A stretch of 28,705 nt of DNA from a virus. This document shows, one piece after another, positions 1 to 28,705 of the stretch (its first letter is position 1; each line of letters begins with the position of its first letter). Where the stretch lies: positions 1 to 28,705 of the IMG/VR virus record IMGVR_UViG_3300027976_000154; one strand, 5' to 3'. A model generated the notes under the pieces. It ran no database searches, was not told the DNA's origin, and saw nothing but the letters and a program-made list of their open reading frames with translations. The translations under genes and the position numbers were made by a program.

Positions 1-1
1 A

Positions 2-346
2 TTAAGAGAAATAGCCGATCGCGAAAAAGAAAATTTAAGGATCGAAAACGACAGAAGAGCGACAGAGGAATATAATTTAACTCAGGAAAATATTAGACAA
101 CAACTAGAAATATTAAGGATAGAAAGGGATAATAATGACCAACTCCAACTGGTAGAACAGAATTTGAGACTGGAACATGAAGAGTTAATTCATCGCAATG
201 AAGAATTAAGAATAGAAACTGAAAGGAATGAGGTTTTAAGATTAGAGCTCGAGCAAAGATATAATGCTTTGTTGGTTAGAATCCCTGAAATTAATCAAGT
301 AGACATTGATAATGAATGGATCAATGTAATTGGAGATCATGACTAA
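2..346 (+). CDS. C-terminal part of a coiled-coil protein (5' end outside window)
   Basis: The frame is open from base 2 with no start in view, so this is the last 114 residues of a longer gene ending in TAA at 344-346. A TTG at 164 could be read as a start, but the sequence before it has the same composition and repeat style, so the upstream part is probably coding. It is extremely rich in Glu, Arg, Leu, Asn and Gln, with recurring E-x-L-R-I-E-like units typical of a long alpha-helical coiled coil, and ends in a short non-repetitive tail (about 30 residues). No catalytic motif is visible and I do not recognise the family. It may belong to the host chromosome or be phage cargo. Confidence 0.6.
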   Translation, partial: LREIADREKENLRIENDRRATEEYNLTQENIRQQLEILRIERDNNDQLQLVEQNLRLEHEELIHRNEELRIETERNEVLRLELEQRYNALLVRIPEINQVDIDNEWINVIGDHD

Positions 347-362
347 AAAGTTGTACGACTTT
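347..362 (+). terminator. Weak hairpin after the coiled-coil gene
   Basis: AAAGT (347-351) pairs with ACTTT (358-362) directly after the stop codon; an A-run/T-run pair (AAAAA, TTTTT) follows at about 373-387. Together these could form a weak terminator before the next gene. Both stems are short and AT-rich, so this is only a candidate. Confidence 0.2.
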
Positions 363-430
363 AAAAATACTAAAAAATCGCTTTTTAAATAAGTATGATA
401 AAATATTAATATCGAAATCAAAGGTATTAT

Positions 431-1147
431 ATGTTTAGAATATTTGTTATCACCTTGATGTTAGTCATCTCCTCCTCATCTTTAGCTAGTTCATCTAGTA
501 AGTTTTACCTAAAAACTATTTTAGGTGCGAACCAGATGAATAGGATGGTAGAAAAAAAGGAAAATTTAAATTTCAAAATTACTCAAGATCCAAAAGCATC
601 TCCATTTATTGGCATTGGTGTTGGTTATTACACTAATGATTCAACAAGAACTGATATAACTATTGATTATTTAGCAGCTAACTTTATCAATGAAGCTAAT
701 AACTTTAGTTATAATGATGGAGCTAATAATATTTTAGGCGCTATTGATGTAAAACGAAATGCATATATATATTCAATATTACTTAATAGCTATCTAGATG
801 TTTTCCAAAGAGATCATTATTCAATTTTCGTTGGTGCAGGCATTGGAGTAGCAAGAATTAGAGAAAAGACTAGCTTTCTTTCTTCGGGAAATTTAGTTGG
901 CGAAAATGGAGTCTTTAACTTTCCATTAAATGTAGATAAATTTAATACAAAGGTAACTAATAATTTTGCCTACGCTTTAAGCTTGGGATTTTCTGTAAAA
1001 GTTAGATCTAATATTAATCTTGAATTTGCATATCATTGGAAGGATTTTGGTAGAACAAAACCTAAGGCTAATGAAAATGGTGATACAGGAACAAGAAACT
1101 ATTATAAATCTCATAATATAATAACTGGCATAAGATTTGATATTTAG
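431..1147 (+). CDS. Exported outer-membrane beta-barrel protein
   Basis: The 238-residue product starts with a clear signal peptide (MFRIFVITLMLVISSSSLA, likely cleaved after SLA near residue 19). After it come alternating hydrophobic/polar strands such as FIGIGVGYY, YSIFVGAGIGVA, FAYALSLGFSVKV and INLEFAYHW, ending in IITGIRFDI. This is the pattern of a small outer-membrane beta-barrel of the OmpA-barrel / opacity-antigen type common in alphaproteobacteria, including Rickettsiales surface proteins. The ATG follows an AAAGG-type ribosome site. The terminase start lies just downstream (7-nt gap), so the two may be co-transcribed. It could be a phage-carried gene that alters the host surface, or host flank at an integration edge; the sequence does not decide. 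Class confident, specific function unknown. Confidence 0.75.
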   Translation: MFRIFVITLMLVISSSSLASSSSKFYLKTILGANQMNRMVEKKENLNFKITQDPKASPFIGIGVGYYTNDSTRTDITIDYLAANFINEANNFSYNDGANNILGAIDVKRNAYIYSILLNSYLDVFQRDHYSIFVGAGIGVARIREKTSFLSSGNLVGENGVFNFPLNVDKFNTKVTNNFAYALSLGFSVKVRSNINLEFAYHWKDFGRTKPKANENGDTGTRNYYKSHNIITGIRFDI

Positions 1148-1154
1148 CGCTTTC

Positions 1155-2054
1155 ATGAAGGAGAAAATTGACTTTGATGTTATAGGTCTTGAGAAACGAT
1201 TAAATATTCTCATGGCTCAGAATTCCTTACATGAATTTTTAAAACAAGCTTGGCCTTATATAGAAGGAGATAAAGAATTTGTTGATGGCTGGCATATACA
1301 AGCTATTTGCGAACATTTAGAAGCTGTTGCAAAAAGACAAATTAAAAATTTACTCATTAATCTACCGCCTCGGTGTTCTAAATCTAGTTTGGTATCTATA
1401 GCCTTCCCAGCATGGGTATGGATACGTGGTTCACATGAGCAATTCATGTATTCTTCTTACGCTGCATCTTTAGCATTGCGAGATTCAGTAAAATGCCGAC
1501 GTCTTATTTTGTCCCCGTGGTATCAAGAACGATGGGGTAATAGATTCCAGCTTGTAGGCGATCAGAACACTAAAGGAAGATTTGATAATACTAATAAAGG
1601 ATATCGTATCGCTACTTCAACAGGAAGTAGTATTACGGGAGAAGGTGGTAGCTTTTTAGTGGCGGATGATCCGAACAATTCTCTGGAAGGCGAGAGTGAG
1701 GTTAAAAGAGAAAGAACAATAGATTGGTGGACACAAGTATGGTCTACTCGTTTAAACGACAAAAAAAATGATTGTCGTATTGTCGTTCAACAACGTATAC
1801 ATGAACGCGATATTTCAGGGTTTATATTAGGTCGTGACGATTTAAATGAATGGACTAAGCTAATTCTTCCTATGGAATTTGAAGAAAAGAGAAGATCTAG
1901 AACAATAGTATTGCCTTCATCACCTTCTAAATTATCTTTTACTTTAAAAAATGATAAAAAAATTATTTATGATCTTGACGAAGAAGTTTTAGTTAAAGAT
2001 AAGGGGTTAATTAAAGCTCAGGATGTTGTACCTGGAGATGATTTAATTTTGTAA
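1155..2054 (+). CDS. terL: Terminase large subunit, ATPase part (split gene)
   Basis: This encodes the packaging motor ATPase. From ATG 1155 it gives 299 residues; an upstream TTG (1137) would overlap the previous gene and adds nothing recognisable. Seen: the phage-type Walker A LPPRCSKSS (residues 70-78, with Cys-Ser where Gly or Met is usual), an STGSSITGEGG segment, Walker B FLVADDP (167-173), and the IVVQQRIHERDISG segment (209-222). Up to TIVLPSS (about 256) it matches the family of terminases that continue directly into W-E-D-P-R and the nuclease domain. Here the last ~43 residues (SFTLKNDKK..., DEEVLVKDKGLIKAQ, VVPGDDLIL) instead resemble part of a Hint (intein-type) module, and the frame stops. 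The nuclease half follows as a separate ORF at 2156. A broken gene and a working two-chain terminase are both possible. Confidence 0.85.
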   Translation: MKEKIDFDVIGLEKRLNILMAQNSLHEFLKQAWPYIEGDKEFVDGWHIQAICEHLEAVAKRQIKNLLINLPPRCSKSSLVSIAFPAWVWIRGSHEQFMYSSYAASLALRDSVKCRRLILSPWYQERWGNRFQLVGDQNTKGRFDNTNKGYRIATSTGSSITGEGGSFLVADDPNNSLEGESEVKRERTIDWWTQVWSTRLNDKKNDCRIVVQQRIHERDISGFILGRDDLNEWTKLILPMEFEEKRRSRTIVLPSSPSKLSFTLKNDKKIIYDLDEEVLVKDKGLIKAQDVVPGDDLIL

Positions 2055-2121
2055 AGTTTGTTCCTCCATGCTTGATATTTTTAATAATCATAACTATAAT
2101 TATATCTCAGTTAGTATACGG

Positions 2122-2150
2122 TTGACAGCAAATAAATAAGGAATTATAAT
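2122..2150 (+). promoter_or_regulatory. Perfect-consensus sigma70 promoter inside the split terminase
   Basis: TTGACA (2122-2127) and TATAAT (2145-2150) are separated by exactly 17 bp, the ideal sigma70/RpoD arrangement. The ATG of the nuclease ORF begins at 2156, five bases after the -10 box, where transcription would be expected to start. The predicted mRNA would therefore be leaderless or nearly so. An AAGGA at 2138-2142 could act as a ribosome site for read-through transcripts, though 13 nt from the ATG is long. Confidence 0.7.
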
Positions 2151-2155
2151 CCATT

Positions 2156-2998
2156 ATGATTGTAAAATCTATAGAGATAATAAAAGAAGTCTGGGAAGAT
2201 CCTAGATGCAAAGAAGGTCAGTTATTATGGCCCGAGAGAGTAAACGAAAAAGATCTTAAAAGTCTAAAACAGGCTTTAGGCTCAGAATATACGATATCTG
2301 GTCAATTACAACAACGACCATCTCCAGAAGAAGGTGGAATAATTAAAAAACCATGGTTTCAATGGTGGAAAGACACTACACCGCCTCAAATTGAGTTTGT
2401 TATACAGTCTTGGGACACCGCTCTAACCGCAAAAGATAAATCAGCTTATTCTGCTTGTACTACATGGGGAATATTCTACGATGAACATTACATAGAGAAT
2501 TTAATATTACTCTCTATGTGGCGAGATAGGATAGAATATCCAGAGCTTAGAGAAATTACTAAGCGCTTATATTTTGATTATCGTGATACTGGCTTGATAC
2601 GAAATCCTTTATTTAAAGGTAGACCAGTTGATATGTGTCTTATTGAGGCTAAAGCTTCTGGTGATCCGTTAATTCAAGATTTAGCTGCAGCAGGTATTAG
2701 AGCTATTCCATTTGTTCCAAACAAATATGGTGATAAAATACAAAGAGTACGGTTAATCACTCCTTTAATTGAAGGCTGTAGAGTGTGGCTTCCTGCAAAA
2801 CCTCCTACTTATGATAGATTATTACCTTTTGCTGATACATTCTTAGAATCTATTGCTACATTTCCTAACAGTGAATCAAGGGATTTAGTTGATACTATGA
2901 CACAAGCTCTTATCAAATTAAAAGAAGGTAAATTCTTATTGAATCCAAAAGATGAGAGAATAGTTGAGGAATCTTCTAAAGAAAGAAGAGTATATTAG
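2156..2998 (+). CDS. terL: Terminase large subunit, nuclease part (split gene)
   Basis: This is the C-terminal, RNase H-fold nuclease half of the same terminase, 280 residues. From VWEDPRCKEG (12-21) onward it follows the family closely: LLWPERV, the SGQLQQRPSPEEGG linker (48-61), the first acidic site in VIQSWDTA (Asp87), the second in CLIEAKASGDPLIQDL (Glu164), and RDLVDTMTQAL near 242-252, where Asp243 and Asp246 are candidates for the third acidic position. The first 11 residues (MIVKSIEIIKE) are not terminase-like and resemble the strand that follows a Hint-type GD-x-L motif. It is in a different frame from the ATPase ORF, with stops between them, so it needs its own initiation, for which a promoter is present. 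All visible catalytic residues are intact, which argues against long-standing decay. Confidence 0.85.
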   Translation: MIVKSIEIIKEVWEDPRCKEGQLLWPERVNEKDLKSLKQALGSEYTISGQLQQRPSPEEGGIIKKPWFQWWKDTTPPQIEFVIQSWDTALTAKDKSAYSACTTWGIFYDEHYIENLILLSMWRDRIEYPELREITKRLYFDYRDTGLIRNPLFKGRPVDMCLIEAKASGDPLIQDLAAAGIRAIPFVPNKYGDKIQRVRLITPLIEGCRVWLPAKPPTYDRLLPFADTFLESIATFPNSESRDLVDTMTQALIKLKEGKFLLNPKDERIVEESSKERRVY

Positions 2999-3016
2999 AT
3001 TTTAGGGCGTCGGGAG

Positions 3017-3059
3017 CAATGGAACAGCCAACCGACTTAAGGTCTTTCTATTGTTTTTT
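3017..3059 (+). terminator. Terminator after terminase
   Basis: CAATGGAA (3017-3024) pairs with TTCTATTG (3046-3053; one G-T pair) and is followed at once by six T residues. The 21-nt interior can form a small nested GAC/GTC hairpin. A competing pairing, GTCGG (3009-3013) with CCGAC (3032-3036), is also possible. Position (just after the terminase stop) and the T-run support an intrinsic terminator. Confidence 0.5.
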
Positions 3060-3135
3060 ACAAGAATATTGTCAGAAAAAAACATATAATTAAAATTTCT
3101 TATATACTAATTGAATATTAAATATTTGATTAACT

Positions 3136-3300
3136 ATGAAAGCATTTTGGCGATGTTTCATCCATTGTTGTTGCGACATAGATAATGAAGAAACTTTAAA
3201 TTTAACTACTTTGCATAATTCATCTTATAACATAAACGATACTACCACTCCAAATATTAGTTTAAGTGGGGCATTAGAAGATGAATTAAATAATTTTTGA
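3136..3300 (+). CDS. 54-aa microprotein with N-terminal cysteine cluster
   Basis: A 54-residue ORF runs from ATG 3136 to TGA 3300. The N-terminus MKAFWRCFIHCCCD has four Cys in seven residues next to aromatic residues; the remainder is polar and acidic (Asn, Thr, Asp, Glu rich; ends DELNNF). A possible promoter lies upstream (TTGTCA 3069-3074, 16 bp, TAAAAT 3091-3096). No ribosome site is obvious. The same plan, a Cys-rich aromatic N-terminus followed by an acidic polar tail, recurs in the minus-strand gene at 19326-19784. The organisation suggests a membrane-associated or thiol-modified accessory protein, but function is unknown and expression unproven. Confidence 0.4.
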   Translation: MKAFWRCFIHCCCDIDNEETLNLTTLHNSSYNINDTTTPNISLSGALEDELNNF

Positions 3301-3339
3301 TCGATATACATTGATTAAATTCTTTGACAACAATAGAGA

Positions 3340-3681
3340 TTAAGATTTAAAGGTACCAACTAAAAACTCATCTAAAATATCTTTTAAATCATCCTTTTCC
3401 TTTAATAATTGGTTTTTATTTAAAATTAATATTGGTAATTTATAGCGGATAAAATCTTTATCTATTAATGATGTAGTTCCTTTTATTGAAATAAGAAAGA
3501 ATACTGGTAATTCCTTATCGATATTTTTACTTTGAGGCTGGAATATATTACCTAATATCACTTTATGTTCTTTAATAATTATTTTTGTTCCTACTATAAT
3601 TAATTCTTGTTCTTGCCTTAAAATATAGTAGTTTTCAAGTTTTTTGAATTTTATAAGAAATTTCTCGAATATTTTAAACAT
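3340..3681 (-). CDS. Hypothetical protein on the minus strand
   Basis: A 113-residue ORF is read from ATG at 3681; a TTG at 3690 would add three residues. It is rich in Lys, Ile and Leu, with no signal peptide and no motif I recognise. It alternates charged helices (KFLIKFKKLENYY; NQLLKEKDDLKDILDEFL) with short hydrophobic strands (ELIIVGTKIIIKEH, PVFFLISIKG). It is convergent with the 54-aa microprotein and divergent from the portal gene, one of only two minus-strand genes in this late block. Opposite orientation between terminase and portal suggests accessory cargo. Confidence 0.5.
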   Translation of the reverse strand: MFKIFEKFLIKFKKLENYYILRQEQELIIVGTKIIIKEHKVILGNIFQPQSKNIDKELPVFFLISIKGTTSLIDKDFIRYKLPILILNKNQLLKEKDDLKDILDEFLVGTFKS

Positions 3682-3725
3682 GTGATACAATTTTTAAAAG
3701 TTTAAATTTTAGTATTACTAATATA

Positions 3726-6011
3726 ATGAAAATTGCGGATAATGATATCAGAAAAATAGAAGAGCTTGAAGATGGCTCCACTATCTATGAAATTGGTAAA
3801 CCTCCGCGGGAGCCTAAGTCAGAATCATCATTTTATGATAATTTAGCAGTAGATTTTCCCGAGGATGCTCGTAAAAAGTTATCTGCATTTTTATTAGATA
3901 GTATTGAAGAAGATAGTCTATCGCGTAAAGAGTGGCTGGATTCAGTCGAAAAGATAAAAAAATATTTAGGTTTTTCTTTAGAAGATTTAAAGAATGTACC
4001 TTTTAAAGAATCTACTCGTACTTTTGATACTACGCTTGCTACTGCATTAATTAGATTCTATTCAATTACTAGAGCCGAGTTACTCCCTCAAACTGGTCCT
4101 GCTGGTTTTAAAATTAATGGGGTAAAAAATGATGAGTTACAAAGTAAAGGTGAAAAAATACGAGATTGGTTAAATTACTATTTAACCGTAGTAGATGGAG
4201 CTTATTATTCTGATTTTGAAAGATTCTTATTATATTTAGGATTATATGGTAGTGGTTTTAAAAAGATTTATTATGATAAATTATTAAAAAGGCCTTTAAG
4301 TCGTTTTATTATGCCACAAGATTTTATAATTGATAGTGATTGCACTTCAATTCTTGAATCTAATAGACTTACGCATGTGTTACATCTGTCTAAAAGAGAA
4401 ATTATTTTAAATCAACAAAATAAAATTTATAGAGAGGTTGAACTTTCTTATCTTAAATCATTAGAAAGTAATGATGATGATGATAGTGAACGGCAAACAG
4501 AAATAGATTTAGAGGTTTATACTAAACGTTCTTTATTCCCTATTTATGAAGTACATACTTATTTAAATTTAGAAGACTTTACTAATGCACATAGTAATAA
4601 TGATGCAGATGTTGTTCCTCTTCCTTATATAGTCACAATAGATAAGATTTCTAAGGAAATACTATCTATCCGCAAAAACTGGCAAGAAGATGACCCAGAA
4701 AAGAAGAGAGATAATTATTTTGTTCAATATAATTATCTCCCAGGTTTTGGTATTTATGGAATAGGACTCGCTCATTTAATTGGTTCAAATGCTATTACTT
4801 TAACAAAATTGCTTAGACAATTAGTAGATGCTGGATCATTTAAGAATTTACCTGGCGGTCTTAGGGCTAAGGGATTTAAACAACAGCAAAATGATTTAAT
4901 AGTTGGTCCTGGACAATTTATAGAAGTAGATACCGGCGGCATTCCTCTTCAAGAAGCATTTATGCCTCTACCTTATTCTGAGCCTTCTAATACTCTTAGA
5001 GAACTTAGAATTGAGATAATGAATCAAACTAAAGAGCTAGGGTCTACTAGTGAAATGGGGATGCTCGATTCAAAAGAAGATATCCCAACTGGTACTACCC
5101 TTGCATTGCTGGAGACTAATAATCGTATTCAATCAGCTGTTTTACGCTCTATTCATACGTCTTTAAGTCAAGAGCTGCAATTAATTAATAAAATTTTTAA
5201 AAATACTCTTACTACTCAAACTTTTAGCACTCCTGAAAATCAACAAGAAATTACTAATGATGATTTCACAGATGAAGTAATGATTATTCCAATTGCTGAT
5301 CCGGTAATGAATTCTACTCCACAAAAAATTATGAGAGCTGAATCAATATTGAGAGTTTCACAGCAAGATCCCCAAATACATAATATGCGGGAAATATTTA
5401 AATTGGTTTATAAAGCGCAGGGATTACCAGAGGAAGAAATAGATAATATTTTAAAACCAGATCCTGATAAACAACAACAAGAAGCGATGCCCTTAGACCC
5501 AATTACAGAGAATATGAATGCAATGCGTGGATTACCTCTTAAAGCAGCAATTTGGCAAGAGCATAATGCCCATATTGTAACCCATGCATCTCTTATGGAT
5601 GAAAGTCCTGATATTAAAGCTCATATTCAAGAACATAGAGCATATAAATACTTAGTTGATATGCAAATGCAACTAGGTTATGAATTACCTCCATTGGAAC
5701 AATTAGAAAATCCAGAAATACAGAATGCTATTGCCATAGCTATTGCAGGTGTTTTGGAAGAATCAGGTGCGTCAAATCAACAGCAGCAAGCACCAATCGA
5801 CCCTAATGCTTTGTTAATGGCAGATATACGGCAAAAACAAGAAGAAATTACTTCTAAAGAACGTATGGCAAATTTAAAAGCAGAAACTGATATCTTCAAG
5901 GCCCAATTAGACTTTGAAAAAGAAAAAGCCAAGATTGAATCTAATGAAGATATAGCCCAATTAAAATCAGAAACAGAATTAACTAAACAGGAGCATCAAA
6001 ATGGATTTTAA
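3726..6011 (+). CDS. Portal protein (head-tail connector ring)
   Basis: At 761 residues this has the size and placement of a large podovirus-type portal (P22-class length), the dodecameric ring through which DNA is packaged and ejected. After an acidic N-terminus come RFYSITRAELLPQTGPAGF (residues about 108-126), SDFERFLLYLGLYGSGFKKIYYD (about 160-182) and MPQDFIIDSD (about 196-205), an order typical of this family. The C-terminal quarter is helical and Gln/Glu/Lys rich with QQQQ runs (KQQQEAMPLDP, SNQQQQAPIDP) and a final charged coiled-coil segment, resembling the barrel end of long portals. It follows the terminase, overlaps the next gene by 11 nt, and heads the main + strand morphogenesis cluster. 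A TACAAT at 3686-3691 could be the -10 of its promoter. Confidence 0.8.
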   Translation: MKIADNDIRKIEELEDGSTIYEIGKPPREPKSESSFYDNLAVDFPEDARKKLSAFLLDSIEEDSLSRKEWLDSVEKIKKYLGFSLEDLKNVPFKESTRTFDTTLATALIRFYSITRAELLPQTGPAGFKINGVKNDELQSKGEKIRDWLNYYLTVVDGAYYSDFERFLLYLGLYGSGFKKIYYDKLLKRPLSRFIMPQDFIIDSDCTSILESNRLTHVLHLSKREIILNQQNKIYREVELSYLKSLESNDDDDSERQTEIDLEVYTKRSLFPIYEVHTYLNLEDFTNAHSNNDADVVPLPYIVTIDKISKEILSIRKNWQEDDPEKKRDNYFVQYNYLPGFGIYGIGLAHLIGSNAITLTKLLRQLVDAGSFKNLPGGLRAKGFKQQQNDLIVGPGQFIEVDTGGIPLQEAFMPLPYSEPSNTLRELRIEIMNQTKELGSTSEMGMLDSKEDIPTGTTLALLETNNRIQSAVLRSIHTSLSQELQLINKIFKNTLTTQTFSTPENQQEITNDDFTDEVMIIPIADPVMNSTPQKIMRAESILRVSQQDPQIHNMREIFKLVYKAQGLPEEEIDNILKPDPDKQQQEAMPLDPITENMNAMRGLPLKAAIWQEHNAHIVTHASLMDESPDIKAHIQEHRAYKYLVDMQMQLGYELPPLEQLENPEIQNAIAIAIAGVLEESGASNQQQQAPIDPNALLMADIRQKQEEITSKERMANLKAETDIFKAQLDFEKEKAKIESNEDIAQLKSETELTKQEHQNGF

Positions 6012-6387
6012 AAAAAATATGAAAGCTGGTTATCAAGGTAGAAGAGACGAAATGAGAGAAAAAGCTGAAAAACTTATGAATCATCCAGGTCATGCGGAAG
6101 CAGTTTATATGTCAAAATCTGCTGCTGATAAAGATAAAATGAGACCTTACAAAGAAGGGGGGCATATAAAAGATCATAACAAACAGGAAGAAAAAGATAT
6201 AAACAAAGAACATCATAAGAAAATGGAGCGTGAAGAAAAAATGGAAAAAAATAAAAAAAATCCTCGTATGAAAGGTGAATGCCAAAAGTTTGCGCTAGGT
6301 GGAGTAGCTAAGATAAGGCTTGAAGAAGCTAATGCAAATGGAACACCTAAAAAGTTTAAGAAAAAATCTTTAAAAGACGTTCTATAG
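6001..6387 (+). CDS. Small Lys-rich phage protein
   Basis: The product is 128 residues, highly charged, with many Lys, Glu, His and Met. The end, KFALGGVAKIRLEEANANG followed by a Lys-rich tail, matches a short motif common at the C-termini of small proteins next to portal or capsid genes in alphaproteobacterial phages (G-G-V-A-K-I-R-x-x-x-A). The start overlaps the portal end by 11 nt, so translation is probably coupled. The role is unknown; the basic, disordered composition would fit a DNA- or capsid-associated minor protein. Confidence 0.6.
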   Translation: MDFKKNMKAGYQGRRDEMREKAEKLMNHPGHAEAVYMSKSAADKDKMRPYKEGGHIKDHNKQEEKDINKEHHKKMEREEKMEKNKKNPRMKGECQKFALGGVAKIRLEEANANGTPKKFKKKSLKDVL

Positions 6388-6388
6388 A

Positions 6389-6565
6389 ATGTTCTTTGAC
6401 AAAATAATCGAGAAATTAACTGATGCTAAAAACGAACTTGAGCAACTTGTATCGCAAGGCCAAGCACATGATTATGAATCTTATAGATTTTATATAGGGA
6501 AGATTCAAGGTTTAAAAGACGCATTAGATATATGTCAAGCAATAAAAAGGAGCGCTGATGAGTAA
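6389..6565 (+). CDS. 58-aa conserved small phage protein
   Basis: An ATG at 6389, one base after the preceding stop, gives 58 residues ending TAA at 6563-6565, overlapping the next gene's ATG (6558) by 8 nt. The protein is a helical hairpin: LTDAKNELEQLVSQGQ, then YESYRFYIGKIQGLKDALDICQ. Short proteins with this arrangement (acidic first helix, then Y-R-x-x-x-G-x-I-x-G-L-x-x-A) are common beside portal and terminase genes of T7- and P22-like phages, where they are annotated as hypothetical. The tight overlaps on both sides support real translation. Function unknown. Confidence 0.65.
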   Translation: MFFDKIIEKLTDAKNELEQLVSQGQAHDYESYRFYIGKIQGLKDALDICQAIKRSADE

Positions 6566-6992
6566 AAGTATTGAAGAAATTATTAAACAGGATCCTGGTA
6601 TAGACTTCCTAAATTATTCATTAGAAGAAGAAATTGAAAAATATAGTAATATAGCTCCAGTTGGATGGCAATTATTAATTCGTGTTTATGTGCCTATTAA
6701 AGTTACACAAATTGGCAGCATTTTATTAGCAGATGAATCAGCTAATAAAATGAACCAAGATGCAAAATTTACTAATCTAACTGGTTTAGTAATTAAACAA
6801 GCAGTTGGAGTTTATAGAGATATGGAACGTTATTCATTAACTGGTCCCTATTGTAATGTAGGAGATTGGGTACAGTTCCCAAGAGCTCATGGAAATAGTT
6901 TTGCTTATAATGGCTTAACTTCTATTTATATGAATGAAGATGCTATTTTAGGGGTAATAAAAGACCCTAGTATTATTACAAGAATAAATTAA
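6558..6992 (+). CDS. GroES-like phage co-chaperonin
   Basis: The product is 144 residues. After a ~30-residue acidic helical extension, residues 33-137 follow the Cpn10 fold: APVGWQLLIRVYVP (first strand), a mobile-loop region with the hydrophobic tripeptide ILL (GSILL, 53-57), TGLVIKQAVGVYRD (about 75-88), CNVGDWVQFPRAHG (99-112, the roof and strand region) and YMNEDAILGVI (124-134), where Cpn10 proteins typically have a segment ending in E-D-I-L-A-V-I. Family knowledge: T4 gp31 and RB49 CocO replace GroES so that GroEL can fold the capsid protein. Position between portal and scaffold fits that role. Its start overlaps the previous gene (AGGAG upstream at 6548-6552). Confidence 0.75.
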   Translation: MSKSIEEIIKQDPGIDFLNYSLEEEIEKYSNIAPVGWQLLIRVYVPIKVTQIGSILLADESANKMNQDAKFTNLTGLVIKQAVGVYRDMERYSLTGPYCNVGDWVQFPRAHGNSFAYNGLTSIYMNEDAILGVIKDPSIITRIN

Positions 6993-6996
6993 CAAC

Positions 6997-7033
6997 CAGT
7001 AAGACTTGACCTCTTATATTCAAAGTCTTACTG
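6997..7033 (+). repeat. 11-bp perfect inverted repeat before the scaffold gene
   Basis: CAGTAAGACTT (6997-7007) and AAGTCTTACTG (7023-7033) are exact reverse complements with a 15-nt loop, in the gap between the co-chaperonin and scaffold genes. No T-run follows, so it is not a classical terminator; it could be an RNA-processing or stability hairpin, or a protein-binding site. Confidence 0.6.
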
Positions 7034-7071
7034 CACTCCAATTCACATAAGAATTTCATAAAGGAGCAATA

Positions 7072-8058
7072 ATGAATATAGCTACAAATATAGCAACTAA
7101 CAATCAAGAATTTGAAATAGCTGATGATCAGACTGGTCTTGCAGAAATTCAAAAAGCGTTAAATGAAATTGAAAGATTAAAAGAGGTGGAACTTCCAGAA
7201 GAGGAAGAGAAAAAAGTTGATGAAGCTGAACACTCTGAAGATGAAAAAGAAAATGATGGTGTAATTGATGAAGAAAAACAAATAGATAAAGTACAAAAGA
7301 AACTATGGAAAGAACAAAAACGTAAATATCAAGCAATTGCAGAAAAAGAAAGTTTTAAAGAAGAGAATGAAAAACTTAAGCAAATGCTTAATGAATCATT
7401 GAATTCTGGCACTTATCATTATGGCAAAAATGCCTATACAGAATTAGAAAGAGCTAAAGAAAATAAGAAAAAAGCTATTGAAGAAGGTAATATTGATGCT
7501 TTATTAGATGCAGATGTAAGCTTAACTAAAGCGATTCAAACAATAAATGAGTTGGAAAAATGGGCTTATAATAATGACTTAAATAAAAATAAGACCACTC
7601 CTGAAGCTCTCAGTAAACCCACTACACAATCTTATTACAGTGAAATTGAACATGAAATAGCTAGTGATTGGTTAGAAAATCATCCCTATTTGCAACCAAA
7701 TTCTGATAAATACAAGCAACAATTTGCTAGTAAAGTAGCTGAATTCATTAATCACTTAGATACAAATTTAGCTAAAAATAATCAGATGGATACTTATTTT
7801 TCTGAGCAATATTTTCAAACAATAGACAAGTATATTAATGACTTACATGGGAAAGTTCAAAAAAATACCAAAAATGTAGAAGCGGCAAACCATATAGGTG
7901 GAGTTAGAAATTCTTATGCTGGTAATAATGGTACAGGTACAAATCCAACACAAATCGTCTTATCAGCTGACGAAAGAAGAATGTGCGCTAATGCAGGTAT
8001 TACCGAAAAAGATTGGTTAAGACACAAATTAGAAGATTTAAAAAGTAAAGGAAGGTAA
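7072..8058 (+). CDS. Probable capsid scaffolding protein
   Basis: The product is 328 residues, strongly acidic and helical. Residues 1-110 are Glu/Lys rich coiled coil (IDEEKQIDKVQKKLWKEQ, ENEKLKQMLNE). A middle part (about 120-270) is helical with VSLTKAIQTINELEKWAYN, and the C-terminus ends LSADERRMCANAGITEKDW followed by a basic tail. A long acidic coiled coil with a short basic, helical C-terminus is the usual build of scaffold proteins that line the procapsid, and the L-S-x-x-E-R-x-x-x-x-x-x-G-I-T-E-K-x-[WY] tail is common in that group. Location between portal and capsid supports it. A strong ribosome site (AAAGGAG) precedes the ATG. Confidence 0.65.
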   Translation: MNIATNIATNNQEFEIADDQTGLAEIQKALNEIERLKEVELPEEEEKKVDEAEHSEDEKENDGVIDEEKQIDKVQKKLWKEQKRKYQAIAEKESFKEENEKLKQMLNESLNSGTYHYGKNAYTELERAKENKKKAIEEGNIDALLDADVSLTKAIQTINELEKWAYNNDLNKNKTTPEALSKPTTQSYYSEIEHEIASDWLENHPYLQPNSDKYKQQFASKVAEFINHLDTNLAKNNQMDTYFSEQYFQTIDKYINDLHGKVQKNTKNVEAANHIGGVRNSYAGNNGTGTNPTQIVLSADERRMCANAGITEKDWLRHKLEDLKSKGR

Positions 8059-8060
8059 TT

Positions 8061-8492
8061 ATGGCGCGTATTAGTAGTAGAGAAACTGAAAATAGAATCC
8101 ATGAAATGAGAGAAACATATGATAATGATTATATTAGCCCTTTATTTATTCCTTCGGGAATAAAAAAAGATGGATATTCATACGCATATGTCCGTAAAGA
8201 TATACGAGGACAAGAGGATTTTAGAGTAGAAGAAATGGCCTCTAGAGGATGGACATTAGTGCCAGCTGATAGAGCCCCAGGACTAACATTAGATCCATTA
8301 GATCGCAATCCTTTATCTAAAAAATACATTTGTTATAAAGATGTAATTCTTATGGAGAGGCCAGAAGTATATTCTACGCAAGAAACATCTCGGTTTAATA
8401 AAATGAATGCTGAAAAGATTAAATCTCTTAGAGGTGTAAGTAATGATATTGGTAGTTTTTCTAAACCATTAACTTCAATAAATAGTTTTTAA
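8061..8492 (+). CDS. Conserved small phage protein between scaffold and capsid
   Basis: A 143-residue protein starting 2 nt after the scaffold stop, with GGAAGG as ribosome site. Its core reads PLFIPSGIKKDGYSYAYVR (residues about 28-46), RVEEMASRGWTLVPADRAP (54-72) and KYICYKDVILMERPEVY (about 88-104). Small proteins with the pattern I-P-x-x-x-x-P-x-G-x-x-Y-x-W-V-R ... R-G-W-x-P-V-P occur in the capsid regions of many podophages and are usually annotated as hypothetical. Tight linkage to the scaffold suggests a role in head assembly, but the activity is unknown. Confidence 0.6.
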   Translation: MARISSRETENRIHEMRETYDNDYISPLFIPSGIKKDGYSYAYVRKDIRGQEDFRVEEMASRGWTLVPADRAPGLTLDPLDRNPLSKKYICYKDVILMERPEVYSTQETSRFNKMNAEKIKSLRGVSNDIGSFSKPLTSINSF

Positions 8493-8495
8493 TAT

Positions 8496-9629
8496 ATGAC
8501 AAACGTTGTAAATAATTATCAGGAAATTAATTTAACTGCAAATATAACTTTACAATGGACTTTTACTTTTGGCACAGGAACTGTTGTAAGTCGTATTAAC
8601 GATATTAATCCAAACGCAAATGGTTATACTATTACTTTGCCAGCTGCTAATGCTGGTGCTTTACCATTAGGGCAAGATATCTTATTTAATAATATTTCTA
8701 TTTATTCTTTTACTGTCAAAGATAATGCTGGTAATACTTTGCAATTAATCGCATCTGGTAAAGTATACTACTTTTATTTATATGATAGTTCAACCGCAGC
8801 TGGGCAATGGCGAGTTACATTATTTGGTAGTGGCACTAATGCAATTACTGCATTAACAGCTCATAGTAGCGATAATACCATCACTATAACGAATGGTAGT
8901 CTTACTCCTCCTGGTGGTACTATTAATTTTCAGTTACCTACTTCACTTACTAATCTTAATAATAGTATTAATGCGGTAGGATTTCCAGTAGTTACTGGGA
9001 CTAATCCCAATACATGGGGAAGTGTGATTTTTACTGCTGGGACAAATATTGCTATTACTAACCCCAATGGAATTAATAGTGGGAATGCCGCTAATCCTAT
9101 ATTTAATTTAGATACAGATGTAGTAGGACTTACTTCAATCCAAGTAGGTAATGTAATTATCTCAGGTCATTTAATCACTAATACAAATACTAATCAAGAT
9201 ATAAACATCAATACCGAAGGAACTGGAAATTTATATCTTAATGGCATAAAAATTGATCCTAGTGGCAATTTAACTTTAAGTGGTCTATTTAATAATCCAT
9301 ATACACCTAAGGCTTGGTGCGTATTTAGTGATACTATAAGCGGCAGTAGTCATGTAATTGCTATAGGAAATTCCTCTAATGTCGCTTCTATTACTGGAAG
9401 CGCTGGAAGTTATACAATTGCTTTTACTACTGCAATGAGTAACACTAACTATGGAGTGCTCATTTCATTAGGAAACAATTCTGGTCAATTAGACCTTGGA
9501 TCAGTCCCTTGTTTCGCATTTTGGAATCTTAAACAAACAACTCAAGTGGTTATTTCTGTATTAAAGGGTGATGGTACATTAGTAGGGTCAGCACCTAATG
9601 GAATTACAGTCGTAATAATGTCATTATGA
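8496..9629 (+). CDS. Fibre-like virion protein (possible head fibre)
   Basis: The product is 377 residues, rich in Asn, Thr, Gly, Ser and Ile, almost without Lys or Glu, with repeated beta strands typical of phage fibres. The N-terminal ~115 residues read like a wrapping domain: NLTANITLQWTF, GYTITLPAANAGALPLGQD, and a tail ending AAGQWRVTLFGSGTNA. A middle stalk (IFTAGTNIAITNPNGINSG...) follows, then a C-terminal globular domain from PKAWCVFSDT to the end. That end block (x-A-W-x-x-F ... I-T-G-S-A-G-S-Y-T-I-x-F-T-T-A-M-x-x-x-N-Y) is a common phage-fibre tip. Placement between scaffold-linked genes and the capsid gene is unusual for a tail fibre. Only 3 nt separate it from the upstream stop, with no clear ribosome site. 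Confidence 0.65.
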   Translation: MTNVVNNYQEINLTANITLQWTFTFGTGTVVSRINDINPNANGYTITLPAANAGALPLGQDILFNNISIYSFTVKDNAGNTLQLIASGKVYYFYLYDSSTAAGQWRVTLFGSGTNAITALTAHSSDNTITITNGSLTPPGGTINFQLPTSLTNLNNSINAVGFPVVTGTNPNTWGSVIFTAGTNIAITNPNGINSGNAANPIFNLDTDVVGLTSIQVGNVIISGHLITNTNTNQDININTEGTGNLYLNGIKIDPSGNLTLSGLFNNPYTPKAWCVFSDTISGSSHVIAIGNSSNVASITGSAGSYTIAFTTAMSNTNYGVLISLGNNSGQLDLGSVPCFAFWNLKQTTQVVISVLKGDGTLVGSAPNGITVVIMSL

Positions 9630-9635
9630 ATAAAC

Positions 9636-9663
9636 TTGACGAAATAATATATTTTGATACAAT
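9636..9663 (+). promoter_or_regulatory. Strong promoter before the structured leader
   Basis: TTGACG (9636-9641), a 16-bp spacer and TACAAT (9658-9663) form a near-consensus sigma70 promoter. It begins 7 bp after the fibre-like gene stops and sits about 25 bp upstream of the first leader element, so transcription from it would carry all three tandem elements as a ~240-nt 5' leader into the head/capsid operon. Confidence 0.6.
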
Positions 9664-9687
9664 TAATAATTAATACCTATTCGTTTT

Positions 9688-9875
9688 AGAGTTTCTGCGA
9701 AACTTAAAATCGTTGTCCTTGGTTCTTCCTCATCCTTAAAAGGAAAAAATACTGTCAGGCGAGACATTAAACGTCTATTGGTTCACTAATCTATCCTTAA
9801 AGATTTCAAAATACTTCAAAGTTTCTACGAAACTTAAAATCGTATCTTGGTTCGTTAATCTAGCCTTAAAAGATT
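9688..9875 (+). repeat. Structured leader: three tandem copies of a two-hairpin element
   Basis: Three ~60-bp units (about 9688-9745, 9751-9805 and 9818-9875) repeat with a ~65-bp period. Each has hairpin 1 (AGTTTC-tgc-GAAACT in the first; seven pairs in the third; TGTC/GACA in the degenerate middle copy), a linker like TTAAAATCGT..TTGGTTC, and hairpin 2 with an 8-10 nt A/T-rich loop resembling ATCCTTAAA. Hairpin 2 stems are TTCCT/AGGAA (9726-9730 with 9741-9745), AATCT/AGATT (9788-9792 with 9801-9805) and AATCT/AGATT (9857-9861 with 9871-9875). Further copies lie before fibre genes at 20856 and 23005. The last copy ends 37 nt before the ATG at 9913. The rest of the 283-nt gap holds only the promoter and a ribosome site. 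Confidence 0.7.
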
Positions 9876-9912
9876 CTCAAAATTTTAAACTTTAATTTAA
9901 AGAGGAGATTTT

Positions 9913-10686
9913 ATGGCTTACGGTGTAAACGCACCCTTCGGTTTAAGACCAGTTTCATCTATTTCAGGTGGGGCTTGGACCGAGAAGACAACACAATATT
10001 TTATTTGGGCTAACCCAACAGCAGGCTCTGCTTCATATACTTCATCTATTTATGCAGGTGATCCAGTAATCTGGAATACAGTTGTAGGATCAACAATTAG
10101 CGGCGTACCAACAATTGGTTTATATGCTGTTGATAATGCTACAATTGCTAGTGAAATTACTCCAGTACTGGGAGTTTTTGTAAGTTGTGAATATACATTA
10201 CCTAATGGCACTTTAGTACAATCCCCATATTGGCCCGCTTCAACCGTAGTAAGAGGTGGTAGTACTATCAAAGCATTTGTAATCGATGATCCAGATGTAG
10301 TATGGGATATACAAGTATCTACTGCAACTAACGTAGCAAATGATGCAAGATTTGGTGGTACGACTAATCCAGCTGCTACTCTAGCTTATTTTGGTCAAAA
10401 TTTTGGTTTTGGTTTAGCTGGTGGGGGCGGTAACTTACTTCCGAATAACCCTACTGCTGGAAGTACACTTACAGGTCAATCAGCATATTATTTAAATATG
10501 GTAGGTACAACCGCTACAAATAGAATTGTTGCAACACTTCCTTTAAAAGCCTTAGGATATACTCAAAATCCAAATAATGTAATTTATGCGGCTGATGGAA
10601 CTAGTGCAAATCAATTTTTAAATGTAAGAGTTGCAATAAATAATCACGTGTACAGAGTTGGTCAACTCGGTAATACACCTGCTTAA
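9913..10686 (+). CDS. Head protein, likely capsid decoration
   Basis: The product is 257 residues, beta-rich and Ala/Thr/Gly rich. The start MAYGVNAPFGLRPVSSISGG and the order that follows (DPVIWNTVVGST, LGVFVSCEYTLPNG, VIDDPDVVWDIQVST, NPNNVIYAADG, LNVRVAINNHVYRVG) match a family of virion proteins encoded directly before the major capsid protein in alphaproteobacterial podophages. The family knowledge I have is positional and structural, not mechanistic: a capsid-surface (decoration) or minor head protein is the best guess. A strong ribosome site (AGAGGAG) precedes the ATG, and the gene follows the promoter and structured leader, so high expression is expected. The next gene, the capsid protein, starts 21 nt after its stop. 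Confidence 0.65.
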   Translation: MAYGVNAPFGLRPVSSISGGAWTEKTTQYFIWANPTAGSASYTSSIYAGDPVIWNTVVGSTISGVPTIGLYAVDNATIASEITPVLGVFVSCEYTLPNGTLVQSPYWPASTVVRGGSTIKAFVIDDPDVVWDIQVSTATNVANDARFGGTTNPAATLAYFGQNFGFGLAGGGGNLLPNNPTAGSTLTGQSAYYLNMVGTTATNRIVATLPLKALGYTQNPNNVIYAADGTSANQFLNVRVAINNHVYRVGQLGNTPA

Positions 10687-10707
10687 TTAACAAAGGAGAA
10701 ATAATAT

Positions 10708-11616
10708 ATGATTAATACCGGTCAAATCGCTCAATTACTTCGTCCTGGTTTAAAGGCAGTTTTTGGGCAATATCCAGCATATCCTGAACAATGGACAGAG
10801 ATATTTAAAACATATCAATCAGATAAGTACCAAGAAATAGAAGTTGAAATGAAGTATTTAGGTCCTGCTGATATTAAACCAGAAGGACAGCCTATTGCTA
10901 CTGATTCAATGGGACAAAGGATTGTAACTAACTATGTTCATAAAAGGGTAGGGCTTAGCTTTACTATTACTAAAGAAGCTGTTGAAGATAATCTTTATCA
11001 AAGTCAGTTTCCTCAACAAGCAATTTCCCTTAGGAATTCATTAAGAGTAACTAAAAATATTCTTGGTTCTAATGTGTTAAATAATGCATTTAATGCAGCT
11101 TATCCGATTGGAGATGGTCAGTCAGTTTGTTCTATTGCTCATCCAATTGACGGGGGAACATTCTCAAATGCTTTTAGTACTGGTGGTGCTACTGTAGATT
11201 TTAGTGAAGCAGGTATTGAACAAGCTATTATTTTGATTCAAAAATTTCCAATGCAAAGCGGGATTTTATCTCAAACAATGGCTAAAAAGCTCATTATACC
11301 TCGTGAGCTACAATTTGCAGCCTCAAGGCTTCTAAATAGTGCATTCAGGGTTGATGTAGCCAACAATGATATAAATGCTTTATATCATAATGACTATATT
11401 CCTGATGGATATAAGGTAAATCAGTTTTTAACTTCTACTACTTCATGGTTTATTATCACTGATGCAGAAGATGGTTTAAAACATTTCCAAAGAACTCCAG
11501 TAGAAACAGATACATACGTAGATTATGCAACTGATAATGTAATGGCGAAAGCAACAGAGCGTTATTCATTTGGTGTATCTAATCCACGCGCTCTATTTGG
11601 TTCACCTGGCGTTTAA
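10708..11616 (+). CDS. Major capsid protein (HK97-fold, Mu gpT-like)
   Basis: The product is 302 residues. Seen: the N-terminal arm INTGQIAQLLRPGLKAVFGQ (2-21), E-W-T-type loop YPEQWTEIFKTYQSDKYQE, then VHKRVGLSFTITKEAVEDNLY (about 75-95; the peripheral-domain helix pattern of this family), the central KNILGSNVLNNAFNAAYPIGDG, SGILSQTMAKKLIIPRELQFAA (about 188-208, the conserved P-R-x-L-x-x-x-A motif) and the FQRTPVETDTYVDYATDNVMAKATERYSFGVSNPR tail, whose Y-x-F-G-x-x-x-x-R is the usual end. Many such capsids are made without a long cleaved N-terminal delta domain; a separate scaffold gene here agrees with that. A strong ribosome site, AAGGAG, precedes the ATG. A hairpin terminator follows. 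Confidence 0.85.
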   Translation: MINTGQIAQLLRPGLKAVFGQYPAYPEQWTEIFKTYQSDKYQEIEVEMKYLGPADIKPEGQPIATDSMGQRIVTNYVHKRVGLSFTITKEAVEDNLYQSQFPQQAISLRNSLRVTKNILGSNVLNNAFNAAYPIGDGQSVCSIAHPIDGGTFSNAFSTGGATVDFSEAGIEQAIILIQKFPMQSGILSQTMAKKLIIPRELQFAASRLLNSAFRVDVANNDINALYHNDYIPDGYKVNQFLTSTTSWFIITDAEDGLKHFQRTPVETDTYVDYATDNVMAKATERYSFGVSNPRALFGSPGV

Positions 11617-11630
11617 CAAATAAAGAAACT

Positions 11631-11666
11631 AACTAACTTATAGTTTAAAATTACTATGAGTTAGTT
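11631..11666 (+). terminator. Hairpin terminator after the capsid gene
   Basis: AACTAACTTATAGT (11631-11644) pairs with ACTATGAGTTAGTT (11653-11666) through 14 positions (one T-G pair) around the 8-nt loop TTAAAATT. The following AATTTTAAAGG is a weak U-tract that runs into the next ribosome site, so partial termination, which would give more capsid than downstream transcript, is plausible. Confidence 0.5.
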
Positions 11667-11685
11667 AATTTTAAAGGAAATTAAT

Positions 11686-12357
11686 ATGGCTACTAATACA
11701 AAAACAATATGGCAGATAGTAGATTTAACAGCTGTATGTGCTTTGCAAAGTTTAGGATCTACTGGCTCCTTATTATTAAATGGAACCTTAGTCGATAATA
11801 GTATTCCAAATCAAATTTCTTTTATTAGTAATAATTTTATTAGATCGGTTTCTATTACTTCAGGTCAGAATCTTAGTAGTACAACATTTACTGTTAGTGG
11901 TATTCAGAATGGAGCTTTTGTTACTGAAAATATAACAGGACCAAATAATAATACTGTCTATGGATTAAATTATTATGATATTATAACATCTGTAATTGCG
12001 AACGCAGCCATAGCTGCACCAGGGGTTAGTGTAGGTACTGGAAAAGTCGGCTATCTACCATTAGTTCAAGTAAACAATTCTAATGCTAGTAGTTATATTA
12101 ATTATTCATGTTCTGTTTTATTACCAGCTGGTTCTGGTATTAATTATTCATTATTGCAAACATTAGAGAAGGTAAACAATAATTGGATTCCTTTACAAAC
12201 CCAAAATACAATTTTCTTTCCAAGTATGGGATTAACCAATCAGACTACATCCCAAATTGGAAATTCTACTATAATAGTTAGCTATTTATTGTTACATATA
12301 AATAGCTCTACTACTCCTTTAACTGATACTTTGACATTTATATTTACGCAAGCATAA
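11686..12357 (+). CDS. Beta-rich virion protein, paralogue 1
   Basis: The product is 223 residues, rich in Asn, Thr, Ser and Ile. A two-domain beta build is suggested: residues ~1-125 hold ALQSLGSTGSLLLNGTL, SFISNNFIRSVSITSGQ, TFTVSGIQNGAFVTENITG and NNNTVYGLNYYDIITSV then VSVGTGKVGYLPL; the rest ends DTLTFIFTQA. The pattern x-V-S-G-x-x-x-G-x-x-V-T-E-x-I-T-G-P-N-N-x-T-V, followed by S-V-G-T-G, is common in virion proteins encoded after the capsid gene in proteobacterial phages; their exact place in the particle is uncertain. The neighbouring gene at 12387 is a paralogue, sharing a nearly identical 103-bp core. A clear ribosome site (AAAGGA) precedes the ATG. Confidence 0.6.
   Translation: MATNTKTIWQIVDLTAVCALQSLGSTGSLLLNGTLVDNSIPNQISFISNNFIRSVSITSGQNLSSTTFTVSGIQNGAFVTENITGPNNNTVYGLNYYDIITSVIANAAIAAPGVSVGTGKVGYLPLVQVNNSNASSYINYSCSVLLPAGSGINYSLLQTLEKVNNNWIPLQTQNTIFFPSMGLTNQTTSQIGNSTIIVSYLLLHINSSTTPLTDTLTFIFTQA
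11882..11984 (+). repeat. 103-bp near-identical core repeat, copy 1
   Basis: This segment matches 12580-12682 with two mismatches in 103 bp and no gaps (offset 698 bp), although flanking parts of the two genes have diverged strongly. It encodes the F-T-V-S-G-I-Q-N-G ... N-Y-Y-D-I-I core. Confidence 0.9.
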
Positions 12358-12386
12358 TATGAATAAAAATAATAAGAAGGAAAAAT

Positions 12387-13079
12387 ATGTCTAGATATTT
12401 AAAATATGTATTTCCCAGTGTTGATACTCAAGCTGTAACATACACTCAAACGTTAACTGCTCCTGGTAATCTTACTTTGAATGGTAATCTTGCTGATTCA
12501 ATTCATAGTAAAGTGTCTTTCATGACAAATGGGTATTGTCGCTCGGTTTCTTTAACATCAGTAAATGATTTGTCAGTAGCAACATTTACTGTTAGTGGTA
12601 TTCAGAATGGAGTTTTTGTTACTGAAGATATAACAGGACCAAATAATAATACTGTCTATGGATTAAATTATTATGATATTATTACTTCTATTAGTGTTGA
12701 TAGAGCAGTTGCTTTGGTTAGTGTTGGAAGTGGGTTAATTGGGTTTTTTGCATTAATTAATATCGACCCAAATTTAGGTGATGTAAATTATAGTTTAACT
12801 TTAACTTCGAATAATAACGCTAATCAGATACCTACAGCTATTTGGGGCACTAATGATAATATAGCTTTAAATGGTATTACCTACATAGATAATACAACAA
12901 ACAACTATTCTTTAATAGCAATAAAAACCATAAATGCAGTTACTCAATATATATTACCTGTACCACCAGTAGCAGGTAATTCAGTATATCTACCTCTATA
13001 TACTTCATTATTAATAAATCTTGTAGGGACTAATACTACTCGTAATAATAGCATGACTTTAATATTTATACAAATTTAA
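12387..13079 (+). CDS. Beta-rich virion protein, paralogue 2
   Basis: The product is 230 residues and a paralogue of the gene at 11686: the same order of elements (TLTAPGNLTLNGNLAD, KVSFMTNGYCRSVSLTS, TFTVSGIQNGVFVTEDITG, NNTVYGLNYYDIITSI, VSVGSGLIGFFALINI) and a similar end (SMTLIFIQI). The central 35 residues are almost identical to paralogue 1 while the rest is about as diverged as a distant homologue, which suggests gene conversion or strong constraint on the core. It probably forms hetero- or homo-oligomers on the virion with paralogue 1. The ribosome site AAGAAGGA lies just upstream; the intergenic gap is 29 nt. Confidence 0.6.
   Translation: MSRYLKYVFPSVDTQAVTYTQTLTAPGNLTLNGNLADSIHSKVSFMTNGYCRSVSLTSVNDLSVATFTVSGIQNGVFVTEDITGPNNNTVYGLNYYDIITSISVDRAVALVSVGSGLIGFFALINIDPNLGDVNYSLTLTSNNNANQIPTAIWGTNDNIALNGITYIDNTTNNYSLIAIKTINAVTQYILPVPPVAGNSVYLPLYTSLLINLVGTNTTRNNSMTLIFIQI
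12580..12682 (+). repeat. 103-bp near-identical core repeat, copy 2
   Basis: Partner of 11882-11984; the two mismatches are one C/T change that alters Ala to Val and one A/G change that alters Asn to Asp. Confidence 0.9.
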
Positions 13080-13088
13080 GGATTTAAT

Positions 13089-13316
13089 ATGGCACGTAGT
13101 CGAGCTTCAAAGGACGCAATGATAGAAAGTGGAGATAAATGGATTAAGAATGCGATAAATCCTAATACTAAAGGAGCACTTCATAAAACATTAGATGTAC
13201 CTGAGGGAGAGAAAATACCAGAGAAAAAACTAGAAAAAGCTGAGCATTCTAAGAATCCATTAACAAAGAAAAGGGCTATTTTTGCTGAAACACTGAAAAA
13301 ATTTAGACATAAATAG
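13089..13316 (+). CDS. Small basic phage protein
   Basis: The product is 75 residues, strongly basic and helical, with WIKNAINPNTKGALHKTLDV in the middle and KKRAIFAETLKKFRHK at the end. This layout (W-I-x-x-A-I-x-x-P-G-A-L followed by a hydrophilic spacer and a final A-x-x-L-x-K-[FL]-R) recurs in very small proteins near capsid or connector genes of many phages. Function is not established; DNA or capsid binding would fit the charge. A ribosome site (AAGGA) and the 9-nt gap from the previous gene support translation. Confidence 0.65.
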   Translation: MARSRASKDAMIESGDKWIKNAINPNTKGALHKTLDVPEGEKIPEKKLEKAEHSKNPLTKKRAIFAETLKKFRHK

Positions 13317-13337
13317 TTTTAATAAGGACAAATTCTG

Positions 13338-14390
13338 ATGCCTACTACTTCTAATACGTATAATTTTCAATCTATTGAGGTTGAGTTAATTATTAGAGAA
13401 GCCTTTGAAAATATAGGTATTTTAGGAGAATTTGTTGAATATCAGAAACTTCAATCAGCTACCCGTAGCTTAAATCTTCTATTATTAGAATGGATGACTA
13501 AAAGCATTAATCTATGGACTTTAGAAAGAGATTATTTAGCTATAAATCAAGGACAAGCTGAGTATACATTATCTAATACGGTGAGTAATATAATACAAGC
13601 TAATGTTAGAACTTCAACACGGCAATTAAATGGAACTCCAGCGGCGTCTAGTGGCGTTGCTCAGAATGCTTTTGATGGCAATCCTGCTACATTTTGTGAT
13701 GCAGGTAATAATGGAAATATTTCATATGATTATGGAATTAATGTAACTCAGCAAATTAATTTTGTCGGTATTACTTCTCAAATAACGACCTCTTATTCAT
13801 TAAATGTGGAAACTTCACAAAATAATATTGATTGGACTATCATATATAGCATACCACCACAATCTTTTGCAGGTGGAGTAAATAAATGGTTTGATATTCC
13901 TGTTCCTATTAACGCAAGAACATATCGTATAATAGAAACAAATGGTGCAAATTTAAATCTTCAGGAACTTTATTTTAATAATAATATTTTTGATGTAGTA
14001 ATGTCGAACATAAGTCGTGATGATTATTACTCATTACCAAATAAGATGCTACAAGGACGTCCTAATATATTTTATTATAATAGACATCTTTCTCCAGTTC
14101 TAAGTATTTGGCCTGTGCCAAGTAACTTATATAATTGCATCCAATACACATATAAAAAAATGATTCAGGACGTAGGAGCTCTGACTAATTCTATTTATGT
14201 CCCTTCTAGGTTTTATCCATGTTTAATATGGGGCCTTAGTTGGAGATTAGCTTTAAAATATAATCCTCAAGTAATGGAAATTTTAAAAGCTGAATATGAG
14301 AAGTCATTTCAGATTGTTACCACGGAAGATTCAGAAAATACACCTATTAATATTATTGGTGATTATTCTGCTAATGGTTATTATTTATGA
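13338..14390 (+). CDS. Head-tail connector (P22 gp4-like) with discoidin-like insert
   Basis: The product is 350 residues. The N-terminal part (VELIIREAFENIGILGEF, ATRSLNLLLLEWMTKSINLW, TLERDYLAINQGQAEYTL) and the C-terminal part (NISRDDYYSLPNKMLQGRP, PVLSIWPVPSNLYNCIQYTY, VPSRFYPCLIWGLSWRLALKY) fit the podophage head-completion/tail-accessory family that binds below the portal. In most such proteins these parts are joined by a short turn after the first strands. Here residues about 97-213 form an insert that reads as a coagulation factor 5/8 C-type (discoidin) domain: ASSGVAQNAFDGNPATF, NISYDYG, VGITSQ, then WFDIPVPINARTYRIIETNG and LNLQELYF. These are the usual landmarks (A-F-D-G-x-x-x-T-x-[FW], [IV]-x-Y-[DN]-[FY]-G). 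The gene overlaps the next by 4 nt (ATGA). Confidence 0.75.
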   Translation: MPTTSNTYNFQSIEVELIIREAFENIGILGEFVEYQKLQSATRSLNLLLLEWMTKSINLWTLERDYLAINQGQAEYTLSNTVSNIIQANVRTSTRQLNGTPAASSGVAQNAFDGNPATFCDAGNNGNISYDYGINVTQQINFVGITSQITTSYSLNVETSQNNIDWTIIYSIPPQSFAGGVNKWFDIPVPINARTYRIIETNGANLNLQELYFNNNIFDVVMSNISRDDYYSLPNKMLQGRPNIFYYNRHLSPVLSIWPVPSNLYNCIQYTYKKMIQDVGALTNSIYVPSRFYPCLIWGLSWRLALKYNPQVMEILKAEYEKSFQIVTTEDSENTPINIIGDYSANGYYL

Positions 14391-14734
14391 GCTGGATTAA
14401 TCGTTGGAAAGGTAAACATGTAGTTATCAATCCTAAAGATCCATCCGCTTTAGGGGTTTGTGATGATAGCGGTTTTGATTTTAATCATAAAGACCTAGTA
14501 AAACAGATGGAGTGGAGGGGGAATAACCTTGTGTGGACTGGCTTAATGGTCGGTAAACCTTATTTAGATGTTCCACAAGAACAAAATAGACCACCTCTTG
14601 TTAAGGCAGACCCAAGACCTATAAAAGATGCTAGGCTTCCTACTCCTTATAGTGATCCAGAATACCCACAGGTAGATCCATATAATCAGCTCTTAGCTAA
14701 ATTAAGAACTACTAATTGGGATTGGGAAAATTAA
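14387..14734 (+). CDS. Conserved small phage protein after the connector
   Basis: The product is 115 residues, starting in a 4-nt overlap with the connector stop and so translationally coupled. Seen: SALGVCDDSGFDFNHKDLVKQ (about 20-40), MEWRGNNLVWTGLMVGKPYL (41-60), DVPQEQNRPP (61-70), and a Pro-rich tail with DPRPIKDARLP. Phage proteins with C-D-x-C/S-G-F ... L-V-x-Q-x-x-W-x-G-x-x-L-V-W-x-G-x-x-V-x-x-x-x-x-D-x-P-x-[ED]-Q are frequent next to connector genes; some have a zinc-ribbon-like Cys pair, of which only one Cys remains here. Function unknown. Confidence 0.6.
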   Translation: MSWINRWKGKHVVINPKDPSALGVCDDSGFDFNHKDLVKQMEWRGNNLVWTGLMVGKPYLDVPQEQNRPPLVKADPRPIKDARLPTPYSDPEYPQVDPYNQLLAKLRTTNWDWEN

Positions 14735-14735
14735 A

Positions 14736-17700
14736 ATGTATCAGAATCAATATATTACTAATTCTATGAAGATGAAATATGATGTATTGTATAATTTTAT
14801 CTCACCTGTCACTGGAAAGGTTAATGCCCCTAATGTAGCGCCGAGTGATGCTACATATATATTACAAACTCCAAATGCTTTTCTTCCTAATGCACAAGCA
14901 TTAAATTCATTAGAGAATGGGATTCTTTTTAAGGAAGATGGAGGAGTTTTAATTACTAAAGGCAAACTTGATAGAAGTAATTTACCATATTTGACACACA
15001 ATAAAATTTGGATAGGTGATCCTGCAAATATTGCGGTTGAGGCAAGTGGCATAAATGGTGATACAGGTGATACAGGTGATACAGGTGATATAGAGGATAC
15101 TCTAAATAATATCCTTGGATTTGCCGGTGTTAGTTTATTAACAGCTTTAGGAATATTAGCAGCTATAGAAATTTTTTCGAATGGAAGCACCTCTTCCAGC
15201 TCAGAAACTACTAATCAAATGACCCTAAATTTAAATATGAATATGGCTGGGAATAGAATAACAAATTTAGCCTTATCCCCTCTTGCAGATTTTGATGGAG
15301 TTAGTGCTAAATGGGTCTGGGATTTATTAGATAGTAAAGTTCTTATTAATTCAATGGGAATTAGCAGCCTTACAGCTGCTAATATTATTCCAAATCTTGA
15401 TATTTTAGGATCAATTCAAGAATTTAATTATAATCAAAATTTATCTACTTTTAGATTAAGTAATAACTTTATTTCAACTAATTATATCTCTAATCAAACA
15501 TTGTTTGAATTTAGAAATAATTTGTTGAGCGGTTTTAGGTGGATTCATAATACTAATATTACCGATACTTACGGATCTTTAACCTTACAAAGTTTTGTTA
15601 ATGCTTTTAATAGTGGTACTAATTTAGTAAATTTTACTACTAGTGGAATAGGTACATTTGTGCCTTTAAAATTTTATAATTCAATAGGCACAAATTATGT
15701 AGCTTTACAAGCTGGAAATGTAATTAGCAATGTTACATGGACATTACCAATTACTGATGGTAGCAGCGGACAAGCACTTATTACAAATGGATCAGGTATA
15801 TTATCATGGAGTAGTACGGGAGTGGGAAGTGTTACCCTTATTAACACTGGGATAGGTTTAACTGGCGGCCCAATTACTACAACAGGAACAATAAGCTTAG
15901 CTAATACAACAGTAACTCCTGGAAGTTATACATACAGTAGTTTTACTGTTGATGCTCAAGGAAGACTTACGGTTGCTTCAAGTGGAACAATGCCTTTATT
16001 ACCTGCTAATAATTTATCAGATTTAAATAGTGCATCAACAGCAAGAACAAATTTAGGATTAACTAATATTGCTACTCAAAATGTTACACAGCACTATGTT
16101 TTAGTAGGGGGTGCATCGAACAGTATTACATCTTTAGGACTTACGAATGGCCAATTATTAATTGGATCAACTAATAATGATCCACTAGCAGCAATACCTA
16201 CCAATGGTACAAATATAAGCTGGTCTACTGGACCTGGAAGTTTAACAGCAAATTTGACTGGTCAAGTTGCTTTAGCAAATGGTGGAACAAATGCTAATTT
16301 AACGGCATCCAACGGCGGAATATTTTACTCTACCGCAAGTACAGGGGCAATTTTAAGTGGTACATCAACTGCGAGTCAAATTTTGTTATCAGGTGCAAGT
16401 AGCGCTCCGACTTGGTCAACAACTACTCATCCTACAAATACAACAATTAATCAAATATTATATTCATCTGCTAATAATATAATTTCAGGATTAACTACAG
16501 CAAATAATGGGGTACTTATCACAAGTTTAGGAGGAGTGCCATCTATTGGAACAACTCTCCCAAGTGCTGTACAAGGAAACATAACATCTGTGGGAACAAT
16601 AACTAATGGCACATGGAATGGTAGTACAATCACTGTTCCCTATGGAGGGACAGGAATAGCCAGTGCAACAGCCTATGCAGTATTATGTAGTGGCATTACA
16701 TCTACAGGAGCATTTCAGTCAGTATCTGGGGTAGGCACTAGTGGCCAAGTCTTAACTTCTCAAGGAGCAAGTGCTTTACCGACTTGGGCTTCTCTGTCAA
16801 CATTTGGTGTTACATCGATTACAGGTACGGCTAATCAAGTATTAGCCAATAGCACAAGTGGATCACCACAAATAGGGGCTGTAACTTTAACGTTACCACA
16901 AAGTATAGCAACTACTTCAAATGTACAATTTGGTAGTATAGTAACAACTAATTTAACAACTAATGGAACTGTAGCATTTCCTAATAATCTGTGGATGTAT
17001 GGTCAGGCATCTACTAATCTCCGTAGTTGGTATATCGCTGGAAGTGATATGTATTGGGAGCTGGGAGGGAATGGTGCTTTTCATTGGCGTAATTCAAGTG
17101 ATGTAGATGTCGCTACTCTTGATTATCTAGGACAGGCCGTATTCAAAAAGTTAGGTTTGAATGGCGTAGGAACAGCAAGTACTTTAGAAATCGTTAGTGG
17201 TAATGCTCAAATAGGTTTTGTTACTGGAACTAGTGCGCCAACTAATGGCTTAATTGTTAGTGGAAATGTTGGAATTGGAACTATAACTCCAAATTCTACA
17301 TTAAACGTTTATAATGCAAGCTCTCAATCCAACGGTACAGCCATGAGCACTACCTTTCGTGCCGAAGGACCGACCCTTCTCTCAAGTATTGGGAATGAAT
17401 CTTCAATCGCAAGTTTTATTTCGCGATCTGCTGTCAGTACCTCATCTGCTGTCAGTAACTCAATCGCATTAGGCATTAGCAGTTATCAATTTACAGCTGG
17501 AAGTACTTGGACTAGTTCATGCTTTATTGTGGGGATGGATGTAGATAATTCAAAGCGTGCAGGTTCATGGATGGCATTTTATCAAACTGGGATTGGATTT
17601 AATATAATTGATACAAATGTTGCGTATAGATTTTATGTTTCTGATTCAAGTAATATCTATGGCATGTTAATAAATGGTACAATAGCGCCAGCTGGCAATG

Positions 17701-18527
17701 CCGTGGGCTTTACCTGTCAAAATTACTTATCTCCTACCGTTAAAGCATCTGTTTTTGGTCTTAGTTCTCAATGTACTTATAATTCTCCAAGCGCTGGGAT
17801 GCATGGTGCTTATGGGCTTTATATTAACACTTCTATTACAGGCTCAGGAACAATTGATAATATTTTTGGAATTTATGTAGGAGATGGAATTGTTTCTGGG
17901 CCTACTGTTACTCTTGGTTATGGAATATTTGTTGCTCCCGTTGGCTATTCGGATACTTGTTATGGTCTTTATGTTAGCGAAGTAGGAACCGTTACCAATA
18001 AATATTGCGCTTATTTTGGTGGGAAAGTGGGGATAAAATCAACTCCAAACTACACTCTTATATTAGGAGCTGATGACGCTGGTAAAACGAGTACAGCAGT
18101 ATGGTTTATAACTTCAGATAAAAGAATTAAGAAAAATATTAAATCAATTGAAAAAGCTATTCCTTTAATAAAGGAAATAAGACCTATTAGTTTTCAGTAT
18201 ACTCAGGAATATTGCAAAGATATTGAAGCAGACGAAGAAACTATTAACTATGGTTTTGTTGCAGATGAGATCCAAAATAAAATTCCTAATTGCGTTAATG
18301 ATTCTGAATTGCATTGCTATGGAATGAAATATAATGGTGTAGATGAAAAAGGGAGATATAAACCAGAGCCCCCTAGATTAGTTGAAAATCTAAAGACTTT
18401 TAATATGCATAATGTTATAATTTTTACTATAAAAGCTGTTCAAGAGCTAATAGAACAAAATGAGTTCTTACAAGCTAGAATCGATATACTGGAATCCAAA
18501 TTATTCGCAGGAGCAAGAAATGTCTAA
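14736..18527 (+). CDS. Long tail fibre/spike with self-cleaving S74 chaperone
   Basis: The product is 1263 residues. Order: a fibre start (VAPSDATYILQTPNAFLPN, about 35-53); a short collagen-like (Gly-Asp-Thr)x3 run (108-118); a hydrophobic stretch able to span a membrane (about 125-147); N-M-A-G-N-R-I-T-N-L-A shaft (about 170); a long beta shaft with VTLINTGIGLTGGPITTTG, TVDAQGRLTVASSG and TVPYGGTGIASATAY units; and a C-terminal intramolecular chaperone (Peptidase_S74). The last starts at TSDKRIKKNI (Ser about 1127, predicted autocleavage site), continues through IRPISFQY, NYGFVADEI and VIIFTIKAVQELIEQN, and ends in a coiled coil. Family knowledge: S74 domains assemble trimeric fibres then cut themselves off. 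The stop overlaps the next ATG by 8 nt. Confidence 0.85.
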   Translation: MYQNQYITNSMKMKYDVLYNFISPVTGKVNAPNVAPSDATYILQTPNAFLPNAQALNSLENGILFKEDGGVLITKGKLDRSNLPYLTHNKIWIGDPANIAVEASGINGDTGDTGDTGDIEDTLNNILGFAGVSLLTALGILAAIEIFSNGSTSSSSETTNQMTLNLNMNMAGNRITNLALSPLADFDGVSAKWVWDLLDSKVLINSMGISSLTAANIIPNLDILGSIQEFNYNQNLSTFRLSNNFISTNYISNQTLFEFRNNLLSGFRWIHNTNITDTYGSLTLQSFVNAFNSGTNLVNFTTSGIGTFVPLKFYNSIGTNYVALQAGNVISNVTWTLPITDGSSGQALITNGSGILSWSSTGVGSVTLINTGIGLTGGPITTTGTISLANTTVTPGSYTYSSFTVDAQGRLTVASSGTMPLLPANNLSDLNSASTARTNLGLTNIATQNVTQHYVLVGGASNSITSLGLTNGQLLIGSTNNDPLAAIPTNGTNISWSTGPGSLTANLTGQVALANGGTNANLTASNGGIFYSTASTGAILSGTSTASQILLSGASSAPTWSTTTHPTNTTINQILYSSANNIISGLTTANNGVLITSLGGVPSIGTTLPSAVQGNITSVGTITNGTWNGSTITVPYGGTGIASATAYAVLCSGITSTGAFQSVSGVGTSGQVLTSQGASALPTWASLSTFGVTSITGTANQVLANSTSGSPQIGAVTLTLPQSIATTSNVQFGSIVTTNLTTNGTVAFPNNLWMYGQASTNLRSWYIAGSDMYWELGGNGAFHWRNSSDVDVATLDYLGQAVFKKLGLNGVGTASTLEIVSGNAQIGFVTGTSAPTNGLIVSGNVGIGTITPNSTLNVYNASSQSNGTAMSTTFRAEGPTLLSSIGNESSIASFISRSAVSTSSAVSNSIALGISSYQFTAGSTWTSSCFIVGMDVDNSKRAGSWMAFYQTGIGFNIIDTNVAYRFYVSDSSNIYGMLINGTIAPAGNAVGFTCQNYLSPTVKASVFGLSSQCTYNSPSAGMHGAYGLYINTSITGSGTIDNIFGIYVGDGIVSGPTVTLGYGIFVAPVGYSDTCYGLYVSEVGTVTNKYCAYFGGKVGIKSTPNYTLILGADDAGKTSTAVWFITSDKRIKKNIKSIEKAIPLIKEIRPISFQYTQEYCKDIEADEETINYGFVADEIQNKIPNCVNDSELHCYGMKYNGVDEKGRYKPEPPRLVENLKTFNMHNVIIFTIKAVQELIEQNEFLQARIDILESKLFAGARNV
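16607..16780 (+). repeat. 174-bp exact direct repeat, copy 1
   Basis: Identical base for base to 18861-19034. It encodes the T-V-P-Y-G-G-T-G-I-A-S-A-T-A-Y fibre unit through to G-A-S-A-L-P. Mismatches begin immediately on both sides. Confidence 0.95.
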
Positions 18528-19281
18528 AAGTACTATAACAGTTGCGGGTATTAGTCCTGCTCTTAATATTTTAGGTGCAACACAACAATTAAATTTCAGT
18601 CAAAATTTATCTACCTTACAGATAAACAATAGTTATATTCCTACGAGTTTAGTATCAACTCAAACTAATTCAGAGTTTAGGAATAATTTGTTATCAGGGT
18701 TTCGGTGGAATCATTTAACTAGTAATACTGATACATATGGAACGTTAACGTTACAGAGTTTTGTTAATGCTTCCTCTACGGGAACTAATTTAATGACTTT
18801 TAATAGTAGTGGAGTAGGTATATTTGCTCCTCTTAATATGAATAGTCAAATCATTAGTAGTGGCACATGGAATGGTAGTACAATCACTGTTCCCTATGGA
18901 GGGACAGGAATAGCCAGTGCAACAGCCTATGCAGTATTATGTAGTGGCATTACATCTACAGGAGCATTTCAGTCAGTATCTGGGGTAGGCACTAGTGGCC
19001 AAGTCTTAACTTCTCAAGGAGCAAGTGCTTTACCAATCTGGAGTGCTCCTATAGTTGGAACGGCAACTTTAAACGGTACGACTGCTGTTACAATTACTTC
19101 TTCAGTAGTAACAACTAATTCCATAATTAATATAACTAGAAACACAGGCTCAAGCGCTCTTCCATCATCAGGAAACGTTGGAATTTTAAGTGTAGGTAAT
19201 ATTAGTGGTACAACGTTTCAAGTTGTTTCTACAAATGCATCAGATACTTATAGATTTACTTGGCAGATTATTAATCCTTAG
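18520..19281 (+). CDS. Short tail fibre, paralogue of the long fibre's shaft
   Basis: The best start is ATG 18520 (253 residues): GCAGGAGCAAG gives a ribosome site, and the ATG overlaps the S74 fibre stop (ATGTCTAA). An in-frame start farther upstream lies inside the previous gene. Residues about 10-90 (SPALNILGATQQLNFSQNLS, FRNNLLSGFRWNHLT, DTYGTLTLQSFVNAS) are paralogous to residues about 215-300 of the long fibre. Residues ~114-172 are encoded by the 174-bp exact repeat. The C-terminal ~75 residues (TATLNGTTAVTITSSVV ... FRFTWQIINP-like end) are a tip shared in outline with the 654-aa fibre. It lacks its own S74 domain. Directly after the stop lies the left arm of a 23-bp inverted repeat. 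Confidence 0.75.
   Translation: MSKSTITVAGISPALNILGATQQLNFSQNLSTLQINNSYIPTSLVSTQTNSEFRNNLLSGFRWNHLTSNTDTYGTLTLQSFVNASSTGTNLMTFNSSGVGIFAPLNMNSQIISSGTWNGSTITVPYGGTGIASATAYAVLCSGITSTGAFQSVSGVGTSGQVLTSQGASALPIWSAPIVGTATLNGTTAVTITSSVVTTNSIINITRNTGSSALPSSGNVGILSVGNISGTTFQVVSTNASDTYRFTWQIINP
18861..19034 (+). repeat. 174-bp exact direct repeat, copy 2
   Basis: Partner of 16607-16780 (offset 2254 bp), in the same reading phase relative to the encoded fibre unit. Confidence 0.95.
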
Positions 19282-19303
19282 TGAACTACCAAACGGCTAA
19301 AGA
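19281..19303 (+). repeat. 23-bp inverted repeat, left arm
   Basis: Starts GTGAACTACC and runs to AAAGA. It is the exact reverse complement of 20827-20849, 1.52 kb away, and begins right at the end of the fibre gene (the G of the TAG stop). Its first 10 bases also occur at 20779. Confidence 0.9.
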
Positions 19304-19325
19304 TATTTGGGTTTTACGGCGTGTT

Positions 19326-19784
19326 TTATAAATTTTCATATTCTTCAATTTGATTATTAGTACCTAACAAGTCAGTACTCATATTTGTATTAATAGGAGC
19401 AATTATAATAGCAGGGTCAATATTAATACCAGATACAGATGTTCTTGTTATATCGGTAATTGAGATAGTATCACTGTCCTCGGAATAAATTCGATCATTA
19501 CTTTGAGAAGGTTTACCACGTGACATAATCCATTCTTCACATTCAGTAGCTTTTTCATGTCTCCAATTATTACAATCTTTTATCTTAGTACTTGTCCAAT
19601 TACAACAATCACTTAATTTAGTAGAAATACACAAGCAACATTCTGAAATTTTATGATAAATAAAACATGCTGCTCCTATTTGGCAACAATTTGATGTACC
19701 TATGGGCACAATTGGTACAATTGGAACTGCACAAAAACAAGAACACAGGCAATTGCATATTAAATTAATAAAAAAAGAACACAT
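19326..19784 (-). CDS. Cys-rich protein with four 11-residue repeats
   Basis: The product is 152 residues on the strand opposite to its neighbours. Residues 1-29 are hydrophobic and Cys-rich (MCSFFINLICNCLCSCFCAV, then PIVPIVPIG), like a membrane anchor. Residues 42-85 are four tandem 11-mers: IYHKISECCLC, ISTKLSDCCNW, TSTKIKDCNNW, RHEKATECEEW, with consensus x-x-x-K-x-x-[ED]-C-x-x-[WC]. Lys is at 45, 56, 67, 78 and Cys at 49, 60, 71, 82. The rest is a polar, acidic Ser/Thr/Asn-rich tail. I recognise no family. Eleven-residue periodicity fits a helix whose faces stay in register, as in membrane-binding or hendecad helices. The gene lies inside a cassette bounded by a 23-bp inverted repeat; AAGG precedes its ATG. 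Confidence 0.6.
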   Translation of the reverse strand: MCSFFINLICNCLCSCFCAVPIVPIVPIGTSNCCQIGAACFIYHKISECCLCISTKLSDCCNWTSTKIKDCNNWRHEKATECEEWIMSRGKPSQSNDRIYSEDSDTISITDITRTSVSGINIDPAIIIAPINTNMSTDLLGTNNQIEEYENL

Positions 19785-19922
19785 AACTAACCTTGTATTT
19801 TACAATTATTATTTTAAAAATCTTATTCCATTATTTTTAGGAAAGCAAACACATAAAAAAATAAATTTTTTTCTATGATTTTAAAAAATGCTGTACAATG
19901 AGTTAGTTAAAAAAGGATAAGT

Positions 19923-20162
19923 ATGTCTAATCAAGATTTAATTAACTATCAGATTAGTTTAGAAGCAAATAATACTGCGCAAATTAATACGTTAGCTCAA
20001 GCAAATGTTCAGCTTGATAACAATATAGCTCAGTTAAATCAAACCATTAGCCAATTACAAGCGCAAATTAGTGATAATAATACAAAAAGCGCTACTTTAG
20101 CTGCTGGTAATGTGATGATAGAAGAAACAATTGTATTTATTCCACCAGATATTGGCAAATAA
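19923..20162 (+). CDS. 79-aa coiled-coil protein
   Basis: A small protein whose residues ~10-55 form a coiled coil (QINTLAQANVQLDNNIAQLN, QTISQLQAQISDNN) rich in Gln, Asn and Ala, with a short C-terminal part ending IVFIPPDIGK. Ribosome site AAAGGA lies before the ATG, and TACAAT at about 19894 could be the -10 of a promoter in the divergent 138-bp gap shared with the minus-strand Cys-rich gene. It resembles small trimeric whisker or fibre-accessory coiled coils, but this is a guess from composition. First + strand gene of the cassette. Confidence 0.55.
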   Translation: MSNQDLINYQISLEANNTAQINTLAQANVQLDNNIAQLNQTISQLQAQISDNNTKSATLAAGNVMIEETIVFIPPDIGK

Positions 20163-20199
20163 TATAATATAATATTTTAATTAAAAAAAGGTAAAAAAT

Positions 20200-20409
20200 A
20201 TGGCACTTCCAATAAATACTGAATCATTAAAAAGTCTTTCTAATATGATTATAGAATGCAAACACGCTGAACAATTAGGCATTCAGGTTTTTAATAACTT
20301 AAATAATACAACAGCTGAATATTCTGAAATATGTACTGCATTTAAAGATTCTTGTGAAAAAATTCACGATGAAGTAGAAAAAATAAAAAGAATGATCCCA
20401 GGTTTATAA
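20200..20409 (+). CDS. 69-aa hypothetical helical protein
   Basis: A small mostly helical protein: LKSLSNMIIECKHAEQLGIQ, NTTAEYSEICTAFKDSCE and KIHDEVEKIKRMIPGL. It has three Cys (residues about 18, 46 and 52). No family recognised. An A-rich ribosome site (AAAAAAGGT) precedes the ATG. It sits in the inverted-repeat-bounded cassette, 4 nt before the next gene, so the two are probably co-translated. Confidence 0.5.
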   Translation: MALPINTESLKSLSNMIIECKHAEQLGIQVFNNLNNTTAEYSEICTAFKDSCEKIHDEVEKIKRMIPGL

Positions 20410-20413
20410 TGTT

Positions 20414-20782
20414 ATGGGAGTATATGTTAGTTATTTAAGCATTCCTTTTGCAAATATTAGCAATATTCCCCAAACTGTTTTAACTGCAAATACACATACA
20501 TTATTTGTTAATGGTATTATGGTTTGTAATAAAGGACCTACTGTTATGCGATTTAATTTACAAAAAGTAAGAACTCAAATTTCTCCAATTACAATTAATT
20601 ATATTAATGAACTTGAAATACCAGCATATGGAGTTATTGATGTAATAGCAGCACTTGGATTGCAAATTTTTCTTCAATATAGTTTGATACCAGCTATAAG
20701 CGATTCTCTTCAATGTTTCTCTAATGGTTCTACACAGAAATTTGATTGTGAGATTTCTTATACGCAGCTTAATGAGACGTGA
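20414..20782 (+). CDS. 122-aa beta-rich hypothetical protein
   Basis: The product is beta-rich, with strands VYVSYLSIPF, TLFVNGIMVCNKG, TVMRFNLQKVRTQ, ITINYINELEIPAYGVIDVI, LQIFLQYSL and KFDCEISYTQLNET. The arrangement resembles a small beta-sandwich that could sit on a virion, but I cannot name a family. It starts 4 nt after the previous stop and has no strong ribosome site of its own. Its TGA stop lies within a second copy of the GTGAACTACCA motif (20779-20789), exactly as the short-fibre stop lies beside the first copy. Confidence 0.5.
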   Translation: MGVYVSYLSIPFANISNIPQTVLTANTHTLFVNGIMVCNKGPTVMRFNLQKVRTQISPITINYINELEIPAYGVIDVIAALGLQIFLQYSLIPAISDSLQCFSNGSTQKFDCEISYTQLNET

Positions 20783-20849
20783 ACTACCAGCATTTGGCTT
20801 CTTTGTTAGAACGGGTAGCAAAATGGTCTTTAGCCGTTTGGTAGTTCAC
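20779..20849 (+). terminator. Stem-loop closing the cassette, including the right arm of the 23-bp inverted repeat
   Basis: GTGAACTACCA (20779-20789) pairs with TGGTAGTTCAC (20839-20849), 11 bp. The span 20827-20849 is also the right arm of the 23-bp inverted repeat whose left arm is at 19281-19303. After the stem comes AAAAATAAAG and then the leader element. Position after the last cassette gene suggests termination, though the U-tract is absent on the + strand. Confidence 0.5.
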
Positions 20850-20855
20850 AAAAAT

Positions 20856-20915
20856 AAAGTTTCTGCGTAACTCAAAAACGTATTCTGGTTTTCTTTCTTA
20901 TCCATAAAAAGAATC
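20856..20915 (+). repeat. Two-hairpin leader element before fibre 20952
   Basis: Same architecture as 9688-9875. Hairpin 1 is AGTT/AACT with the conserved TCTGCG loop; hairpin 2 is TTCTT (20895-20899), loop ATCCATAAA, AAGAA (20909-20913). It ends 37 nt before the ATG at 20952. The right side AAGAATC (20909-20915) could instead pair with GAGTCTT (20942-20948; one mismatch) just before the start codon. Confidence 0.7.
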
Positions 20916-20951
20916 TTTTATTAAAATTATTTATTAATTAAGAGTCTTTTT

Positions 20952-22916
20952 ATGCCTAAAGCACCTATTACTAGTTTTTCAAGTATTTCTATACAGTCAG
21001 ATTATGTAGTTAATAATAACTATGGATTATACTTACCTCAAGTAACTACTATACAAAGAAATCGCGTTCCAACTAATGTACTGAGAAATGGTGCAATTAT
21101 TTACAATGTAACTACAAATAGTTTACAAAGTTACATTAATGGAGCATGGGTTGATATATACGGGGGAGTACCGCCAGCTAATTATATTGTTGGTCCAAAT
21201 GTATCAGTTGTAAATAATATAGCAGTTTTTAATAATACTACAGGTAATCTTGCCACCGATAGTGGCGTAACGATAGGTCGAGTTCCTGTTCTAGGATTAT
21301 TTGCATTACATAGAGATTTTCCTAATACTAATGTTAATGAAATTAGTCAATTAGGGCATCTTAAATTTAGCGGTAGCGGTGGGATAGGAACTATTTATGT
21401 AGATAGTTTATCACCAGTACATTTTGTAGAAAACAATTATAGTGGCTCAAATTATCAAATTAGTTCTGTATTTAGTGGAGACCTTCCTTACGCTTCAACT
21501 ACGGTATCAGCATTAGTAGAACTTCAAACTACTACTGGAGCGTTATTATTATCGAGATTAACAACGGCCCAAAGAGATACATTAACAGCTCCTGCTAGTG
21601 GTATGGTGCTTTATAATAGTAGTATAAATGCCTTTCAAGGATATGCGAATGGAGCTTGGGCACTTTTAAGTGGTGGTGGAACTGTAACATCTATAATAGC
21701 TGGGACGGGATTAACTGGTGGAACCATTACTACTTCAGGTACGATTGGTTTAGCCAATACAGCAATTACAGCTGGTAATTATACGGCAGCTAATATTACA
21801 GTAGACGCACAAGGACGACTTACTGCCGCTTCAAGTGGTGGAAGTGGTTATGTAAATGGTCCTGGAAGCGCTGTATCTAATAATGTAGTAACATTTGATG
21901 GAATTACAGGTAAATTAATTAAAGATAGTGGGTTAGGTATAGCAAATGTGTATTATGCAGGCAATCCTACTTATTTAATAGATACAAATGGATCTACAAA
22001 TAACTTTTTTGCTGGTACAGGGACTGGTACAAGTACAACAATTGATGGTACTGACAATACTGGTGTAGGAATTAGGGCTCTCTATACTAATCTAGTTGGA
22101 GTTAAGAATACTGCCATAGGAAGAAATGCATTATATGGTAATACTTCGGGTACATTAAATACAGCGGTAGGATTTGAGGCAATATATAATAATACACTTA
22201 ATGGGGTTTGTAATACAGCAATAGGAGTTTGGGCATTATATAATGGGAGTAACAATAGTACAGCTATTGGGTGTTATTCTTTGTATCAAGATAACACTGG
22301 AAGTTATAATACAGCTATTGGACATTATAGCGGTCATAATTACTCGTACTTAAATTGTACTTTTCTTGGCGCATATGCTGATGCTTCTCTTTTTGGACTG
22401 AGTAATGCATGTGCTATTGGTTATCAGGCAACTGTTGGAATATCTAATTCTATAGTTTTAGGTAATGGTTGCAATGTTGGAATAGGTAAGAATTCACCCG
22501 CTTATGCATTACAAATAGGAAGAGATAATTCTATTATACCTTTATTATATATGGCCTCTACAAGTGTTCCATCTGCACCAGGAACGGCTAGCGATGGTAT
22601 TTACTCTGTTAGCTCAGGCAAGCCTACATTTACTAGTGGTACTACTGAATACCAAGGAACTATTGTAACTGTTAAAAATAATATTACAGCTGGAATTAGT
22701 AGTACTAGTGGGGGAACAGCAAATTCTAATAATGTAGTAATTTCTACAGCTGCCGTACAAAGCAATTCATTAATTTTTATACAACATATAGATAATATTG
22801 CTGCTGTTTATGGAGCTGCATTTACTGTAGGTAATATTATTGCAGGAACATCATTTGAAGTATGGTTTAATTTAAATCCAAGTGTTTCATTCTCTTGGCT
22901 AATAATTAATCCTTAG
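20952..22916 (+). CDS. Tail fibre with YadA-like beta-roll repeats
   Basis: The product is 654 residues. N-terminal region: MPKAPITSFSSIS, then two copies of the fibre unit N-G-A-[IW]-x-Y-N ... G-A-W (LRNGAIIYNVTTNSLQSY near 50; SGMVLYNSSINAFQGYANG near 220). Next comes the shaft unit GTGLTGGTITTSGTIGLA with TVDAQGRLTAASSG (about 250-300). Residues about 375-510 are tandem beta-roll repeats like those in YadA-type trimeric adhesin heads: NTAIGRNALYGNTSG, NTAVGFEAIYNNT, NTAIGVWALYN, STAIGCYSLYQD, YNTAIGHYSG. The C-terminal ~80 residues are a tip ending SWLIINP, similar in plan to the end of the short fibre at 18520. No S74 domain. A structured leader precedes it and a hairpin terminator follows its stop directly. 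Confidence 0.75.
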   Translation: MPKAPITSFSSISIQSDYVVNNNYGLYLPQVTTIQRNRVPTNVLRNGAIIYNVTTNSLQSYINGAWVDIYGGVPPANYIVGPNVSVVNNIAVFNNTTGNLATDSGVTIGRVPVLGLFALHRDFPNTNVNEISQLGHLKFSGSGGIGTIYVDSLSPVHFVENNYSGSNYQISSVFSGDLPYASTTVSALVELQTTTGALLLSRLTTAQRDTLTAPASGMVLYNSSINAFQGYANGAWALLSGGGTVTSIIAGTGLTGGTITTSGTIGLANTAITAGNYTAANITVDAQGRLTAASSGGSGYVNGPGSAVSNNVVTFDGITGKLIKDSGLGIANVYYAGNPTYLIDTNGSTNNFFAGTGTGTSTTIDGTDNTGVGIRALYTNLVGVKNTAIGRNALYGNTSGTLNTAVGFEAIYNNTLNGVCNTAIGVWALYNGSNNSTAIGCYSLYQDNTGSYNTAIGHYSGHNYSYLNCTFLGAYADASLFGLSNACAIGYQATVGISNSIVLGNGCNVGIGKNSPAYALQIGRDNSIIPLLYMASTSVPSAPGTASDGIYSVSSGKPTFTSGTTEYQGTIVTVKNNITAGISSTSGGTANSNNVVISTAAVQSNSLIFIQHIDNIAAVYGAAFTVGNIIAGTSFEVWFNLNPSVSFSWLIINP

Positions 22917-22954
22917 TACACTACCAAAAGCTTTTTAGCATTTGGTAGCGTGTA
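22917..22954 (+). terminator. Hairpin after the 654-aa fibre
   Basis: TACACTACCAAA (22917-22928) pairs with TTTGGTAGCGTGTA (22941-22954) with a 2-nt bulge; it starts at the base after TAG. The CTACCAAA core is the same as in the 23-bp inverted repeat after the short fibre, so both fibre genes once carried related terminators. Confidence 0.6.
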
Positions 22955-22971
22955 TAATAAAAATTATCTAT

Positions 22972-22998
22972 AAATTATAATATAATATATTATAATTT
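22972..22998 (+). repeat. 11-bp AT-only inverted repeat
   Basis: AAATTATAATA (22972-22982) and TATTATAATTT (22988-22998) are exact reverse complements with a 5-nt loop. It contains several TATAAT-like hexamers and lies just upstream of the leader element at 23005, so it may hold a -10 box, but no convincing -35 was seen. Confidence 0.5.
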
Positions 22999-23004
22999 AT
23001 TAAC

Positions 23005-23063
23005 AAAGTTTCTGCGCAACTTAAAAGCGTATTTTGGTTTTCTTCTTATCCGCAAAAAGAATC
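23005..23063 (+). repeat. Two-hairpin leader element before fibre 23096
   Basis: Hairpin 1 is AAGTT/AACTT around TCTGCGC; hairpin 2 is TTCTT (23043-23047), loop ATCCGCAAA, AAGAA (23057-23061). It ends 33 nt before ATG 23096. AAAGAATC (23056-23063) is also the exact complement of GATTCTTT (23086-23093), which overlaps the ribosome site AAAGGA, giving a possible second, start-blocking structure. Confidence 0.7.
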
Positions 23064-23095
23064 TTATTAATTAATTTTATTAAAGGATTCTTTTT

Positions 23096-23764
23096 ATGCC
23101 TAAATCAGCTATTACACGTGTAACCAATTTAGCTGTTACGCCAAGTACTACCCCAACTATTACTAAAAACAGTGGATTTTATGCTCCTCCATTAACTCCA
23201 GCACAAATTGCGGCTATTCCTACTGCTACATTAATAAATGGAGCTATTGTTTATAATACAACTACTAATACGTTCCAAGTATATCAAAGTGGGGGATGGA
23301 CAAATTTAAGTACAGCACCAGTTACTAACGTTCTTGTAGCCCCCAATATATCTACAGCAAATGCTGCTACTGCCGGAAATGGAAATATTTATTATGATAC
23401 TACAACTAGTCAACTAACAACTGCTGTATCGATAGCTAATGCTGCTACTTATACCAATGTATATACAACACCTCTAACTTCTCTGGGTAACCTTGTTATA
23501 CAAAGTGCAGCTGCTGATCCTGAAAATATTCAAGGAGTAATTGCTTTTAATACAACATCTAACTCATTAAGAACTTATGATAATAATGCTATGGGAACTA
23601 TTTATATTTCTCCTGGAGCAGCTAATTCAAATGGGAATTTAGTTTTACAAAGTGCAAATGCTGATCCTGCTAACAGTGGAAATGGAATGATGTATTGGAG
23701 TACAAATGCAAATACTTTGAGAGTATATGGTAATGGCGCTTGGCATGTTGTAGCTTTTGTTTAA
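23096..23764 (+). CDS. Short fibre-like protein, paralogue of fibre 20952 N-terminus
   Basis: The product is 222 residues. The start MPKSAITRVTNLAV and the leader and ribosome site parallel the 654-aa fibre. The first ~75 residues correspond to its N-terminal domain (GFYAPPLTPAQIAAIPTATL, INGAIVYNTTTNTFQVYQSG, GWTNLSTAP). Two later units share the frame LVIQSAAADPENIQG / LVLQSANADPANSGNG followed by N-T-x-S-N-[ST]-L-R-[TV]-Y, that is, a duplicated ~40-residue beta unit. It ends NGAWHVVAFV, without the I-I-N-P tip, beta-roll or S74 domain. It may be a short spike or a fibre that lost its distal half. Confidence 0.65.
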   Translation: MPKSAITRVTNLAVTPSTTPTITKNSGFYAPPLTPAQIAAIPTATLINGAIVYNTTTNTFQVYQSGGWTNLSTAPVTNVLVAPNISTANAATAGNGNIYYDTTTSQLTTAVSIANAATYTNVYTTPLTSLGNLVIQSAAADPENIQGVIAFNTTSNSLRTYDNNAMGTIYISPGAANSNGNLVLQSANADPANSGNGMMYWSTNANTLRVYGNGAWHVVAFV

Positions 23765-23771
23765 TATTATT

Positions 23772-23879
23772 ATGAAAAAAATATTACTTGTTCTCTACAG
23801 TATTTTACTTACCAGTTGCGTAGCTGGTGAAATTGATATGTTTGAAAATAGAAAAGATGAAATTTCTAAGGAAAAATAA
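23772..23879 (+). CDS. 35-aa lipoprotein
   Basis: An ATG at 23772, 7 nt after the fibre stop, encodes 35 residues. It begins with a complete lipoprotein signal, MKKILLVLYSILLTSC, with lipobox LTSC (Cys16 would be lipidated). The mature peptide (CVAGEIDMFENRKDEISKEK) is only 20 residues and acidic at its first position after CVAG, with no Asp at +2. Candidates from known biology are a superinfection-exclusion or receptor-blocking lipoprotein (as T5 Llp) or an outer-membrane spanin like Rz1; no Rz-type partner is visible and it lacks Pro-richness, so exclusion is slightly favoured. It ends 8 nt before the next gene. Confidence 0.6.
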   Translation: MKKILLVLYSILLTSCVAGEIDMFENRKDEISKEK

Positions 23880-23887
23880 TTATTTAT

Positions 23888-25036
23888 ATGGATCCAGCAT
23901 TATTAAATTATTTGCAATCGCAGCAAATTAATAACGCTCCTACGGAGCAACAAACTGCTAAAGAGCAATATAATCCTTTTGATATTGGGATTGCTAAGGC
24001 TGTAGATAGCGCTAGACAATCCTTAGGAATGACTGATAAACAGCAAAATAGAGCTTTAAGAAATGGAATGCTGGCTTTTGCTGATAAATGGAGTCAACAA
24101 CCAAGAGAAAGAGGTTTTTTTAACAATTTCGCAAAGGCGGGAAGTGCATTATCACCAGCTATAAGTGCTTATGATAACACTGAGGATAATAGTTTAAATG
24201 AAAATAATAAACTAGCTAATCAAATACTGCATTATCAAGCTACTGAACAAGACCGCGCATCTCAAGAAGAAGAAAGAGCTTGGAGAAGACAATTTGCCGA
24301 ATCCCAACTGGGCGAGCAAAGAAGACATCATGATCTAATGTATAACGGACAAAAGGGAGAGCAATCTATGGTCTCTCAATTGCCCAATAATTTTATCCCT
24401 ATAGAAAGTAAGTCTGAAAGATTAATGTATAGTAAGGATAGGAAAGCATCTGGAGAGATTCTAAAAGAACTTTCCTCTATAAGGAAAGATTACGATGAAT
24501 TTAAAACATTATCTAAAAATGATGTAATTAATCCAATGACACCTTATGGAGTTGGAAAGGTAGCAAACGCTACTAAAGATTTATTTGGTTATTTTTCTAA
24601 TAATAAAAACTTAAGAAAAGAAACAAGTAAAAGGCAGGCTCTAGATGCTAAATTAGGAAAGTTTTCCGTAGAACTAGAAAGAAAAATAAAAGGCGGCGTA
24701 TTATCAGAGGCAATGGTAAAAAGGTTTGAAAATAAAGGTCTTCTTCCTTCATTAGGAGACGCTCCAGATGTTTTTGAAGAAAAATTGAATAATCTTACCC
24801 AAGAGATGTCGGAGCGTTACAAAGCCTCTGAAGCAAGTTTAAGATATGGAGCTCATATTAGTCCTGCTGATTTAGAAGAATTAGAAAGAGGAGCTAGAGG
24901 AAAATCTAATCCAATGGCAGCAATGAACAATGAAGAAACAGTTCTTATGCAAGATGGTAATGGAGTGGAATATAGAATTCCACCCGAAGAAGTTGAAGGT
25001 GCGATGAGCGAAGGTTTAGAACTTGTAGGACAATAA
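23888..25036 (+). CDS. Probable DNA-ejection (internal virion) protein 1
   Basis: The product is 382 residues, helical and Gln/Glu/Arg rich. Residues ~30-100 read QQNRALRNGMLAFADKWSQ, PRERGFFNNFAKAGSALSP, AISAYDN: the [AL]-x-x-G-x-x-x-[FL] ... P-R-x-x-G-F-x-x-x-x-x-x-A-G-x-[AG] pattern is common in phage internal proteins placed just before the larger ejection protein. A central part is coiled coil (RASQEEERAWRRQFAESQLG), and the end holds MQDGNGVEYRIPPEEVEGAM, a motif seen at C-termini of related virion proteins (G-x-x-Y-x-[IV]-P-x-x-x-V-x-x-A). Its stop overlaps the next ATG by 1 nt. Role inferred from family and position. Confidence 0.6.
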   Translation: MDPALLNYLQSQQINNAPTEQQTAKEQYNPFDIGIAKAVDSARQSLGMTDKQQNRALRNGMLAFADKWSQQPRERGFFNNFAKAGSALSPAISAYDNTEDNSLNENNKLANQILHYQATEQDRASQEEERAWRRQFAESQLGEQRRHHDLMYNGQKGEQSMVSQLPNNFIPIESKSERLMYSKDRKASGEILKELSSIRKDYDEFKTLSKNDVINPMTPYGVGKVANATKDLFGYFSNNKNLRKETSKRQALDAKLGKFSVELERKIKGGVLSEAMVKRFENKGLLPSLGDAPDVFEEKLNNLTQEMSERYKASEASLRYGAHISPADLEELERGARGKSNPMAAMNNEETVLMQDGNGVEYRIPPEEVEGAMSEGLELVGQ

Positions 25037-26802
25037 TGAGTAAATACGATAAATATAGAGTACAACAACCTCAAGATTTATCTACTAGCAAATATGCTAA
25101 ATATAGAGTCATGCCTAGTAAGCAAGAATCACCTTCATTTCTAGATAGAGCAAAACAATTAGGTTCAGGCTTATTATCTGGTTTTGCTAGATCTGCTTTA
25201 GAAGAAGGTGGAAACCAAGCTAAATATGGGGTCATGGAAGTAGGACCTGGAATTGTTGTTCCTATCTCTGAAAGTTCTGCGATGGCTAATATTCCTGAAA
25301 AAGGTATCAAAGCTCTAGACTCTTTGAAACCTATAGAAAATGATAGTTTAGGAAAAATTCTTCATCATGCAGGAGAATTTGGCGGAGGAATGGCTTCATT
25401 TCCAATGTTACCAGGAAGAGCGGTATCTACTGGAGCAAAATCATTATTATCAAGATTTGCTAAAGATGTAGGAACAGGTTCAGCTATTGGCGCTGGCTCT
25501 GGAATGTTGCAAGAGGGTGGTGTAAATCCACTAGCTGCAGATCTTATATCTAGTATAGCAACTCCCAACCTTCCTAGTGCTTTAAAAGGAGCTGCAAAAC
25601 AAACTGGTACATTAGCTGCAAAAATCCCAATGAAATTAATGGGTCTTTCTCCTAAAGGTTTGAATATAGAAACGGCGCAAGCTGCAAGGGACCTAGGAAT
25701 AGATTTACCTGCTGCTGTTCTTACTAATTCTAAATTAACTGGTCTTGCCGATCAATATGTTGGTAAAGCCCCATTCTTTGGGGAGATGATCGGTAAAAAA
25801 TACACCAATGCCGAGGCTCAAACAAAAAATGCTTTAGAAAAAATTTATAATCAAGTTGGACCAGAGAAAACTCCTGAAATAGATGGACTAATCTCTAAAA
25901 TGTACGAAGAGCGGACAAAAACTCTACCAAAAGGAGCTTCAGTAAAACCTATAAATTTAAAGAAAGCTATTGATAAAATAAACATAGATTCAGCTCTGTT
26001 ATCTCCTGATGAAAAAAGTCTACTAGATTCATTGGAAAAACTTAAAAATGAGATAGAGCCACAATCAAAATTGGCTAGCCAGTTTGGTCAAATAAAAATG
26101 CCTCTGCAGGATTTTGATATTAATAGACTTATTGGTACAAAAACAAGTCTAAATAATATCATCAAATGGGGTAAGGATGAAGGAGTAAAAAACCAATTGA
26201 GAAACGTGCAGCATGCTCTTACACAGGATATTGCCGAATACGGCAAAACTAATCCTGAATGGTATAAAACCTTTAAAGAGGCGGACAAATTATACGGGGA
26301 TGTAGCTAAAAGAGGGAAATTAGAGGATTTATTAGGTGTAAAGAGTACTAACCATGCTACCGAAAGCTTGTCTTATAATGCTCTTTCTAAGGCAATAAAT
26401 AATCCCAAAAATGCTGAATCCATAAAAAGGCAATTAACGAAAGAAACTTTTGAAAAAATTCAAAAACTTGGAACAGTAGCCAAAGCTATGGCGATTAAAA
26501 ATAAAAATATCCCTAATCCATCAGGCACTGCGACTACTGCTGCGACTACTGCTGTAATTTATGGAATGTTTACTAATCCTCTAAAGACCATTCCTACATT
26601 AGGAGCTGGTTATGGTATAACAAAATTACTAACAGATAAGAAATTTTTAGATCTTGCTCTTAAATACGCTGAAAACCCAAGTAAATCTAACCTATTAACT
26701 ACTATGGCTTTAAAGAATAGAATAAAGGAAGTTACTGGAGTTTCAGCGATAACATTACAAAATGCCTTAGAACGTCAAAATAGATCAAAGGGAGATGAAT
26801 AA
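25036..26802 (+). CDS. Probable DNA-ejection (internal virion) protein 2
   Basis: The product is 588 residues. The N-terminus has two copies of a short motif, K-Y-D-K-Y-R-V (about 3-9) and K-Y-A-K-Y-R-V (about 19-25). Then come Gly/Ala-rich amphipathic stretches (LGSGLLSGFARSALEEGG, GKILHHAGEFGGGMASFPML, GTGSAIGAGSGML) of the kind that insert in membranes in ejection proteins. The middle is helical (FFGEMIGKKYTNAEAQTKNA and DINRLIGTKTSLNNIIKWG), and a final hydrophobic part (TAATTAVIYGMFTNPLKTIP, TLGAGYGITKLL) precedes a basic tail. No lysozyme or protease motif was seen. It abuts the adaptor gene with no gap. Position between fibres and tail proteins supports an ejection role. Confidence 0.6.
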   Translation: MSKYDKYRVQQPQDLSTSKYAKYRVMPSKQESPSFLDRAKQLGSGLLSGFARSALEEGGNQAKYGVMEVGPGIVVPISESSAMANIPEKGIKALDSLKPIENDSLGKILHHAGEFGGGMASFPMLPGRAVSTGAKSLLSRFAKDVGTGSAIGAGSGMLQEGGVNPLAADLISSIATPNLPSALKGAAKQTGTLAAKIPMKLMGLSPKGLNIETAQAARDLGIDLPAAVLTNSKLTGLADQYVGKAPFFGEMIGKKYTNAEAQTKNALEKIYNQVGPEKTPEIDGLISKMYEERTKTLPKGASVKPINLKKAIDKINIDSALLSPDEKSLLDSLEKLKNEIEPQSKLASQFGQIKMPLQDFDINRLIGTKTSLNNIIKWGKDEGVKNQLRNVQHALTQDIAEYGKTNPEWYKTFKEADKLYGDVAKRGKLEDLLGVKSTNHATESLSYNALSKAINNPKNAESIKRQLTKETFEKIQKLGTVAKAMAIKNKNIPNPSGTATTAATTAVIYGMFTNPLKTIPTLGAGYGITKLLTDKKFLDLALKYAENPSKSNLLTTMALKNRIKEVTGVSAITLQNALERQNRSKGDE

Positions 26803-27450
26803 ATGAATTATGCCTCTTTAGTAGTCCAAATTCAGCAATACGCTAATAGAACTGATGATTTTTTTACTAACCAAATTCCTAATTTAATATTACAAGCTAT
26901 TAATCGTATTTATAGTGAAGCTAAAAGCTTAGGATTTATCAATTTTGTAGAAAATTCAACACTTACAAGCAATACAAATTATATTACAAAGCCTGTTGAT
27001 TGGAAAGAAACTATAAGTTTCGTCATCATTAATGGTAATCAACAAGTTCTTTTGCTTCCTAGATCAATAGAATTTGGACAAACTTATTGGCCAAATTCAG
27101 CATTAACAGGAACTCCACAATTTTATGCTGATTTAGATAACTCTTATTTCTATTTTTTTCCAACTCCTGATCAAGGATATACATATAATCTTTTATATCG
27201 TACAACTGTACCTTTTTCTCTTGGGAATGCTAATCAAGATTTAATAAATTTTATTGATAATCCTAATTTTCTTGTACAAAGATATCCGAGTTTACTTTTA
27301 TATGCATGTATGATGGAGGCTATTCCTTTCTTAAAAGATGATGAGAGGGTACCTGTATTTGAATCCTTTTATAATCGTGCACTGCAAAATATTAATAAGG
27401 ATCAACAAATTACTATTACAGATCGTACTAGTAAAAGGGATGCTAACTAA
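26803..27450 (+). CDS. Adaptor protein (SU10-type head-tail adaptor)
   Basis: The product is 215 residues: YASLVVQIQQYANRTDDFFT, NQIPNLILQAINRIYSEAKS, then beta strands with TKPVDWKETISFVII, RSIEFGQTYWPNSALTGTPQ, FYADLDNSYFYFFPTPDQGY, TYNLLYRTTVPF, and a C-terminal helix region LVQRYPSLLLYACMMEAIPF and ERVPVFESFYNRALQNINKD. This order (first helices, W/P-rich beta core, x-P-x-L-[LI]-x-x-A-x-[LM]-x-[EA]-A) is the adaptor family described for phage SU10 and widespread in podophages. It would form the ring between portal and tail nozzle. It shares stop/start bases (TAATG) with the next gene. Confidence 0.75.
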   Translation: MNYASLVVQIQQYANRTDDFFTNQIPNLILQAINRIYSEAKSLGFINFVENSTLTSNTNYITKPVDWKETISFVIINGNQQVLLLPRSIEFGQTYWPNSALTGTPQFYADLDNSYFYFFPTPDQGYTYNLLYRTTVPFSLGNANQDLINFIDNPNFLVQRYPSLLLYACMMEAIPFLKDDERVPVFESFYNRALQNINKDQQITITDRTSKRDAN

Positions 27451-28705
27451 TGGCATCTAATCTTATTCAATTATCATATAGACCTGGTATTCAAAGAGAC
27501 GGTACTAAGTTTCAAGGTGATTATTGCTCTGATGGTCAATGGATAAGATTCCAAAGAGGAGTAGTAAAAAGAATAGGAGGGATGAAGGCTCCTAATGTTA
27601 ATAGAAATCTTTTAGCTTCTGATATCTCACTCTTTCCTTATAATAACCAAATTTGGTATTATATTGCTTCATCTACAGGAATATTTCAAGGCACTTTAAC
27701 TAATGACTTTGATAATAGTGGTAATGTTGGACAAATTTTAATTCTTAATAATCCTAATATAAAATGGCAATCTGAAACTGTAATTAACAATAATCAGCGA
27801 ATAGCATTATTTTTCGGCGCTAATAATGCTCAGGATATAGCTGAAAATACACCATCTGTTTTATATCAAGGTAATATTTTTGGGAATGCATTAGCTCTAG
27901 TACAAAATGTAGGAATTGACCCTCTTATAAATGGTGGGATGTGCTATAGCAACCCATATCTTTTTCTTTATGGTTCTAATGGTTTAGTGCAATATAGCGC
28001 AAATAATAATCCTCTTAATTTTAATATTGTAGCAAATAGCCCAGCTAGCGGGGGTAGATTAAATATCTCCAATGATAAAGTTATTTACGGTAGTCCTATT
28101 CGTGCTGGTTCTAATGCCCCAGCTATTCTTTTTTGGACGCTTTCTTCTGTAGTAAGAATTCTTAATGTAGGTGATCAAGCTGTTAATTTTAAGATTGATG
28201 TAATTTCAAATAGTTCTTCTATTCTTTCTAGTAAATGTGTGGTTGAATATGATGGACTTTTCTTTTGGCCAGGTACGGATAGATTTTTTCTATATAATGG
28301 TGTTGTCCAAGAAATGGTTAATACCATCAATCTTAATTATTTTTTTGATAATATTGATATGTCACAACGTCAACAAATGTTTGGAGTAAAAAATCCAAAA
28401 TATGGAGAGATATGGTGGTTTTATCCTGAAAAAGATCGAGTTGCTGCTAATTCTAATTCAAGAGCCTTGATATATAATATTAGAGAGAATTCATGGTATG
28501 ATACTAAAATCTATAGAGATTGTGGATTTTTCTCAAATGACTTAGGTATTTTAGCTACTTATGGAAGAAAAGTAGCTAATCCGGGGCTAAATGCTACTTG
28601 GTTATGGAAACATGAATTTGGTAATAACGAGACAATTCAAAATAGTGCAGATACTCCTATTCATGCTTTTATTACTACTCCTACTTTTGGATGGTCTTCT
28701 TTTAA
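27450..28705 (+). CDS. Tail/DNA-stabilisation protein (P22 gp10-like), 3' end outside window
   Basis: The frame opens at ATG 27450 (1-nt overlap with the adaptor stop) and is open to the end of the window: at least 418 residues. N-terminus: LSYRPGIQRDGTKFQGDYCS, DGQWIRFQRGVVKRIGGMK, a common start for podophage tail-hub or packaged-DNA stabilisation proteins (P-G-x-x-R-[ND]-G-T-x-[YF] ... W-x-x-x-x-x-R-[FW]-x-x-G-x-x-[KR]-x-[GI]-G-[GW]). It continues with propeller-like beta units (VVEYDGLFFWPGTDRFFLYNG, NPKYGEIWWFYPE, RALIYNIRENSWYD) that fit the gp10 beta-propeller class. It would form the tail hub below the adaptor. Confidence 0.7.
   Translation, partial: MASNLIQLSYRPGIQRDGTKFQGDYCSDGQWIRFQRGVVKRIGGMKAPNVNRNLLASDISLFPYNNQIWYYIASSTGIFQGTLTNDFDNSGNVGQILILNNPNIKWQSETVINNNQRIALFFGANNAQDIAENTPSVLYQGNIFGNALALVQNVGIDPLINGGMCYSNPYLFLYGSNGLVQYSANNNPLNFNIVANSPASGGRLNISNDKVIYGSPIRAGSNAPAILFWTLSSVVRILNVGDQAVNFKIDVISNSSSILSSKCVVEYDGLFFWPGTDRFFLYNGVVQEMVNTINLNYFFDNIDMSQRQQMFGVKNPKYGEIWWFYPEKDRVAANSNSRALIYNIRENSWYDTKIYRDCGFFSNDLGILATYGRKVANPGLNATWLWKHEFGNNETIQNSADTPIHAFITTPTFGWSSF

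Follow-up and report, generated by a model that had tools for sequence, protein, structure and literature searches.

A repeated leader element, best read as two tandem pseudoknots, before the virion genes of an uncultured phage clade

In the window analysed here (the whole 28,705-nt stretch of IMG/VR virus record IMGVR_UViG_3300027976_000154), a unit of 57 letters occurs five times, always on the + (sense) strand, and the comparative sequence data strongly support reading each copy as two tandem H-type pseudoknots, PK1 followed by PK2. The initial annotation had proposed a cis-acting RNA made of two hairpins before head and fibre genes. Its cis-acting RNA is borne out by covariation, strand-specificity, exceptions to pairing that are G.U but not A.C, and predicted promoters upstream; its simple two-hairpin fold is unsupported, and two pseudoknots fit better. 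The phage is uncultured, and its clade is known only from metagenomes.

The five copies and their genomic setting

All five copies counted in the initial annotation were recovered in sense orientation, together with the stems that it quoted (TTCCT/AGGAA once, AATCT/AGATT and TTCTT/AAGAA twice each). Its distance of 33-37 nt from the last copy of each group to the ATG is likewise reproduced, the measured values being 36, 37 and 33 nt. The scores below come from a covariance model with helix-2 pairs only (R1), and the E-values of the four scored window units (4e-13 to 3e-7) refer to a search over 0.92 Mb.

9636..9663, + strand: predicted sigma-70-like promoter TTGACG-16-TACAAT, its -10 preceded by TG, lying about 26 nt ahead of unit 1
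9690..9746, + strand: unit 1 (PK1 + PK2; R1 50.6 bits, E 3.4e-7); PK1 helix 2 TGCGA:TCGTT, PK2 helix 2 TTCCT:AGGAA
9753..9805, + strand: unit 2, GUC subtype, whose orthologues occupy the corresponding position in relatives; PK1 TGTC:GACA with AGGCG:CGTCT, PK2 AATCT:AGATT
9820..9876, + strand: unit 3 (R1 72.6 bits, E 1.3e-11; covariation); PK1 helix 1 9820-9823:9831-9834 (AGTT:AACT) with L1 9824-9825; PK1 helix 2 9826-9830:9840-9844 (TACGA:TCGTA) with L3 9835-9839 TAAAA; PK2 GGTT 9849-9852:AGCC 9862-9865 with L3 9866-9870; PK2 helix 2 9857-9861:9871-9875 (AATCT:AGATT)
9877..9912, + strand: A+U-rich spacer with UUUAAA repeats and the Shine-Dalgarno sequence AAAGAGGAG
9913..10686, + strand: 257-aa gene (MAYGVNAPFGLRP...) directly 5' of the major capsid gene; orthologues of the 257-aa gene carry the leader in relatives
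10708..11616, + strand: major capsid protein (phrog_371), from family match and relatives
20779..20849, + strand: strong stem-loop (GTGAACTACCA...TGGTAGTTCAC) with no U-run, 8 nt before unit 4 (z -3.6 in a 181-nt region)
20858..20914, + strand: unit 4 (R1 80 bits, E 4e-13); PK1 helix 2 TGCGT:ACGTA, PK2 helix 2 TTCTT:AAGAA
20952..22916, + strand: fibre-like gene with an MPKxxIT N-terminal domain
22991..22996, + strand: -10-like TATAAT, 10 nt before unit 5
23007..23062, + strand: unit 5 (R1 73.4 bits, E 9e-12); PK1 helix 2 TGCGC:GCGTA, PK2 helix 2 TTCTT:AAGAA
23096..23764, + strand: second fibre-like gene, with the same MPKxxIT N-terminal domain as the first

Unit 2, the second tandem copy, belongs to a divergent subtype (TGTCAGGCGAGACATTAAACGTCT) with its own orthologues; it is unscored by R1 in the window and was recognised through a repeat search and by eye. 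Scanning the window for the PK1 pattern with at most 3 mismatches gave four true sites and one overlapping antisense match, which arises from the partial palindrome of that pattern, whereas shuffled sequences lead one to expect 0.03.

The window encodes terminase, portal, GroES-like, capsid and fibre proteins. Isolates matching its capsid protein at 27-44% identity, e.g. Pelagibacter phage HTVC023P, share the gene order terminase, portal-size gene, GroES, small gene and capsid. Units sit only before virion genes, namely the gene preceding the capsid gene and the fibre genes, usually as one unit before fibre genes and up to three before the capsid operon. The 257-aa protein has no family match, and its AlphaFold model (pLDDT 55, a low-confidence all-beta fold) is too poor to name it; the weak best fold matches of that model, none of them significant (E>=0.19), include capsid-stabilising proteins.

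The predicted promoter at 9636-9663 keeps its position in relatives. Most units have a predicted promoter upstream; a few stand between genes of one operon with no visible promoter. A perfect extended -10 (TGnTATAAT) is present upstream in 18 of the 58 distinct leaders, against 0.6 expected. The initial annotation listed transcripts starting downstream of the elements as a refuting outcome; the predicted promoters are upstream instead. Several leaders carry a plain stem-loop between promoter and unit. The spacer from the last unit to the start codon, a ribosome-binding region, measures 27-47 nt (median 37) and is 86% A+U, with TTTAA occurring 1.52 times per leader compared with 0.40 in the remaining leaders of these phages; TTAAA is also enriched.

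Several further features of the window were recorded. Recurrent stem-loops with a CTACCA/TGGTAG core and no U-runs stand at the ends of fibre-region genes (19281-19320, 20779-20849 and 22917-22953) and are possibly processing sites or atypical terminators. The terminase large-subunit gene (1137-2998) is interrupted by an insertion of about 250-300 nt: the first part runs into a Hint/intein-like stretch at its end (EEVLVKDKGLIKAQDVVPGDDLIL, stop), and the second part restarts at an ATG of its own. The frame is uninterrupted in all close relatives, and the L070 terminase has an intein-like insertion; the insertion in the window is possibly a degenerate or split intein. Duplicated segments, up to 95% identical, occur in and between structural genes (15372-15671/18538-18837, 16599-16794/18853-19048 and 11882-11998/12580-12696). 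A fibre protein with an S74 endosialidase-chaperone domain is encoded at 14736-18527, overlapped by a gene (18460-19281) that ends in a K1-lyase C-terminal domain.

The fold and its covariation

PK1 (AGUU-UC-UACGA-AACU-UAAAA-UCGUA) is composed of a 4-bp helix 1, a 2-nt loop 1, a 5-bp helix 2 and a loop 3 of five A-rich nucleotides, lengths that suit the classical H-type fold. PK2 (GGUU...AAUCU-AGCC-UUAAA-AGAUU) combines a 5-bp helix 2 with a helix 1 formed by GG:CC and a weaker extension (GGUU:AGCC, AACC or AUCC). The "hairpin 1" of the initial annotation corresponds to one helix of a pseudoknot whose other helix had not been separated out; the stem of its "hairpin 2" is PK2 helix 2, and both sides change at all five pairs.

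Two alignments were used: a sequence-only alignment (113 matches, 66 distinct), made independently of the structure model, and one aligned with the structure model (139 matches, 96 distinct), which leans towards that structure. In the former, 97.8% of the PK1 cells are paired, versus 92.7% after shuffling and at most 36% when slid, and PK1 helix 2 exchanges its pairs at columns 8/31 (A:U 35, G:U 16, G:C 13) and 11/28 (A:U 50, C:G 12, U:A 2). In the latter, PK2 helix 2 shows double changes at 5/5 pairs, and PK1 helix 1 covaries (U:A 77/G:C 8 and U:A 79/C:G 4), a signal that appears once the AGGU:ACCU and AGUC:GACU types are included. A swapped-arm test of PK2 helix 2 gave 5.58 for the real arms, compared with a mean of 4.84 and a maximum of 5.16 in 500 shuffles.

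Under a tree-based null (a simplified R-scape), the two top-ranked of 300 pairs in the sequence-only alignment are proposed pairs of PK1 helix 2, with a best E of 0.017. In the structure-model alignment, proposed pairs hold ranks 1-5 of 1431, the best two having E 0 (no null value as high) and 0.03, so that three tests pass E<0.05; the close relationship of the phages keeps the covariation per pair modest. Exceptions to Watson-Crick pairing in PK1 helix 2 comprise 33 G.U against 1 A.C, which argues for selection on RNA and not on duplex DNA. The corresponding counts in PK2 helix 2 are 23 and 17, a low ratio that is partly due to register slips in the alignment. Covariation thus survives the addition of homologues, the refuting test named beforehand in the initial annotation, and on this comparative evidence PK1 helices 1 and 2 and PK2 helix 2 are selected as RNA pairs. 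Helix 1 of PK2 we infer and do not regard as proven, since its support comes from two near-invariant G:C pairs, whose GG and CC are kept jointly or lost jointly (listed exceptions and misparsed rows were checked by eye).

A rival long hairpin, AGTTTC-TNC-GAAACT, was rejected, with no double changes and a T:A pair that fails in 16 of 63 sequences. The helices are short and A+U-rich. A minimum free energy fold computed for the triple leader with pseudoknots disallowed was uninformative, its stability not exceeding that of shuffles (z -0.78), and a generic pseudoknot descriptor scan was discarded as unspecific (20 matches scoring >=16, versus 7-13 in shuffles). Variants of the fold were also noted: in the first tandem unit of four relatives (L024 5063-5113, L011 2545-2594, L043 1287-1335 and L045 8998-9048), a plain short-loop hairpin replaces PK2, and GG and CC are both gone; in another (L014 14628-14705), an additional hairpin (GTAATATA...TATATTAC) separates PK1 from PK2.

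Distribution among relatives

A search with the window capsid protein returned 77 metagenomic loci, and in close relatives the gene before the capsid gene has one to three units in front. R1 recognises 139 units at 85 loci, the window included, and R2, a sequence-only model that covers just the unit's first half, gives 113 matches; a pattern scan yielded 64 viral stretches, nearly all of this clade. Among 17 longer records, 14 carry units, mostly three to six apiece. In a whole-record scan of these longer records, every convincing unit adjoins virion genes, and in the records of 53-55 kb no convincing unit falls in the early half. Distant relatives (about 43% capsid identity) are without the unit, and two loci, L048 and L050, hold degenerate versions seen by eye and unscored by R1. 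One relative, G007 (L139 14379-14621), encodes a Tad2-like (Thoeris anti-defence) protein, along with RecT, HU, SSB and an MT-A70 methylase.

Among isolated phages, blastn gave chance matches only, and no isolate bears the element at that sensitivity. Across bacterial and archaeal genomes totalling 257 Gb, the pattern matched 9 times versus about 15 expected (our own estimate, from 17.5 specified bases); this is chance level, and a host origin was rejected. Rfam 15 contains no family that matches at the units, even at permissive thresholds, and the searchable papers describe no tandem-pseudoknot phage leader, in agreement with the earlier statement that no element with this sequence had been described.

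Possible function and comparison with known systems

We tentatively place the probability that the element acts in post-transcriptional control of virion mRNAs at about 0.4. Helix-2 sequences vary freely, while the loops and most of helix 1 (AGUU, UC, Y-W-AAA, GG/CC) are constant, a pattern pointing to a common factor that would recognise shape. Taken together with the narrow range of distances to the start codon, the distinctive spacer and the presence before several operons, this leads us to favour control by such a factor. The unit would serve as the leader RNA of virion mRNAs, folding into two adjacent H-type pseudoknots on which a phage or host RNA-binding protein may dock; the docked factor would then regulate how ribosomes reach the neighbouring unstructured start region, or how that region decays, and the effect would be stronger where units stand in tandem before the capsid operon. 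In this way the element may coordinate late genes, as the initial annotation had suggested. Among the 17 records, no trans-acting partner could be tied to the element by conservation: SSB is found in 6, including the near-complete ones carrying units, and a cold-shock-like protein was rejected as partner, its gene being present in 2 and not conserved.

The closest precedent is the gene 32 operator of T4, T2 and RB69, in which a leader H-type pseudoknot is followed by about 40 nt of unstructured A+U-rich RNA containing UUAA(A) repeats and the ribosome-binding site (PMC535899, PMC3014915). T4 gp32 nucleates on the pseudoknot and spreads over the UUAA(A) repeats, which is how the proposed factor might work. 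Like that operator, the unit places a pseudoknot, here with both PK1 helices covarying, upstream of the ribosome-binding site, and an A+U-rich stretch of UUAA(A) type extends from it to the start codon. Unlike it, there are two pseudoknots per unit, one to three units and a different sequence, and the units precede several virion operons instead of the SSB gene, SSB genes lying elsewhere.

The next reading in order of plausibility, which we consider unlikely though worth keeping in view, is a passive 5' stabiliser and spacer. Compact pseudoknots at the 5' end, much as 5' stem-loops do on other phage mRNAs, would shield the abundant virion messages against degradation and leave their start region accessible, and no protein dedicated to binding them would be involved. 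The distance from the predicted start site to the unit is often about 2-15 nt (8-21 nt when counted from the -10), some leaders have an extra 5' stem-loop ahead of the unit, and the genes behind most copies probably encode the most abundant proteins. However, several leaders, that of the window included (about 20 nt), have a long 5' tail, some copies are internal to operons, and the conservation of loops and helix 1 exceeds what a steric role needs.

Less probable again is processive antitermination, in which the unit, folding as it emerges from RNA polymerase, would let the enzyme read through terminators throughout the long late operons. The units do resemble HK022 put, a two-part RNA of about 60-70 nt that sits just downstream of PL (PMC9378689): in most leaders they are promoter-proximal, bipartite RNAs of about 60 nt with long operons downstream, and they recur inside operons. 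Yet put consists of two bulged stem-loops with a triplex, whereas the interleaved helices of the units covary; it acts on early operons; and its spacing to the start codon is irrelevant, the constrained distance seen here not being required by antitermination. The late region also shows no excess of U-tract terminators (9 found, 9.1 expected), which tells mildly against this reading.

It is improbable that the leader carries a riboswitch for a metabolite or a small processed RNA resembling ToxI of type III toxin-antitoxin systems. ToxI has a 25-nt core with a 4-bp stem 1 (PMC8860590), and the units share with it H-type pseudoknots in a row, that stem length and an A-rich loop 3; compact H-type pseudoknots with such a loop are typical of small aptamers as well. 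Unlike ToxI, the copies are not near-identical, their stems differ, and virion genes lie downstream in place of a toxin gene; moreover, there is no visible expression platform, Rfam match or host counterpart. The alternative offered in the initial annotation, a protein-binding site in duplex DNA with paired inverted repeats (an operator or phage-specific promoter element), would suit the inverted repeats, fixed arrangement and nearby promoters but is strongly disfavoured and very improbable, given the covariation with its G.U over A.C bias, the interleaved pairing, the restriction to the sense strand and the position downstream of ordinary -10 boxes.

Within post-transcriptional control, a more specific version, which we regard as a long shot, is that a double-pseudoknot operator common to all virion operons lets a single phage RNA/ssDNA-binding protein, e.g. 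a phage SSB titrated by replicating DNA, tie their translation to how far infection has progressed. If true, the T4 gene 32 switch would here have a trans-acting counterpart that works genome-wide and times capsid and fibre synthesis.

Control by DNA phages of their own mRNAs through pseudoknots is very rare, and a 2010 review regarded T4 gene 32 as possibly the sole viral example of a pseudoknot in translational autoregulation (PMC3014915). The element is of a known kind, the phage leader pseudoknot, and its motif is new, tandem and common to several operons: one short motif stands before several virion operons across a clade in which natural variation suffices to support the fold. For RNA biologists, it offers a compact tandem pseudoknot to solve, and it gives phage biologists a hypothesis to test, that of a post-transcriptional layer acting on the expression of capsid and fibre genes.
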